Assembly (NCBI GenBank): GCA_021604765.1
Contig: BQJP01000009.1
Span: 1-64,000 of the forward strand
DNA: 64,000 nucleotides
Source of the DNA: Thermodesulfobacteriota bacterium
GTDB taxonomy: Bacteria > Desulfobacterota_D > UBA1144 > Nemesobacterales > UBA2774
Direction: 5' to 3'
Shown here in pieces: positions 1 to 64,000 of this stretch (positions are counted from its first letter, which is position 1; the number at the start of each line of letters is the position of its first letter). Position numbers and translations under genes: made by a program. The notes beneath the pieces are model-generated. The model was not told where the DNA came from. It did not search any database and worked only from the letters and a program-made list of their open reading frames with translations.

Positions 1-1563
1 GTTCATATAAGGTTGAAAGGATTTTTCTATTGATTCAGAATAGGACTCTGCAAGAACGTTATTCTCTTCAAACTCTTTAATAAAATGGCGATCTACATAA
101 TCTTTCATTGATATGCCAACTGTCCAGTCCTGGATTACCAGAGGAATTTGTTTTGGATTTGTCAATGGGAGTGTTCTAAGAAAATGGTAAACCCTACGCG
201 GGCCACCTTTTAGAATGCCGCTCTTCATAAATTTTCCAAATGCACTGGCTTGGTCTTTTAGTGTGTATGTGCTTTTGAATATCGGATTTTTTAGATGATC
301 CATTTTGTTATTAATTCTGTCTGCAATAGTTTTATCATCCAGGAGCTTGTAGTAGAGATTACGGTAACCTTCCACCATATCCTCATATGACATCTGTTTG
401 GGAATCATATTGGTGCCTAATTTAGTATTATCAGTGCCACTAGCTTCTTTAATCAGTCTGCCATCTTTTTCCAGCCTTTCGTAAAGTGGTGTTTTAGGCA
501 CTGCGGTTAATAGTCCGATCATTGCAGCCTGAATGCCCGAATTCTGTATGAAATTATACTGCAGATCAAAGGTTTTGACGGTGTCATTGTCAAAGCCGAT
601 AATGAACCCCGCTAGGACTTCAATTCCATAGGAGTAAACGTGTTGAATTGAAGACAAAATATCTGAACGTGTGTTTTGGAATTTCAAGGTTTCTTTCAGG
701 CTTTCTTCATCGGGGGATTCTATCCCGATAAATACCCAACCAAAATTGGCCCCTTTAAAAAGTTCTAAGAGCTCATCATCTTGAGCGAGATTTAACGAAG
801 CCTCCGTTCCAAAAAGAAACTGGTAGTCGTGCTCTAATTGATAGTCTCTCAAATAAGACATTAGTTTTTTAGCTTGTGGTTTATTGCCTATCAAATTATC
901 ATCAACAAAAAATACATTTGTTACATTTAACTTTCTTAGTTCATCCAATTCTTTACCGACTTGTTCAAATGATTTTATTCTCGGCTTGCGCCCAAACATT
1001 ACAATAATGTCACAGAATTCACAGCGGTATGGACAGCCTCGTGAAAACTGCAAGCTCACTGCTTGGTATCTTTCTATATTTAATAGATCAAATCGGGGAG
1101 TTGGTGAGTCCTCAAGTGAAACTTCTCCTTTTTCATGATAAAGGGTCTTGTGGCTGTTTGATTCAAAGTCTTGGCAGAATTCTTTCCATATATACTCTGC
1201 CTCACCTGCAATTACAACATCAGCCAAGGATTCATAGTACTCAGGACATAGTGATGCATAGCTACCACCTGCTACAACAAAATGTCCTTGGTTTCTATAG
1301 AACTTTAGTAATTCGCTTTGCCGTTTGAATTGAACGCCCATACCACATATGCCAATGATATCAGCTTTTGGGTTTAAGGGGATTGATTCTATATTTTCAT
1401 CCACTATTTCAATATCCCAGTCTTGGGGTGTTAGAGCCGCCAATGTTGCTAAACCCAGTGGTGGATTTATGGTTCTGATATCATTTGGCATGATATTATC
1501 TACAGCCCATTTAAAACTCCAAAAACTTTCAGGAAATCTTGGGTTAATTAATAGTAATTTCAT
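1..1563 (-). CDS. B12-binding radical SAM protein, 3' end cut by window
   Basis: The reading frame is open from an ATG at 1561-1563 to the window edge (521 codons, no stop), so the C-terminus is missing. The N-terminal part resembles a cobalamin-binding Rossmann domain (start MKLLLINPRFPESFW). The middle carries the radical SAM cluster motif CPYRCEFC, a CxxxCxxC that binds the 4Fe-4S cluster. The region after the SAM barrel (LLTAVPKTPLYERL and following) resembles the DUF4070 tail of hopanoid-type B12 radical SAM enzymes such as HpnR/HpnJ. A GGGGTG ribosome site precedes the start. Family membership is clear. The substrate cannot be read from sequence; methyl transfer or carbon-skeleton chemistry on a lipid is possible. 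It stands alone here, divergent from the hemolysin III gene. Confidence 0.85.
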   Translation of the reverse strand, partial: MKLLLINPRFPESFWSFKWAVDNIMPNDIRTINPPLGLATLAALTPQDWDIEIVDENIESIPLNPKADIIGICGMGVQFKRQSELLKFYRNQGHFVVAGGSYASLCPEYYESLADVVIAGEAEYIWKEFCQDFESNSHKTLYHEKGEVSLEDSPTPRFDLLNIERYQAVSLQFSRGCPYRCEFCDIIVMFGRKPRIKSFEQVGKELDELRKLNVTNVFFVDDNLIGNKPQAKKLMSYLRDYQLEHDYQFLFGTEASLNLAQDDELLELFKGANFGWVFIGIESPDEESLKETLKFQNTRSDILSSIQHVYSYGIEVLAGFIIGFDNDTVKTFDLQYNFIQNSGIQAAMIGLLTAVPKTPLYERLEKDGRLIKEASGTDNTKLGTNMIPKQMSYEDMVEGYRNLYYKLLDDKTIADRINNKMDHLKNPIFKSTYTLKDQASAFGKFMKSGILKGGPRRVYHFLRTLPLTNPKQIPLVIQDWTVGISMKDYVDRHFIKEFEENNVLAESYSESIEKSFQPYMN

Positions 1564-1746
1564 ATTCACCCCGTTTGATGATAGCTTCCGACATTCTATA
1601 GTGATTCTAGATTATTTTATTCTTATAATCAATACACTTTATATCTGTATTAACTTGCTTGTGGGATCGAATAAATATAAACTAGCAAGGAATTTTTATC
1701 ACTTAGAGCATACAAATGGCAAACAGAAGTATAATATTTGGTTGAA

Positions 1747-2424
1747 ATGACAGTTAAAAATCCAGAAATATTCCTTAAGATAGCTAGAGAACCGATGAGT
1801 GCTTTAACACATTTTATTGCATTCGTAGGAGCTTTGTTCGGTCTCGTGGTGCTGTTATATATCTCTATCTACCCGGTAGTTAAACCCCTTCATATTATTA
1901 CATTTTCTATATTCGGGTTGGGAATGATGATGGTCTATGCTGCAAGCACTATTTATCATACTTTGTATCTATCTGAGAAGGGTATAAAGAGGCTAAAAAA
2001 GATTGATCATAAGATGATATTTGTGTTTATAGCTTCTACTTATACTCCAATATGTCTTATTGCGTTAAAAGGGTTTTGGGGTTGGAGTTTGTTGGCTATT
2101 ATCTGGGGGCTAGCAATAATAGGAATACTAATAAAAATCTTCTGGATTCATGCTCCAAGATGGTTTTCTTCCATAATTTATGTGGTTGCCGGCTGGATTG
2201 CTCTAATTTACCTTTTTCCTTTGATTGATGCACTGGGCACTGCAGGTTCCTTGTGGTTATTTATAGGAGGAGGCTTTTATACAATTGGTGCAGTGGTCTA
2301 TGCTATTGGCAAACCTGACCCTTTGCCCGGATTCTTTGGCTTTCATGAGGTCTTTCATATTTTTATTATGATAGGAAGCGCTATGCACTTTTGGCTTATG
2401 TATGAATATGTATCTAAGTTTTAA
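1747..2424 (+). CDS. Hemolysin III family membrane protein (YqfA/PAQR type)
   Basis: A seven-helix membrane protein of about 225 residues, the usual size for the Hly-III/PAQR family. Family landmarks are HFIAFVGALFGL near the N-terminus, ASTIYHTLY, DHKMIFVFIASTYTP, and the closing FHEVFHIFIMIGSAMHFW. The His and Asp of these motifs are expected to bind a metal at the cytoplasmic side. The physiological role in bacteria is poorly defined; the haemolysin name is historical. I chose ATG at 1747 over a TTG at 1738. There is no ribosome site, but a TATAAT lies at 1730-1735, eleven bases before the ATG, so the message may be leaderless. Confidence 0.88.
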   Translation: MTVKNPEIFLKIAREPMSALTHFIAFVGALFGLVVLLYISIYPVVKPLHIITFSIFGLGMMMVYAASTIYHTLYLSEKGIKRLKKIDHKMIFVFIASTYTPICLIALKGFWGWSLLAIIWGLAIIGILIKIFWIHAPRWFSSIIYVVAGWIALIYLFPLIDALGTAGSLWLFIGGGFYTIGAVVYAIGKPDPLPGFFGFHEVFHIFIMIGSAMHFWLMYEYVSKF

Positions 2425-2431
2425 ATAGTCT

Positions 2432-2917
2432 TTATGTTTTAATCAAAGGCTCAGCAGATATAACAATTCCCGTCTGATCTGAATAGATAAATTCCCCAGG
2501 GTTAAAAGTGACACCGCCAAAGGTAATTGGAATGTTTATTTCTCCCACGCCTTTTCTTTGAGTCTTAAGAGGAATTGAGTTTAGAGCCTTAACACCTATC
2601 TCCATAGAATTAATTGGCTCAACATCCCTGATACTTCCGAAAATAATGAATCCTTCCCATTCATTATTTAGTGCTGATTCGGCTATTAAATCTCCCAAAA
2701 GAGCCTTATTTAATGAGCCCCCTCCATCAATAACCATAACCTTGCCCTCTCCATTAATTCCAGCACTTTCTTTCACTCGAGAATTGTCTTCAAAACATTT
2801 CACAGTGAAAATTTCACCCCCAAACGAGGTTTTGCCACCGTAGTTTCTAAAAATTGGATCTACAATTCTTACTAAATCCGGATAAGCATCGCACAAGTCG
2901 GGTGTAGATATATTCAT
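2432..2917 (-). CDS. rraA: RraA family protein (RNase E regulator RraA / aldolase fold)
   Basis: 161 residues, the same length as E. coli RraA and alignable end to end. Shared blocks include the opening STPDLCDAY, NYGGKTSFGGEIFTVKCFEDN, VIDGGGSLNKALLGD, NEWEGFIIFGSIRD and ITFGGVTFNPGEFIY. The fold is also used by 4-hydroxy-4-methyl-2-oxoglutarate aldolases; the R and D of GSIRD belong to that metal/substrate site. Similarity to the RraA branch is strong, so control of RNase E-type degradosomes is the likely role. A GGAG ribosome site precedes ATG 2917. It runs in the same direction as sixA 46 bases upstream and may share its transcript. Confidence 0.85.
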   Translation of the reverse strand: MNISTPDLCDAYPDLVRIVDPIFRNYGGKTSFGGEIFTVKCFEDNSRVKESAGINGEGKVMVIDGGGSLNKALLGDLIAESALNNEWEGFIIFGSIRDVEPINSMEIGVKALNSIPLKTQRKGVGEINIPITFGGVTFNPGEFIYSDQTGIVISAEPLIKT

Positions 2918-2963
2918 TTTCTATGCTCCATAGAATCTTTGTCTTAAGTTTCTGATGTAAATG

Positions 2964-3482
2964 TTACTTAGATTTTTTCTTCCATAATTTTTTGGGATAA
3001 CCAAAGCTTACTAGTCTAGCGCTGTTTCCCCCCACTTTCTTCCATGAGTCTATTGAGAATTCTAATACTGCTACTCCACACGTAGGGATATTATCGATAT
3101 TAGATCCCGAAAGAAAATTTGTAAGATCTGTGATTGCAGGGTTATGTCCTACTATCATAACCTTGTTATATGAGTCTCTGATCGATTTAATTACATTTAA
3201 TAACTCTTCAGAGCTGAAAGTATATATGTCATCTTCGGCAATTATTTCAGAAGGTTTAATTCCAATCTTGACAGAAATTAACCTCGCTGTAGTTAACGCC
3301 CTGAGACCCGAGCTTGAATATATAACTTCAGGCAATATTTTTTGTTTTGCCATATGATCGCCCATTTTGGGAGCGTCTTTATTGCCTCGTTTGTTAAGAG
3401 GTCTCTGTATGTCATTTAAAGTAGCGTCACTCCAGCTAGACTTCGCATGTCTTACCAAAATTAATGTTTTTTGTTTTGCCAT
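2964..3482 (-). CDS. sixA: Phosphohistidine phosphatase SixA family
   Basis: 172 residues of the histidine phosphatase superfamily. The phosphate-binding RHAK motif (LILVRHAKSSW) is at the N-terminus and the second catalytic histidine is in VGHNPAITDL. SixA removes phosphate from phosphohistidine proteins; in E. coli it acts on the nitrogen-related PTS phosphocarrier NPr. That fits the presence of PtsP and an HPr elsewhere in this window, though the link is inference. The basic C-terminal tail (YPKKLWKKKSK) is typical of close homologues. The start ATG 3482 has only a weak ribosome site. Confidence 0.85.
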   Translation of the reverse strand: MAKQKTLILVRHAKSSWSDATLNDIQRPLNKRGNKDAPKMGDHMAKQKILPEVIYSSSGLRALTTARLISVKIGIKPSEIIAEDDIYTFSSEELLNVIKSIRDSYNKVMIVGHNPAITDLTNFLSGSNIDNIPTCGVAVLEFSIDSWKKVGGNSARLVSFGYPKKLWKKKSK

Positions 3483-3530
3483 TAGCTATGAACCATTTTA
3501 CCTATCTAAAAAATGTGTACAAATAGATCA

Positions 3531-4019
3531 TTATGACCAAGGTTCCCTATAGTAATAAACAAAATTTGCAACTTTAGGACGTTCTGTCCATCCTAGCTTT
3601 TTATAAAATCCAGCTTTGTAGGAGGGCTTTTCCTTGCCGTTAGTAAGCATGAGCCTCATACATCCTCTCTTCTCCCCTTCATCCATAACGTACTTAACGA
3701 GAGCACTCCCTGCGCCTTTACCGCTCGCAGAAGGACTAACAAATACATCGGACACATAACCTTCCCAGCTTCCCAACATTACAAACGGAACCCAGTGAAC
3801 GTTGGTAAATCCTATTACTTTATTCTCTTCATCAACAGCTACGATGATCGTATGTCCGTCAGGGTCCTGATTACAGTGAATAATAAGATCTTTAATAGGA
3901 GAAGACACCTCTTCAATAAGCATATTATTTCGTCTTTCTGACCAACCTATCTCTCTTAAAATTTCAGCCATGCTAACAGCGTCTTCTTTTTGAGCCAACC
4001 TTATAATTACATTTGCCAT
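3531..4019 (-). CDS. GNAT family N-acetyltransferase
   Basis: 162 residues with the GNAT layout: strand/helix start VIIRLAQKEDAVSMAEIL, a central VSDVFVSPSASGKGAGSALV segment that supplies the acetyl-CoA binding motif (RxxGxG variant, here SGKGAG), and a C-terminal AGFYKKLGW. The acyl acceptor is unknown. The open frame extends upstream to 4325, but that part overlaps the divergent yceI gene. ATG 4019 has a good GAGGAG ribosome site and matches the family start, so I chose it. It is divergent from yceI. Confidence 0.88.
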   Translation of the reverse strand: MANVIIRLAQKEDAVSMAEILREIGWSERRNNMLIEEVSSPIKDLIIHCNQDPDGHTIIVAVDEENKVIGFTNVHWVPFVMLGSWEGYVSDVFVSPSASGKGAGSALVKYVMDEGEKRGCMRLMLTNGKEKPSYKAGFYKKLGWTERPKVANFVYYYREPWS

Positions 4020-4164
4020 ATAGACTCCTCTTATCAAATTTAAATACAGAATATCAAATATTTGTAGAAAGGGAAAAAATGTATGGTACTTTTGAATCTT
4101 AGAATAACCATATTCATCAAATAGATTAATTGATGACAACTCATAATCTAAGGAGGCAGTTCCT

Positions 4165-4779
4165 ATGAATTTTGTAAAGAGTACTTTATCTGTAGCAGTT
4201 ATTGCGTTTAGCTTTTTTGCTTTAAGTTTTTCACCTTCACAAGCTGAAGTAGCCGAATATGCCATAGACCCAGACCACAGCGCTGTAATTTTTAAAGTTA
4301 AACACTTAGCTATAAGTACAGTCACGGGACGTTTTGATTTATTTGAGGGTTCTTATAAATTCGATACTGAAAATATTGCAAACTCTAGTGTAGATACAAC
4401 TATCGTTGCTTCCAGTATTAATACCAATGAAAAAGACCGAGATGATCATTTAAAGTCTGATGATTTTTTGGATGTTGAAAAATACCCAAATATAACTTTC
4501 AAAAGTAAAGAGATAAAAAAAGTAGATGGCAGTGATTTTCAAATAGTGGGTGATCTTACTATTCACGGTGTTACTAAAGAAGTAATACTAGATGCTGTTT
4601 ATGAAGGTTCTGCTAAAGATCCTAGAGGCAATGAGAGGACAGGTTTCGTTGCTAATGGGAAAATTAATCGAAAAGATTTTGGTATGACATGGAATAAAGC
4701 ACTTGAGCTAGGCGGAGTTGTAGTTGGTGAAGAAGTCAGAATTACTTTGGAAGTACAAGGTATTCGTAATAAAAGCTAA
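4165..4779 (+). CDS. YceI family periplasmic lipid-binding protein
   Basis: 204 residues with a clear signal peptide: basic start, hydrophobic core AVIAFSFFALSFS, cleavage after SQA. The mature part has the YceI lipocalin-like pattern: EYAIDPDHSAVIFKVKHLAISTVTGRF, DVEKYPNITFKSK, GDLTIHGVTKEV and NRKDFGMTWN. YceI proteins bind long polyisoprenoids or amphiphiles in the periplasm; the ligand here is unknown. AAGGAGG lies just before ATG 4165. The gene ends at a strong hairpin (4792-4829) shared with the convergent gene. Confidence 0.93.
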   Translation: MNFVKSTLSVAVIAFSFFALSFSPSQAEVAEYAIDPDHSAVIFKVKHLAISTVTGRFDLFEGSYKFDTENIANSSVDTTIVASSINTNEKDRDDHLKSDDFLDVEKYPNITFKSKEIKKVDGSDFQIVGDLTIHGVTKEVILDAVYEGSAKDPRGNERTGFVANGKINRKDFGMTWNKALELGGVVVGEEVRITLEVQGIRNKS

Positions 4780-4791
4780 TAAATTTAAACA

Positions 4792-4829
4792 AATAGAAAG
4801 GCTAGCCCCTAAAAGCTAGCCTTTCTATT
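4792..4829. terminator. Bidirectional terminator hairpin
   Basis: A perfect 15-bp inverted repeat (AATAGAAAGGCTAGC and its complement at 4815-4829) with an 8-base loop. It lies between the convergent ends of yceI (stop 4779) and the 4835-5584 gene. There are A/T-rich edges on both sides but no long uninterrupted U tract, so termination in both directions is likely but not certain. Confidence 0.8.
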
Positions 4830-4834
4830 AATTG

Positions 4835-5584
4835 TTATTCCTTAGTTTCTTCAGCACTGTTTTCTTGTTGGATGCCATCTTCTTTAGTGCTTTCTTTTGG
4901 TTTGAACTCTAATTTGGGTGCCCCAACCTCTTGTTGTTGAAGCATTTGTCCAATATCAACAAATTCAATCTTAGCATCTCCCGTGTCGCAGGCATTAAAT
5001 CCTTCAGTCGAACCTCTGATAACTTCAGTTGCAATCTCACCACGTTCAACTCCGCCAATTGTTGATTCTGATTCTAGAATGATGCCGTCTTCTGTGATAC
5101 AAGTTTTTTGGAGTCCTTCCATTAGTTCCCAAACTTTACAACTGTTTCCTGCAATTTTCTTTTCTCCAACCACCTTGCCGCCCATTTTCTCTAATAGTGC
5201 CAAGTTAAATTCTTTGGGTGTTTTAGCATTAAGAGATTCTAATAAACTTTTATAAATCGGATTTAACATTTTTGTGCCTGTATTCTTAGTCGTATCTACT
5301 GAGATTACATACTGTTCCCCGTCTTCCATCAAAGAGATAGTTTTCTGATCTCCAATGATCTGCATAACACATTTGCCCCAGTCCTGAGAATAGACCACTT
5401 TTTGTCCTTTCTGAGCACCACTTAAATCATATTTAATACTATAATCTTTAACCTCGTGAAATTTTTCTTCAGGATCGTTACCTTTTTGCTGAGAGCATGA
5501 TATTGCAAAAGGAATCAATACAAATACTAATATCGTTAAATTAAACATTTTGAATTTATTAGATACCATGAATTTTCTAAACAT
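4835..5584 (-). CDS. Predicted lipoprotein, DUF4412-like, paralogue A
   Basis: 249 residues. The N-terminus has a hydrophobic run ending PFAISC, a plausible lipobox with the lipidated Cys followed by SQQK. The middle (YSIKYDLSGAQKGQKVVYSQD, ISLMEDGEQYVISVD, TGTKMLNPIYKSL, EKMGGKVVGEKKIAGNSCKVWEL, TCITEDGIILESE) is clearly homologous to the next gene. The GxxxCxxWxL block resembles DUF4412 proteins, whose function is unknown. A Glu/Lys/Gln-rich tail of about 40 residues is missing from its paralogue. It is probably co-transcribed with the gene at 5629-6300, 44 bases upstream. Confidence 0.75.
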   Translation of the reverse strand: MFRKFMVSNKFKMFNLTILVFVLIPFAISCSQQKGNDPEEKFHEVKDYSIKYDLSGAQKGQKVVYSQDWGKCVMQIIGDQKTISLMEDGEQYVISVDTTKNTGTKMLNPIYKSLLESLNAKTPKEFNLALLEKMGGKVVGEKKIAGNSCKVWELMEGLQKTCITEDGIILESESTIGGVERGEIATEVIRGSTEGFNACDTGDAKIEFVDIGQMLQQQEVGAPKLEFKPKESTKEDGIQQENSAEETKE

Positions 5585-5628
5585 TGATTGTCTCCATATA
5601 AATTATTAAGTGGTTTTTCATAGTCAGA

Positions 5629-6300
5629 TTATTGTCCCATAATTTGACTCATGTCTATTTCCTTTATTTTTGCATCTCCAATTTCACAAATACCTTCGGG
5701 GCCAGGGTCATTTCTCCTAATTTCTGTTGCAACCTCAGTTATTGATATGCCTGCCATATCGGCGCCAGATTCAACTGATATTAGGTCTTCCGTTACGCAA
5801 GTATTAGCTCCTCCCATAAGGGTCCATTCTGTGCATTTCTCACCAATTACTGTTTTTTCCCCAACTATTTTGCCTCCCATCTTTTTCATAAATTCTTCGC
5901 TAAATTCTTTGGGATTTTTTCCTTCCATGTCAGTGGCTAAACTTTTGTACATAGGGTTCTTCATTTTAGTTCCTGTGTTGTCATCAAGGTTTATGGTTAT
6001 TATCCACTGATCGCCATCTTCAAGCATAGTTATTACCTTTTCATTTTTTTTAACCGAATTTCCCAAAATATTCATTTCAGATGTTTCAATCCAACACTGT
6101 TTTCTGCCATAATCTTGTGATGTATGCAGTTTAGTTCCAGTTGTATTTCCACTAAGCTCATAACTAACGGAGTAGTTTTTTAGTGGATGCATTTTCTGCT
6201 GTGCGAATGTATCAGTACTAAAAGATGAAACAAAAAAAGTTGAGAAAATAATAATTCCTAACCTAATTGTTAGATGATATTTGTATGTTGATATAATCAT
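5629..6300 (-). CDS. Exported protein, DUF4412-like, paralogue B
   Basis: 223 residues with a signal peptide (hydrophobic IIIFSTFFVSSFS, likely cleavage after TFA) and no lipobox. It shares the body of its downstream neighbour: YSVSYELSGNTTGTKL, ITMLEDGDQWIITIN, NTGTKMKNPMYKSL, KKMGGKIVGEKTVIGEKCTEWTL, NTCVTEDLISVES and ITEVATEIRR. Six Cys are present (CWI, KCTEW, TCVT, ICEIG among them), so disulfides are possible. AGGAG precedes ATG 6300. The pair arose by tandem duplication, with one copy gaining or losing lipidation. Function unknown. Confidence 0.75.
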   Translation of the reverse strand: MIISTYKYHLTIRLGIIIFSTFFVSSFSTDTFAQQKMHPLKNYSVSYELSGNTTGTKLHTSQDYGRKQCWIETSEMNILGNSVKKNEKVITMLEDGDQWIITINLDDNTGTKMKNPMYKSLATDMEGKNPKEFSEEFMKKMGGKIVGEKTVIGEKCTEWTLMGGANTCVTEDLISVESGADMAGISITEVATEIRRNDPGPEGICEIGDAKIKEIDMSQIMGQ

Positions 6301-6487
6301 ATAAGATCTCCTAGAATTAAAATTTTTGTAATAGTTATTAGAATCTAAACATTATAGACCTATGGTTATTGAAATCAATGTACTACTCCTCGTTAATTAG
6401 GCAATAGGAATTTCACGAAACTTAGTTGAATTCTGTTGACATTGGTCTATAATTCCATAATTAAGTTGTAAAGTTTTATATAATCTC

Positions 6488-6820
6488 ATGAAATCTACTA
6501 TACAAGAATATAACAAATCACCGATTTTAATATCTTGTAGTTGTGTTCTTTCTTTAATATTAATCCTACAATTATCTATACCTGGATTTGTTTTCGCCTT
6601 AGGGGCAGATAGCCACTGTGCTCTAAGTAGTCCTGGTCATGAATCCTCTCCAGCTTCAATTCTTTGCATAAAAGATGTGGAAGACGAGAGTATAAATTTT
6701 TCTTCTAAATTCTTAAGTGTGTTCAGTTTTGGTGAATCAAAATTCTTTTCACACAATAACGACTTACCAAATAACTATATACACTGCCAACTTCATTCAA
6801 GATCTCCACCCGGTATTTAA
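6488..6820 (+). CDS. Small secreted protein, unknown function
   Basis: 110 residues. A hydrophobic segment (ILISCSCVLSLILILQLSIPGFVFA) looks like a signal peptide with cleavage near FALG/ADS. The mature part is about 70 residues, has Cys in SHCALSS, ILCIKD and IHCQLH plus several His, and ends in HSRSPPGI. I recall short proteins ending in HSRAPP-like tails next to transport genes, but cannot name a family. It lies 119 bases upstream of trkH on the same strand and may share its transcript. No strong ribosome site is visible. It could be a non-coding frame, but the signal peptide argues for a gene. Confidence 0.6.
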   Translation: MKSTIQEYNKSPILISCSCVLSLILILQLSIPGFVFALGADSHCALSSPGHESSPASILCIKDVEDESINFSSKFLSVFSFGESKFFSHNNDLPNNYIHCQLHSRSPPGI

Positions 6821-6939
6821 ATCCTCAATTTTCTTTCTTAGATAACAGAATTGTTTTATTAATTTCTGAATACTGATATTTAGCGTGTATTCACAATTCT
6901 AACTTTTTTGTATTTAGCACCAAACTCGGAGCGTACAAA

Positions 6940-8397
6940 ATGAATTTTAAATTAATTTTTCATATAGTCGGTACTTTCTTAAAGTTTTTTGGTTTATTGC
7001 TGTTTATACCTGCAATCTGTTCTTTGATTTATAAAGATGGAGATTTACATATTTTTATTACAACTGCTGTCGTTACGGTTATCTCAGGGCTATTGTTAGA
7101 GATATTGTGCCGTGAATCAATAGAGGTAAAAGAATTAAACAGAAAGGAAGCATTCTTTATAGCACTATCTTGCTGGATTGTGGCAAGCGTTTTTGGGGCA
7201 ATTCCCTATTTTCTAATGCCAATTTTTTCAAGCCCTATTGATGCACTCTTTGAATCTATATCTGGCTATACAACGACAGGGGCAACAATACTTACTGAAA
7301 TAGAAAGTCTCCCTCATGGGATTTTGTTCTATAGAAGTTTTACTCAGTGGTTGGGAGGTATGGGGATTATCGTGCTCGGCATTGCAATACTCCCAAAGCT
7401 ATCAGTTGGGGGCGTTCAGTTGATGGGTACCGAATCACCGGGGCCTATTATGGAAAAGATTACTCCCAAGATTGCAGAGACTGCAAAAAAACTCTGGTTT
7501 GTCTATATAGCTTTATCTTTGTTGTTAATTGTTTTGCTTTTGTTATCTGACATGCCTATTTTTGATTCTATTGTTACGTCTTTTAGTACACTATCAACTG
7601 GCGGATTTTCTATTAAAAACTCTAGTATTGAGGGATATAATAGTTCTTTGATTGAAGCTATTATTACTTTATTTATGTTCCTTGCCGGAATTAACTTTCT
7701 TGTGCATTACTACGCTTTCACCGGAAAATTTTCAAAAATAGCAAAAAATTCCGAACTGAAATTCTATGCATTATTAGCTGTTTTCTTTGTTTTAGTAGTT
7801 AGCGTTGATTTGTGGAGTCATCATTATCCTAATTATTTTGATGCTCTCAGGCATTCCTCTTTTCAAGTAGTTTCAATCCTAACTACAACAGGATTTAATT
7901 CTGTAGATTTCGATATTTGGACCGAATTCTCTGTATTCTTACTGTTTGTTCTGATGTTCATTGGTGCTTGTTCCGGTTCTACATCTGGGTCGGTAAAGGT
8001 TCTTAGGATATTAATACTGATAAAAAATATTTTTGTACGAGAAATTAACAAGCTTGTTAAACCAAATGCGGTATTGTTGGTAAAGGTTAATAATAGAACT
8101 GTTCCAGAAGCCGTTATAGCAAGCGTTACAAGTTTTTTCCTCCTCTATATGCTGGTTTTTGTTGTATCTGTTCTGGTTATTTTAGCTGTTGAAGACATAT
8201 CCTTAATGGGTGCCTTATCAGCCTGCGCTGCTACTATCGGTAATGTGGGGCCAGGGTTTGAAGAAGTTGGAGCAACTCACAACTATGATTTTCTATCAGG
8301 ATTCTCTAAATTATGGCTGTGCCTACTAATGCTTTTAGGAAGACTTGAGTTATTTACGGTTTTTGTAATTTTCACACCGATATTTTGGAGGAAGTAA
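6940..8397 (+). CDS. trkH: TrkH family potassium uptake protein
   Basis: 485 residues, the usual TrkH length, with about ten to twelve membrane segments in four repeated M1-P-M2 units. The four pore filters are visible: SGYTTTGATIL, LSTGGFS, LTTTGFNS and IGNVGPG. TrkH moves K+ into the cell and normally needs the cytoplasmic NAD-binding TrkA gate, which is not in this window. GGAG precedes ATG 6940. The gene follows the small secreted protein at 6488-6820. Confidence 0.95.
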   Translation: MNFKLIFHIVGTFLKFFGLLLFIPAICSLIYKDGDLHIFITTAVVTVISGLLLEILCRESIEVKELNRKEAFFIALSCWIVASVFGAIPYFLMPIFSSPIDALFESISGYTTTGATILTEIESLPHGILFYRSFTQWLGGMGIIVLGIAILPKLSVGGVQLMGTESPGPIMEKITPKIAETAKKLWFVYIALSLLLIVLLLLSDMPIFDSIVTSFSTLSTGGFSIKNSSIEGYNSSLIEAIITLFMFLAGINFLVHYYAFTGKFSKIAKNSELKFYALLAVFFVLVVSVDLWSHHYPNYFDALRHSSFQVVSILTTTGFNSVDFDIWTEFSVFLLFVLMFIGACSGSTSGSVKVLRILILIKNIFVREINKLVKPNAVLLVKVNNRTVPEAVIASVTSFFLLYMLVFVVSVLVILAVEDISLMGALSACAATIGNVGPGFEEVGATHNYDFLSGFSKLWLCLLMLLGRLELFTVFVIFTPIFWRK

Positions 8398-8430
8398 TCG
8401 TATGAATACTCCAGATTGATATGGAGTATC

Positions 8431-9087
8431 TTAGATATTTCTTATCTCAAGCGCATTAATTTTGTCGGTTATATCCAGATAGGCGTAAGATCTAGTGCCC
8501 AAGGGGCCGGGATTGACTATTTTAGTAATACCGATTTCATCTATCCCAGGGGCTTCATGTATATGACCTGTAAAGCAAATCAGAGGTTCAAATGTCTCAA
8601 TAATTTCCCTTATAGTTTTACTGCCCACGTGAGCTCCTGAGCTAATAGTGTCGTTTAAAGTATTTATAGGTGGTTGGTGTGAAATCATTATCTTAGATGA
8701 ATTCTCCTCCATGCCTTGAGTCAAACTCCCAAAGACTTCCGCATATTCTTCCTCTGTATAAATATTTGGAGTTGGACTTGGACAGGGCAGAGAACCACCT
8801 GCGCCGAATATTGTAACATCGTCGATATCTATGGAGCGTCCATGGATGTTCAAATTTTCCTTGTCTAAGAAAGTATCTACTTCATTGGTGTCGCAGTTAC
8901 CAGTTACAGCTAGAAGGTTAGAATTGTAACTTCTAATTTGGTTTACTATTTCAGACGCTTCTCTTTCTCCACCAAAGTGAGTTATATCTCCGCTTAATAA
9001 GATAAGATCAGCAGATGTTAGAACCTCACTCATTTCTAAAACAGGTGATGCATTTCCATGTATATCAGCAATGTTTATCACTATCAT
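8431..9087 (-). CDS. Metallophosphoesterase (calcineurin-like)
   Basis: 218 residues from ATG 9087 (MIVINIADIHGN). A TTG at 9126 would add 13 residues with no better ribosome site. Metal-binding motifs are in family order: ADIHGN (DxH), LSGDITHFG (GDxxx), VTGNCDT (GNxD), ISHQPP (H) and FTGHIHEAPG (GHxH). It resembles small YfcE-like or archaeal phosphoesterases with possible phosphodiester or protein phosphatase activity; the substrate is unknown. It is in line with the methyltransferase gene upstream. Confidence 0.88.
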   Translation of the reverse strand: MIVINIADIHGNASPVLEMSEVLTSADLILLSGDITHFGGEREASEIVNQIRSYNSNLLAVTGNCDTNEVDTFLDKENLNIHGRSIDIDDVTIFGAGGSLPCPSPTPNIYTEEEYAEVFGSLTQGMEENSSKIMISHQPPINTLNDTISSGAHVGSKTIREIIETFEPLICFTGHIHEAPGIDEIGITKIVNPGPLGTRSYAYLDITDKINALEIRNI

Positions 9088-9140
9088 AATGAGTTTTATT
9101 ATTACAGTTAAGGTGATTAAGTTCAACTTTAATTATACAT

Positions 9141-9755
9141 CTAGAACAGATTGCTTGTTTCTGTTTGCTTCTCTAAGAAATAAGTTGCCTGTCGGAAAAA
9201 AAGTAAAAATCTGTCATATCTCGTTGCCTTAAGTTTAAGTCCAAGTTTATTAAAAGTTGTTTTCCATTCTTTATCACTTTTGTTTGTATGTGGGTGTCCT
9301 AAGAACTCCATATTTACAATAGAGTCCACAATGAACGTGAGATATTTCTGGATTGGGTTTGAATAAATATCTTCGATAATGATTATTTTATTGGCGACTC
9401 TTTTTGCTTCTGAAATAACCTGTTCCGGGTTCGATGTATGATGAAGTACAGTGAGAATCAGAGCTGTATCAAAAGATGAGTCTTTATATGGCAATTTCTC
9501 ACTGTTGTAGATATCTGGTTTAACTTCTGATGTAAGCGTTTGGTCTATAACGTCCACAGGGGTTAGTTTATACCCTCCCCTCTGCATCAAAAGACAAACA
9601 CTGCCGGGTCCAGTTCCGACGTCTAAGATTTTGTCCTTCTTAGAAAGGTACTCAGATATGCGCCCAATTTTAAACTCAGCGTCCCAAAGCCAGATTTTAA
9701 AAATCTGCTCTTTAATAAAAGACTTATCTTGTAATATTGCTAAACTCATCAACAT
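9141..9755 (-). CDS. Class I SAM-dependent methyltransferase
   Basis: 204 residues. Motif I is ILDVGTGPGSVCLLM, the acidic motif II is LTPVDV, and the post-motif region LPYKDSSFDTALILTVLHHTSNPEQVISEAKRV is typical of Methyltransf_11 proteins. The acceptor could be a small molecule, quinone or lipid; nothing nearby decides it. Two in-frame ATGs at the start (9755 and 9749) are equally possible. It sits just upstream of the phosphoesterase gene on the same strand. Confidence 0.82.
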   Translation of the reverse strand: MLMSLAILQDKSFIKEQIFKIWLWDAEFKIGRISEYLSKKDKILDVGTGPGSVCLLMQRGGYKLTPVDVIDQTLTSEVKPDIYNSEKLPYKDSSFDTALILTVLHHTSNPEQVISEAKRVANKIIIIEDIYSNPIQKYLTFIVDSIVNMEFLGHPHTNKSDKEWKTTFNKLGLKLKATRYDRFLLFFRQATYFLEKQTETSNLF

Positions 9756-9919
9756 ATTGGATGGGTTATAGTGGGTAATGATTCCTGAAATTAAAATATT
9801 GAATAATATTTTTTAGGTTCAATGTACCAATTCTTATAATTTCAGTCTATTATATTTTATTGGCAAATGTAAATACAACAAGTAAGCCGTTTTAATTACT
9901 ACCATGCGAGGGTGAATCT

Positions 9920-11617
9920 ATGAGTGAAACTGATAAAGTTACAATTGGAGCATATATTGCTAATAGGTTACATGAGATCGGGGTCTGCCATTATTTCGCT
10001 GTTCCCGGTGATTACAATCTAATCCTCTTGGATGAGCTTCTAAAAAATAAAAATCTTGAGATGATTGGCTGTTGTAACGAACTTAATGCAGGATACGCAG
10101 CAGACGGATACGCCAGAGCAAATGGTATAGCTGCTCAGGTTACAACGTTCTCAGTTGGTGGCCTCAGCGCCCTTAATGCAATTGTAGGCGCATATGCAGA
10201 AGACCTTCCGATCATAATAATTAGCGGTGGTCCTAATACCAATTCTGAGGTAGAGAATCAGAAACTTCATCACACCACAGGAAGAGTTTCCTATGGATAT
10301 CAGAGAGATATATTTGAATATGCAACAGAAAGTGCAGTGATAATCAAACACTTAGAGGATGCTGCTTATCAGATTGATGAGGCAATTAGGCTCTGCGTTC
10401 TTAAAAACAAGCCTGTTTATATTGAAGTAGCTTGTAATCTTGCAGGTCTTCTTATTTCACACCCTCATAAAAGAAAATTTGCAAACAACCTTACGAGTGA
10501 TGCCGAGGCATTAAAACAGGCTGTAAAATCTACAGTGCAACTCTTAAGTACCGCGGCAAAACCCATTTTGGTTGCTGGAAGTAAATTGAAACCAGAAGGC
10601 GCAATAGAATCTTTCACCGACCTAATTAATAAGTCAGACTACGCATTTGCCTCAATGCCACCTGCTAAAGGTTTAATATCGGAGGCACATCCAAACTACA
10701 TCGGGACCTATTGGGGTCCTGTGTCAAGCCCGGGTACAGCTGAAATTGTAGAGTCGGCAAATATCTATCTGTTCGCAGGAGCTAGATTCACCGACTACAC
10801 AACATCAGGTTTTACTTCACTTATAAACCCTGAGAAAACTATATTTGCAGGGCCTGATTTTGTAAGGCTGCCTAATGTTACATACAACCATGTAATGCTA
10901 AAGGACTTTTTAGAGGAGCTTGCAAAGGAGATTCAACCCAACAATGCATCCCTTGTAGCATATAACCGTGTTAAACAGGAATTTGCCCCTGAACCTCCAG
11001 TGAAAAAGGATGAGGCTCTAACTACCCGTAGACTTTTTGCGCAAGTGCAGGATATAGTCCATGCACATACTACTGTTTTGGCAGAGACGGGAGATTCCTG
11101 GTTTAACGGGATCAAGCTTAAGCTTCCAGAAGGAGCAAGTTTTGAGATACAGATGCAGTACGGCTCAATCGGCTGGTCTGTGGGTGCTACACTTGGATAT
11201 TCTCTTGCGTGCAAGACCGATCACAGGGTTATTGCCTTTATTGGCGACGGCTCGTTTCAATTAACTGCACAGGAAGTATCAACCATGATCCGCTATAAGG
11301 TTAATCCGATAATTTTCTTGCTCAATAACGGCGGCTATACGATTGAAGTTGAGATACATGATGGGCCATACAACAATATTCAGAACTGGGACTACGCAGG
11401 CATAGTTGATGTTTTTAATGCTGGTGGAGGGAACGGCTGGTCAACCAGGGTCAAGACTGAGGGAGAGCTTCAGAGCGCTATTAAGAAAGCCCTTTCTCAT
11501 AAAGGCGGCCCAAGCTTGATTGAAGTGATGCTAGACCGTAATGACTGTAGTAAGGAGCTACTTGAGTGGGGTTCACGTGTGGCATCAAACAACGCCCGTC
11601 CGCCTAAAGTGCTTTGA
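9920..11617 (+). CDS. pdc: Pyruvate decarboxylase (ThDP-dependent)
   Basis: 565 residues, very close in length and sequence to Zymomonas mobilis PDC (568). ThDP and active-site residues seen: Asp in VPGDYNL, Glu in [16 protein letters not shown], the His pair in KLHHTTG, the [15 protein letters not shown]...NN ThDP/Mg motif, and the catalytic Glu in [15 protein letters not shown]. The enzyme converts pyruvate to acetaldehyde and CO2 in the cytoplasm. Local likeness in the C-terminal third argues against indolepyruvate decarboxylase. No alcohol or aldehyde dehydrogenase is adjacent, so the fate of acetaldehyde is unknown. GAGGGTG precedes ATG 9920. PDC is uncommon in bacteria, so transfer is possible. 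Confidence 0.93.
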
Positions 11618-11674
11618 TCTATGTCTATGTAAAACTTTTGTTGAGAAATTCAAAACCTGATGTATTCTTTTTTT

Positions 11675-11807
11675 TGTCGGGTGGAGAGTTTCTGAAAACC
11701 CTTGTATGTCTGATTGTTCGACGGGACAACATCTCATTCTTAATGAGTATGATATATAAGGATCCTCAATTTCTTACCGCCATCTGAAATTTGATTCCCA
11801 CCCGACA
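11675..11807. repeat. 133-bp element with 10-bp terminal inverted repeats
   Basis: TGTCGGGTGG at 11675-11684 is repeated as its exact complement CCACCCGACA at 11798-11807. The interior has a 6-bp hairpin (CTCATT/AATGAG, 11733-11747) and other short pairings, and no open reading frame. It could be a MITE-like non-autonomous element or a structured RNA/attenuator following pdc. No clear target-site duplication is visible at the edges; an 8-T run directly precedes the left arm. Confidence 0.5.
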
Positions 11808-11850
11808 TCCTTTAATCCTGGCCTTATTATATAACTTCCCTACAGATGGA

Positions 11851-12246
11851 TTAATTCTCTTTCAACATTTTTATCGCCCATTCCCATGATGGTGGGAATT
11901 CTGAGCCTTTGATAAAGACGGTAGCAAATGTTCTATCCTTTCCCAGGTAAGACGGAACGTCAGCCATAATATCCTTATGAGCGCCAGATGTAATAAAGTT
12001 CTTTAACGACTTAGCATCTTCCCATACAGACATAGTGTAGATTTTTTTGGAGAGAATGTCCGCTCTCAATTTAAAACCTACGACACCATGAGACTTATGA
12101 AGCTGTTTTTGAATCAGACCCGATTGTTTAAAGAAATTAGGAAAGTTTAAGTAACTATTAAGCGGTAGATATGTAATTACGGCTATGTAATCTTTGTCAG
12201 CTTCAGGCTCAATCTTGTATGGTGATATCCAAGGTGTTTCAGGCAT
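11851..12246 (-). CDS. DUF3291-like monooxygenase-fold protein
   Basis: 131 residues. The central pattern YIAVITYLPLNSY, LRADILSKKIYTMSVWEDAKSLKNFITSGAHKDIM resembles DUF3291, a dimeric alpha/beta-barrel family related to antibiotic biosynthesis monooxygenases and some haem-degrading proteins. The WxxxxxLxxF block after the strand is typical. No cofactor can be assigned and the substrate is unknown. It is convergent with pdc and divergent from the SDR gene at 12310. Confidence 0.7.
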   Translation of the reverse strand: MPETPWISPYKIEPEADKDYIAVITYLPLNSYLNFPNFFKQSGLIQKQLHKSHGVVGFKLRADILSKKIYTMSVWEDAKSLKNFITSGAHKDIMADVPSYLGKDRTFATVFIKGSEFPPSWEWAIKMLKEN

Positions 12247-12309
12247 AGGTATAATAATTTACAGGATATTATGTATCTTTCACGCTTATATTCTAAATAG
12301 GAGATAATA

Positions 12310-13044
12310 ATGAGTCAGAGAGTAGCACTTATAACCGGCGGCGCCAGAGGAATCGGGAAACAGATCGCATTAGCGCTTGCTAGAAAGGACTGGAATGTGG
12401 CGATCTGCTACAGAACTAGTGAAGATGATGCTAATGAGACCGTTAGTTTAATAAACGAGATCGGGCCCATAGGGTATGCTGAGGAGTGTGACGTGTCTGA
12501 TCCTAAAGCAGCTCAGAATTTAGTAAAGAATGTTGAGAAAAAGTTTGGACGTATTGATGCTTTAATAAATTGCGCGGGACCGTATCATAGAACCAATATC
12601 CTAAAAGAAACCACTGAGGGTTGGAATAGTATGTTTGATAACAACCTTCATCCAGTTTTCTATCTAAATCAGGCAGTGTCTGAGGGAATGATTGATCGTG
12701 AATGGGGACGTGTTATTAACTTTAGCATGGCAAACGCCGACAAAATGATGGCTCAGACAGAAGTAACTGCTCACTATATTGCAAAGGCTGGAGTTTTAAT
12801 GCTTACTCGTGCTTTTGCTAAACAGTTGGCACCGCATGGAATAACGGTGAATACAATATCTCCAGGATTTGTAAACTCCGGAAGTGCTCCTGAGGATGAA
12901 CTTCAGGTAATGGTAAAGCGAATACCCGCAGGTTATATCGGGAGTACCAAAGATGCAGTAGATGCTGCACTGTATTTGGTATCTGAAGAAGCCGCTTATG
13001 TTAATGGTTCAAATATGATACTTAGTGGCGGTTGGGGACTCTAA
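12310..13044 (+). CDS. SDR family oxidoreductase with altered catalytic Tyr position
   Basis: 244 residues, FabG-like. The NAD(P) motif TGGARGIGKQ is at residues 8-17, followed by NCAG (residues 88-91). The catalytic Ser is probably Ser139 (VINFSMAN). The active-site helix reads AHYIAKAGVLMLTRAF. With Lys159 as the conserved Lys, the YxxxK Tyr position (155) is His, and a Tyr follows at 156. Either the Tyr has shifted by one, or His does the job, or activity is lost. Typical end: GWGL after SGG. Substrate unknown. The stop overlaps the convergent 13041-13706 gene by 4 bases. Confidence 0.88.
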   Translation: MSQRVALITGGARGIGKQIALALARKDWNVAICYRTSEDDANETVSLINEIGPIGYAEECDVSDPKAAQNLVKNVEKKFGRIDALINCAGPYHRTNILKETTEGWNSMFDNNLHPVFYLNQAVSEGMIDREWGRVINFSMANADKMMAQTEVTAHYIAKAGVLMLTRAFAKQLAPHGITVNTISPGFVNSGSAPEDELQVMVKRIPAGYIGSTKDAVDAALYLVSEEAAYVNGSNMILSGGWGL

Positions 13045-13706
13045 CTCTTGTTCTCTCTCTTAAGGTTAACTAAAGAAATTATGTGAAAAGTTACCGCATA
13101 AGGAACTAAGTAGAGAGGAATTAGACCTGTTGGAAAAAGATTTAACTGGTTTTCAAATCCGAGGGCAAATAATTGTGCTGGCCCTTCTGAGCTTGTAAAT
13201 CCGAAGAAGAAAGCGCTAACAAAGTCTAATAGACCGATAACTATTAATACAATAAGAGAATTTCTGGGAATTTCTTGGTATTTAAGAAACAGATATAAAG
13301 CAAATAAGCCGACAATTATATCTCCCACTCCTGCAGGCCATGCAAATGAGCCTGGGATATTTCCTCTATACATCTCAACAATGAACAAGCCACCTATCAC
13401 CCTAAAAATCTGCAAACCTGCAATTGGTTTTTGATCCAGACCCCTGAACCAATCTCTGTTAATCCATACAATTAAGGAAGGGATTATCCACATCGACAAA
13501 ATTAATATGCCCCCACTCCTTCCCAATTTATCCTCTATTTTAAATAGATTAATTGTGACCATGATTGAAGCAATAATCGCTGTTGTCCACGCCATGATTA
13601 CAGCTTTTCTGTTAGGCAACACCAAAAACCAGTAAAAGGGGGTAACTAAAAGCGTAAAGATAATAATCGATACGCTTATCCAATGAGACTGCATAACTTC
13701 TATCAT
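13041..13706 (-). CDS. Polytopic membrane protein, unknown function
   Basis: 221 residues with about seven hydrophobic segments, almost no large soluble domain, and a short basic tail (NLKRENKS). A recognisable conserved-looking stretch is MYRGNIPGSFAWPAGVGDIIVGL in the middle, with Trp/Pro/Gly typical of a helix break. I cannot place it in a named family. ATG 13706 is used; a second ATG four codons in is possible. No strong ribosome site. Confidence 0.65.
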   Translation of the reverse strand: MIEVMQSHWISVSIIIFTLLVTPFYWFLVLPNRKAVIMAWTTAIIASIMVTINLFKIEDKLGRSGGILILSMWIIPSLIVWINRDWFRGLDQKPIAGLQIFRVIGGLFIVEMYRGNIPGSFAWPAGVGDIIVGLFALYLFLKYQEIPRNSLIVLIVIGLLDFVSAFFFGFTSSEGPAQLFALGFENQLNLFPTGLIPLYLVPYAVTFHIISLVNLKRENKS

Positions 13707-13799
13707 TATAAATTGTGAGTATAGCTAATAAATTGAAATGTCGAACACTGTTCCTATACTGTCTAGGCTAACTAGTAATTTCTAATATTTAGAGATGAA

Positions 13800-13828
13800 T
13801 TGGAATCTAAGGGCTTTCTAGTTATACT
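13800..13828 (+). promoter_or_regulatory. Sigma70-type promoter of the M42 gene (leaderless start)
   Basis: TTGGAA at 13800-13805, a 17-base spacer, and TATACT at 13823-13828. The usual start point would fall at about 13834-13836, only 4-6 bases before ATG 13840, and no ribosome site is present. This predicts a leaderless or near-leaderless mRNA. Confidence 0.55.
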
Positions 13829-13839
13829 GAATTCCCGCT

Positions 13840-14865
13840 ATGAATATAAAACTACTAAAACTACTTTGTGAAACACCCGGGCTTCCAGGTGCTGAAGACC
13901 CGGTCAAAAAAATAATAAAAAAAGAGTTTGGAAAACTTACCAAAGAAGTCACTGAAGACCCCTTAGGGAACATCATTGCTCACATTCCCGGCAAAGGCCC
14001 TAAACTTGTTCTTGATGCACATACTGACGAAGTTGGCTTTATGGTCAACCATATAGATAAGAGAGGCTTTGTTAGAGTCACATCTCTTGGTGGGATGGAC
14101 CCTCGTGTATTTTATGGACAGAGGCTAATTATTTACGGTAAAAAGCCGCTTCTTGGAATGGTGGGCGCTGTACCGCCTCATATAAGTAAAAGCGGCAATA
14201 ATAAAGAAGTCCCCGAAATTGAAGACTGTGTTGTGGATTTGGGGCTTAAGGCTGATAAAGTTCACAAACTTGTTTCAGTTGGTGATGTTGTGTCATTTTA
14301 CCCCCCATTTGAAGAGACCGAAGACGCTGTTATCTCAAAAGCTATAGATGACAGAGTTGGATTATTTGTCATGCTGGAAGCTCTTAGGAAAAAGCCTAAA
14401 CTAGGTTGCGATCTCTATCTTACAGCTACAGTTCAAGAGGAAGTAGGACTTAGGGGTGCTAGAGTAATTGTGCCAGTTGTAAAACCTGATTTTGTAATAG
14501 CGCTTGAAGGCACAGTTGCAATGGACCTTCCCGGTATCACAGAATATAAAACATTAGCTAATGTAGAGAAAGGCCCGGAAATTAGATTATCCGATCGGTT
14601 TTTAGTAGCTCACAGGCCATTTAGCTATTTTATGATGGATATGGCTAAGAAGAAAAAAATTCCATACCAAGTTACTGTTAAGAAAGCGGGAAGTACCAAC
14701 GCTACAGCTATGCAGGTTACTGGAGAGGGAAGCCGAGCGGGTGTTGTATCCGTACCTACCCGTTATCTACATAGTCCAAGTTGTCTTGCGTATAAATCTG
14801 ATATTGAAGAGACAATAAAACTCATTTACCATATTATAGAAGGCATTAAGGATTTTAAGATATAA
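13840..14865 (+). CDS. M42 family metallopeptidase (glutamyl aminopeptidase type)
   Basis: 341 residues, the normal size. Dinuclear metal-site motifs are in order: DAHTDE (His61, Asp63), AIDDRVG (bridging Asp), VQEEVGLRGA (catalytic and ligand Glu), ALEGTVAMD and RYLHSP (final His). M42 enzymes are cytoplasmic tetrahedral dodecamers that trim peptides from their N-termini. It is probably used in peptide recycling. The start has no ribosome site but a promoter directly upstream (13800-13828). The TPR-like gene at 14908 follows in the same direction after 42 bases. Confidence 0.92.
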   Translation: MNIKLLKLLCETPGLPGAEDPVKKIIKKEFGKLTKEVTEDPLGNIIAHIPGKGPKLVLDAHTDEVGFMVNHIDKRGFVRVTSLGGMDPRVFYGQRLIIYGKKPLLGMVGAVPPHISKSGNNKEVPEIEDCVVDLGLKADKVHKLVSVGDVVSFYPPFEETEDAVISKAIDDRVGLFVMLEALRKKPKLGCDLYLTATVQEEVGLRGARVIVPVVKPDFVIALEGTVAMDLPGITEYKTLANVEKGPEIRLSDRFLVAHRPFSYFMMDMAKKKKIPYQVTVKKAGSTNATAMQVTGEGSRAGVVSVPTRYLHSPSCLAYKSDIEETIKLIYHIIEGIKDFKI

Positions 14866-14907
14866 TAAGTAGCGATACTAAGTAGCGACATCTCAAAACA
14901 CTATGAT

Positions 14908-15693
14908 ATGTTGAACAATACGTACGCACTTTCATTCCTTTTAGCTCTATGTTTTTTAGTCACGCCTAGTGCAAGCAATTCAGAGGTCTACCCTAACACT
15001 CTAAGTATAGATAACCCAAATTTAGATGATGCGAGGAATATTCTTGTAAATTATCACAAAGATTCTAACAGCATTAATAAAACGATCGGAATTATAGAAC
15101 TAATATTAAAAGAAGAACCCAAAAACGTAGACGCTTTGAACTTCCTCTCAAGAGTTTGGCTAACCTATGGTCATGCACAAGCTCGAAGTAAGGAAGAAAT
15201 GATTAACTGCTTTGAAAAGGGATTAGAGGTATCCCAAAAGGCTGTTGAGCTTGCACCAGATGATCCGGATGCCCATTTTTATTATGTAGCGAATCTAGCC
15301 TCACTTGGTGAAGTAAAAGGGGTTTTTAATTCTCTATTTATGTTGCCGGAAGTAAGAAAAGAGCTCGATATTATTTTAGAGCTTGATCCGAACCATGCTT
15401 ACGGATTGGCAATGAACGGTGCATTGTACTATTTCCTTCCTGGTATCTTAGGCGGGGATATCAAGATTTCTGAGATATATATCAGAAGATCACTTAGTTT
15501 AGATCCGCACATGTCTTCGGCTAAGTTTTACCTAGCAATGAATTTGAGGAAGCAGAAGAGATATGACGAGGCTGTAGAAGTATTGTTGGACCTAGTTAAT
15601 GATAAAGAACCTTCTTTTTATCCTGACTGGTACTTGAATAGAAAGTACGCGATAGTGCTCATCTCTAAAATAAGGGAACAAAAGAACAAATAA
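14908..15693 (+). CDS. Exported TPR-like protein
   Basis: 261 residues. Signal peptide with hydrophobic ALSFLLALCFLVTPS. The mature part is helical with repeat-like units: LILKEEPKNVDALNFLSRVWLTYGH, KAVELAPDDPDAHFYYVANLASLGE, DIILELDPNHAYGLAMNGALYYFLP and RRSLSLDPHMSSAKFYLAMNL. The A-x-x-LDP-x-x-x-A pattern is TPR-like. The GVFNSLFMLPEVRKELD and LPGILGGDIKISE insert resembles uncharacterised bacterial TPR proteins related to TatT. A scaffold or binding role in the periplasm is likely; nothing more specific can be said. No ribosome site at ATG 14908. Confidence 0.7.
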   Translation: MLNNTYALSFLLALCFLVTPSASNSEVYPNTLSIDNPNLDDARNILVNYHKDSNSINKTIGIIELILKEEPKNVDALNFLSRVWLTYGHAQARSKEEMINCFEKGLEVSQKAVELAPDDPDAHFYYVANLASLGEVKGVFNSLFMLPEVRKELDIILELDPNHAYGLAMNGALYYFLPGILGGDIKISEIYIRRSLSLDPHMSSAKFYLAMNLRKQKRYDEAVEVLLDLVNDKEPSFYPDWYLNRKYAIVLISKIREQKNK

Positions 15694-15744
15694 TTTTACT
15701 TTTTTACCTACTCTCGATAATCTTAGCTTTTAGAGGATAAATAA

Positions 15745-16098
15745 ATGTATATAGATGAACTATTAGTTGTTTTTGAAGAAGCTTCTACAAATTATCCTAA
15801 GCTAAACCAGAACGATGTTTTAGATTCATTAAGAAAGGGAATTGAAGCTAAAAAGTATGATCTTCAGGATCAGGGCTTAATTGAAGCAATATTAAGAGAA
15901 GATAAAAAAGAGCTTGTTGATTCCTTACGGGAACATCTTAAGGATATTACTTCAAAACTTAAGAGTGATGACTTGGATGAATTTCTTAATAGTGATGATA
16001 TAAAAAAAGAGGCGATAAATATTTTTATCGCCTCTTTAGAACATTTGATCAATTATTATTATAATAATGTGATCGGCAAGCACTTTTCAAGCAGCTAA
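15745..16098 (+). CDS. Small helical protein, unknown function
   Basis: 117 residues, no signal peptide or membrane segment, rich in Asp/Glu/Lys/Leu and probably all alpha-helical (DDLDEFLNSDDIKKEAINIFIASLEHLI). I do not recognise it. A ribosome site is plausible (AGAGGATAAATAA before ATG 15745). Its last 30 codons contain a perfect 14-bp hairpin that acts, on the other strand, as the likely terminator of the convergent citrate synthase gene, so that part of the protein may be shaped by RNA needs. Confidence 0.6.
   Translation: MYIDELLVVFEEASTNYPKLNQNDVLDSLRKGIEAKKYDLQDQGLIEAILREDKKELVDSLREHLKDITSKLKSDDLDEFLNSDDIKKEAINIFIASLEHLINYYYNNVIGKHFSSS
16002..16037 (-). terminator. Intrinsic terminator of gltA, inside the convergent gene
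   Basis: A 14-bp perfect stem (AAAGAGGCGATAAA at 16006-16019 with its complement at 16024-16037) and a 4-base loop. Read on the minus strand, the stem runs into seven consecutive T (A7 on the plus strand, 16002-16008). It lies 74 bases past the gltA stop and inside the coding region of 15745-16098. Confidence 0.8.
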
Positions 16099-16110
16099 CC
16101 AACCAAATTA

Positions 16111-17412
16111 TTACTTTCTTTTACTCATTGGTACATATTTAAGGTTTTTGTCGCCAAGGTAAACTTGTCTTGGACGGGCAATTCTTCTTTCAGGATCAAG
16201 AAGAAGCTCTTTCCACTGTGCAAGCCATCCTGGAGTACGACCAATTGCGAATAGCACTGTGAACATCTCAACCGGAATACCCATGCTCTGATAAATCAAT
16301 CCGGAATAGAAATCTACGTTTGGATAGAGTTTGCGTTTTACGAAGTAATCATCTTCAAGCGCAATTCTTTCAAGCTCTAGAGCTATATCCAAGTATGGGT
16401 TTTTACCAGTTACCTGGAACACGTCATGAGCAATGTCTTTAATTATCTTTGCTCTAGGGTCATAAGATTTATAAACCCTGTGTCCAAATCCCATTAGTCT
16501 GAATTCGCCGTTTTTGGCAGCTTTGATTGCTTTTGGAATATTATCTTTGTGTCCGATCTCGGCTAACATCTGGAGAACACCTTCGTTGGCTCCACCGTGA
16601 AGAGGTCCGTACAATGCAGCAATACTAGCTGCTGTTGCTGAATATGGATCAGGGTGTGAGCTTCCAACGTTACGCATAGCGCTTGTGCTGCAGTTCTGCT
16701 CGTGATCAGCGTGTAGTATGAATAGAACATCTATTGCCTTTTCTATTATAGGATCTGGCTTATACTTAAGCTCTGTCATCTTGTATAGCATATTTAAGAA
16801 ATTGCCTGCATAGCTTAAGTCATTATCAGGATATGAGTAAGGCATTCCCATGGAGTGTCTATAAGCGAAGGCTGCCAATGTTGGCATCTTAGCTATAAGT
16901 CTATGAATCTGAAGTTTTCTTGTCTCTTCATCAAAAATATCTTTAGACTCTGGATAAAATGTAGATAGAGCTGCAACAGTGCTCATCAGCATTCCCATTG
17001 GATGGGCGTCGTATCTGAAACCGTCTATGAACTTTTTGATGTTCTCATGAATTACTGTGTGGTTAGTAATATTTTGTTCGAAAGTATTAAACTCTTTCTT
17101 GTTGGGCAGCTTCCCATTTAGTAATAAATATGAAACCTCAAGAAAGTTGCTTTTCTTAGCGAGTACATCAATAGGATAGCCGCGGTACATTAACTCTCCT
17201 TTGTCGCCGTCAATAAAAGTAACCCTACTGGTACAAGACGCTGTGTTGCTGTACGCCGGATCATAACTCATCATACCAAAGTCTTTATCTTTAACTTTGA
17301 TCTGCCTTAGATCCATCGCTTTAATTGTGTCATTCTCGATCGGGAGATCATACTTCTTCCCTGTTCTATTATCTGTAATGCTTAAGGTGTTGTTAGCCTT
17401 AGACTTAGCCAC
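16111..17412 (-). CDS. gltA: Citrate synthase
   Basis: 433 residues, normal for the long bacterial (Gram-negative, hexameric-type) enzyme with an N-terminal beta-rich domain. Catalytic and binding motifs: LHADHEQNCST, GPLHGGANEGVL (His), MGFGHRVYKSYDPRAKI (His/Arg) and DFYSGLIY (Asp). It condenses oxaloacetate and acetyl-CoA as the entry to the TCA cycle. The start is GTG 17412 with an excellent AAGGAGG site seven bases upstream. It is monocistronic, with a terminator inside the convergent gene. Confidence 0.96.
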   Translation of the reverse strand: MAKSKANNTLSITDNRTGKKYDLPIENDTIKAMDLRQIKVKDKDFGMMSYDPAYSNTASCTSRVTFIDGDKGELMYRGYPIDVLAKKSNFLEVSYLLLNGKLPNKKEFNTFEQNITNHTVIHENIKKFIDGFRYDAHPMGMLMSTVAALSTFYPESKDIFDEETRKLQIHRLIAKMPTLAAFAYRHSMGMPYSYPDNDLSYAGNFLNMLYKMTELKYKPDPIIEKAIDVLFILHADHEQNCSTSAMRNVGSSHPDPYSATAASIAALYGPLHGGANEGVLQMLAEIGHKDNIPKAIKAAKNGEFRLMGFGHRVYKSYDPRAKIIKDIAHDVFQVTGKNPYLDIALELERIALEDDYFVKRKLYPNVDFYSGLIYQSMGIPVEMFTVLFAIGRTPGWLAQWKELLLDPERRIARPRQVYLGDKNLKYVPMSKRK

Positions 17413-17639
17413 GATATTTCCTCCTTCTTACAGTTACTCCTGCAATGTTAATTTGAGTTTGATTTATTTTATAAATGTTATATCTAGGATTAAGGTCCGA
17501 AAAAACCCCAATTAGAAATTTCGAACCACAAAAAGGTACCTAAATTCTCAGTTTTTTCAAATATTTAAAAAAAACTTTTTATATACCTCGTTAGCTTCTA
17601 ACGGAATACTAAGTTTTTTGTTATAAATAGCATCTCGCT

Positions 17640-18545
17640 TTATACAATTTTTATCGGTACTGGTGTAAAGCATCCTATGAATATGACAAGTGATATTAAT
17701 CCTAAAAGTTTTCTTTTCCAGCTTAGATCCGTCTCTTCATACATGGTTGGTGGATGTCTTGTTCCCATAAAAATTAGAAGTACTGCCCATAGAATCCAAC
17801 CTGGCCATCCTTCGAATGCGGGGATACTTTCTGAGAACCATACAAATCCAGAACCTAGTGAGTCCTTACCAGCCTCAAGCAGTATCTCCGTCCCTATTCC
17901 AAATAAAATAAGAAGTACTATCATCACAAGAGAAATGTAGCGGTGAAGTTTCTTTGAAAATAAAGCATATGTAATATGTCCACCGTCTAGTTGACCTGAT
18001 GGTATTAGATTAAGCGCAGTAACAAACAGCCCTACCCAACCTGCAAAAGCAACTGGGTGGAGAAATAAATCAAATCCTTCTGGAATTGGTCCAAAGAAAA
18101 TATCGGAGAAGATACTCATAATAATTGGTGTGCCCAATACTAATCCACCGTCTTCCACATGCTGCGACATTTCTACAACAGATGAGAGTTTTATTCCAAT
18201 TATTAGAACAGGGACTGTAGCGATGATACCTGCTAGCGGTCCGGCGATTCCTATATCAAACAGAGCTCTTTTTGTTGAGATGGGGGACTTTATTTTAATA
18301 AATGCTCCAAATGTTCCAATAGGTGAAATAAATGGAGGTGCTGGAATAAAGTATGGGGGGGTTATATCTACTCCATATTTTTTACCATAGTAGTAGTGAC
18401 CCATTTCATGTGATCCTAAAATGAATAGTAGAGCTGCTGAAAAAGATACTGCACTTACAATATCACCGCCAAATGAGAGACCTGTGATAAAGGTCGTAGC
18501 GACAGTAAGTAAAAATAAAACTATATGAATTTTTGAGAGTTTCAT
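17640..18545 (-). CDS. Site-2 protease family (M50) membrane metalloprotease
   Basis: 301 residues with about seven membrane segments. HEMGH at residues 46-50 gives the zinc site, and NLIPSGQLDGGH near residues 180-190 supplies the third ligand Asp in the NPDG-like motif. The FIPAPPFISPIGTFGAFIKIKSPI segment is typical of the EGY1/EGY2-like branch of S2P enzymes. These cleave membrane proteins within the bilayer; the substrate is unknown. A run of Cys-free, hydrophobic sequence ends in TPVPIKIV. It sits in line downstream of ptsP after 63 bases. Confidence 0.9.
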   Translation of the reverse strand: MKLSKIHIVLFLLTVATTFITGLSFGGDIVSAVSFSAALLFILGSHEMGHYYYGKKYGVDITPPYFIPAPPFISPIGTFGAFIKIKSPISTKRALFDIGIAGPLAGIIATVPVLIIGIKLSSVVEMSQHVEDGGLVLGTPIIMSIFSDIFFGPIPEGFDLFLHPVAFAGWVGLFVTALNLIPSGQLDGGHITYALFSKKLHRYISLVMIVLLILFGIGTEILLEAGKDSLGSGFVWFSESIPAFEGWPGWILWAVLLIFMGTRHPPTMYEETDLSWKRKLLGLISLVIFIGCFTPVPIKIV

Positions 18546-18608
18546 CGGCAGGGTGTAAAAAATACCCTAATCCTAATAAATTGAAAGCGTCTAAAGGTGA
18601 GAAAATTG

Positions 18609-20912
18609 CTATTCTATCTCAATTAGAGATGGATCAATTGATTCAAGGGTTTCTACCATGTATCTCTCGATTTCTGATTTCTTTCGAATATTTAAAATCT
18701 TATGCCGTACTGTGTTTAGAAGATCTCTATCAATTCTATTACACAAATAACGAACTGTTGGTACATTTGATGGAGATACGCTTAATTGGGTATAACCCAG
18801 GGATAATAAACTCAAAGCACCCGATGGTGTACCTGCTAACTCTCCGCATACTGACACGTCCATGCCTAAGTATTGAGTTTTGAGGTGCACATCGTTTAGT
18901 AACCTGAGCACTGCAGGATGGAAAGCTGAATATAAGTGACCAACCATATTAGAGTTTCTATCCACGGCAAGCACATATTGAATAAGGTCATTAGTTCCTA
19001 TTGAAATAAAATCTATTAAATCATTGTACTCATCAAGCTGATAGATCATTGCCGGAACTTCCAACATAACACCAAGTTCGGGTAAGTCCTCTGATGCAAT
19101 ACCAATCTCTTTAGCAAGATCCTCTATAATATCCTTTGCCGTCTCCACCTCCCATAGGTTTGTTATCATGGGTAGCATGATCTTAAATTTGAAGCCTTTC
19201 TTTGTAGCAAGCAAAATAGCTTTTATCTGGTCTTTGAATAAATCCAGATATTCCATAGAGAATCTGATTGCTCTTAATCCAAGTAGTGGGTTTTCTTCTT
19301 TAGGAAAATCAAAATACGGCAGTAGCTTATCAGCTCCTATGTCTAGAGTTCTTATTGTTATATAACCCTCAAAGTTTGTTGCCAGGTTTTTGTATATCCT
19401 TAATTGTTCTCTCACCTTGGGCCATTTCTCGTATTGAGTAAAGGCAAACTCTGTCCTAAATAAACCAACATTGTTTATCCCATATAGTTTTGCAGCCTCA
19501 GTATCTATAGGGAAGCCAATATTTGCGGTAAGTTTTATGCCTAGTGCCTTTTCACCAGAAACCTCGTTCCCTTCTTTCTCAATTGCTTCTCTAACTTTGA
19601 TAATATTGGTATATGTGTTTTTGTATTCAGATATAAGGGTTTCATCAGGGTTTGAAAATATAAAACCTGTCTTACCATCAACAATAAGTTTTTCTGCGGG
19701 CCTGATTAGATTGCATATGTTATCGATACCAACTACAGCAGGGATACCCAGTGATTTGGCTATGATTACCGCATGTGAAGTCTCTCCACCTTTTTCTATC
19801 ACCACAGCAGAGACACTATTCTTAAAGAGCATGGATACAAAAGACGGTCCAATATCGTTTGCAACGAGTATGGATCCCTCTTCTGGTTCAACGGTATGGG
19901 GGTGACCGTTACTTATCTTAAGTAGTTCATGGAGAATTCTTTCTCCAATATCACGGAAGTCCTGAGCTTTTTCCCTTAAATATCTATCTGAAAGACTTTC
20001 AAATTGTGCAGCTATATTTTCAATAGCTTCGACTACCGCTAATTCTGCTGAAATGTTTTTTTTGTTGAGTTTTTCGAACATATCGTTGCGAAGCGTTTTG
20101 CCCTGTATAACTAAAAGGTGAGCTCTGAATATTTCTATCTCTGCTTTAGAAAGCAATTGTTCCGTATCTAAAGTCTGTATGAGTTTCTCAAGATCTGCTT
20201 CAACATCAGAGAGAGCTTGGAGGACTCTTTTCTTTTCAATCTTAGGATCGGATTTTTCAGACTCATCACTGCTTATTTGCTGAAAAAGTCCACGGAATAA
20301 AAACACGTTCCCTATGGCAATTCCGGTTGATACGCCTTTTCCCTGATATGTTCTGGTTTCATGTTTTACAATTGAAGGGGTTTTTAATCTTTCAAGTCTG
20401 TCGGCTACTTCGAGGAGTCCAGCGAGACGAGACGCAATTATTTCAAAAAGCATTTCTTCAGCAGGATTTATTACTCTTTTCTCTTTGGTTTGTCCAACCA
20501 ATACACCAATACACCTATTTTGTAGCAATATTGGTACTCCAATATAGCTCTCATATTCTTCTTCGCCTATTTCAGGGAAATATTTATAACGTGGATGCTC
20601 TGAAGCCGGCATTACTGTGAGAGCTCTGGAAGTCTCATAAACTAGCCCCGTTAATCCTTCGTTTGGTTTAAGAGTAATTGGGTCTTTTAGAGGATTAACG
20701 GAAAGTCCTTTAGTTGATCTTAGATATAGTTGATGATTTTCTTCGTCCCATACATATACCGATACAACATCAAAATGAAGAGAGTTCGCAATCTTGTTAA
20801 CAACCCTTTTTAGGATTGTATTTAATCCTGTTGACTTATTTACAAGGTCACTGATTTCCTGAACGATTTTCAGATGAAAATCCGCTCTGTCTATTACATT
20901 ACCGGTACTCAT
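18609..20912 (-). CDS. ptsP: PtsP: GAF-domain PEP-protein phosphotransferase (EI-Ntr)
   Basis: 767 residues in the PtsP layout: an N-terminal GAF sensor (about 15-165), a helical HPr-binding/N-domain, the phospho-His motif GGETSHAVIIAKS with His380, and a PEP-binding TIM barrel ending with the CGELAGTP Cys motif. It phosphorylates an HPr/NPr from PEP as the first step of the nitrogen-related PTS, with the GAF domain sensing a small ligand (glutamine or 2-oxoglutarate in known cases). HPr is at 53732-54019; no sugar permease is in the window. Start ATG 20912. Confidence 0.93.
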   Translation of the reverse strand: MSTGNVIDRADFHLKIVQEISDLVNKSTGLNTILKRVVNKIANSLHFDVVSVYVWDEENHQLYLRSTKGLSVNPLKDPITLKPNEGLTGLVYETSRALTVMPASEHPRYKYFPEIGEEEYESYIGVPILLQNRCIGVLVGQTKEKRVINPAEEMLFEIIASRLAGLLEVADRLERLKTPSIVKHETRTYQGKGVSTGIAIGNVFLFRGLFQQISSDESEKSDPKIEKKRVLQALSDVEADLEKLIQTLDTEQLLSKAEIEIFRAHLLVIQGKTLRNDMFEKLNKKNISAELAVVEAIENIAAQFESLSDRYLREKAQDFRDIGERILHELLKISNGHPHTVEPEEGSILVANDIGPSFVSMLFKNSVSAVVIEKGGETSHAVIIAKSLGIPAVVGIDNICNLIRPAEKLIVDGKTGFIFSNPDETLISEYKNTYTNIIKVREAIEKEGNEVSGEKALGIKLTANIGFPIDTEAAKLYGINNVGLFRTEFAFTQYEKWPKVREQLRIYKNLATNFEGYITIRTLDIGADKLLPYFDFPKEENPLLGLRAIRFSMEYLDLFKDQIKAILLATKKGFKFKIMLPMITNLWEVETAKDIIEDLAKEIGIASEDLPELGVMLEVPAMIYQLDEYNDLIDFISIGTNDLIQYVLAVDRNSNMVGHLYSAFHPAVLRLLNDVHLKTQYLGMDVSVCGELAGTPSGALSLLSLGYTQLSVSPSNVPTVRYLCNRIDRDLLNTVRHKILNIRKKSEIERYMVETLESIDPSLIEIE

Positions 20913-21178
20913 TTTATATTAATTTCCCAAGACCCTTAAAAGTGAAGTTGATTACTGTTAAATATATTATAAAACTCATAATATTAGAATTGAACCGCTC
21001 TTGTACTACAGGATATCTTACCGGATATTAGTAAATTGTGATAATCAGTTAATCGCTATGACTTCTATACAATTTAAGATCTGATGGTAAGATTTGTTAT
21101 TATTTAGCAATAATTTTACTTCAAATGTTGATTTTTCACCTATCGAATAGATCTTAATAGCAAAAAGGATAATAAAAT

Positions 21179-22585
21179 ATGTCTCAGAATGGAAATAATA
21201 AACAATTAAGAGTTGCAATAATAGGATCAGGTCCGGCGGGCTTTTATGCCTGTGAGCATCTATTTAAAAGGAGTGAGCACGATTTTTCAATAGATATGTT
21301 TGACAAACTCCCTACTCCGCACGGCTTGGTTCGTTCCGGAGTGGCACCTGACCATCAGAAAATAAAGTCGGTAACAAGGGTTTATGATAAAATTGCTTCT
21401 AATGAAAATTTTAGATTCTTTGGTCTAGTGGAATATGGCAAACACATAACAATTGACGATTTAAAAAAGCATTACCATATAATAATCTTTGCTACCGGCG
21501 CGCAGACAGATAGAAAGATGAATATTCCGGGTGAAGACTTAGAGGGCAGCCATACCGCAACAGAATTTGTTGCCTGGTATAACGGTCATCCTGATTATAA
21601 GGACTATAAATTTGACCTCTCCCAGGAGAAGGTTGCCATAGTAGGCGTAGGAAATGTTGCGGTAGATGTAGCTCGCATACTTTGCCGGACGGAAGAAGAA
21701 CTAATGCAGACGGATATTGCGGACTATGCACTCGAATCTCTTAAAGAAAGCAAAGTAAAAGAAGTTTATTTATTAGGACGTCGTGGTCCAGCTCAAGCCG
21801 CCTTTACAAACCCTGAGGTTAGAGAGCTTGGGAATTTATATGATGCTCACGCAATTACACTAATTGAAGAAGTGGAGCTTGATGAGTTTACAAAAGAACT
21901 ATTGGAAAATGAGGAAGACCGTTCGTTAGTTAAAAAAATTGAGATATTAAACTCATACTCAGAAGATATTGAGTTTAAAAAATCAAAAAAGCTTCACATA
22001 CGATTCTTAGTCTCGCCAGTTGAAATAATAGGTAATGAGGAAGATCGCGTGAAAGCAATTAAGCTTGTGAAGAATGAACTCTACAGGATCGATGATGGAA
22101 GTTTAAGACCAAGAGCAACTGATGAAACTGAAGAGCTTGAGGTGGGCTTGGTATTCCGTTCCATCGGATATCATGGGGTGCCACTTCCTGAAGTACCTTT
22201 TCATGAGAAATGGGGGGTAATACATAACGAAAAAGGACGAGTTATAGACCCTGAAACTCAGCTTCATGTTCATGGTATATATTCAACAGGATGGATTAAG
22301 AGAGGACCAACAGGTGTAATTGGGACCAACAAACTCGACTCCGGCGAAACTGTTGAATGTATAGTAGAAGATATAGAGTCCGGCAACATATTATCGCCCG
22401 AAGCTCCAAATCCAAAACATCTAGCAGATTTGATAAACGAACGCCAGCCTCAACACTTTTCATATGAAGATTGGCTCAGGTTAAATGAGCTTGAAATTTC
22501 AAAGGGTGAAGAACAAGGTCGTCCACGAGTGAAATACACTAGTATTGACGATATGCTAAATGCTGTTAAAAAAGATAATCAGTAA
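21179..22585 (+). CDS. fprA: FprA-type ferredoxin/adrenodoxin-NADP reductase
   Basis: 468 residues. The FAD motif is IIGSGPAGFYACEHL at residues 14-28, followed by LPTPHGLVRSGVAPDHQKIK, the hallmark of adrenodoxin reductase/FprA. The NADP motif is VGVGNVAVDVARIL. The FAD-contacting end is GWIKRGPTGVIGTNKLDS. It moves electrons between NADPH and ferredoxin; the partner ferredoxin is not in the window. AAGGA precedes ATG 21179. The 266-base upstream region holds no other clear feature. It converges with the RNB gene. Confidence 0.93.
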   Translation: MSQNGNNKQLRVAIIGSGPAGFYACEHLFKRSEHDFSIDMFDKLPTPHGLVRSGVAPDHQKIKSVTRVYDKIASNENFRFFGLVEYGKHITIDDLKKHYHIIIFATGAQTDRKMNIPGEDLEGSHTATEFVAWYNGHPDYKDYKFDLSQEKVAIVGVGNVAVDVARILCRTEEELMQTDIADYALESLKESKVKEVYLLGRRGPAQAAFTNPEVRELGNLYDAHAITLIEEVELDEFTKELLENEEDRSLVKKIEILNSYSEDIEFKKSKKLHIRFLVSPVEIIGNEEDRVKAIKLVKNELYRIDDGSLRPRATDETEELEVGLVFRSIGYHGVPLPEVPFHEKWGVIHNEKGRVIDPETQLHVHGIYSTGWIKRGPTGVIGTNKLDSGETVECIVEDIESGNILSPEAPNPKHLADLINERQPQHFSYEDWLRLNELEISKGEEQGRPRVKYTSIDDMLNAVKKDNQ

Positions 22586-22608
22586 ACAGATTGTAGTAAA
22601 AAAGCATT

Positions 22609-24624
22609 CTAAGATATTATCTTTGGAGTTATGCTCAATTTCCTTCTTAGAGGGTCTACTTTTTGAACGACCAGTTTAATATTCCTATCTTCTTCTAAAT
22701 TAAAGTTTGAGCCTAGTAAAACCGGAATTTCAAATAGATAATCTGGCAAATATACACTAGCTCTAGAGTCATTTATTGAGTTTATTATCCCATTGATTTC
22801 AGTACCTTCTAAAGTTTTCAGATGTTTATATACCCAGTATTTTTCTCTATTTCGTTCAACCATCTTTTTGTCTCGAATTCCTATCTCTATTTTTGGGTAG
22901 AGGTTTTCTAATTCATCTTCGCTATATGATGGCTCATCGTTTTCCAATTTTGAAACTATCTGTCTTTGTATTATCAGGTCTACATAGCGTCTTATAGGTG
23001 AAGTTGCTTGAGCATAAATATCAATTCCCAAAGACAGATGCGGCGCGGGATCAAGACCTACTCTGGGAGCTCTTAAGTATTTAACTACATGTACTGCAAA
23101 TAATGGGTCATTCTCATCATGGGATCTTGCATCTTCAGAAATCGGTTCAGGCTGAGATCTATAGATTCCCGGCACATTGTTCTCTTTGAGGAATTTGCCC
23201 GCCATACGGTTCATAAGAATCATAAATTCCGAAATAGTCTTATGAGCTACTGAGTTCATATAATTCTTTTTGATTCTTACATTAGAGTCTTTATCTATAC
23301 TAATTTTGAGCTGTGGAAGCTGTATAATTAGAGCCCCAGCATCTAATCTCTTAGCTCTTAAATTTTCTGCAATTTGCTTAATTTTATTGCCCAATGGGTC
23401 TGTGCTGAAATACTCTGAGGCCTTTTCGTAGCTTATATTCTCTCTAATTAATATCTTTGAATTGGTAAACCTATATCCCTTCAGATTGTAATCATTATCA
23501 AAGTCAACAAGTAAGGAAAGGGCTTTGCGTTTAGTTCCCTCAACAAGGCTCAGCCTTTCTTTTATTAATTCAGAAGGGAACATATGGATGTGGTGTTCGG
23601 GTAAGTAGACTGTCTCGCCTCTTCTTGCTGCTTCATCATCCATTGCGCTCCATTTGGGTACGTATTGTGCCACGTTTGCGATATGAATGCCGATAGTTGT
23701 GCCAACATCTGTTTCCTCAATAGAGATTGCATCATCAATATCCTGTGTGTTTTCATCGTCTACGGAAAATACTTCTAAATTTGTAAGGTCTTCAAGGTAT
23801 TCATCGGAAAACGGCTCATTAAGGATCTCTTCTGCTTCTTGAACTACTTTTTTGGGGAATACTTGAGTAATAGAAAATCTTTCCATCAGTGGGTCTTCAT
23901 CTTCGAGCCATGAACCTGTTTTGATTAAGAATTCAATAGCGCCTTCTACATCTTTTATCCCAATTTCTGATAAAAATGATTTTGCCTCACCTGCCCTATT
24001 ATATTTATCTAGATGAATTACATAATTCCTTAAAAGATCTATATAACCAGCAGGATCAAAATCTTCTTTTAGCTCAATACTGTTACCAGAGATTACTTTC
24101 TTAGCCCACAGTAGTGCCTGAGCGCGTTCTTTTTCCCTTCTTTTTTCAGTCTCTTTCTTAGTAATAAGTTCTTTGACTTCTGAAGCATCTCTTGCTGTGT
24201 AACCGGCCTCACCTCTCTTAAAATAAATATCATCTTTATCTACGGCCCAGAATAAGGTTAAGGAGTCATCATTGGACTTGTCTGCATCTCCAAAGTAAAG
24301 ATCTAAAATATCTTTGAATGTCGTTTCAGAGCCTTCATTTCCAATACATTCCCATAGGGTTTCTATATCTAGTTTATCTTTTGCCTCTTCAAGGTTTCTT
24401 CTTATTTCTCTTAATTTAAGCTTCTTTTCAGCTGGGGTGAAATTACCTTGAATAATGATTCCGGAATTGTATGCGATTTTCTCTATGTCCACAGAGATAT
24501 CTTTTCCTTCTTCTGAAAAGATATTTGCTTTCTTTCCAATAGTCTCATTAAAAATTGCAAAAGACGGTTCTTTTCTTTTTCTGAACAGAATAAGTTCATG
24601 AGCTGAGGGGATTTTAATTGTCAT
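22609..24624 (-). CDS. RNB-domain exoribonuclease (RNase II family)
   Basis: 671 residues. The RNB catalytic core is clear: SVDDENTQDIDDAISIE (Asp cluster for Mg2+), IGIHIANVAQYV, DDEAARRGETVYLPEHHIHMFP, and SPIRRYVDLIIQRQI near residue 540. The C-terminal about 70 residues (GIINSINDSRASVYLPDY) look like an S1-type RNA-binding fold. The N-terminal about 250 residues diverge from RNase R/II cold-shock domains and resemble the shorter RNB proteins of cyanobacteria and plastids. It degrades RNA 3' to 5'. No ribosome site at ATG 24624. Confidence 0.9.
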   Translation of the reverse strand: MTIKIPSAHELILFRKRKEPSFAIFNETIGKKANIFSEEGKDISVDIEKIAYNSGIIIQGNFTPAEKKLKLREIRRNLEEAKDKLDIETLWECIGNEGSETTFKDILDLYFGDADKSNDDSLTLFWAVDKDDIYFKRGEAGYTARDASEVKELITKKETEKRREKERAQALLWAKKVISGNSIELKEDFDPAGYIDLLRNYVIHLDKYNRAGEAKSFLSEIGIKDVEGAIEFLIKTGSWLEDEDPLMERFSITQVFPKKVVQEAEEILNEPFSDEYLEDLTNLEVFSVDDENTQDIDDAISIEETDVGTTIGIHIANVAQYVPKWSAMDDEAARRGETVYLPEHHIHMFPSELIKERLSLVEGTKRKALSLLVDFDNDYNLKGYRFTNSKILIRENISYEKASEYFSTDPLGNKIKQIAENLRAKRLDAGALIIQLPQLKISIDKDSNVRIKKNYMNSVAHKTISEFMILMNRMAGKFLKENNVPGIYRSQPEPISEDARSHDENDPLFAVHVVKYLRAPRVGLDPAPHLSLGIDIYAQATSPIRRYVDLIIQRQIVSKLENDEPSYSEDELENLYPKIEIGIRDKKMVERNREKYWVYKHLKTLEGTEINGIINSINDSRASVYLPDYLFEIPVLLGSNFNLEEDRNIKLVVQKVDPLRRKLSITPKIIS

Positions 24625-24719
24625 TTGATATTAATATTCGGCTTACTTAAAAAGTTTATACTATCTTTAAGGGAATTATTCTAACACAGGTTACAAATCT
24701 TTCATTTAATTGAGAAAAA

Positions 24720-25097
24720 TCATATAGATTTATTTCTATATCGGGTCAATTCTTCCAATAACCAGGCACTAGATTTTATGGGTTCGTTATTGTCGCAATA
24801 GATGAGATAGTCTTTCCCGCTCCTTGTGCTTTTAGTGCCGGAATATTCAATAAACTCCTCAGTAGTTGTGATTTTATTTCTATAATACCAATACTTTCTC
24901 TTCATATGTTTATATCCATCTGCCGCATCATATTTTTTACCGTTTCTTTCAAAAATACAATCAGAAGTTTCAACAAATTCGAGCAAATGTTTCACTTCTG
25001 GTTTTTGAGAATCAGAGACATCAGCAGCAGAAGGTCTAGTATCTGTGGATAGAAATAGGATTGCAATAAAAATGAAGATTGATATAAATTTGATCAT
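24720..25097 (-). CDS. Exported DUF5329-like protein
   Basis: 125 residues with a signal peptide (FISIFIFIAILFLSTDTRPSA then AADVS). The mature part has the pattern EVKHLLEFVETSDCIFERNGKKYDAADGYKHMKRKYWYYR...FIEYSGTKSTRSGKDYLIYC...SSAWLLEELTRYR, with two Cys likely bridged. This fits the DUF5329 family as I remember it, a set of small periplasmic proteins of unknown role. It follows pyrG on the same strand after 43 bases. Confidence 0.7.
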   Translation of the reverse strand: MIKFISIFIFIAILFLSTDTRPSAADVSDSQKPEVKHLLEFVETSDCIFERNGKKYDAADGYKHMKRKYWYYRNKITTTEEFIEYSGTKSTRSGKDYLIYCDNNEPIKSSAWLLEELTRYRNKSI

Positions 25098-25140
25098 GTA
25101 AATAAGTATTCACATGTGATGCTTTAATATCAAGCAATTT

Positions 25141-26754
<1,614 letters not shown>

Positions 26755-26982
26755 CTAACTAAAAACCTCAGAATTTAAAGAGTTTTAAGGCGGGACCAAG
26801 TAGGTCTTTATTAATATATTCAAAAGCAGACGTTCTGGCAATACTACTAGAGTAATTTTTTCAAAAAAAAATAGAAAATAATCCTCAAAATAGAATTAAA
26901 AGTATAATCTTTTTTGTTTTTCATCATGTATTGTTTATTTATAATAGACTTTTTGTAAGTATTTCTACTAAGGAGATTGAAA

Positions 26983-27360
26983 ATGTCTGATTTAGATCAA
27001 AACAAACAAAATGCTATTGCATTTTATAAAGAGGCTTATGAAGGAAATCCTCGAGAATCTGTTAAAAAATATGTTGGAGACAAATATATTCAACACAATC
27101 CTGTTGTTGATGATGGCTTTGAAGGATTTATCAAATATTTTGAGACAATGTATAAAGAGTATCCTGATAAGAGCATTGAATTTGTTCGTGCGATAGCGGA
27201 AGGAGATTTAGTTGCACTCCATACACATCAAACATGGCCTGGTGATGAGCACTATGTTACAATGGATTTTTTCCGGTTTGAAGATGGGAAAATTGTAGAA
27301 CATTGGGACTCAATACAAGAGGTTCCAAAAGAATCAAAAAATGATAATGGAATGTGGTAG
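26983..27360 (+). CDS. SnoaL-like / NTF2-fold protein
   Basis: 125 residues with the SnoaL pattern: KQNAIAFYKEAYEGNPRESVKKYVGDKYIQHNP, FIKYFETMYKEYPDKSIEFVRAIAEGDLVALHTHQTWP and MDFFRFEDGKIVEHWDSIQ. Many such proteins are predicted ester cyclases or binding proteins; no substrate can be named. AAGGAG at 26970-26975 favours ATG 26983 over the TTG at 26977. A TATAAT at 26940-26945 is a possible -10 box. It converges with rdgB, separated by two bases. Confidence 0.85.
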   Translation: MSDLDQNKQNAIAFYKEAYEGNPRESVKKYVGDKYIQHNPVVDDGFEGFIKYFETMYKEYPDKSIEFVRAIAEGDLVALHTHQTWPGDEHYVTMDFFRFEDGKIVEHWDSIQEVPKESKNDNGMW

Positions 27361-27362
27361 TG

Positions 27363-27947
27363 TCAGGTCTTCAATCTAGCTTTAAGTTGTTTAAGTGCAT
27401 TTGACCTATGGCTGATCTTATTTTTTTCTTCCTGGCCTATTTCTGCCATAGTTAGATCTCTATCTGGCAAGTAAAAAACCGGGTCGTAACCAAAGCCACC
27501 CTCTCCTCTTGGTTCATCCATAATCTCACCTTCACAAAATCCTTCAACAACTAATTCTTCACCATTTGGATCTACTAATGCAAGTACACATACAAATCTA
27601 GCTTTTCTATTAGAATTATCACCCAGTTCAATTAATAATTTTTCTATATTGGATTCGTCGGTGGCTCCTTTTCCCGAATATCTGGCAGAGTAAACCCCGG
27701 GTTCTCCGTTTAGGGCATCAACTTCAAGCCCTGAATCATCTGCTAGAGTTAACTTGCCTGAATATAGAGCTAACTCACGCGCTTTTTTAAGAGCGTTATC
27801 TCTGAATGTAACTCCATCTTCAATAACTTCAGGTGGGGAATCTAATTCTTTTAAGGATATAACCTTTTCAAAGACACCCTCTAGTAGCTTGGAGAATTCT
27901 CTGACTTTTCCCTGATTTCCGGTTGCTAATACGACTTCTTTCATCAT
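27363..27947 (-). CDS. rdgB: RdgB/HAM1 XTP/dITP diphosphatase
   Basis: 194 residues. Family motifs: VVLATGNQGKVREF at the N-terminus, LTLADDSGLEVDALNGEPGVYSARYSG, GEGGFGYDPVFYLP and the closing KNKISHRSNALKQL. It hydrolyses non-canonical purine nucleoside triphosphates, keeping them out of nucleic acids. It lies three bases after the RNase PH gene, a common bacterial pairing, so the two are certainly one operon. Either of two adjacent ATGs may start it. Confidence 0.95.
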   Translation of the reverse strand: MMKEVVLATGNQGKVREFSKLLEGVFEKVISLKELDSPPEVIEDGVTFRDNALKKARELALYSGKLTLADDSGLEVDALNGEPGVYSARYSGKGATDESNIEKLLIELGDNSNRKARFVCVLALVDPNGEELVVEGFCEGEIMDEPRGEGGFGYDPVFYLPDRDLTMAEIGQEEKNKISHRSNALKQLKARLKT

Positions 27948-27950
27948 AGT

Positions 27951-28664
27951 TTATTTCGAGAGCGTTTCTTTTTGTTTTTTGATGAGTTGTTTAATGCCTT
28001 TTTCTGCAAGTTTAACCATTTCGGTAAGTTTGTTTTTGCTAAAGGGCTTTTCTTCTGCTGTTCCCTGGACTTCTACAAGCAATCCTGATCCTGTCATCGC
28101 AATGTTCATGTCGACTTCTGCCGCCGCGTCTAGTTCGTAGTCTAGATCAAGTACTAGTTTGTCGTTAACAATACCGACACTAACAGCTGCTATATAGTCA
28201 GTAAGTGGGTTTTCTTCAACAAGTCCTTGTTTTACAAGATAAGAACAAGCTTCAGATAAGGCTACAAATCCGCCTGTAATAGAAGCTGTTCTTGTTCCGC
28301 CGTCAGCTTGCATTACATCACAGTCTATTGTTATAGATCGCTCACCTAATTTTTCAAAGTCGATTACTGCTCTAAGAACTCGGCCAATAATTCTTTGTAT
28401 CTCATGAGATCTGCCGCCGATTTTGCCTCTAACACTGTCTCTTCTGATACGCTCTTGAGTAGATCTTGGGAGCATTGAGTACTCAGTAGTAACCCATCCT
28501 GTTCCGGTATCTCTTAAGAAAGGAGGTACGCTTTCCTCTACAGTTGCAGTACATATGACCTTTGTCTCACCCATTTCTATAAGTGCTGAGCCTTCGGCGT
28601 TCTTCATAAATCCGCGTGTGATTTTTACAGGTCTTAGTTGATCCCATTTCCTCTTTTTTGCCAT
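27951..28664 (-). CDS. rph: Ribonuclease PH
   Basis: 237 residues, full length. Hallmarks: [78 protein letters not shown] and the C-terminal [17 protein letters not shown]. It is the phosphorolytic 3'-5' exonuclease that trims tRNA precursors. First gene of the rph-rdgB pair; divergent from the MFS genes. Confidence 0.96.
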
Positions 28665-28802
28665 GTATATACCTCTTCGTAATATTTAGTTGGAAAATCA
28701 TACCATACATGGAAGAAATAGCTTAAAGTCATATTGTTTTTCATACTTCTGGGTTATAATGGGTAATCATATCGCATCTGTTGGAATGAAGGAGGGATAG
28801 AA

Positions 28803-30056
28803 ATGTTATCAGCCGGGATGCAGCCAAACAAAACTGACCTTCATCCTTTAATGCCTCTTTATCTTGTTATATTAGTAGCATTTGCTGGCTATGGGCTCAT
28901 GGTCTCCATTTTTATTCCCATGCTTATGCATGACACCGGGTTTTTTGATAAATCTGTGCCCACTTCAACAAGGGCTATATATGGAGGAATACTTTTGGCT
29001 TTATATCCTCTCGGGCAATTTATTGGAGCTCCTGTTATTGGCTCGCTAGCTGATAAATTTGGTAGAAAGAGAGTTCTAATGATTTCTCTTGTTTTTACTA
29101 TTTTCTTCTATGTAATTATCGCGTATTCAATTGATATAAGATTTCTTTGGCTTTTAATGGGGACATGTTTTTTAGCGGGGCTTACAGAATCTAATGTTGC
29201 GATCTGTCAGAGTGCAATTGCTGATGTAAGTACTGAGGACGACAGAGGGCGACTATTTTCATACCTATATACTGCTATGAGTCTCGGATATTTTGTAGGT
29301 CCTCTAGCAGGTGGGCAGCTGGCTGTGCATTTTAAACTCTCTTCACCCTTTTGGATAACAGCTGTATTTTTAGTGTTTGTATACTTATGGGTATTGATCA
29401 GTTTTAAAGACTCTTATGTTCCTGATATAAATAAGAAGATAAGTTATTTTAAAACTTTTACGAATCTTTCCTCGGTATTTACGGATATTCCGATTAGAAG
29501 GGTCTATCTGATTAATTTTCTTATATATTTTGGAGTGTTTGGACTTGCAAGAGTAATACAGATTTATTTAGTTGATGAGTGGAATTTTAGTATAGACAAA
29601 GTAACTCTCTACATTGCGGCACTTTCGGGAATTTGTGCTATATCAAATTTGTTCTTTTTTGCTCCATTATCCAAACGCTTTAGTCTTAGGGCAATTACAA
29701 TTTGGACATCAATTATAGGTGGGATAATGATATTGATTATTGTTATTCCTAAATCAGAATACTCCATTTGGTTTACATCTATACCTGCGTTCTTTATCTT
29801 GGTTTGGGCTATCTCCGCATGTGGCGCTTATATCTCTACTCTAGTAGATCAAGAACGCCAGGGAAGAGTTTTAGGTAATAATTTGGCATTACAAGTCGGT
29901 GCCGAATCTATAGGAGCCGCAATCGGTGGGTTCTTAGCAGCTATGTTCGTTCCTCTACCTATCCTCGTTTATGGTGTAGTCACAATATTGGGGGGTCTAC
30001 TTCTTATAACGTACAAAAAGCATAAAGAACCTGAATCTATACCTGACGGAGACTAA
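28803..30056 (+). CDS. MFS transporter, tandem copy 1
   Basis: 417 residues and about 12 membrane segments. The MFS loop 2-3 signature is GSLADKFGRKRVL, and the SxxxxGYFVGPLAGG segment of TM5 is typical of the DHA1 (drug:H+ antiporter, TetA-like) branch. The substrate is unknown. It has a close paralogue directly downstream. AAGGAGG precedes ATG 28803. It is divergent from rph. Confidence 0.9.
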   Translation: MLSAGMQPNKTDLHPLMPLYLVILVAFAGYGLMVSIFIPMLMHDTGFFDKSVPTSTRAIYGGILLALYPLGQFIGAPVIGSLADKFGRKRVLMISLVFTIFFYVIIAYSIDIRFLWLLMGTCFLAGLTESNVAICQSAIADVSTEDDRGRLFSYLYTAMSLGYFVGPLAGGQLAVHFKLSSPFWITAVFLVFVYLWVLISFKDSYVPDINKKISYFKTFTNLSSVFTDIPIRRVYLINFLIYFGVFGLARVIQIYLVDEWNFSIDKVTLYIAALSGICAISNLFFFAPLSKRFSLRAITIWTSIIGGIMILIIVIPKSEYSIWFTSIPAFFILVWAISACGAYISTLVDQERQGRVLGNNLALQVGAESIGAAIGGFLAAMFVPLPILVYGVVTILGGLLLITYKKHKEPESIPDGD

Positions 30057-30060
30057 TTTA

Positions 30061-31305
30061 TTGCTGACGGCTGGAACTACACCCAACAAAACTGATATAC
30101 ACCCCATACTTCCTCTTTATATGGTTATATCTACAGCATTTGCAGGATATGGGCTAATGGTTGCCCTATTCATTCCTATGCTCATACATGATACTGGGTT
30201 TTTCGATAGTTCTGTATCTAGTTCAACAAGAGCCATTTATGGCGGAATACTTCTTGCTCTTTATCCTCTAGGTCAATTCTTAGGTGCCCCGGTTATCGGT
30301 TCCTTGGCTGATAAATTTGGAAGGAAACGTGTACTCAATATATCGCTTGTCTTTACAGTATTTTTCTACATTGTGATTGCTTATGCTCTTGATATAAGGC
30401 TCCTATGGTTACTTATGGGAGCATGTTTTTTTGCTGGATTAACTGAATCAAATGTCGCAATTTGTCAGAGCTCAATTGCTGATATTAGCACTGAAGAAGA
30501 TCGGGGTCGTTTATTTTCCTATCTATATTCTTTTATGAGCCTTGGTTATTTTATTGGGCCTTTGGCTGGTGGGCAGATCGCTGTGCATTATGGACTTTCA
30601 ACTCCCTTTTGGATTGTCGTTGCCATGTTAGTACTTGTTTATATATGGGTATGGATTAGTTTTCACGATCCTTATGTTCCAAATAAAGATAAAGCAATAA
30701 GCTACTTTAAAACGTTTACTAACTTAGCAACAGTGTTTACAGATCTTCCTATTAGAAGGGTTTATCTGGTTAATTTCCTCATATATTTTGGATTATTTGG
30801 TATTGCAAGGACGATAACTATTTACGTTGTTGATGAATGGAACTTCAGTTTAGATAAAGTAACCCTTTATTATGCTATTGCATCTGCTGCTTGCGGCATA
30901 TCGAATTTGTTCTTTTTTGCTCCCCTAGCTAAACGTTTTAGTCTAAGGTCAATTGCTATATGGTCCGGACTTGTAGGTGGGATTATGTTGATTATTGTGG
31001 TAATTCCTCAGGCTGAATACACAATATGGTTTACTTCCATACCTGCATTTTTTGTTCTGATGTGGGCTATCTCAGCATGTGGTGCGTATATTTCAACCTT
31101 AGTAAGCCCTGAGCGTCAGGGAAGAGTTTTAGGAAACAACTTGGCCCTTCAAGTAGGCGCCGAGTCCATCGGTGCAGCATTGGGCGGATTTCTAGCTGCT
31201 ATTTTTGTGCCTTTATCTGTAGTTACTTACGGTATAGCAATAATATTAGGCTCGCTTATACTAATTACCTACAAACCTGATAAAGAATCTAAAGTGACTG
31301 GGTAA
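30061..31305 (+). CDS. MFS transporter, tandem copy 2
   Basis: 414 residues, strongly similar to the upstream gene along its whole length (same GSLADKFGRKRVL loop, same NKTDIHP N-terminus, same ISACGAYISTLV). The start is TTG 30061, fixed by alignment of LTAGTTPNKTD with LSAGMQPNKTD. Its GGAG ribosome site (30048-30051) lies inside the last codons of copy 1, and the gap is only four bases, so translation is probably coupled. The pair may act on related substrates, or as a heterodimer-like unit; both are inference. Confidence 0.9.
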   Translation: MLTAGTTPNKTDIHPILPLYMVISTAFAGYGLMVALFIPMLIHDTGFFDSSVSSSTRAIYGGILLALYPLGQFLGAPVIGSLADKFGRKRVLNISLVFTVFFYIVIAYALDIRLLWLLMGACFFAGLTESNVAICQSSIADISTEEDRGRLFSYLYSFMSLGYFIGPLAGGQIAVHYGLSTPFWIVVAMLVLVYIWVWISFHDPYVPNKDKAISYFKTFTNLATVFTDLPIRRVYLVNFLIYFGLFGIARTITIYVVDEWNFSLDKVTLYYAIASAACGISNLFFFAPLAKRFSLRSIAIWSGLVGGIMLIIVVIPQAEYTIWFTSIPAFFVLMWAISACGAYISTLVSPERQGRVLGNNLALQVGAESIGAALGGFLAAIFVPLSVVTYGIAIILGSLILITYKPDKESKVTG

Positions 31306-31381
31306 CCACTAAATATAAGCATTTAATCCTTCGATAAAAACTCTTAATTGTTTATAATTGACATACGGAGGAATTCCTCAA

Positions 31382-31756
31382 ATGAAAAAAAACTTATTCT
31401 TATTAATAATCTTAACTGCTCCTGCTTTTTTGCTCTCAAGCTGTTTTACTATTTCTGATCAACAAGGTGTCGATAACCTCTGGAGAGTAGATGCTAACGT
31501 AGAGGGAATAGAAGAAGGTAAGACGACACAAAACGACATAATACAGCTTTTCGGACCACCCTCTCAAATTATAGATATGGATAAGGGGGCCATTTTCTAT
31601 TATTTATTACAGGATAAAAAAGGTAGCGGTGTTTTTCTTTTGCTTTTTAATTATAAAAAAGAAAGAGTTAGCTATGACAGGGCTATTTTTTTCTTTGATA
31701 ACGAGGGAATACTAACAGACTATGGATTTAGCATCGAAAATGTGGAAAGGAAATAG
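31382..31756 (+). CDS. SmpA/BamE-like small lipoprotein 1
   Basis: 124 residues from ATG 31382. The lipobox is LLSSC (Cys near residue 21). The segment VEGIEEGKTTQNDIIQLFGPPSQI matches the SmpA/OmlA fold (helix-helix-strand with the GxP turn) used in BamE and many small outer-membrane lipoproteins. GGAGG at 31367-31371 supports this start over the upstream frame extension. The gene overlaps the next, also lipoprotein-like, by 17 bases. Confidence 0.75.
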   Translation: MKKNLFLLIILTAPAFLLSSCFTISDQQGVDNLWRVDANVEGIEEGKTTQNDIIQLFGPPSQIIDMDKGAIFYYLLQDKKGSGVFLLLFNYKKERVSYDRAIFFFDNEGILTDYGFSIENVERK

Positions 31757-32345
31757 ATTATATCCAACTTTATTTCTGTTTATCTTGGTCTTTACTTCGT
31801 GCACTGTAATATCTAAAGATATAGATAGAAATGTAACAGTTAAAAACACAAGTTTTGAGCTTTCAAAAACCCATTTTAGTGAAGTAATAGAACAGGTTGG
31901 TCCGCCCTCTAAACTTAGTAAATATAATAATGGTTTAGTCTTTCTTTATGAGTCTATAAATATAAAAGAAAACCAGATTGGATTAAGCGCAGACTATAAT
32001 ATTTTGAAGTGGCTTAAGTTTTCGTATGCAAAAGGAGTTGCTGAAAGGCAAGTCCTACTTCTCATATTTGATAATAAAGGATTTTTAATAAGCCAGAATT
32101 ATAAAGAATTTGAAGAGAACTTAGGCAGTGGTCAGGCCATAGATTATTTGTTCAGTATTGAAAGCCTAGTTGATGCTTCAAAACTAGAGGAAGATCCCAG
32201 TTCTCTTACATGGGGCTCAAGTTTACTAAAACCTCTGCCGGAAGCCTTGAACTCTCCACATAATTTAGGAACTGGTGAATCAGGAGTTGAACAGCTTGGT
32301 GCTCCAAATACTGTTGGTCAGCATTCTCTGGAATTAGAGCAATAA
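31740..32345 (+). CDS. SmpA/BamE-like lipoprotein 2
   Basis: 201 residues from ATG 31740 (MWKGNRLYPTLFLF). The lipobox is LVFTSC. The motif LSKTHFSEVIEQVGPPSKL repeats the GPPS turn of its upstream neighbour, so the two look like diverged tandem copies. The last about 60 residues are Ser/Leu/Gly/Glu-rich and probably disordered. It overlaps the previous gene by 17 bases, so translation is likely coupled. An outer-membrane-associated role is plausible but unproven. Confidence 0.65.
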   Translation: MWKGNRLYPTLFLFILVFTSCTVISKDIDRNVTVKNTSFELSKTHFSEVIEQVGPPSKLSKYNNGLVFLYESINIKENQIGLSADYNILKWLKFSYAKGVAERQVLLLIFDNKGFLISQNYKEFEENLGSGQAIDYLFSIESLVDASKLEEDPSSLTWGSSLLKPLPEALNSPHNLGTGESGVEQLGAPNTVGQHSLELEQ

Positions 32346-32487
32346 TTTTTTGAATTCCGTCTCCATATTTAAATCGAAAATCTGTATCCTTTCATATTTA
32401 TATCAGAATAGTTAAAAGCTGAAGCTTTAGCTATGCTATAGCATCTAATTCTATTATGTTATTGGTGAAGTTGGTGGAATCATAAAT

Positions 32488-33285
32488 ATGGATTCTAAAA
32501 TAGTTCTTATTACAGGCGCATCTTCAGGTTTTGGTTTCGAAACCGCTAATTATCTTTCCGACCTGGGCTATAAAGTCTATGGCACTAGTAGAACCAAGCC
32601 TAAAAACTCTATTAGTTTCACCCACAAGACTCTTGATATTACTTCAGAACATTCAGTTGATACCTGTATAGAGAGTATTATTAGTAAAGAAGGCAAGATT
32701 GATGTTCTTATCAATAATGCCGGTTTTATATTGTCAGGGTCTGTTGAAGAGACTGAAATTGCTGAAGCGAAATCTGTTATGGAAACTAACTTCTTCGGAG
32801 CAGTCAGAATGGTTAATGCTGTTTTGCCAATTATGAGAGAGCAAAAAAGTGGCCGGATTATTAATATTAGTTCTTCTGCTGGAGTTTTAGCAATACCAAA
32901 CCTAGGATTTTATTCTGCAAGCAAATTTGCACTTGAAGGTTATAGCGAAACTCTTAGATTAGAAGCATCTAGGTTTAATATTCAAGTTTCGCTTGTAGAG
33001 CCTGCTATCTTTAAGACTAACATTGGAAGATCAAAACTCATGGTAAAGAATAAAATAAAAGAATATGACTCTATGAGAAGATCTGTGAAAATGGCTTTGA
33101 AAAGAGGTTACGATAACGGTGGCGATCCTAAGAGAATAGCAAAACTCATGGCTAATATATTAAAAGAAAAACAACCCAAGCTTAGATATAGAATTGGTCC
33201 GAACTCTCTCTTGGTGAGCTTGTTAAAAAAATTCATGCCGGATGAAATTAATAGCTGGGCTATGAAGAAATATTTTAACTTTTAG
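32488..33285 (+). CDS. SDR family NAD(P)-dependent oxidoreductase
   Basis: 265 residues, classical SDR. Cofactor motif TGASSGFGFETA at residues 8-19, NNAG at about 78-81, catalytic Ser in INISSSAG, and the intact YSASK active site. The C-terminal part (VEPAIFKTNIGRSKL, RYRIGPNSLLVSLLKKFMPDE) resembles the SDR subfamily of oxidoreductases acting on lipids or retinol-like substrates. Substrate unknown. It converges with the LysR gene. Confidence 0.9.
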   Translation: MDSKIVLITGASSGFGFETANYLSDLGYKVYGTSRTKPKNSISFTHKTLDITSEHSVDTCIESIISKEGKIDVLINNAGFILSGSVEETEIAEAKSVMETNFFGAVRMVNAVLPIMREQKSGRIINISSSAGVLAIPNLGFYSASKFALEGYSETLRLEASRFNIQVSLVEPAIFKTNIGRSKLMVKNKIKEYDSMRRSVKMALKRGYDNGGDPKRIAKLMANILKEKQPKLRYRIGPNSLLVSLLKKFMPDEINSWAMKKYFNF

Positions 33286-33302
33286 TAATCCCAAACATAT
33301 GG

Positions 33303-34184
33303 TCAATATTTGAAGATTTTCTTTAATTCCTTTTGAAAATACTCCAGACAGATTTTAATTTTTTCACTATGTGTGAGCTCTTGTTGAGTAATAAGCCAGA
33401 TTGGGGAACTAAATTTAGGATTAGGTTCACTTAACTCAACCAAAGATTTGTCCATGGTTTTATAAACGCATGGAAGAAGACCAATTCCTAGTCCAGCCTT
33501 TACACTTGCATAGATTATTTCCATTGAATTAGCCTTTAGTGAGATATTTCCCTCTTCAACTTTAGTCATTAACCATTTTGTAGATTTAATGCTGGCTATT
33601 TTTTCACTTCCTACTATAAATAAATTGTCAGAAAAGAATTTAGGAGAGTTAATTCGAGGCCTCCCTTTTATGTACTCTTTGGATGAATATAATGCCCATG
33701 CCCCTTTGCCAACTTTTACTGCATGTTCATGAGGCTCAACTATATCTGTAGAACGTATAGCTAAATCAGCCTCTCTCTTATATATATCGAAGAATTCTTC
33801 TGCGACAGTTATTTCTAATTTTAATCTAGGATAAACTTTGCGAAAATTGCTTAGTAGAGGAGGCAAAACTACATTTGCTATTACATTTGTAGTTGTGATG
33901 TTTATGGTACCAAAAACATCAGACAGGTTTTCTTCAAGCAGCATATCAATCTTGTTGATCTCTTCATCAAGACCTTTGGAGTTTCCTGCAATAGCCTCTC
34001 CCCAAGGAGTTAGAATGTATCCTTGCCCTACTCTTTTTAACAGCTTCTTCCCGGTTTTTCTTTCCAGCCTTAGTATTCTTCTATGAACAGTCGTTTGGTC
34101 TAAATCAAGTTGTCTTGCTGCATAGGACAAATTCAACGTCTTGGAGACTTCTAAGAAAACTTTCAAATCATCCCAGTTATACAT
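33303..34184 (-). CDS. LysR-family transcriptional regulator
   Basis: 293 residues. The N-terminal winged helix-turn-helix is at about 3-60 (DDLKVFLEVSKTLNLSYAARQLDLDQTTVHRRILRLERKTG), followed by a type-2 periplasmic-binding-like effector domain (INITTTNVIANVVLPPLL...). It is closest in feel to the LysR branch with the DQTTVHRRI recognition helix. GGGAG precedes ATG 34184. It is divergent from the exported decarboxylase-like gene across a short region with an 18-bp palindrome, and is likely its regulator. Confidence 0.92.
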   Translation of the reverse strand: MYNWDDLKVFLEVSKTLNLSYAARQLDLDQTTVHRRILRLERKTGKKLLKRVGQGYILTPWGEAIAGNSKGLDEEINKIDMLLEENLSDVFGTINITTTNVIANVVLPPLLSNFRKVYPRLKLEITVAEEFFDIYKREADLAIRSTDIVEPHEHAVKVGKGAWALYSSKEYIKGRPRINSPKFFSDNLFIVGSEKIASIKSTKWLMTKVEEGNISLKANSMEIIYASVKAGLGIGLLPCVYKTMDKSLVELSEPNPKFSSPIWLITQQELTHSEKIKICLEYFQKELKKIFKY

Positions 34185-34212
34185 AATTCTTCTCCCTAAG
34201 TCGAAATTTTAG

Positions 34213-34230
34213 CTCTGCATATATGCAGAG
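34213..34230. promoter_or_regulatory. Perfect 18-bp palindrome, likely LysR operator
   Basis: CTCTGCATATATGCAGAG is its own reverse complement. It lies 29 bases upstream of the LysR start and upstream of the divergent promoter's -35 box, the usual place for the recognition site of a LysR regulator. It contains the T-N11-A pattern. A further half-site TCTGCA follows at 34236-34241. Confidence 0.65.
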
Positions 34231-34251
34231 ATATGTCTGCAAACAAACTGG

Positions 34252-34280
34252 TTGACTGGCAATAATGCAGGGCATATTAT
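34252..34280 (+). promoter_or_regulatory. Sigma70-type promoter of the 34352 gene
   Basis: TTGACT at 34252-34257, a spacer of exactly 17, and TATTAT at 34275-34280. This would give a leader of about 65 bases containing the AAGGAGG ribosome site. The palindromic operator ends 21 bases upstream of the -35 box. Confidence 0.65.
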
Positions 34281-34351
34281 ACTACCTAAAATCTCTAAAT
34301 AAAAGGTTGTTTCTGAATGAATGCTGAAACAACTGAACAAGGAGGAAAGAT

Positions 34352-35131
34352 ATGAAGACATTATTTAAGGTTAAGTCTTTATTGGTGATGTTTTTACTTG
34401 TATTACCATTAAGTAGTTTAAGGGCTGAGGATGATATTCTTCCAGCTCCTCAATTAGTAACTAACGCATGGATGTATATAGTTGGATATGAGGCTGATCC
34501 TGAAGTTCTTAAGGCGATGCTGCCAGAAGGATTGAAGCCCCACCCTAATAACAGAGTTGTTTTAAATATGTATACAGTCCCTGATGGAACAGAGACTTCA
34601 GGATTTGGAGCTTATACATTGACCTATGTAACAATTGAAGTTCAAGGTCATGATTCTTATACAAAAGATGCTCCTGCAGGCTTTCCTGGCCGATACTTTA
34701 AATATTATTTCAATAGCTCACCGGCAATGAGGAAATTTGCTAAAGCTGCTGGAATACCGGCTACAACTGGCTTTACAACGACTACAGTTAAAGACGGGAA
34801 ACTTACTGCGACATTAGAAGTAGATGGAAAGCCGTTTATCGTTTCAACAGCGGATGTTGGTACTGAGTTTCAGGGAGTAGTGGGAGGTCATTTAAACTAC
34901 TTTGGCTTGCTTGAAACAGGAGATGCTCAGAAAGTTGTTAAATACCCAATTCCTTGGATTGGCTATCCGGTCGTTACTGAAAACCCAACAGTCGCTTTTG
35001 AAATGCCAAAGGATAATCCTCTATACAAACTAAAACCTAAAAAAGTAGACTGGGCTGTTTGGATAAAAGGAAGTTTTGTTTATCCACAATATCAAGTAAT
35101 CCACGAAACCAAAAAGACTGCAAAGAGATAA
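34352..35131 (+). CDS. Exported acetoacetate-decarboxylase-like protein
   Basis: 259 residues. Signal peptide (KSLLVMFLLVLPLSSLRA, cleavage before EDD). The mature part has the ADC-fold pattern: ADPEVLKAMLPEGLKP, VVLNMYTVPDG, FGAYTLTYVTIEVQ, then FAKAAGIPATTGFTTTTVKDGKLTATLEVDGKP. In true ADC the Schiff-base Lys lies in a GxPKK segment. Here the matching place reads GIPATTG, so the Lys seems to be missing and the chemistry, if any, is different. AAGGAGG precedes ATG 34352. It is divergent from, and likely controlled by, the LysR gene. Fold assignment is moderate. Confidence 0.65.
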   Translation: MKTLFKVKSLLVMFLLVLPLSSLRAEDDILPAPQLVTNAWMYIVGYEADPEVLKAMLPEGLKPHPNNRVVLNMYTVPDGTETSGFGAYTLTYVTIEVQGHDSYTKDAPAGFPGRYFKYYFNSSPAMRKFAKAAGIPATTGFTTTTVKDGKLTATLEVDGKPFIVSTADVGTEFQGVVGGHLNYFGLLETGDAQKVVKYPIPWIGYPVVTENPTVAFEMPKDNPLYKLKPKKVDWAVWIKGSFVYPQYQVIHETKKTAKR

Positions 35132-35142
35132 AACAAGCAGTA

Positions 35143-35187
35143 ATGCTGGCTTCTAAATTCTAGGGGCCGGCATATATACATTTTTTT
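35143..35187 (+). terminator. Probable terminator of the 34352 gene
   Basis: ATGCTGGC (35143-35150) pairs, with one G-T, with GCCGGCAT (35166-35173). A run of seven T follows at 35181-35187 after a seven-base gap, so the U tract is offset. It lies just past the 35131 stop and may also limit read-through from the convergent gene. Confidence 0.5.
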
Positions 35188-35569
35188 AGATCGGTGAGCA
35201 TAATTCTACAAGAAAACCATTTAAATCTCTGATATATGCAACAGTTTGGCCCCACGGTTTTTCTTTGGGTTGATGTAACGCTATAGCCCCTGCCCTAACC
35301 GCTCGGTCAAAAGCCACTCTCACATCATCAGTTACAAGAGCTATCTCCATTGTAGATTTTTCTTTATTCTTGGATGATTTCGAAAAACCAACATCATTTG
35401 ATTCTGCTAAAACATGAGATGCAAAAGCTAGCTTGGTATCACCTGTATCGAGTTCTCCATAATCACCACTTTCATGTAAGAAAAGCTCCTTAAATCCAAA
35501 AGCTTCTTCGTAAAATTTTAATGTTTCTTTTACATCCTCGACATAAAGTATTGTATAACCAAGTTTCAT
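35186..35569 (-). CDS. VOC/glyoxalase superfamily protein
   Basis: 127 residues, one VOC unit: LGYTILYVEDVKETLKFYEEAFGF, then GDYGELDTGDTKLAFASH, MEIALVTDDVRVAFDRAVRAGA, and WGQTVAYIRDLNGFLVELCSP. The final Glu of VEL is the usual metal ligand; metal residues are partly kept. It could be a glyoxalase, dioxygenase or resistance-type protein. It is three bases from the MaoC-like gene and is co-transcribed with it. Confidence 0.85.
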   Translation of the reverse strand: MKLGYTILYVEDVKETLKFYEEAFGFKELFLHESGDYGELDTGDTKLAFASHVLAESNDVGFSKSSKNKEKSTMEIALVTDDVRVAFDRAVRAGAIALHQPKEKPWGQTVAYIRDLNGFLVELCSPI

Positions 35570-35572
35570 TAG

Positions 35573-36010
35573 TTACTCCTTAAGAATTAAACAGGTACCA
35601 GTGCCCAAAAATAGCTCTTCATTTTTATGATAAATTCCCCCTTCACAAGTCACGATATAACCTTTTAATTTTGCTTTAGGTATTACGTTTGTTGTTACCC
35701 ATCTGATTTGTAATTCCATATTTGGTTTGATGGGAGCTTTGAATTGTCCTTGGATTTCCATCCCAAGTCCTATATATCCTGGAGCTAGATTCGTGGCAAT
35801 TGTTCCCATAAAAAGAGCGCTGCTTTGTGGTCCGCTTGCAATTATCCCATTAAACCTACTGGATTTTGCAATTTTTTTATCGTGGTGAAGTGGGTTCATA
35901 TCCCCAGAGAGTTTAGCAAAAGTGGAGATTTCTTCTTCATTTAGTCGGATAGTTTTCTCGAATGAAAAACCAACCTTAACAGGTGACTCAAAATCAACTT
36001 TATTGCTCAT
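35573..36010 (-). CDS. MaoC-like acyl dehydratase (hotdog fold)
   Basis: 145 residues. The hydratase motif SGDMNPLHHD has the catalytic Asp and His (D-x4-H), and the hotdog helix is FNGIIASGPQSSALFMGTIATN. Such enzymes hydrate enoyl-CoA (R-specific) or act on related acyl thioesters. It forms a pair with the VOC gene. GTG/ATG starts near 36010; the ATG at 36010 is used. Confidence 0.88.
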   Translation of the reverse strand: MSNKVDFESPVKVGFSFEKTIRLNEEEISTFAKLSGDMNPLHHDKKIAKSSRFNGIIASGPQSSALFMGTIATNLAPGYIGLGMEIQGQFKAPIKPNMELQIRWVTTNVIPKAKLKGYIVTCEGGIYHKNEELFLGTGTCLILKE

Positions 36011-36079
36011 AATGTAAATATACTCAAATCTAAGTTTATAAAAAATGAGGTTATAGATTTAGAAGTTGTTCTAAGGGTC

Positions 36080-37279
36080 TTATTCTGTTCTGTTATCTAT
36101 TCTGGGACCAAGGAGCATGGGGAGATAAACAACTGAGAATATAAGAAAGGATACAATCCACAGAAGCTGCGAAGCAGCAATCCAAAGCCAATAATTGCTA
36201 ATATCTATTAGCGGAAAGAACACTCTTACAATAGCCCCAGCAAATAAAATACTAAATATCCAAAATAGTATCTTAGGCGGATCAAATACGTTTCTTCCGG
36301 TATGCCCCAGAACTACTCTAGACATAAAGCCTATTGTCATAATTCCTATTCCTCCGTAGGTAAAGCTGTGAAGCGATAGGAAATCTGAAATATTAAAGTA
36401 CAGAGAGAAGAATTTGAGAGCGAACCCTATCACAATCCACGAATATCCGACGAAAAGGACCCAGAGAAGCGGTTTGCTCCATATCTTATTTGAATACCAT
36501 CCGTATAGTCTGATCGAATAAATTATGACGAGTATGCCTGAGATTAGGGATACGGCTTTAGGCTCCGTAAAGAATAGCTCCAATATGAAAAACGCTACAA
36601 AGAACACCATGCTCAGGATATCTATCACGCGCCAGTTCCTGGGATCAAATTTAAATCCTATCCCGTTTCTGATAAATATTGGAATCATTCTCCGCCCCAT
36701 TAAAAGGATTATCGATATAATGAGGTACAGGGCCGAGTACACCCCTAGGTATTGTCCGTTTGATACGAGATCGAACAGGCCGAGATAAAAAACAATATTT
36801 GCTATCGCTATAATCGCTATGTGCGCGACCAGTCCTACCTTGTCCCATGCTTTGGCGTTTATTATTGGATACGCAACTCTTATGGTAAGAACGATCATAA
36901 ATAAACAATCAAAGACCGCACTGATTTCATAAGGGATGTTAGTGATTAAGGTAAGAGATATTAATACTCTAGCAAGAACCCAGAGAATTGCCAATGAAAC
37001 GAGTATTGATCTCTTGTCTATGTTCTTGCCTAACCAGTACTTCTCGACTGTTAGCAAAAAGCCTGCTATAACAGCTATCGTATAGCCGAATAACATCTCG
37101 TGGGCGTGCCACATTGTGAGAGACATGTTCTCGAAATTAAGTGGAAGCTGAAAGGTATAAAAAAGTGTCCAGATTGTCATATAAAACAGCGATGATATTG
37201 CAGCCAATATAAAAAAGGGTCTAAATGGTATTTCAAATACCGAGAATTGCTGGTCGCTGTTTTTATTGATACTTTCCAT
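36080..37279 (-). CDS. NnrS family membrane protein
   Basis: 399 residues with about 12 membrane segments. Characteristic NnrS blocks are FRPFFILAAISSLFYMTIW, MWHAHEMLFGYTIAVIAGFLLT, GRRMIPIFIRNG and LHSFTYGGIGIMTIGFMSRVVLGHTGR. The His residues in WHAHE and LHSFT bind haem/copper in the one studied case. NnrS counters the effects of nitric oxide or nitrosylated metabolites. No nitrite or NO reductase gene is nearby. The middle of the gene (about 36500-36900) is somewhat more GC-rich than its surroundings. Confidence 0.92.
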   Translation of the reverse strand: MESINKNSDQQFSVFEIPFRPFFILAAISSLFYMTIWTLFYTFQLPLNFENMSLTMWHAHEMLFGYTIAVIAGFLLTVEKYWLGKNIDKRSILVSLAILWVLARVLISLTLITNIPYEISAVFDCLFMIVLTIRVAYPIINAKAWDKVGLVAHIAIIAIANIVFYLGLFDLVSNGQYLGVYSALYLIISIILLMGRRMIPIFIRNGIGFKFDPRNWRVIDILSMVFFVAFFILELFFTEPKAVSLISGILVIIYSIRLYGWYSNKIWSKPLLWVLFVGYSWIVIGFALKFFSLYFNISDFLSLHSFTYGGIGIMTIGFMSRVVLGHTGRNVFDPPKILFWIFSILFAGAIVRVFFPLIDISNYWLWIAASQLLWIVSFLIFSVVYLPMLLGPRIDNRTE

Positions 37280-37436
37280 CGCTTGTTGATGTATGTAACT
37301 CAGTGGATGGATGCAATAATACTTGCGTATTTAATCTAGTAAAGTTTGAAGGTCCCCTAAGCTGATACTAAGGAATCTTCGGTGGTCATAAAACTTTATA
37401 TAAAGTGATTTTGGTTATATGATATGAAAGGATGAC

Positions 37437-37791
<355 letters not shown>

Positions 37792-37868
37792 ATGTCAAAG
37801 AACTGTAATCATAATAAATCAATTATGATCAAGAGTGAAAGGTTCACTCCAATATTAATAGTACACTA

Positions 37869-38318
37869 CTAGTAACGCCTTTTCAGGGCTTTTTCCATTT
37901 CCCTGTCTGCTTCTCTCTTTTTAATATCATCTCGCTTATCTTGGAATTTCTTACCCTTAGCAAGAGCAATCTCAACTTTTGCCCTGCTGTTTTTAAAATA
38001 CATCCTAGTAGGAACTAATGTAAAGCCTCTTATCTGCGTTTTCCCGATTAAGCGGCTAATTTCTCTTTTGTTTAGGAGAAGCTTTCTTTCTCTGCGAGGA
38101 TCATGGTTAAAGTTGTTTGCAGCATCGTAAGGAGCTACATAACTGTTAACTAGAAAAACCTCTTCATCGCGAAGCATAGCAAAGCTTTCTTTAATGCTAG
38201 CCTGATTGGCGCGAAGGGATTTCACTTCAGATCCCTTAAGCACAATCCCAGCTTCGAATTTCTCTTCGATAACATAATCCCTTTTAGCCCTTGGATGGGT
38301 ACAAATTACTTTCTCCAT
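37869..38318 (-). CDS. smpB: SsrA-binding protein SmpB
   Basis: 149 residues from ATG 38318 (MEKVICTHPRAKRDYVI). Hallmarks are FEAGIVLKGSEVKSLRANQASIKESFA, LVNSYVAPYDAANNFNHDPRRERKLLL and a basic C-terminal tail ending EKALKRRY. It binds the tRNA-like part of tmRNA, whose gene follows 77 bases downstream. A GTG at 38339 in frame adds seven residues; the ATG matches the family start better and has a promoter directly upstream giving a leaderless message. Confidence 0.95.
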   Translation of the reverse strand: MEKVICTHPRAKRDYVIEEKFEAGIVLKGSEVKSLRANQASIKESFAMLRDEEVFLVNSYVAPYDAANNFNHDPRRERKLLLNKREISRLIGKTQIRGFTLVPTRMYFKNSRAKVEIALAKGKKFQDKRDDIKKREADREMEKALKRRY

Positions 38319-38324
38319 GCCGAT

Positions 38325-38352
38325 AATATAATAATTCACTTCAGTAAATCAA
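38325..38352 (-). promoter_or_regulatory. Sigma70-type promoter of smpB (leaderless)
   Basis: On the minus strand, TTGATT (plus 38347-38352), a 16-base spacer and TATATT (plus 38325-38330). The start point would fall on or next to the ATG at 38318; no ribosome site is present. Confidence 0.5.
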
Positions 38353-38392
38353 CTTGACTTATATTAAAAAAGAATGGAATTTGAATATAGTA

Positions 38393-39535
38393 ATGAGAAT
38401 ATTCCTCTTCGTAATTCTTTTATTAATCTCTGTTAATACTTTTGCACAACCAGCCTCAACACCTATAAGGGCCGCTCAGGTTTTTTATTCAGATGCTAAA
38501 AACTATAAAGAATTTGAAAGAGAAGTAGTGAGAATGAAAAATCTTGGTGTAAACATTCTTATCTTTAGAGTGTTTGGTAACGAAGGAGACCGTATTTATA
38601 AATTTGCAAATGCTCAGTCTGAAGTGGGGGTTTATTTTAAAACCGCTCATTCTCCGGTGATCGATGATTTACTAGGAAATGTAACTAAAATTGCTCATAA
38701 GCACGGGATTAAAATATTTGCATGGATGACAACTAGGCATGCTACTTATGGAGTGGGGGAAGATACTTTAGATAGTTCCTACTCCCTATCAGATCAGGAA
38801 TATAAAGCTCTGCCTAAGCTCGATCTCTTTGATGAGAAAGTCGTTTGGGAACTTCAACAACTCTATGTAGATCTAGCAGAATATCCGATTGACGGGATTC
38901 TTCTTCAGGATGATTTTGCGATGCGCCATATGGAGGCGTTTGGCACAGAAGCAAGGGTGAAATATTTAAGTGAATTTGATAAAGATCTGGAAGCAAAGAA
39001 CATGTACACGGAGCTAGAGCTTAAAGACAATGGCAGAGTCAAGAGGATTGTATACTCTGAGGAGTTCTGGCGTTTCCAAAATTGGAAAAATAAGAGGTTA
39101 ATTGTTGTGGCTGACGAATTAGTTAAGGTCGTTAAAAAAGTTAATCCACAACTTAAAGTTGCGTTGAATGTCGGATATGAATTGTTTAATAAGCCCAAGA
39201 ACGCTCTTGCTTGGTATGCACACGATGATCGGTTAGTTAAAAAATTTGATTATGTTGCGGTGATGGCTTACCAAGATCAGATGATGAAAGAGTTAGATAT
39301 CAGCTTAGACAAAGCAAGCACTCTTATAAAAAGTAATACTATTAATGCTGTTGGAGTTATGGGTAGTCCAGAGCGGGTAATTATAAAAATACAAACAAAA
39401 GAGTGGGATACAGGAAAGGATATTCCCTTGAAAGATATCAGATTTGTTTCTCAAAAGGTTAAAACTCCCTTCTCTGAGGTAGGGATTGCAGTTGTGCCGT
39501 GGGAAAATAGGAACTACAATTTTATAAGGAACTAA
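38393..39535 (+). CDS. PgaB C-terminal-like glycoside hydrolase domain protein (GHL13/GH153-like)
   Basis: 380 residues from ATG 38393, with signal peptide [19 protein letters not shown]. The body resembles the C-terminal glycosidase domain of Pga[57 protein letters not shown], and [10 protein letters not shown] (two Asp, the expected catalytic acid region). No deacetylase domain precedes it, unlike PgaB. It probably cleaves a poly-N-acetylglucosamine-type or other envelope glycan in the periplasm. The frame extends upstream to a TTG at 38354, but the signal peptide fixes this start. Its stop overlaps convergent dtd. Confidence 0.8.
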
Positions 39536-39981
39536 AACAACTTCTTGCTGTCTAACATTAAGGTTACAGGTCCCCAGTTGATTAAATGTACGTCCATCAT
39601 AGCGCGAAATTTGCCAGTTTTAACAGGAACACCAAAATCTCTGATCCTTTCAATAAAATGATTGTATAAATTCTCGGCAATTTCTGGAGGAGCAGCTTTA
39701 TCAAAAGACGGACGCCTCCCTTTTCTGCAGTCGCCGTATAATGTAAATTGAGATACCACGAGTAGTTCGCCGCCAATATCTGTGACTGATAGGTTCATCT
39801 TGCTAGCTTCGTCCTCAAATATTCTGAGCCCGAGAATCTTCTCAACAAGATATTCTACATCCTGCTCGCTATCTTCTGTCCCGGCCCCGAGAAGTACAAG
39901 CGCACCCTTCCCTATCTGACCTATAGCTTCTTCGTTTACTCTGACACTTGCTTCTTTTACACGTTGAAGGATTATTCTCAT
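39532..39981 (-). CDS. dtd: D-aminoacyl-tRNA deacylase
   Basis: 149 residues, full length. Hallmarks: [59 protein letters not shown] (the SQFTL catalytic site), and the Gly-Pro motif near the C-terminus ([18 protein letters not shown]). It hydrolyses D-amino acids and glycine from tRNA. Convergent with the glycosidase gene by a 4-base overlap. Confidence 0.96.
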
Positions 39982-40064
39982 TTTGTTTATGAAGTTTTAA
40001 AAATTTTCTTATAAAAAAATAATTCGATAGGAAAAACAATTTATTGGCAGGAACTGGATATCAA

Positions 40065-40104
40065 ATGAGGGAGCAGAAGTAATCTACTCCCTCATGTTTT
40101 TTTT
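40065..40104 (+). terminator. Intrinsic terminator hairpin
   Basis: ATGAGGGAG (40065-40073) pairs perfectly with CTCCCTCAT (40087-40095), 13-base loop, followed by G and eight T on the plus strand. It best fits plus-strand transcription (read-through from 38393-39535). It also lies just beyond the dodecin stop, where it could act in the other direction more weakly. Confidence 0.7.
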
Positions 40105-40116
40105 CTATATTAATTA

Positions 40117-40323
40117 CTACCCTTCTAAAATAAATGTAATTCTAAGGTGAGCCCTGTACTCTGCTACTTTACCGTCTTCACCAATTGAGGCGTTCATTTT
40201 TGTGACTTCTATTCCTGTAAGACCACGAAGGGTCTGATTTGCTCTGTCGAGGGCACTCTGCACTGCATCGTCCCAAGATTTTTCTGATGAACCGATAATC
40301 TCCGTTATTCTTGCTACAGCCAT
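40117..40323 (-). CDS. Dodecin (flavin-binding)
   Basis: 68 residues, typical dodecin: ARITEIIGSSEKSWDDAVQSALDRANQTLRGLTGIEVTKMNASI, then VAEYRAHLRITFILEG. The Trp in SW and the Gln/Arg region stack and bind flavin in the dodecamer. Dodecins store or buffer free flavin or FMN. GGAGG precedes ATG 40323. Single gene. Confidence 0.93.
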   Translation of the reverse strand: MAVARITEIIGSSEKSWDDAVQSALDRANQTLRGLTGIEVTKMNASIGEDGKVAEYRAHLRITFILEG

Positions 40324-40512
40324 TTTATTGCCTCCTAGAATAGAATTTGTAGAAACGTTACAACTATAATAAAAACCTGACTCTAAATGTCAAGCTGAGA
40401 ATGCATAAAAATATCTGAATTTATTACACAAAATCTATAATCATGATATAATCAATGTCCGAATAAAATAAATCCTAAAAAAGATGCAATATGAGTTGCT
40501 AGGAGGAACCCA

Positions 40513-41655
40513 ATGCCAATAGATTTTGAACTAACAGATGAACAGCAGATGTTCAAAGATACCATAAGGGACTTCGGCGAAAATGAGATCACACCTCTTG
40601 TAGAAGATGCCGAAAATAACGAAAAGTTTCCTGTAGAAATTTTCCCCAAATTAGGTGAGATGGGCTTTTTAGGTATAGCTTTTCCAGAAGAATATGGTGG
40701 AGTTGATTTAGATAAAGTAACAGAATGTATATTCGCTGAAGAGATGGGACGCATTAATGCTGGTATTGCAATGTGTGTTAATGCTCATACAAGTCTTTCG
40801 ATGGTTCCAATCTTAAAAAATGGAAACGATGCTCAAAAAGAAAAATACTTACTACCCGGAATTGAAGGCAAGCTAATAGGAGCCTTAGGCCTTACAGAGC
40901 CTGACGCTGGTTCAGATGCTAGAAGCATTAGAGCTACAGCAGTCAAAAAAGGTGATAAATATATTATTAATGGAACGAAGACATGGATCACAAACGGAAC
41001 AATGTGTGATTATGTAATTGTTGCCGCATATACCGATAAATCAAAAAAAGGAACTGGTATTAGTCTGTTTATTATTGACGCTGATGCTCCAGGTTTTACT
41101 GAAAAGAATAAGATTCATAAACTAGGTCACCGTTCAGCAGATACTGCTGAATTAGTTTTTGAAAACTGTGAAGTTCCCGAAGAGAATTTGCTTGTTGGTG
41201 AAGGTGGCTTTATGGGAGCAATGAATACCCTTCTTGGAGCGCGTATAACTCACGCCGCAAAATCAGTTGGACTTGCACAGGCTGCGTTTGAGTTCTCTCT
41301 CCAGTATTCAAAAGAGCGTGAGGCATTTGGACGTACCATATCCAAGTTCCAGGCTATAAGCTTTAAACTTGCTCAGATGGCTACTAAGATCGAGACAGCA
41401 AGGCTCCTCGTCTACAAGGCAGCATGGCTATACAGTAACGATAAGAAAGCACTCAAAGAAGCCTCAATGGCTAAGTTGTACGCAGCCGAAGTTGTGCAGG
41501 ATGTTTGCACAGAAGCTGTACAGGTACTTGGTGGTTATGGATACGGAGTTGAGTTCCCAGTAGAAAGATACTACCGAGATGCCAAGCTTGCTTCTATCAC
41601 GGAAGGAACCTCAGAAATTCAGCATGTAGTTATATCTCGTGAACTAGGGATATAA
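40513..41655 (+). CDS. Acyl-CoA dehydrogenase
   Basis: 380 residues, normal length. Signature 1 GALGLTEPDAGSD, signature 2 QVLGGYGYGVEFPVERYYRDAKLASITEGTSEIQ. The catalytic Glu of short/medium-chain enzymes is in the ITEGTSEIQ region. It oxidises acyl-CoA to enoyl-CoA, passing electrons to ETF (not in window). It resembles butyryl-CoA/short-chain enzymes, but chain length is not certain. AGGAGG precedes ATG 40513; a strong terminator follows at 41698. Confidence 0.95.
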   Translation: MPIDFELTDEQQMFKDTIRDFGENEITPLVEDAENNEKFPVEIFPKLGEMGFLGIAFPEEYGGVDLDKVTECIFAEEMGRINAGIAMCVNAHTSLSMVPILKNGNDAQKEKYLLPGIEGKLIGALGLTEPDAGSDARSIRATAVKKGDKYIINGTKTWITNGTMCDYVIVAAYTDKSKKGTGISLFIIDADAPGFTEKNKIHKLGHRSADTAELVFENCEVPEENLLVGEGGFMGAMNTLLGARITHAAKSVGLAQAAFEFSLQYSKEREAFGRTISKFQAISFKLAQMATKIETARLLVYKAAWLYSNDKKALKEASMAKLYAAEVVQDVCTEAVQVLGGYGYGVEFPVERYYRDAKLASITEGTSEIQHVVISRELGI

Positions 41656-41697
41656 CTTTTACAAACTTCTTTACTTCAACCAAATGAATATAAAAAA

Positions 41698-41735
41698 ACG
41701 GGGAAGCATCTTAGGATGCAACCCCGTATTTTTTT
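41698..41735 (+). terminator. Intrinsic terminator of the acyl-CoA dehydrogenase gene
   Basis: ACGGGG-AA-GCATC, loop TTAG, GATGC-AA-CCCCGT, followed by A and seven T. Two perfect stems (6 and 5 bp) separated by an A-A internal loop. It lies 43 bases after the stop. Confidence 0.9.
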
Positions 41736-41785
41736 GTTTTCTTAAGTTTAAGTATCCAAATTTTGGATATTCTACTTATCTCTAA

Positions 41786-41983
41786 TTATGTCCAAGGAGC
41801 TGTCATGTCAGTTGATTCAGGGTCTCTGTTTTTTAGCCACTTGGATGAATCATAATGAGCTGCTGAATAGCAAATAATAGCTGTAGTAGCTATTAGTTGT
41901 TCAGGTGTAGTTTTTGTTAAGTCAGCTCTCTTTTGGATAATAGCCAAAATTGGATCTGGAATGTTAACTGTTACTTCTGCCAT
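41786..41983 (-). CDS. Small protein, ribbon-helix-helix-like, paired with nitroreductase
   Basis: 65 residues. The start AEVTVNIPDPILAIIQKRADLTKTTPEQLIATTAI looks like a short strand plus two helices, as in ribbon-helix-helix proteins or antitoxins. The remainder (HYDSSKWLKNRDPESTDMTAPWT) is unusual and polar. AGGAGG precedes ATG 41983. It is downstream of the nitroreductase gene by 25 bases, on the same strand, and co-transcribed. I do not recognise a family; a small subunit or partner of the nitroreductase is possible. Confidence 0.65.
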   Translation of the reverse strand: MAEVTVNIPDPILAIIQKRADLTKTTPEQLIATTAIICYSAAHYDSSKWLKNRDPESTDMTAPWT

Positions 41984-42008
41984 TTTTAGAACCTCCTAAT
42001 TTTAATGT

Positions 42009-43037
42009 TTAATCAGTGTCGCCAATACCTTTTTCTTTTCTATATTGGTCGAGAACTTCTCTCTTAACTGTTGGAACTAATTTGAAGTCGCCTTCTTGGG
42101 CGCCTGCAGCAGAAGCTGCAACTTCATCAGGTGATAACATGTCAGGTTTGGTATCGACAGCGTTAACAGGGTCGTTTAATAATGACGGACCTAGTTTCCA
42201 GTCAGTAAGAGCATCTTCACCAAGACCAAATCTTATTGTAAGTTTGTTGATCTCTTCAAGTCTTCCAGGTGTTGGTCCTGGCTCTTGAATCATTTTGAGT
42301 TCTTTTAGTAGCTCTACTGTAGCAGCGTCTCTTTCAAAAGGCTGTCCAACTTTACCTTTAAAGAACATGGTTTCAAAAGGAGGTCTTCCTCTTGTTCCAC
42401 CGCCGTCAAGATTTTCTGAAGGATAACCAACTGTCATTAGCCAGCAGAAAACGTATGATGGTCCAAGATTAAATTTATCCTTAACATTTCTTCTAGCTCC
42501 ACCGCTAGCTCCATTTAGGCAGCATCCTAGTCCTAATGATGTTGCGACAAGAATTGCGTTTTGAATAGCGTTACCTAAGTCTATGCATGCAAGTCTGTGA
42601 AGAATGAAATCAGGTAGGATTGCAGGTAGTGGGAAAAGTCTGTTTACACGCTCATATTCCCAACCGTGAGCTTTATCCAAAGCACCTGTTCTCATTAGAT
42701 CGTGCAGCTGTTGTCCCTGCACGTCATATGCTGATAATTCATAGCACCAGAAAATAAGAATTGGAGCCATCTGTGTTGTAATCTGACTCCAGTCAGAAAT
42801 AAACTCCCAAATCTCAGGGTCTTCATCTCTATAAACAACAATAGCTCTTTGCCCATTAAAGTTACCGGCTGAAGGTGCAACCCTTGCAGCTTCTAACATA
42901 GCCTGAACTTTCCATCTTTCTACGGGCTTATTTGGCTCATACCATCTTATTGATCTCCTCAAACCTATAGCGTCAAATGTATCAAGTACATTGACCTCGC
43001 TAGCCTGAGGAAGACCATCACTAATTAAGTCACTCAT
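42009..43037 (-). CDS. Nitroreductase family protein with C-terminal extension
   Basis: 342 residues; the nitroreductase fold normally needs about 170-220. The FMN-binding start IGLRRSIRWYEPNKPV and VAPSAGNFNGQRAIVV are clear, and LGNAIQNAILVATSLGLGCCLNGA and VGYP are the C-terminal fold motifs. The last about 110 residues (from about 230) are an added, charged, helical region ending RKEKGIGDTD. It could serve partner binding. Excellent AGGAGG ribosome site. A 65-residue gene follows. Substrate unknown. Confidence 0.85.
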   Translation of the reverse strand: MSDLISDGLPQASEVNVLDTFDAIGLRRSIRWYEPNKPVERWKVQAMLEAARVAPSAGNFNGQRAIVVYRDEDPEIWEFISDWSQITTQMAPILIFWCYELSAYDVQGQQLHDLMRTGALDKAHGWEYERVNRLFPLPAILPDFILHRLACIDLGNAIQNAILVATSLGLGCCLNGASGGARRNVKDKFNLGPSYVFCWLMTVGYPSENLDGGGTRGRPPFETMFFKGKVGQPFERDAATVELLKELKMIQEPGPTPGRLEEINKLTIRFGLGEDALTDWKLGPSLLNDPVNAVDTKPDMLSPDEVAASAAGAQEGDFKLVPTVKREVLDQYRKEKGIGDTD

Positions 43038-43335
43038 TTTGGCCTCCTAATTCAATGATTTTTTTTAACCAGACAGTCTAGGATGATATTATTTTCGAGC
43101 AAAAAAGTCAAGTAATTTGTGCAATTAGAGTGTTATTTTATGAAATTTTAATAGCCTATTTATTCTGCTAGGCCTGAACATGCAAATGGTTATTAAATAT
43201 TTGTTCAAAAAATATCACAAAATAGACAACTTAAAATCGTCACAACAGTCTTAAATTATTTGATAATTTAGGTCTTGAAATCCTGCTATTAATCACTACT
43301 TTAAGTATATATAGCGTTACAGGAGGTATAAAACA

Positions 43336-45951
43336 ATGAAATTTGACAAATTGACAATAAAAGCGCAAGAAGCAATAGCAGAGGCACAGTCTTTAGCACA
43401 AGAGAGCAACAATCAGGTAGTTGATATACCACATGTATTGATTGCCCTTTTGGCTGAGGATGGTATCCCAGGTCAGGTAATTGCAAAACTCGGAGCCAAC
43501 TTAAATGCAGTTAGAGGACTGGCTCAAGATGAAGTAAATAAATTACCCAAAGTTAAGGGTGACTCAGATCAGGTCTATCTAAGCCGTGAGCTTAGCAAGG
43601 CATTTAAGACTGCAGAAAAAGAAGCTAAGTCGTTAGGCGACGAGTACTTAAGCACAGAGCATTTGTTGCTTGGTATTGTTCAGGATTCAACAGGAGAGCT
43701 GAAAAATGAACTCAAAAGACTTGGCATAACTCGGGATAGTATTTTAAATGTACTGAAGGATGTTCGAGGTAATCAGAATGTTACATCACAGTCTCCTGAA
43801 GATACAATGCAATCTCTTAAGCAGTTTGGAAAGGACTTCACTGAGCTTGCACGCCAGGGAAAGATTGATCCTGTAATCGGGCGTGATGATGAGATCAGGC
43901 GCGTGATACAGGTGCTATCCAGAAGGACCAAAAATAACCCTGTACTAATTGGAGAGCCTGGCGTTGGTAAAACGGCAATCGCAGAAGGACTTGCTCAGAG
44001 GATAGTAAATGGTGATGTTCCTGACGGACTCAAGAATAAGCAGCTTATTGCTCTTGATATTGGGGCATTGGTTGCCGGTGCAAAGTATAGAGGACAATTC
44101 GAAGAGCGCCTAAAGGCCGTTCTTAAAGAAGTCACCGATTCTGATGGTCAGATAATTCTCTTTATAGATGAGATTCATACTGTTGTCGGAGCAGGTGCTA
44201 CTGAGGGCGCAATGGATGCGTCTAATATGTTAAAGCCTGCGTTAGCACGTGGCGAGCTTCACTGTATTGGTGCTACTACTCTTGATGAGTTTAGAAAATA
44301 CATAGAAAAAGATGCTGCGCTTGAAAGGCGTTTCCAACAAGTGTTTGTGGACGAGCCTTCAGTTGAAGAGACGATTTCGATTCTACGCGGACTTAAAGAA
44401 AAGTATGAAGTCCATCATGGGGTCAAGATAAAAGACGAGGCTCTTATCGCGGCAGGTGTTTTATCTAACCGATACATTACAGGAAGGTTCTTGCCTGATA
44501 AAGCAGTCGATCTTATTGATGAAGCTGCTGCGAGGCTTAAAATGGAAATTGATTCCATGCCTACAGAAATAGATGAGATTGAAAGACGTATTATGCAGCT
44601 TGAGATTGAGCGTGAGGCCTTGAAAAAAGAGAAAGATGATGCCTCAAAAGAAAAATTAACAGGGATTGAGCAGAATATAGCCAATTTAAAAGAAGAGTCT
44701 GACACTTTAAAGACTCACTGGAAGCGTGAGAAGGAGCATATTACTGAAATACGGACCGCCAAGGAAGAGATTGATCAGCTCCGCTCCGATGCTGAGAAAG
44801 CTCAGCGTGAGGGGAACCTCTCAACAGCTTCTGAACTCTTATACGGAAGGCTTCCAGACCTTAATGACAAGGTTGAAGAATTAAGTAAAGAGTTGGCTGA
44901 AATTCAGAAAGAGAAGAAGATGCTAAAGGAAGAGGTCGATGCAGACGACATTGCCGCTATCGTAGCCAAGTGGACGGGGGTTCCAGTGTCAAGGCTTCTT
45001 GAAGGTGAGGTTGAGAAGCTGATTCATATGGAAGATAGGCTTCATGAGCGTGTAATCGGTCAGGATGATCCTATAACTTCAGTGTCCAATGCGCTCAGGC
45101 GTTCACGAGCAGGGCTGTCTGATCCTAACAGACCTATTGGTTCCTTCTTGTTCCTTGGACCAACAGGTGTTGGTAAGACAGAGCTTGCAAGAGCGTTGGC
45201 CGAATTTATGTTTGATGACGAGCACGCAATGGTTCGCATAGATATGAGTGAATACATGGAAAAGCATACAGTTTCACGTTTGGTTGGAGCACCTCCAGGA
45301 TACATTGGTTATGAGGAAGGCGGTCAGCTATCAGAGGCTATAAGACGCCGGCCCTACTCTGTCATCCTTTTTGACGAGATAGAAAAAGCTCACACTGATG
45401 TGTTTAACGTGCTTCTTCAGATTTTAGATGATGGTCGTCTGACTGATGGTCAAGGGCGTACTGTTGATTTTAAGAACACTATCATCATTATGACTTCAAA
45501 CCTTGGAAGCGAGTACATTCAGGAGTACGTAGACAGACCTGAGACTATGGCTGAGAGGGTTATGGAGGTTGTAAGGGGCTCATTTAGGCCTGAATTTTTA
45601 AACAGGATCGATGAAACGATCATATTTAAACCTCTAGGGCTCGATGAGATCAAGGAAATTGTTAATATTCAGATCGATCACCTTGCTCACAGGCTTGAAG
45701 AAAGGAAAATTACACTTGATTTAACTGATTCTGCCAAAGAGTTAATCGCAGAGAGCGGATATGATCCAGTTTATGGAGCTAGACCTCTTAAGAGGACGAT
45801 TCAGAAGATGATACAAGATCCTCTTGCTACTGAGATCCTTAAAGGCGATTTCAAGGACGGCGATCATATAGTGGTTGATACAGATAAAGACAACAAATTG
45901 GTTTTAACAAAAGAAGTAAAAACAAAGAAGAAAAAAGCAGCAAACGAATAA
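43336..45951 (+). CDS. clpB: ClpB disaggregase
   Basis: 871 residues, full-length ClpB. N-domain (1-145), first AAA+ with GEPGVGKT at 206-213, the coiled-coil middle domain (about 400-530, [16 protein letters not shown]...), second AAA+ with GPTGVGKT at 608-615 and the SNLGS sensor, and a C-terminal domain. It rescues aggregated proteins with DnaK. AGGAGG precedes ATG 43336. The 298-base upstream region has a CTTGAAA at 43273-43279 but no matching heat-shock -10, so a sigma32 promoter cannot be claimed. Confidence 0.97.
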
Positions 45952-45957
45952 TCATCG

Positions 45958-45995
45958 AAAAAGGCGCTTGTTTAGAGATAAACGGCGCCTTTTTT
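45958..45995 (+). terminator. Intrinsic terminator of clpB
   Basis: AAGGCGC (45961-45967) pairs with GCGCCTT (45985-45991), with an inner GTTTA/TAAAC stem and a GAGA loop, followed by five to six T (45990-45995). Directly downstream of the clpB stop. Confidence 0.9.
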
Positions 45996-46153
45996 CTTTT
46001 ATAAATAAAATGTTACAATAATACTCTCACATAATGTCTTAACTTTAATTTCAAATTTTATCTAAATTCATAAAGTGAATGAGGTTAGCAAGTTAAACTC
46101 TTGTATTAATACTATATTTTGATATTGATAAAGGAGAATAATCGGTTTTTTGA

Positions 46154-46378
46154 TTATGAAATAGATTTAACTATTTCGTCTACAACTTCTTCAGGATTGT
46201 CTGCTTCTGTGATAGCTCTACCGACTACAAGGTAGTCAGCTCCCTTGGAAACTGCTTCGGCTGGGGTAGTAACCATCTTTTGATCGTGATTTGTTGTTCT
46301 AGGGCGTATGCCAGGAACTACTAATGTGAATCTATCACCAAATTCCTTTCTTAAAGTTGCTACTTCAACTTCTGAATA
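46154..46378. repeat. Direct repeat copy 1 (pyrF 3' end)
   Basis: Ungapped match to 47253-47477. 46182-46267 is identical over 86 bases; the flanking parts diverge (about 14 differences in the next about 110 bases). The copies are 1099 bases apart and in the same orientation, bracketing the sulfotransferase gene. Confidence 0.9.
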
Positions 46379-46399
46379 CAACAGTAAGTAGATATTCAA
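46154..46399 (-). pseudogene. Truncated duplicate of the pyrF 3' end
   Basis: The frame carries the last about 75 codons of pyrF: EVEVATLRKEFGDRFTLVVPGIRPRTTNHDQKMVTTPAEAVSKGADYLVVGRAITEADNPEEVV and its stop aligned with that of the intact gene. The sequence before it (MNIYLLLYS) is unrelated to pyrF. It lacks the TIM-barrel N-terminal two thirds and the DLKFHDIP active site, so it cannot be functional. It lies at the far side of the sulfotransferase gene from intact pyrF (see the repeats). Confidence 0.9.
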
Positions 46400-46491
46400 T
46401 TATTCTATTGAAATAGAGATTCTTATCAATAGTTGCTAACACTTTTGTATTTCGAAACGTATTTAATTATAATACATTTCGGAAGATAATA

Positions 46492-47256
46492 ATGAGTCAA
46501 AAGTTATCGTTAAAGTTTATAAGATATGCAAGTAATGCTCGAAAAAGCCTCTCTTATATAATAAGAAAGCCTGATTTGTCAGAAAATCGTTTTGTTATAC
46601 TAGGTCGAGGAAGAACGGGTAGCACGGCACTGGTCAACCTGTTGAATAATGTAGATGGTGTTCAGTGCGATGATGAGATCCTTCGATATAAACTTCCTTT
46701 CCCCAAGCATCATATTCTTTCAAAATGTACAGAAAGTAGCGAAAAAACATATGGCTTCAAATTGATTACATATCAAATCCAGCAGGTTCAAAATATAAGG
46801 GATCATTTAAATTTTATTCAAGATCTCTATAATTCTGGATTTAAAGTTGTTTATACAAAAAGAGATAATATGTTAAAACAAATTATTTCACATATTAGAG
46901 CAAATATTGACGGCTATCATTACAAAAAAAATGAAAATTATAAAGCTAAAAAACTTCTTGTTAATCCAGAAAAAGTTGCTGAGCTTCTTGAGGGAAGCAA
47001 TAAATTTGATAAATACGAGATGGAACTTTTGAGTGGACTGTCTTATTTGCCTTTAAGCTATGAGAACCATCTTGAAAATGAAGAGGTTCATCAATCAACT
47101 GTTGATTTGGTATGTAATTTTCTGGGGATTAAGTCTTCTCAAGTAATAACTGAATACAAAAAGATGTCTCCAAAGAGTCTTAGCGACTCAGTTGAAAATT
47201 ATGCCGAATTACAAGATTTTTTTAGGAATACCAAATATTCGGAGTTTTTTGATTAA
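46492..47256 (+). CDS. Stf0-like sulfotransferase domain protein
   Basis: 254 residues. The PAPS 5'-phosphosulfate-binding motif GRGRTGST is at residues 38-45 (FVILGRGRTGSTALVNLL). The 3'-phosphate region (VYTKRDNMLKQIISHI, with Arg and Ser/Asn) follows, as in Stf0/trehalose and glycolipid sulfotransferases. The acceptor is unknown. GGAAG precedes ATG 46492. The gene runs opposite to pyrF and ends with a 4-base overlap with the pyrF stop. A transfer event is suggested by the flanking pyrF duplication. No recombinase is present. Confidence 0.78.
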   Translation: MSQKLSLKFIRYASNARKSLSYIIRKPDLSENRFVILGRGRTGSTALVNLLNNVDGVQCDDEILRYKLPFPKHHILSKCTESSEKTYGFKLITYQIQQVQNIRDHLNFIQDLYNSGFKVVYTKRDNMLKQIISHIRANIDGYHYKKNENYKAKKLLVNPEKVAELLEGSNKFDKYEMELLSGLSYLPLSYENHLENEEVHQSTVDLVCNFLGIKSSQVITEYKKMSPKSLSDSVENYAELQDFFRNTKYSEFFD

Positions 47257-47477
47257 GAGATAGATAAAACTATTGAATCAACAACTTCTTCAGGATTGTC
47301 TGCTTCTGTGATAGCTCTACCGACTACAAGGTAGTCAGCTCCCTTGGAAACTGCTTCGGCTGGGGTGGTTACCCTCTTTTGATCATGATTTGTTGTTCCA
47401 GGACGTATGCCAGGAACTACTAATGTGAATCTATTGCCAAATTCTTTCCTTAAAGCTTCAACTTCAACTCCGGAACA
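47253..47477. repeat. Direct repeat copy 2 (3' end of intact pyrF)
   Basis: Partner of 46154-46378. The 86-base identical block is 47281-47366. It begins at the stop codon of intact pyrF. Confidence 0.9.
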
Positions 47478-47975
47478 TACCAGCCCGTCAACACAAGCTT
47501 TTTCGGCTAATCCTGCTAGGTTTAATACTGTATCTTGGGTGGAAGTAGAGATACCTATTTGCTCTAGGCTCTTTTTGTCATGGCTGGTTAAAACTGTTAC
47601 TCCTAAAACTAAAGGTTTAGGATAAGAAAGCTTCTCTGCTTCCTCTTTTACGACGTCAGAAACTGCTTTCATCATCTCAAAACCGCCCAAAGTGTGAATT
47701 GTGAACATATTTGCCCCAAAACGAACACTCTGACGGGCTGTTTTTTCGACAGTTGAAGGAATATCATGAAATTTGAGGTCTAAAAATACATTTACGCCTA
47801 AGTTCGAGAATTCTTTAAGGCCTTCAGAGCCTGAATTTAAGAAAAGTATCGGGCCAACCTTAAAAGTTCTAATTTTATTCTTTAATGTTTCAACCCAATT
47901 TAGAGCAATTTCGTGCTCGGGAAAGTCTAGGGCAAGAATAATTCTTTCTTCAGGTTTTAGGTCTGGTCTTTTCAT
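47253..47975 (-). CDS. pyrF: Orotidine 5'-phosphate decarboxylase
   Basis: 240 residues. The active-site motif DLKFHDIPSTVEKTA, the VPGIRPGTTNHDQKRVTTPAEA phosphate-binding loop, and the GRAITEADNPEEVVD end are typical. It makes UMP, feeding the same pathway as PyrG in this window. Its 3' 225 bases are duplicated at 46154-46378, but the gene itself is complete. ATG 47975. Upstream neighbour proS is on the same strand. Confidence 0.96.
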   Translation of the reverse strand: MKRPDLKPEERIILALDFPEHEIALNWVETLKNKIRTFKVGPILFLNSGSEGLKEFSNLGVNVFLDLKFHDIPSTVEKTARQSVRFGANMFTIHTLGGFEMMKAVSDVVKEEAEKLSYPKPLVLGVTVLTSHDKKSLEQIGISTSTQDTVLNLAGLAEKACVDGLVCSGVEVEALRKEFGNRFTLVVPGIRPGTTNHDQKRVTTPAEAVSKGADYLVVGRAITEADNPEEVVDSIVLSIS

Positions 47976-48014
47976 AACTTAATGTTCAACTTTAAGTCAT
48001 TATTTTGTTTAGTA

Positions 48015-49733
48015 TCAATTGATTAACATTAATAGTTCTTGTATTTTGTTAACTACTACTTTAAGTTTTATATTGCGTGAATCACCTGTTTTTCTGACTT
48101 TAATTTCGGCCTCCCCTTCCTTAATCGTTCTAGGTCCAACTGCTACGATGATAGGAATTCCGATTAGCTCTGCATCTTTGAATTTGAACCCGGGCCCTAC
48201 ATCTCGGTCATCAATGATCGCCTCGTAGCCGGCTTCTATGAGCTCCGAATAAATTCGTTCAGATTCAGCCATTATCTGCTCATCTTTAATTTTAAGGGGA
48301 AGTACTGTGACCTGGAAAGGCGCAAGTGATTTTGGGAAGATCATCCCGCTTTCATCATGATTCTGCTCAATTGCAGCGGCAACAGTTCGCCCTATTCCAA
48401 TTCCATAGCAACCCATAATAAATGGCTTTTCTTTTCCGTCAGAATCTACAAATTTAGCATTCATTGCTTCGCTGTATTTAGTCCCAAGCATAAATACGTG
48501 TCCAACTTCAATGCCTCTAGTAGAGCTAAGGGTGCCGTCGTCACATTTAGGACATTTATCACCATCTAAAGCAACTTTTATATCAAAAAACTCCTTTATT
48601 TCATAATCTTTTCCTATGTTTACATTAACAACATGATAATCTGCTTTATTAGCACCTGTTACGGAAGTTCCCATGTTCTGTACAGATATATCGGCAACTT
48701 TTCTGATATTTAACCCAACCGGACCGCTAAAACCCATCGGTCCGCCAGTAGCTTCTGCAATTTGCTCGGGTGTAGCAAGCTCTACAATCTCAGCACCGAG
48801 TGATTTTCTCAGTTTTGTAAGACTGAGCTCATGATCACCTCTAACAAGAGCGGCTATTAAGTTTCCGTCTACATCAACTATCATAGTTTTTATTAAATTA
48901 GAAGGTGTTACACTGAGAAACTGAGCCACTTCCTCAACTGTCTTCAAGTTAGGTGTATGAACCTCTTTTATATCATCAGAGGACTCATTTGGTATATTTT
49001 CTATATTTTCCTGTCCACCTATCTCGGCAAGCTCCAAATTTGCTGCATAGTCACATTTATCGCAGCTCATTATTATATCTTCTCCTGTTGGTGCTAAAAC
49101 CATGAATTCATGTGAAAAATTACCGCCTATATTACCTGTATCAGCTAATACAGCTCTAAATTCAAGCCCACAGCGTTCAAATATGCGAGTATATGCTTCG
49201 TACATAGCCCAGTAGGACTTCTCGGCTCCTTCTACTGTCGCATCGAAGCTATAAGCGTCTTTCATAATGAACTCTCGAGCTCGCATTACACCAAATCTAG
49301 GGCGAATTTCGTCCCTAAACTTAGTCTGGATCTGATAAAGATTCACAGGAAGCTGCTTATATGAGCTTATATCACGTCTTACTATGTCTGTTATTATCTC
49401 TTCGTGTGTAGGGCCAATGCAGAATTCTCTATCTGCACGGTCTTTAAAGCGAAGGAGCTCTTTGCCGTAATAGTTCCATCTACCGCTTTCTTCCCATAAT
49501 TCAGCCGGCAAAACTGCGGGCATCATTAGCTCAATTGCCCCCGCCTTATTCATTTCTTCGCGAACAATTGCTTCAACTTTGCCAATTGACCGCAATCCTA
49601 GGGGTAGATAGTTGTATATTCCCGCAGCAAGCTTTCTTATCATGCCGCCACGGATCATCAGCTTGTGGCTAACTACTTCGGCATCAGCTGGGTCTTCTTT
49701 TAAAGTGGGTATAAAGTAATTTGAATATCTCAT
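48015..49733 (-). CDS. proS: Prolyl-tRNA synthetase (bacterial type)
   Basis: 572 residues, the bacterial ProS with the INS editing domain inserted between motifs 2 and 3. Motif 1 region LRSIGKVEAIVREEMNKAGAIELMMP, motif 2 KFRDEIRPRFGVMRAREFIMKDAYSF, editing domain (about 240-380, HTPNLKTVEEVAQFL, VRGDHELSLTKL), motif 3 GCYGIGIGRTVAA, and the anticodon-binding domain at the end. ATG 49733. Transcribed with pyrF downstream. Confidence 0.97.
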   Translation of the reverse strand: MRYSNYFIPTLKEDPADAEVVSHKLMIRGGMIRKLAAGIYNYLPLGLRSIGKVEAIVREEMNKAGAIELMMPAVLPAELWEESGRWNYYGKELLRFKDRADREFCIGPTHEEIITDIVRRDISSYKQLPVNLYQIQTKFRDEIRPRFGVMRAREFIMKDAYSFDATVEGAEKSYWAMYEAYTRIFERCGLEFRAVLADTGNIGGNFSHEFMVLAPTGEDIIMSCDKCDYAANLELAEIGGQENIENIPNESSDDIKEVHTPNLKTVEEVAQFLSVTPSNLIKTMIVDVDGNLIAALVRGDHELSLTKLRKSLGAEIVELATPEQIAEATGGPMGFSGPVGLNIRKVADISVQNMGTSVTGANKADYHVVNVNIGKDYEIKEFFDIKVALDGDKCPKCDDGTLSSTRGIEVGHVFMLGTKYSEAMNAKFVDSDGKEKPFIMGCYGIGIGRTVAAAIEQNHDESGMIFPKSLAPFQVTVLPLKIKDEQIMAESERIYSELIEAGYEAIIDDRDVGPGFKFKDAELIGIPIIVAVGPRTIKEGEAEIKVRKTGDSRNIKLKVVVNKIQELLMLIN

Positions 49734-49831
49734 TTATCTGTCCTAAGGCGTATAAATTACCGAGTCCTGATGTAAAAGCAATAATATCCAGATTAAGCGA
49801 AACTGTAAATTATTTTAGTCACAATAATTTG

Positions 49832-49859
49832 TTGACCTGACAGAGCGTCTAGTTATTCT
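49832..49859 (+). promoter_or_regulatory. Possible promoter of the TolQ/TolR-like pair
   Basis: TTGACC at 49832-49837, 16-base spacer, TATTCT at 49854-49859, about 80 bases before ATG 49939. Consensus match is moderate. Confidence 0.35.
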
Positions 49860-49938
49860 ATTGAACTAAACTAACTACTGAATCATACTGTACAATATCT
49901 CATCTAATAAATAATTCGATTCTAATTCGGAGGGATAA

Positions 49939-50607
49939 ATGGATTTTGGAACAGGCGTTTTCGAACTAATACAAAAAGGCGGATTTTTTGTCTACCCCAT
50001 CATTCTTTGTTCTATTGTGGGATTGGCAATTTTTTTGCAGAAGATGTGGATCTTACGCTCAAAAAATGTAATACCTGAGCCTTTCTTAGAACAGATATAC
50101 CGCTTTTTATCTCAAGGCAAATTAGCAGAGGCTGAGGTATATGCTCGCGCCAATAATTCCTCAATTGCGCGTATTGCACTGACAGCTTTGGAGAATTCAG
50201 ATAAGCCTAAGGAAGAGCTTAGTGAGGAGATAGAAGAAGCAGGACGAAAAGAAAGTCTTGAATTATTAAGATATGTTGAGGGTTTGGGAACGATTAGTAA
50301 CGTTTCAACATTGCTCGGACTCTTAGGAACCATATCCGGTATGATCAAGATATTTAAAGTTATTGCTGATAAGCCTATTGTTAATCCTCCCGAGCTTGCA
50401 GGGGGAATTTCAGAAGCCCTTTACACAACCGCTTTTGGACTCCTTGTAGCAATACCTGCATTCATAGCTTACAAGTACCTAATGGGAAGAGCCGATGAAC
50501 TTATATCCCTGATGGAAGAAGAAGCAAGGAAAATTATGGAATATGTAATTCTCGGCAAAGATAACGAAATCACAAACCCGACAGATTCAAGAGACATTTT
50601 AGGATGA
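49939..50607 (+). CDS. TolQ/ExbB/MotA family proton channel
   Basis: 222 residues with three membrane segments: VYPIILCSIVGLAIFLQKMWIL, VSTLLGLLGTISGMIKIF and GISEALYTTAFGLLVAIPAFIAYKYL. The TTAFGLLVAIPA motif (second-to-third helix) is the ExbB/TolQ hallmark. Together with the next gene it forms a proton-driven energiser of an outer-membrane process. No TonB, TolA or TolB lies next to it, so ExbBD and TolQR cannot be told apart. CGGAGGG precedes ATG 49939. It overlaps the next gene by 4 bases. Confidence 0.92.
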   Translation: MDFGTGVFELIQKGGFFVYPIILCSIVGLAIFLQKMWILRSKNVIPEPFLEQIYRFLSQGKLAEAEVYARANNSSIARIALTALENSDKPKEELSEEIEEAGRKESLELLRYVEGLGTISNVSTLLGLLGTISGMIKIFKVIADKPIVNPPELAGGISEALYTTAFGLLVAIPAFIAYKYLMGRADELISLMEEEARKIMEYVILGKDNEITNPTDSRDILG

Positions 50608-51044
50608 AGTTTAGAAAACAAAAAAATGGAAAATCAGGTGCAGGTGCAACACTCGATCTGACACCAATTGTGGATGTCGTTTTTAATCTACTCATATTCT
50701 TTGCGCTATCTTTAAACTTTGCTGCAACCTCAGGAGGGATAAATGTAAAGCTCCCCTCTGCTAGCTCTGCTGAGCCTGTTAAAACAGAACAGCTCACGGT
50801 TAATCTCACACAAGCCGGTCAAGTGTATTACAATGACAAAGAAATAGAGATGGATGAGCTCGCTCCAAAATTGCAGGAAATAGAAGATAAGGACTCACTT
50901 GTTATAATCAGAGCAGACAATACTGTTCCGCATGGAAAGGTCGTTGAGGTTATGGATATAGTAAAATCTGAAGGGTTTTCCAAACTAGCTATTGCCGTAG
51001 ATCAGGCGGCAGGATCTCTGCCAGGAGATGGGAAAGAGCAGTAG
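50604..51044 (+). CDS. TolR/ExbD family protein
   Basis: 146 residues. Short basic N-terminus, then LDLTPIVDVVFNLLIFFAL with the pore Asp of ExbD/TolR, then a periplasmic domain (VNLTQAGQVYYNDKEI, VIIRADNTVPHGKVVEVMDIVKSEGFSKLAIAV). It partners the preceding channel; the ATGA overlap shows tight coupling. Confidence 0.92.
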   Translation: MKFRKQKNGKSGAGATLDLTPIVDVVFNLLIFFALSLNFAATSGGINVKLPSASSAEPVKTEQLTVNLTQAGQVYYNDKEIEMDELAPKLQEIEDKDSLVIIRADNTVPHGKVVEVMDIVKSEGFSKLAIAVDQAAGSLPGDGKEQ

Positions 51045-51128
51045 GGATAGCTCTGTCTGCATTGACTTAGAAGACGTTCTTGTGTAGCTTTCGCTTCAAT
51101 TAAATCTTATCATCTAAAAGAAATCCCC

Positions 51129-52055
51129 TTGAAATACTTATCAATATTAAATTCTATTGTAACAAACTATTTCACATTCTGGATAATAATTTTTTCTGCT
51201 CTTGCATATTATTATCCAAGTTACTTTGCTGATCTAAGAACATTAATAGTTCCTACGCTTGGAATAATAATGTTTGGTATGGGTGTCACATTAACCACTG
51301 ATGATTTCAAAAGGGTTTTTCTGAGACCAAAAGATATAGGTGTAGGAGTCATAACTCAATATACGGCAATGCCTTTCTTGGGTTTTGTGCTGGCTAAAAT
51401 ATTTGGGCTTGATCCTCTGCTTGCAGCCGGAGTTGTTTTATTAGGATCATGTCCGGGGGGAACTTCATCAAATGTCATGACTTATCTTGCAAAAGGAGAT
51501 GTTGCATTTTCAGTCACCATGACTTCTGTTTCAACAATTCTATCCCCTGTGTTGCTCCCTTTACTTATGTATATATATGCCGGCCAGTGGATCAACGTGC
51601 CGGTTCTGAAACTATTTATTTCTACTGTACAAATTATTTTGCTTCCCGTTGGTTTAGGTTTGCTCCTAAGAATTTTAATTAGAGACAAGATAAAATATGT
51701 TCTCCCTATACTGCCTTCTGTTTCGGCAGCGGCGATAATTTTTATTGTAGCGGTTATAGTAGCTGCCAATTCTACATCTATTGCCACAGTCGGATTATTA
51801 GTGGCTGTGATTGCGATTATTCATAATTTTTTAGGGTTTTCTATTGGTTACTGGGTAGCGAGATTTTTTGGAATGAATGTTACTAGAGCAAGAGCTGTAT
51901 CGATTGAAATAGGTATGCAAAATTCAGGTCTCGCTGTAGCACTTGCCAATACTTACTTTGGGGTACTTGCTGCCCTACCCGGTGCAATATTTAGCGTATG
52001 GATGAATATCTCAGGTTCTGCATTAGCTTGGTGGTGGAGAAGGAATACAAAATAG
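51129..52055 (+). CDS. Bile acid:sodium symporter family transporter
   Basis: 308 residues with about ten helices. BASS signatures: LGSCPGGTSSNVMTYLAKGDVAFSVTMT (with the crossing-helix Asn/Ser/Gly) and EIGMQNSGLAVALA. The family moves organic anions such as pyruvate, pantoate or bile acids with sodium; the substrate is unknown. Start TTG 51129, because no ATG occurs before the first helix; ribosome site weak. A DMT transporter gene follows two bases after the stop. Confidence 0.9.
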   Translation: MKYLSILNSIVTNYFTFWIIIFSALAYYYPSYFADLRTLIVPTLGIIMFGMGVTLTTDDFKRVFLRPKDIGVGVITQYTAMPFLGFVLAKIFGLDPLLAAGVVLLGSCPGGTSSNVMTYLAKGDVAFSVTMTSVSTILSPVLLPLLMYIYAGQWINVPVLKLFISTVQIILLPVGLGLLLRILIRDKIKYVLPILPSVSAAAIIFIVAVIVAANSTSIATVGLLVAVIAIIHNFLGFSIGYWVARFFGMNVTRARAVSIEIGMQNSGLAVALANTYFGVLAALPGAIFSVWMNISGSALAWWWRRNTK

Positions 52056-52057
52056 TC

Positions 52058-52981
52058 ATGAGTGAATCAGAAATAAAAAAAACTGATAAACATAGATTCC
52101 CTTTAGCTGGATATCTCTTTTTAGTAGGAACTGCATTCTTTACTGCTCTTTCTTATGCCTTTGGTAGAGCGGTGGACAGGGATTTTGATCTTGAAACCGC
52201 GGTTTTCTTCTGGTTCTTCGGTGCATTTGTTTGCTCGATATTTGTTGTGATGGCAGTTCCTTCACAACGTGCAGAAGTCAAGAAATTCAGAAATTACTTG
52301 AAGATTTTCATCTACACATCTGTTCTTACCTCAATAGGCGCTGCGCTGTGGATAATGTCAATTAGGACAATTGGCATACCTCTTACTTCTTTCCTCATGA
52401 AAGCACAGACACTTTTTTCACTTTTTTTGGGAATGATTTTTCTTGGTGAAAGGCTCAACAAGGGAGAAAGTGTTGGAATTGCAATCACAATAATTGGAGG
52501 AGTTATCGTCGCTTATCAGAGCGACTTAGGACTATTGATAGGTACGTTTACAGCTGTAGGAGCAGCGTTTCTATATTCTTGCATTGCATTTGTCGTAAAG
52601 AAAATAGGACAGGATTTAAATATGCTAACAGTGGCAAACCTAAGAGCGCTTGGTGTGTCGATAGTTGTCATTATTTATCTAATTGTTACTGGTACATTTG
52701 AGATGCCGACTAGAATAATAGATATTGTGTTTATGGCTTTGGGTGGTATTACCGGAGCCTATATTGCAAAAGCGAGTCAGTTCCAGGCAATAAAACTTAT
52801 TGATGTGTCCCGTACAACGGCTGTAATGCCGATGGAATCACTATTTGTTGTATTGCTTTCTTATTTTATTTTCCAAGAAATACCTTCTGCAATAAAGCTC
52901 CTAGGAGGAGCTTTGATTATTACTGGAGTTATTTTTCTGGTTATCTTCAGGGGACAAAAACCTGAAGTGATGGATAAGTAA
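52058..52981 (+). CDS. EamA/DMT superfamily transporter
   Basis: 307 residues, ten helices in two EamA repeats: LAGYLFLVGTAFFTALSYAFGRA to LGMIFLGERLNKGESVGIAI, then AVGAAFLYSCIAF to PMESLFVVLLSYFIFQEIP. It probably exports or imports a metabolite. ATG 52058 is chosen because the frame upstream overlaps the BASS gene and the N-terminal SESEIKK is a normal start. It follows the BASS gene and is likely co-transcribed. Confidence 0.9.
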   Translation: MSESEIKKTDKHRFPLAGYLFLVGTAFFTALSYAFGRAVDRDFDLETAVFFWFFGAFVCSIFVVMAVPSQRAEVKKFRNYLKIFIYTSVLTSIGAALWIMSIRTIGIPLTSFLMKAQTLFSLFLGMIFLGERLNKGESVGIAITIIGGVIVAYQSDLGLLIGTFTAVGAAFLYSCIAFVVKKIGQDLNMLTVANLRALGVSIVVIIYLIVTGTFEMPTRIIDIVFMALGGITGAYIAKASQFQAIKLIDVSRTTAVMPMESLFVVLLSYFIFQEIPSAIKLLGGALIITGVIFLVIFRGQKPEVMDK

Positions 52982-52984
52982 AGG

Positions 52985-53605
52985 TTATATTGTGAGTAAA
53001 CTCAAAAATGCATATCCACTGCAGGCGACTATAAAAAGCCCGGTAATTTTATTAACCATCATAACCCCTCTCTGCCCCATTCTCGATCTATAGTTAGACA
53101 AGATATGACATGTAATAATCCAAAGAGAAATTGCTCCTGAAAATACGCCCAGGATTAGTAAAGCTGTGGATGGATAACTGACCGTCGGGTTAACAATTCC
53201 CAGTACAGCGAATATGGCAATCATGGATAAAATAACAAGTGGGTTTGAGATTGTAAGTAAAAATGCAGACCCAAATGTACCAAAATGATTTATTTCATTT
53301 TCCTGATCTGAACAATCTACAACTTTTGAAAGATACACTCTCAGACCAAAGTATAGTAAGATGATCCCACCTACTATTCTAAACCATGCTTCCTTTTCAT
53401 CTAAAAAACCTGATATAAAGGTAAGCCCGAAAACTGCAATTACGGCGAATACTGAATCTCCTGTTGCAGCACCAAATCCAGATAAGATCCCCGAGAGCCT
53501 TCCTTTGGTCATTGTCCGCTGGATACAAAGAGCCCCTACTGGTCCTATCGGAGCCGATATAATTAAGCCTACTAAAAATCCTTTAAAGAAAAATGAGATA
53601 TCCAT
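52985..53605 (-). CDS. LysE/RhtB family amino-acid exporter
   Basis: 206 residues, six helices. The family start FFFKGFLVGLIISAPIGPVGALCIQRTMTKGRLSGILSGFGAATGDSVFA is unmistakable (the APIGP motif). It exports amino acids such as lysine, threonine or homoserine; the substrate here is unknown. ATG 53605 is used rather than the start at 53626, since MDISFFF matches the family and follows an AGG-type site. It converges with the DMT gene. Confidence 0.9.
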   Translation of the reverse strand: MDISFFFKGFLVGLIISAPIGPVGALCIQRTMTKGRLSGILSGFGAATGDSVFAVIAVFGLTFISGFLDEKEAWFRIVGGIILLYFGLRVYLSKVVDCSDQENEINHFGTFGSAFLLTISNPLVILSMIAIFAVLGIVNPTVSYPSTALLILGVFSGAISLWIITCHILSNYRSRMGQRGVMMVNKITGLFIVACSGYAFLSLLTI

Positions 53606-53731
53606 AATAAGAAACCTGCTAAACAATTATACTGACATTATTGAAATCGAAATACGGTTGAATAGTCAAGAACTATATAAACAGACAGTAAGGATTAGCG
53701 GATATGTGGATTAGTAGATCATACTTAATCA

Positions 53732-54019
53732 TTATTCTTCAATCCCCTCTCCAAAACCGCTTTCTACTAGCTCTTGAATACCCTTAAGCGCTGTCTCCGC
53801 ATCACTCCCGCTAGTTACTACCTGAAGCTCACTGCCTTTAATTGCAGCCAATGAAAGCACGCCAAGTATGCTCTTGCCGTTTACTTCGTAACCATCTTTT
53901 ATAAGCTTAACTTCGCTTGTAAACTTTGAAGAAGTTCTAACAAATACTGCCGCAGCTCTGGCATGTAGGCCAAGCTTATTTTTTACTTTTAAAACTTTGC
54001 TATGTTCTTTATCTGTCAC
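53732..54019 (-). CDS. ptsH: HPr phosphocarrier protein
   Basis: 95 residues. His19 in LGLHARAA is the PtsP/EI phosphorylation site, and Ser50 in NGKSILGVLSLAA is the HPr-kinase-type regulatory Ser. The protein starts at GTG 54019 with AAGGA upstream. With PtsP (18609-20912) it makes a minimal PTS relay without sugar permeases in this window; this agrees with a regulatory PTS. Whether an HprK exists is not visible. Confidence 0.93.
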   Translation of the reverse strand: MTDKEHSKVLKVKNKLGLHARAAAVFVRTSSKFTSEVKLIKDGYEVNGKSILGVLSLAAIKGSELQVVTSGSDAETALKGIQELVESGFGEGIEE

Positions 54020-54138
54020 TTATTTCTATTCCTTTATCTGAACTTGTCCCCATTTTATTTCGCATAGCTGGGAATTAACAAATACAATTTAAGATTGTTA
54101 TTATAAGTTTGTAGTTATTAATTTTCAAATTTTGCAGT

Positions 54139-54906
54139 CTAAGAAGCTGGTCTGTAGAGAGATTTGTTTACCTTTTGGTTTAACTCTACATCTGGGTCAT
54201 AAATAATAGATATGGATAGCCCTTCTGAGGCAAGATCAATTGTTTTAGGAAAGTAAAAGCCGTCTATTAAACTATCAAAATATTCATAAGTAATAACTGC
54301 TCTAGTTCCTTGATCTAGACTAAAGTCAGCTTTTTCTACCCTGTAGTTTGCGCTATTTACCCACAGAGAATTTGGTTCTGATGAATTATTGGAATTGAAG
54401 TTTAATTTTATCAGCCCATCGTCTGCGCTCATCTCAGGATTGGAATCCAAGTCATATACACTCTCAGGCAAACGTCCTAGGATAAGATTGACCAAATTGT
54501 TAGCCGTAATTTTTAAGTTTAGCCCCGGATAAACATAGGCAAGGTCAAATTTAGTGCTGGAATCATATACACCTTTTTCAGATGGAGAAATTATATATAT
54601 ATTCATGCCATCGGAAGAAATGAATCCAACGGTTTTCCCAAATGGGTTTAATGCTTCTAATCTCAGCAGATCAGGTCTTTCTGCTATTGTAACCTGTGTA
54701 TAAGAAATTTTATTGTCAGGAGTTTTTATCTTTACTTTTGCTAAACCTTTAAGAGTTCTGATTGCGCCTTCATAGAGTTCTATCTTTTCTAAAATGGCAC
54801 TTGTACTTTTGTCTTCAATACTAATTCCGTCTTTTTTTGCGGCACAAGAAGTCAAAATCAATATAGAAAATAAAAAGAGTATTATTAAAAGGTTGGTATT
54901 TTTCAC
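54139..54906 (-). CDS. LolB/DUF4292-like outer-membrane lipoprotein
   Basis: 255 residues. Lipobox ILTSC (Cys21). The pattern LLRLEALNPFGKTVGFISSDGMNIYIISPSEKGVYDSS resembles the LolA/LolB half-barrel fold, as in DUF4292 lipoproteins. This suggests a lipoprotein- or lipid-carrier role, but it is no standard LolB. It is the last gene of an operon with the TPR lipoprotein (3 bases away) and the transglutaminase-like protein. Confidence 0.75.
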   Translation of the reverse strand: MKNTNLLIILFLFSILILTSCAAKKDGISIEDKSTSAILEKIELYEGAIRTLKGLAKVKIKTPDNKISYTQVTIAERPDLLRLEALNPFGKTVGFISSDGMNIYIISPSEKGVYDSSTKFDLAYVYPGLNLKITANNLVNLILGRLPESVYDLDSNPEMSADDGLIKLNFNSNNSSEPNSLWVNSANYRVEKADFSLDQGTRAVITYEYFDSLIDGFYFPKTIDLASEGLSISIIYDPDVELNQKVNKSLYRPAS

Positions 54907-54908
54907 TT

Positions 54909-56696
54909 TTAGCTTTGAACACTAACTTTAGTTTTTAGATCGCTCGTCTTTTTATAAAGCCTTTCTTTAAGTTTTGGGTCGTTATTTTCTGTGTCCTGGT
55001 CTACTAAATATACACCTCTCTGATAGTATTCAAGGGCTTTAGAAAGCTCCCCTTTATCAAAGTATACATCGCCCAGATGTTCCATTATAGCGGCGTCTTC
55101 GGGTTGTAATTCAGCGGCTCTATTAAGTAGCTCTATGGCTTCATCGTATCTTCCTTTTTTATAATAAACCCACCCTAGGCTATCCAGGATATATCCTTTG
55201 TTTGGAGAAAGCTCGAGCGCTCTTTTTATAAGAGCCTCGGCTTCATCTAAATTCTCTCCTCTTTCAGCATAGGTATATCCCACAAAGTTAAGAGCGTCTG
55301 CATTATTAGGATCAACTTCAATAAGCCTTCTCATAGTTGCTATGGATTCATCAATTTGATCATTTAGGTAGTAAATTACTCCTAATGAATAAAGGATTAC
55401 CTTGCTATTAGGATTAGATTGTAAAAAAGTGTTATATAAATTGATGGTATCCTGATCTCTGTTTAACTTCTTATAAACACTTCCCAGATAGTTTACAACT
55501 ACCTCATTGTTCGGGTTGCTATTATATACCCGTTCCATCATTTTTAGTGACTTGTTTATATCACCTTGTTTCTCATATATAAAAGCTTTTTGGACACGAC
55601 TTTCGCTGTAAAATTCTTCTTCACTACTTATAGAATCCAGAAGATTCAAGGCTTCTGAGTAGTTGCCAATCTCAATATAAGATAGTGCTAAATAATATTT
55701 AGCTTTCTGATTGTTTGGATTGCCGAGAAGAATTAACTGGAATTCTTCGATTGCTTTTTCAAAGTCTCTATCTTCAATATACAAAAGGCCCAATCTAAGT
55801 TTTAAATCAGGATTCTGAAAATCTAAATTCTCAGCTTTTTCATACTGGGCTCTGGCGTCTTCTTTTCGATTTAATCTAAATAGGAAATTCCCATATCTTA
55901 CATAAGTGTCTAATGTCCCAGGATATAGTGTGATGATTGATTTGTATATGTTTTCAGATTCCTCATACCTGCCCTGTCTTTCATATACCAGAGCAAGCTC
56001 TATAAGAGCAGAGACAAAACTCGGATTTAACTTAAGAGATTCATTATATAGCTTTTCGGCTTCAGCATAATCTCCTTTTTCATAATAGAGCCTCGCTAAG
56101 AAGAAAAATCCTCTTTCATTATCAGGGTATAGCTCAGTTATTTTTTTAAAGTTTTTCTCGGCTGCTGTATAATTCCCTGCTTCTGTTTCTATAATTCCTA
56201 AGAATAGTAGGGACTCCGCATCGTCAGGATTCAATTCTATTGCTCGTCTAAGTATTTCTACCGACTTATCTTTATGTTCTTGGTCATTTGAAGATGCGTA
56301 TACTTTGCCTAATAAAGTAAAAGAAGGAGCGAAATTAGGGTCTAATTCAATCGACTTTTCAAGTTTATCTAAGGCCTGGGTTAACTTGCCTGCTGAAATG
56401 TACAAGAGAGCAAGGTTATATTTTATGTATGCAGAATTAGGGTCGTAGGATTCAGTAATTTCTAATTCAGTTAGTGAATCTGCAAACCTCTGGTTGAGCA
56501 AATGATATCTTGAAAGCGTGAAATGATAATAGGCTCTATCCTTAGGTTCCAGACCATTCTCTGAAAACGTATTTGCCTCAATTTCAGTAGATGGGTTCTT
56601 GTGCCCGCATGAAAATAGAGCAATTATGATAATGCCAAAGATGGCAAATAGAACATAGCTAGTTTTTTTAGTACGCCTAGTTTTGTGATGCATCAA
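54909..56696 (-). CDS. Multi-TPR lipoprotein
   Basis: 595 residues. N-terminal segment FAIFGIIIIALFSC is a lipoprotein signal with Cys about residue 29. The rest is about fourteen tandem tetratricopeptide repeats (pattern A-x-x-LDPN-x-x-x-A-x-x-x-LG-x-x-Y). Such solenoids hold or assemble other proteins, here at the outer membrane. The 5' end overlaps the transglutaminase gene by 20 bases, and the stop is 3 bases from the LolB-like gene. Confidence 0.88.
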   Translation of the reverse strand: MMHHKTRRTKKTSYVLFAIFGIIIIALFSCGHKNPSTEIEANTFSENGLEPKDRAYYHFTLSRYHLLNQRFADSLTELEITESYDPNSAYIKYNLALLYISAGKLTQALDKLEKSIELDPNFAPSFTLLGKVYASSNDQEHKDKSVEILRRAIELNPDDAESLLFLGIIETEAGNYTAAEKNFKKITELYPDNERGFFFLARLYYEKGDYAEAEKLYNESLKLNPSFVSALIELALVYERQGRYEESENIYKSIITLYPGTLDTYVRYGNFLFRLNRKEDARAQYEKAENLDFQNPDLKLRLGLLYIEDRDFEKAIEEFQLILLGNPNNQKAKYYLALSYIEIGNYSEALNLLDSISSEEEFYSESRVQKAFIYEKQGDINKSLKMMERVYNSNPNNEVVVNYLGSVYKKLNRDQDTINLYNTFLQSNPNSKVILYSLGVIYYLNDQIDESIATMRRLIEVDPNNADALNFVGYTYAERGENLDEAEALIKRALELSPNKGYILDSLGWVYYKKGRYDEAIELLNRAAELQPEDAAIMEHLGDVYFDKGELSKALEYYQRGVYLVDQDTENNDPKLKERLYKKTSDLKTKVSVQS

Positions 56697-58116
56697 TTAT
56701 CTCTATGTTTAGTTTACCTACTACTTTCAATATCTCTCCACTTTTTGCAAGATTCCCTTCAATTAATTTTATGTGAGTTGCATCAGCCGGGAATTGTCCA
56801 TAAGTTGAATCAATAGCTACCCATTGTCCTATATAGACTTCATTCCAAGCATGATAATAAAAACTGCCATCATAATACATAGTACCCAACACTGTTTTGG
56901 TTGGTATTCCTGCTGCACGAGCCATAGCAGAATACAAAGCTGCATGCTCATTGCAATCACCTACCTTTGTTTTTAGAACATCCTTTGCGTTAGGAAGACT
57001 TACTGTAGCGGATTTTTTCAGATTTTTATATATCCAGGTATTAATTTTATCGGCGGCCTTAGTAGGATCGGTTTCACCGTCAATTACTTTTTGAGTTATT
57101 GCAACTATATCTTTGTCATCGCTCTGGATCAGAAAATCTGCTTGAGTTAGTTCATAGTAGTCGGGGAAATTATATGGGAGATTGTATGAACTTTTATAAG
57201 AGTCGATATCTTGTGGTTTAATTTCAACAAATTGTCCATCTAAAGTCTGTCTGTAACCATCTTCTATGTCGAACCCATCAGTCGGGTCAATTCCTTCTAA
57301 TTTTATTTTAAGGTACTTTACGTTGCCAGGGTCTTTAATTTTAATATTTGCCGGTATAGAGGTTTTATTTGTTATATCAAAACTTGAGTTCTTTTTACTT
57401 AATATATTTTTTTTGGACTCCCTTATGGCCACAAGATCCGGAGGGAACTCTTGCTTAATAACCTCGCCATTATTCTTGATCCACGAGGTTGTCAAAGACC
57501 CCATGAAATTTGATTCAACCTTATAAGTACTGAATTTTCCAAAAGGTATATCCACTTCCTCTCTCTCACCTATTATATGTGTAGAAAGTGGTTCATTCAT
57601 CCCCATAAGTATAGATAAAGGCTCAAAAAGTAAAATATCAAATTTATCTCCAGTATTTAGTTTGTTTTCTACTAGCAATTTTGAAATGAGTGATGGCAGG
57701 ATTAGTTCTTGCTCTAGGGATAGAGTGCGTTCCGTCTTGCCGGAAACTGTTTCCATAGTTATCTTCAAATTGTTCTCTTCTCTTTTTCCCCAAGCTTTCA
57801 AGTTAATAGTATCAGATTTCATTTCATATTCGAATGAAAGAATTTTATAGCCCTCTAGTTCATAAGTTCCTTCAGTATAAACATCATTATCTTTACCAAG
57901 AAGATTGATTTTTAAGTTAGTAAGCTCTTTAACGTATGTATAGTTGTTTTTTTTGCTTACAGAGTTAAATGAATAACCGACCCTTTTATCCCCAGAATAA
58001 ATTCCCATCCAATATTCTTCTTTAATCTGTTCTTGGCTTAGTGAATAAGAGGTGTCTATGGACTGAATTACTATTAAGAACAAACACAAACATATTAAGG
58101 TGTTTAATAATCGCAT
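56677..58116 (-). CDS. Exported transglutaminase-like protein
   Basis: 479 residues. Signal peptide LLNTLICLCLFLIVIQSIDTSYS. The C-terminal transglutaminase-like core is complete: Cys388 in GDCNEHAAL, His422 in YYHAWNEVY, Asp436 in AIDSTYGQ. The N-terminal 300 residues are a beta-rich region (YWMGIYSGDKRVGYSFNSV) typical of the DUF3857-like or CYS-protease-plus-beta architecture. It may act as a protease or cross-linking enzyme in the periplasm. First gene of the operon ending at 54139. Confidence 0.85.
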   Translation of the reverse strand: MRLLNTLICLCLFLIVIQSIDTSYSLSQEQIKEEYWMGIYSGDKRVGYSFNSVSKKNNYTYVKELTNLKINLLGKDNDVYTEGTYELEGYKILSFEYEMKSDTINLKAWGKREENNLKITMETVSGKTERTLSLEQELILPSLISKLLVENKLNTGDKFDILLFEPLSILMGMNEPLSTHIIGEREEVDIPFGKFSTYKVESNFMGSLTTSWIKNNGEVIKQEFPPDLVAIRESKKNILSKKNSSFDITNKTSIPANIKIKDPGNVKYLKIKLEGIDPTDGFDIEDGYRQTLDGQFVEIKPQDIDSYKSSYNLPYNFPDYYELTQADFLIQSDDKDIVAITQKVIDGETDPTKAADKINTWIYKNLKKSATVSLPNAKDVLKTKVGDCNEHAALYSAMARAAGIPTKTVLGTMYYDGSFYYHAWNEVYIGQWVAIDSTYGQFPADATHIKLIEGNLAKSGEILKVVGKLNIEIIDASQN

Positions 58117-58291
58117 GTGTAAATAATCTACATCTGTTTCATATCACCCTCAAGTTAAATTTATTTGAACCACTTATTAGTATCATATAACACAGTATTG
58201 ATAAATAATATGAAATTTTGATTGAGTAAAAGTAATTTTTATAGAGATTTTTGATTGACACATTTAGTCCTGTAGGGTTCAATTAAAGGCA

Positions 58292-59368
58292 ATGAAAGTC
58301 GAAGAAATATACAGCAAGGTCCTTGGGTCTGAAAGAATAACATCAGAAGACGCTCTTACCCTTCTAAAAGAAGCAGATACTATTAAGATGGGTTCATTGG
58401 CAGATTCTATAAGAAGAAAATTTCATCCTGACGGCACAGTTACTTTTGTTGCCGACACTAACCCTAACTATACAAATGTATGTGATACAGAATGCTTGTT
58501 CTGCGCCTTCTGGAGACCTCCTAACGCGTCAGACGCTTATACCTTAAGCCTTGATAAGGTAATTGATATTATGCGGACGTCTTATCACAACGGAGCTACA
58601 ACTGTCTTGTTACAAGGTGGCCACAATCCTGAGATAGGGCTTGATTACTACCTAGAACTAGTCAGAAGAACAAAAGAAGAGATCCCTGAGCTTCATTTGC
58701 ATGCATTTTCTGCTCCTGAAATTAGCGCTATCGCAAAATACACCGAAATTACCACCCAAGAAGTGCTGGAGCAGTTATGGGAAACTGGATTGAGAACCAT
58801 TCCCGGTGGTGGAGCAGAAGTTTTATCAAACCGAGTCAGAAAAAAAATTAGCCCTCTTAAAATCAATGCTGATGAGTGGATGAAGGTCACAAGGGAAGCT
58901 CATTTAGTTGGTTTTAAAACCACTGCAACTATGATGTTCGGACATTTTGAAGAGGATGAGGATATAGTTGAGCACTTAGAAAGGATTCGAGCTTTACAAG
59001 ATGAGACCGGTAACTTCTTGGCGTTTATACCCTGGACATTTAAACCTAAGAATACTTTTCTAGAGCGGAAACTTTCGACAGAGGTTGGAGGGGACAGGTA
59101 CTTACGAGTACTTGCGTTATCAAGAATTTATCTCGATAACTTTAAACACATTCAGGGATCTTGGTTTACTCAGGGAAACAAAGTCGGGACTATCTCAATG
59201 TACTACGGAGCAAGCGATCTTGGTGGGACACTGTTTGACGAGAACGTTTTGACTTGTGCTGAAAACAAATACAAATCAAGCCTTGAGGAACTGGTACACA
59301 TGATTAAGTCAGCAGGGTTTAAGCCTGCCCAACGTAACACCTATTATGAAGTGCTTAATCGTTTTTAG
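58292..59368 (+). CDS. mqnC: Cyclic dehypoxanthinyl futalosine synthase MqnC
   Basis: 358 residues. Radical SAM Cys64, Cys68, Cys71 in NVCDTECLFC. MqnC marks follow: LLQGGHNPEIGLDYY, LHLHAFSAPEI, GLRTIPGGGAEVLSNRVRKKISP, TTATMMFGHFEEDEDIVEHLERIRALQDETGNFLAFIPWTFKPKNT and GSWFTQGNKVG. The enzyme acts in the futalosine route to menaquinone. Other Mqn genes are not in the window. A TTGACA (58255-58260) plus TTCAAT (58278-58283) gives a start point next to ATG 58292, so the message may be leaderless. Confidence 0.93.
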   Translation: MKVEEIYSKVLGSERITSEDALTLLKEADTIKMGSLADSIRRKFHPDGTVTFVADTNPNYTNVCDTECLFCAFWRPPNASDAYTLSLDKVIDIMRTSYHNGATTVLLQGGHNPEIGLDYYLELVRRTKEEIPELHLHAFSAPEISAIAKYTEITTQEVLEQLWETGLRTIPGGGAEVLSNRVRKKISPLKINADEWMKVTREAHLVGFKTTATMMFGHFEEDEDIVEHLERIRALQDETGNFLAFIPWTFKPKNTFLERKLSTEVGGDRYLRVLALSRIYLDNFKHIQGSWFTQGNKVGTISMYYGASDLGGTLFDENVLTCAENKYKSSLEELVHMIKSAGFKPAQRNTYYEVLNRF

Positions 59369-59385
59369 AATTTGATTTTATAACA

Positions 59386-59775
59386 CTATTTAACTTCTTT
59401 AAAACCAAGAATCTTTACTCTCCAAGAGCTGCCAGTGAAATCAACGAGATATTCTAGATAGTAAAAATACATCAACATGAAGTCAAAAAACTCATAAGCA
59501 GAACTTGTATAGATTGTTTGATTTGTGAAATCTAATATGTTGATTGAATTAAGCGACTGATATTCTGAAGGAGACAGTTCAAAGTCAATCCCGCGTTCTT
59601 CTATTTCTTGTTCATTCTTTTCTTGCTTAATAGTTACGTAGCCCTGCAAGTCATTTCTAGACATTGTAAATCTTAATGCAGATTGTTTATCTAAGAATCT
59701 TGATGCTAGATATTCATCTAATTCAGATAAATGTATTCTTTTCTGCTCATAAATAATGTTATTCATTAGGAACAT
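59386..59775 (-). CDS. Small conserved-looking protein, unknown function
   Basis: 129 residues (or 126 from the second ATG). Acidic, aromatic-rich, with LDEYLASRFLDKQSALRFTMSRNDLQGYVTI, then IDFELSPSEYQSLNSINILDF and YEFFDFMLMYFYYLEYLVDFTGSSWRVKILGF. No signal peptide. I do not recognise it. It is directly preceded by a hairpin (59778-59815) and follows the DUF6600 gene on the same strand. Confidence 0.55.
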   Translation of the reverse strand: MFLMNNIIYEQKRIHLSELDEYLASRFLDKQSALRFTMSRNDLQGYVTIKQEKNEQEIEERGIDFELSPSEYQSLNSINILDFTNQTIYTSSAYEFFDFMLMYFYYLEYLVDFTGSSWRVKILGFKEVK

Positions 59776-59777
59776 AT

Positions 59778-59815
59778 GATATCCGAACCTTTAACTAATT
59801 AAAGGCTCGGATATC
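59778..59815 (-). promoter_or_regulatory. Strong hairpin just upstream of a start codon
   Basis: GATATCCGA-a-CCTTTAA, loop CTAA, TTAAAGG-ct-CGGATATC. The minus-strand stem ends 2 bases before the ATG of 59386-59775 and includes AAAGG, a possible ribosome site. No U tract follows, so it is more likely a translation control hairpin than a terminator; a terminator for the upstream DUF6600 gene remains possible. Confidence 0.55.
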
Positions 59816-59829
59816 TAGGATATAAGTGT

Positions 59830-61365
59830 CTATCGTTTGGTGAGTGTGGGCTTTCTTGATGATGGCATAGTTCTATTTTTTGACTTATAAGAACTTCTTT
59901 GTGATACATTGCTTTTATTTCTAGAAACTTTTTTGTGTTTGTTTGAATAGTTTTTGTTACCGGATTTCTTTAAGCTTTTCTTATTAGGTTGATTATAGGC
60001 TCTACTATTTCGTTCATACTGTGAATTGCTATTTGTATTCGATCTCACAGTATTCTTATAGCTGGGGGTTTTCTTCTTATTAAAATTTCGCTTATTAATA
60101 GAAGCCTTATTCCCTTTATAAGTTTTTGTTCTTACTGCTGGTTCTACTCGTCCGGAATTTCTTTGCTGCTGTTTTTTATAACTATATTTGTTATACCTAT
60201 CGGGAGTTTTGTGATAATTCTTTTTATTGATTTTTGATTTTTGGTTTTGTTTACTGACCTTCTTATTCTTTATTCCAGAATTACCCTTATTATTTTTACC
60301 CGGCGAAAAATCGGATTTTTTCTGAGGCTCAACAATTCTAGTATGGTTGGTGTGATTTGAATTAAAGTTTCTATTCTTTGGTGGTTTGTTAAACTTGATT
60401 CGTTTTTGGGGCAGTGAGTTTCCGCTGTTATTTTTCACACGGTTTTTATTGATTTGATTCCTATTCGTAATATATGGATTTTTATTACCCCTCTCTATTT
60501 TTGGTCTATAAACATTGTATGAATTGTCTTTGATAATATTCACATTTTTTTTACTTCTTAAATTGACCTTGTTTCTGTCAACTATGTTGTGGCGCACTAA
60601 CTTTTTATTGGAGCGTTTCTCTATAAGGTGTTTGTCAGGACCATAGTTGATAATCTTATTATTTACATGCCTTATCTTTGTTACGTTTTTGCTGTTCCTT
60701 AGGACTATATCGTAATGTGGTGGAGGAACTGCAGCTTTTCCCGCGTGTTTGTGATGACCAAAATTGTTATAAGGTAAAAATACACAGTGTCTGGCAGGAG
60801 GGCGATAATTGTGAGGGTTATGATAGTACTCATGATAATAGCGGTGTTTCTTGTGGCGGTGCTTCTTTTTGTGGTGGTGATGATGCTTAGAATGATAAGG
60901 TTTGTAATAATTAGTTTTAAATGAATTGAAGACAAATCCTATCTCAATAAAAAAGCCTCTATCAGGTGGTAGTGGCGACCAGCCTATATACTCAGGGCTT
61001 TGATGCCAACTAACCCAAGCGGGAGCCCATGTGGTTCCCGGAATCCATATCCAGCCTTGGTAATCATCAAAAATCCATCTTCCATAATGGTATGTTGCCC
61101 ATCCCCAGGGTTCATAAGATATCCATATCCACCCTTGGTCTGACCATGCCCACCTTCCATCTGTATAGGGTTTCCATTCTGGTCCCACTTCATATGGCTG
61201 CCAAATGTACCCAAACTCTACATGTGGAGACCACTCACCGTATGGTGAGAGTTCCTCATAAAACAGACCTATGTTTACAGTGCCTTGTGCCTGGGATCGA
61301 TCAACTAAAGAAATACCTGATAAAACTGTAAAAATTATTCCTAATGTAATTGTTTTCCATCTCAT
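59830..61365 (-). CDS. DUF6600-type secreted protein with basic low-complexity tail
   Basis: 511 residues. Signal peptide (ITLGIIFTVLSGISLVDRSQA). Residues about 30-145 are the Trp/Gly/Tyr-rich DUF6600 module: YGEWSPH, FGYIWQPYEVGPEWKPYTDGRWAW, WGWATYHYGRWIF, WIWIPGTTWAPAWVSW, IGWSPLPP. Residues 161-165 are five His inside a KHHHHHKKKHRHKKHRYYH stretch. Residues about 200-511 are an Asn/Lys/Arg/Ser-rich, strongly basic disordered tail with little hydrophobic content. It probably binds anionic surface polymers or metals outside the cell, but the function is unknown. Confidence 0.85.
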   Translation of the reverse strand: MRWKTITLGIIFTVLSGISLVDRSQAQGTVNIGLFYEELSPYGEWSPHVEFGYIWQPYEVGPEWKPYTDGRWAWSDQGWIWISYEPWGWATYHYGRWIFDDYQGWIWIPGTTWAPAWVSWHQSPEYIGWSPLPPDRGFFIEIGFVFNSFKTNYYKPYHSKHHHHHKKKHRHKKHRYYHEYYHNPHNYRPPARHCVFLPYNNFGHHKHAGKAAVPPPHYDIVLRNSKNVTKIRHVNNKIINYGPDKHLIEKRSNKKLVRHNIVDRNKVNLRSKKNVNIIKDNSYNVYRPKIERGNKNPYITNRNQINKNRVKNNSGNSLPQKRIKFNKPPKNRNFNSNHTNHTRIVEPQKKSDFSPGKNNKGNSGIKNKKVSKQNQKSKINKKNYHKTPDRYNKYSYKKQQQRNSGRVEPAVRTKTYKGNKASINKRNFNKKKTPSYKNTVRSNTNSNSQYERNSRAYNQPNKKSLKKSGNKNYSNKHKKVSRNKSNVSQRSSYKSKNRTMPSSRKPTLTKR

Positions 61366-61581
61366 TGCTTCTCTCCTTTTGCTTTCGTTAAGTCATAAGC
61401 GAAGAAATGTTTCGCCTATGTCAAATAACCTTTGCTACAGTATTAAACTTGTTAGAGAGCAATATGGTTTCATTCTTTATTAAACTATAAAAACGGTTTA
61501 GAAGATTAAAGGAAATTGATCTCTCAAATAAATAAACTATTGAGATTAATTATGTGGTTTGAAAAGATTTGCAGATTTTAT

Positions 61582-63081
61582 TTAAGTTAATAACTTTTGG
61601 TAAATTTCTTTGTATTCTGTCCCTGACTTTTTCCAGGAGAAATCTTCTTTCATAGCTTTTGTTATTAACTTGCTCCAGGCTTTTTTATCTTCATATACAG
61701 AGATGGCTCTTATAAGAGCGTCAAGTAGGCTAACCTTTGAGAATTCATGAAATATGAACCCATTCCCATTTTTCTTGTCCTGATTATAGTCGACTACAGT
61801 GTCTAACAAACCGCCTGTCCCTCTTACTACAGGTATAGTGCCGTATCTAAGAGCTATCATCTGACTCAGTCCGCATGGTTCGAATCTAGAAGGCATAAGA
61901 AGCATATCAGAGCCAGCATAAACTTTTCTTTCAAGATCCTCACTAGGTTTAATTGCTATGGAGAGGTTTTTTCTGAACTTTCTGTTAACTCTTCGTAATA
62001 TTTGTTCAAAATGCCCTTCACCAGATCCTAATATTACAACCTGATAACCCAGATCAAAAATTTGAGGAAGGGAGTTTAATAGAAGGTCAAGACCTTTTTG
62101 CTCAGTAAGTTTTGATACAAAGCATAAGAGTGGAAATTCTTCACTTTCATTTAAACCGAGCTCTTTCTTTAATTTGAGTGTGTTTGTAGATTTAGATGCA
62201 ATTTCTTTTGAGTTGAATTTTGAGTAAATAGATTTGTCAGTCTCAGGATTCCACAAATCATAATCAATTCCGTCTAAAATTCCCTGCAAATTATTTGATT
62301 TTCTCGAAACCCATTTAAGAACTGCATCAAGGCCATGACCATATTCACGTTTCTTAATCTCTTCAGCAAAAGTGGGACTAACAGTAGTTACAAGGTTTGA
62401 ATAAAGTATTGCGCCTTTAAGCAGATTTGCTTTACCGTAAAGCTCCAGCCCCTGTGAGGTGAATAAAAACCCGGGTATGCCAAATTTATCCATAATCACT
62501 TTGTCAAATTGGCCTTGGTATGAAATATTGTGGATAGTAAAAACTATTTTTGAATTACTAAAAAAATCATCATCTTTAAGATGCTTTCTCCATTTTAGAC
62601 AAATAGGTATAAATGCAGTTTGCCAGTCATGGCAATGAATTATATCGGGTTTAAAATTAACAACTTTTGCAGTTTCGAGCGCGCCTAAAGATAAAAAACC
62701 AAACCTCAGATCGTTATCTTCAAATTCACCTTTTGGTGTAGCGTATATCTGATCTCTCCCAAAGTATTTATCGTTTTCAATAAAATAGACTCTTACACCT
62801 TTATATTTTAGTTCATACAATTCACCCTCTTCGACGAGCCAGTCTATTGAAGTAGAGATTCTTTTTTCTAATTTTTTAACTCTAAGTTTAAGATTTCTGA
62901 GGTTTTTCTTAACTTCTTTATAGTAAGGTAAAACAACCCGAACATCACAGTCCAATCCAGCAAGCCTTCTGGATAGGGTTCCTATTACATTAGCAAGACC
63001 GCCTACCTTGGCAAATGGCTCCATCTCAGATACGACAAAGAGGACCTTTAATTTAGTCTTGTTAGCATTTGATGTTGCCAC
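61582..63081 (-). CDS. glgA: Glycogen synthase (GlgA)
   Basis: 499 residues, GT5 family. ADP-glucose-binding KVGGLANVIGTL, catalytic/acceptor IHNISYQGQF, and the C-terminal phosphate site PSRFEPCGLSQMIALRYGTIPVVRGTGGL. It adds glucose to alpha-1,4-glucan from ADP-glucose. Start is GTG 63081 with AGGAG about 15 bases upstream. It is in line with eda (14 bases upstream), and presumably co-transcribed. No other glg gene is in the window. Confidence 0.95.
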   Translation of the reverse strand: MATSNANKTKLKVLFVVSEMEPFAKVGGLANVIGTLSRRLAGLDCDVRVVLPYYKEVKKNLRNLKLRVKKLEKRISTSIDWLVEEGELYELKYKGVRVYFIENDKYFGRDQIYATPKGEFEDNDLRFGFLSLGALETAKVVNFKPDIIHCHDWQTAFIPICLKWRKHLKDDDFFSNSKIVFTIHNISYQGQFDKVIMDKFGIPGFLFTSQGLELYGKANLLKGAILYSNLVTTVSPTFAEEIKKREYGHGLDAVLKWVSRKSNNLQGILDGIDYDLWNPETDKSIYSKFNSKEIASKSTNTLKLKKELGLNESEEFPLLCFVSKLTEQKGLDLLLNSLPQIFDLGYQVVILGSGEGHFEQILRRVNRKFRKNLSIAIKPSEDLERKVYAGSDMLLMPSRFEPCGLSQMIALRYGTIPVVRGTGGLLDTVVDYNQDKKNGNGFIFHEFSKVSLLDALIRAISVYEDKKAWSKLITKAMKEDFSWKKSGTEYKEIYQKLLT

Positions 63082-63094
63082 TAATTATTTACTC

Positions 63095-63718
63095 CTAATT
63101 TATCGTTGATAGTCTCTCAACAATTCTTTTTGTATTTTCGATAACCGTATCTAATTTAATCTTCTTATCTTTTGTCAAAAAGGCGCTTGATAGTCCAACG
63201 GCTGAAGCTCCTGCTTCTATATAATCCAGAAAGTTATCGTAATTCACCCCGCCAGTGGTCATAATCTCAGTGAATGGCAGAGGGTCTTTAATAGCTTTAA
63301 TGTATGAGGGGCCCCCTACTGCGCTTACAGGGAATATTTTCACCATGTCGACACCTAATTTCCGTGCATTAACAATCTCAGATGAAGTTAGAGCTCCCTG
63401 TATTGTGAGTATGCCGTTAGATTTTGCAAGATCTACAATATCCTCATCTGTATGTGGAGAGACTAGGAATTTTGCTCCCGAATATAATGCCTTCTCAGCC
63501 ATATTGGCATCCAGTAAAGTTCCAGCCCCGATTAGAATTCCCTCTATTTTGCTAAGTTCAGCTATTACTCTCTCAACCCTTGGGAAGGAAAATGTTACTT
63601 CAATTACTTTTAATCCTCCTTCGATACAGCCTTTTGCGAATTCTAGAGCTTTATCCGGGGTGTCAGCCCTTATAACAGCGATTACTTTATTCTTTTTTAT
63701 TTCTTCTAATGTACCCAC
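63095..63718 (-). CDS. eda: KDPG/KHG aldolase
   Basis: 207 residues. The catalytic Glu is in GLKVIEVTFSFPRVERVI, and the Schiff-base Lys in DMVKIFPVSAVGGPSYIKA. Further marks: LIGAGTLLDANMAEKALYSGAKFLVSPH, and FTEIMTTGGVNYDNFLDYIEAGASAVGLSSAF. It splits 2-keto-3-deoxy-6-phosphogluconate (Entner-Doudoroff) or 4-hydroxy-2-oxoglutarate. GTG 63718 start. Divergent from the Fur-family gene. Confidence 0.94.
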   Translation of the reverse strand: MGTLEEIKKNKVIAVIRADTPDKALEFAKGCIEGGLKVIEVTFSFPRVERVIAELSKIEGILIGAGTLLDANMAEKALYSGAKFLVSPHTDEDIVDLAKSNGILTIQGALTSSEIVNARKLGVDMVKIFPVSAVGGPSYIKAIKDPLPFTEIMTTGGVNYDNFLDYIEAGASAVGLSSAFLTKDKKIKLDTVIENTKRIVERLSTIN

Positions 63719-63901
63719 TATGATAAGTTAACAGACATAAGCTTGTGGTTTCAAGTATCAATTCAGAATAAGCTCTAAAATATGAACTTTATAAGCTTTT
63801 TGTAGTATAAAAAGTAATAATTAAGTCTATGTTAAGCAATTTGGTATGAATTGCTGGAAGTTTTAGTGTTTTTCGTATAAAATAATACAAGAGGTTTATA
63901 T

Positions 63902-64000
63902 ATGAACAATGAAATGATACAGGAACGGGTTAGCGAGTTTATTGAACGCAGCAAAGATCTGGGTATAAAAGTTACTCCTCAGAGGATTGCTATTTACAGA
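63902..64000 (+). CDS. Fur/PerR family regulator, 5' fragment
   Basis: 33 codons before the window ends. EFIERSKDLGIKVTPQRIAIYR matches the DNA-binding helix start of Fur-family metalloregulators (xxLKxTPQRxxIYR). Which subtype (Fur, PerR, Zur) cannot be told without the metal-binding C-terminus. GAGG at 63891-63894 precedes ATG 63902, and TATAAA at 63876-63881 is a possible -10 box. Confidence 0.8.
   Translation, partial: MNNEMIQERVSEFIERSKDLGIKVTPQRIAIYR

Follow-up and report, generated by a model that had tools for sequence, protein, structure and literature searches.

In the uncultured Dadabacteria examined here, single foreign genes without a recombinase of their own are repeatedly inserted behind ordinary genes; because the incoming DNA brings a fresh end for the host gene, that gene remains functional, with its former end left behind on the far side of the insert. 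We analysed a 64,000-nt stretch of the source genome G000 (the window), in which one such insert lies behind pyrF, together with relatives of the same genus (among them G002, G003, G004, G005 and G006) and of other groups, nearly all of them metagenome assemblies. Our comparisons demonstrated insertion, empty sites and different cargo in relatives, and recurrence at other genes. The pyrF locus is probably (with a probability of about 0.55) a single-gene cassette captured by integrase-free recombination, through a single crossover of a short fragment. Two points that an earlier reading of the window from its letters only (the sequence-only reading) could not have seen are supported by our data, namely that pyrF is one instance of a process that recurs and that the findings can be explained without invoking a recombinase.

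Table 1. Features of the clpB-pyrF region in the window
Feature	Position	Strand	Remarks
clpB, conserved flanking gene, convergent with pyrF	43336..45951	+	
Terminator-like hairpin after clpB	~45965-46000		
pyrF 3' end, stranded and truncated (old end), decaying	46154..46384	-	conserved residues changed, 5' part absent
86-nt core, stranded pyrF copy	46182..46267	-	identical to 47281-47366; putative crossover region
Segment inserted between the repeat copies	46385..47243	.	recombinase gene absent
Cargo gene, Stf0-like sulfotransferase, 254 aa	46492..47256	+	absent from every other congener genome compared
Final 28 nt of intact pyrF	47253..47280	-	8 differences from the stranded copy; further from relatives than the stranded copy; probably the end delivered by the cassette
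86-nt core, intact pyrF copy	47281..47366	-	identical to 46182-46267
pyrF, intact (orotidine 5'-phosphate decarboxylase)	47975..47253	-	240 aa; OMPdecase, E=2.8e-54; chimeric in the present reading

The sequence-only reading had described a pyrF 3' end duplicated around one sulfotransferase gene, and we recovered this arrangement as a direct repeat of 240 nt (46145-46384 and 47244-47483; 89% identical), with intact pyrF on one side and, on the other, a decayed end that adjoins the clpB terminator. Its further statement that the copies share an 86-base identical core and lie 1099 bases apart proved accurate as well. More specifically, when the two copies were aligned over 231 nt, their 26 mismatches were distributed as 18 in pyrF nt 493-609, 0 in nt 610-695 (86 nt) and 8 in nt 696-723, and a mismatch-free run of this length, given 26 mismatches in 231 positions, is not due to chance (p ~1e-4 by permutation). 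Over the last segment, the stranded copy was closer than the intact copy to most of the nine relatives compared, which marks the tail of intact pyrF as the odd one. Over the first segment, congeners were 85-91% identical to the intact copy and 73-79% identical to the stranded copy. This divergent-identical-divergent pattern points to a crossover inside the core, by which the intact gene would consist of a native 5' part and a foreign 3' part, and the stranded copy of a foreign or decayed 5' part and a native 3' part. From pyrF alone, it cannot be told whether the stranded 5' part is decayed or foreign, as the donor lineages are unsampled. Among the changes of the stranded copy at conserved positions is R201M, which affects a residue invariant in ten relatives. 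We rejected a tRNA or tmRNA gene as the insertion target, the only RNA gene that ARAGORN found in the 64-kb window being a tmRNA at 37.4-37.8 kb.

The cargo gene is the single ORF between the two copies, and its stop codon overlaps that of pyrF. Consistent with what the sequence-only reading had reported, we found no integrase or transposase among the ORFs of the inserted segment. The cargo protein matched Pfam family Sulfotransfer_3 with E=0.0016 and 19.2 bits, under the cut-off of 27, and the best fold match of its predicted model (medium confidence, mean pLDDT of 69.7) was Stf0 1tex (E=1.3e-5, probability of 1.00, with a TM-score of only 0.45). We regard it as sulfotransferase-like, i.e., probably a remote sulfotransferase that is weak by sequence and Stf0 by predicted fold. 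No homologue of the cargo was found in the other congeners; the nearest Dadabacteria homologues are 36% identical and located elsewhere. A phage origin was rejected after 0 matches among 50,697 phage records. As to composition, the G+C content of the cargo (31-33%) was indeed below the 40-47% of most neighbouring coding DNA, but it is weak evidence of foreign origin because the intergenic DNA here is just as low.

Comparison of the clpB-pyrF interval across relatives bore out both the empty site and the varied cargo that the sequence-only reading had proposed to look for. In congeners G002 and G006, the interval is empty (~190 nt and ~240 nt, respectively) and lacks a second pyrF copy. Four other genomes carry pyrF remnants of their own: in congener G005, pyrF is followed by a GIY-YIG nuclease gene, a pyrF remnant and an Mrr-like nuclease gene; in G007 (another genus), the remnant lies amid short repeats; in G009 (another genus), two remnants divide three stacked inserts that include a DUF433/DUF5615 pair and a GIY-YIG gene; and in G022 (another family), the remnant lies past apparent toxin-antitoxin genes, on the contig that bears clpB. 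In congener G004, the interval holds a gene for a 352-aa secreted-type protein, with no remnant visible. The starting points of the pyrF remnants were -231, -124, -93, -68, -60 and -57. The clpB-pyrF interval is best explained as one hotspot of the capture process, since an insert placed between convergent genes would damage neither of them. In six genomes that have both genes, clpB and pyrF are found close to the ends of different contigs; variation within the population is a possible reason, although the breaks are not proof of it. We did not find pyrF in assemblies G001, G003, G011, G015, G030 and G034, which are 86-98% complete; here, a variable locus may have been lost in assembly.

The origin of a restored gene end could be read most directly at a second locus of the source genome (site B), where a neurotransmitter-gated-channel-like (ion-channel-like) gene lies behind a PaaK-like gene (named by eye; no Pfam match). 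This cassette is common to G000 and G002, with 92% nucleotide identity in the cargo gene, and is absent from G006, G004 and G003. Between 230 and 30 nt ahead of the stop, the host genes of G000 and G002 had 72% identity, which rose to 97% over the last 30 nt and was 94% beyond. The stranded end in G000, together with 55 nt downstream, matched the empty site of G006 at 82% identity, and the DNA after the restored stop was unrelated to that site (42%). Behind the G002 remnant lies the 77-aa ORF that is also present at the empty site of G004. A restored end shared with G002 and a stranded end matching G006 mean that the cassette carried a replacement end; target-site duplication is thereby excluded at site B, and we rejected it there. 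Judged from these alignments, the site B cassette supplied approximately the last 30 nt of its host gene and displaced the native end. G000 and G002 have different right-hand junctions, which would be expected from independent joining of the fragment ends. The proposal of the sequence-only reading that the insertion restored the gene end is thus supported, directly at site B and, for pyrF, through the divergent-identical-divergent pattern.

To find loci of this kind, we scanned for genes whose 3' end alone recurs nearby, a search to which inserts without a remnant are invisible. In ~1.4 Mb of the source genome (~42% of it), at least four further single-gene inserts were detected, each accompanied by a duplication of the 3' end of its host gene: besides site B, a DUF1254/DUF1214 gene behind the gene for a 318-aa protein (site A), an SDR gene behind a TrxB-like gene named by eye (site C), and a gene for a 91-aa product behind comM (site D). 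Relatives showed inserts behind comM in G002, with a two-gene cargo that differs from that of site D, and behind arsC in G003, with a transporter as cargo. In G005, the channel-like gene of site B was found behind comM, indicating that one cargo can be joined to different host genes. Inserts measured ~0.5-2.7 kb and duplications ~45 to 231 nt. For the mirror image, in which only the 5' end of a gene is repeated, upstream and outside any ORF, the scanned Dadabacteria DNA gave a single instance, which sits between tandem paralogues. In pyrF neighbourhoods of other phyla, totalling 453 kb, no duplicated 3' or 5' gene ends were detected, a comparison that is only indicative since the control loci were short. 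A candidate sixth site (G000 C7 26790/29502) was rejected because the common tail is an IPTL-CTERM-like sorting signal that several other matches also have. Two host genes contain identical or nearly identical tracts. G001 and G006 hardly differ over the final 93 nt of the site A host gene (L271, L272), with the whole gene at 77% and the DNA after it unrelated; in arsC, an 86-nt block (nt 201-286) is identical in G003, G005 and G006, and the rest of the gene diverges (L275:1002-1358 versus L263, L260). These tracts could have been left by earlier captures whose ends were similar, or could mark a cut site.

For the favoured mechanism, the sequence of events would be as follows. A fragment from a related lineage, containing the 3' part of a donor pyrF and the neighbouring sulfotransferase gene, would enter the cell, and its ends would be joined into a circle, the simplest route before recombination. 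A single crossover within the 3' end of the resident pyrF would then yield, in order, the native 5' part, the crossover, the donor 3' end, the cargo, the upstream piece of donor pyrF and the displaced native end, which would subsequently decay. We infer that pyrF took the same course as site B, that the recombination was of the RecA type, and that the fragment was circularised. The same process has probably acted on many genes of the genus; the sizes of the inserts would mirror those of the fragments, and the preference for 3' ends would be what selection leaves, because most other insertions break the host gene. Of the 7 genus genomes, 5 encode a homologue of ComEC, a protein required for DNA uptake; ComEC is also found in non-competent species, and natural competence of these bacteria is only putative. 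Laboratory work has documented small circularised DNA that inserted through a single crossover and thereby duplicated a portion of a gene, and an E. coli study that sought homology-facilitated illegitimate recombination (HFIR) obtained duplications, rather than deletions, in most clones (PMC3240628). Other features also count against the favoured mechanism. A plain single crossover does not predict cores of 70-86 nt that are identical while both flanks diverge, as in pyrF and arsC; these would need a conversion tract or re-copying. The arsC core, identical in three species with diverged flanks, could hint at a recognised site, and some remnants of only ~45-60 nt are short for RecA recombination.

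Several known systems share traits with these loci. SCC elements at rlmH are characterized by a restored gene 3' end, direct repeats, tandem stacking and a single-copy essential host gene. The same four traits link our loci to the ssrA-specific islands of Dehalococcoides and to cis-mobilizable elements (PMC3146451), and at the loci described here we indeed found a restored gene end and direct repeats at both boundaries; in contrast to those elements, no recombinase was found, a fixed core is absent, and the cargo is usually one or two genes. In the minimal mobile elements of Neisseria, a given pair of conserved genes likewise encloses varying whole-gene cassettes, without mobility genes (PMC3082526), and the clpB-pyrF interval does so with empty sites in G002 and G006, cargo in G000, G004 and G009, and an insert behind pyrF in G005. 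Unlike in Neisseria, the host 3' end is here duplicated and replaced, and several unrelated genes serve as host. As to homologous recombination in the flanking genes, host 3' ends are mosaic, but the outer flank of site B is native to each recipient. Integrase-free hotspots of horizontal gene transfer (Oliveira et al. 2017, PMC5635113) also lack mobile-element genes and adjoin a core gene with mosaic sequence, but their model is a double crossover in both flanks, whereas our evidence points to a single crossover in one gene end. Insertion by HFIR or by a single crossover of a circularised fragment resembles our case in involving ~1 kb of DNA with homology at one end only and a target gene duplicated in part (PMC3240628), but the classic HFIR product has a deletion and no duplication, and the events described here are natural and recurrent. 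We saw a duplication at every detected site, with the proviso that remnant-free sites would escape the scan. In its scar, the locus would thus work like an ssrA-type island, and in its lack of machinery, like minimal mobile elements and integrase-free hotspots. Term searches of the literature returned no paper on pyrF ends as integration sites and no title or abstract describing this kind of scar.

A possible, if rather unlikely, alternative is that the cassettes are non-autonomous integrative elements, for which a recombinase encoded elsewhere uses host 3' ends as attachment sites to insert, stack and excise them, like cis-mobilizable elements and SCC-like islands. Such elements would account for the restored 3' ends with direct repeats at both ends, for the cores in pyrF and arsC that are identical while their ends diverge, and for the tandem stacking with two pyrF remnants in G009, as in the Dehalococcoides islands (PMC3146451); in addition, there are ~14 clear tyrosine recombinase matches in the source genome. 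However, none of the 11 recombinase contigs or contig stretches checked had a duplicated gene end (0/11). Moreover, no cassette contained a recombinase, the pyrF breakpoints are spread from -231 to -57 so that the fixed-core test failed, and the six unrelated host gene ends have no common recognition motif beyond chance, observations that together speak against a dedicated recombinase. The strand-exchange region of site-specific recombinases is also much shorter than 70-86 nt, the length of the identical tracts, which far exceeds it. A related and more doubtful possibility is a dedicated system in which a nuclease or recombinase acting in trans inserts, stacks and swaps single-gene cassettes, the 3' end of the host gene (pyrF, comM, arsC or other) serving as the address, with GIY-YIG nucleases as candidates. 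We kept the nuclease-driven version because GIY-YIG genes recur close to these sites.

If the cassette and the stranded end had pre-existed in a donor and been swapped in whole by a double crossover between flanking core genes, as for minimal mobile elements, the duplication would simply have been inherited and would carry no information on how the cassette reached the source genome. The clpB-pyrF interval fits that definition, being bounded by two conserved genes with varied whole-gene cassettes between them, and hotspots devoid of mobile elements provide well-documented examples of such exchange (PMC5635113). We nevertheless consider it improbable: at site B, the raised identity begins within 30 nt of the host stop, the stranded ends are native to each recipient (G000 and G002), so that the outer flank was not swapped, and the origin of the duplicated ends is left unexplained. 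The two direct copies that flank each insert might otherwise represent a very long target-site duplication made by a transposon or other insertion, in which both ends are the host's own and one has decayed. Although pyrF alone could still follow such a course, it is contradicted at site B, where the ends were never copies of each other, and given duplication lengths that vary from ~45 to 231 nt and the absence of a transposase we judge it very improbable. We find it scarcely credible that strain variants of the pyrF region were misjoined in metagenome assembly or binned together as a chimera. While nearly all compared genomes are metagenome assemblies, several of them interrupted within the clpB-pyrF interval, independent assemblies show the pattern again, some on contigs as long as 720 and 770 kb, the same cassette is accompanied by native remnants in two species, and the remnants must be old because they are decayed at conserved residues.

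How integrase-free hotspots acquire genes is an open question, for which the accepted idea is a double crossover in flanking core genes. At the loci described here the scar is still readable as a donor-derived host end, cargo and displaced native end, so that the incoming DNA, the place of the crossover and the foreign end can be reconstructed gene by gene. A gene 3' end duplicated ~1 kb downstream provides a simple signature for captures in any genome. In addition, these scars suggest that a core biosynthetic gene is rebuilt repeatedly from foreign pieces with its reading frame kept.

Several further features were observed in these genomes. Small GIY-YIG nuclease genes adjoin pyrF remnants at L034 and L037 (the pyrF loci of G005 and G009, respectively) and also occur at L188 and L152, near site B in G006 and, in degenerate form, behind clpB in G030; some of them are flanked by palindromes like GTCACCCTGAACTTGTTTCAGGGTCT. 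A second, more distant homologue of the channel-like cargo of site B (L168:1125-1961; 35%) is encoded by the other strand of the contig that carries site B, at a distance of ~8 kb. Contigs C1, C2 and C7 of G000 (e.g., L167, L082) encode many secreted proteins with a common IPTL-CTERM-like tail (VPTLSEWGLIAMA...RRR), often in neighbouring genes. Three consecutive tyrosine recombinase genes, resembling a recombinase-in-trio element, occupy 120-3404 of L232, a short contig (G000:C133). Finally, in G002 an element of ~25 kb interrupts comM close to its Walker A region (L264:192-1817; G002:C9:26595-53686), and a large serine recombinase-like gene lies directly ahead of the second comM half.
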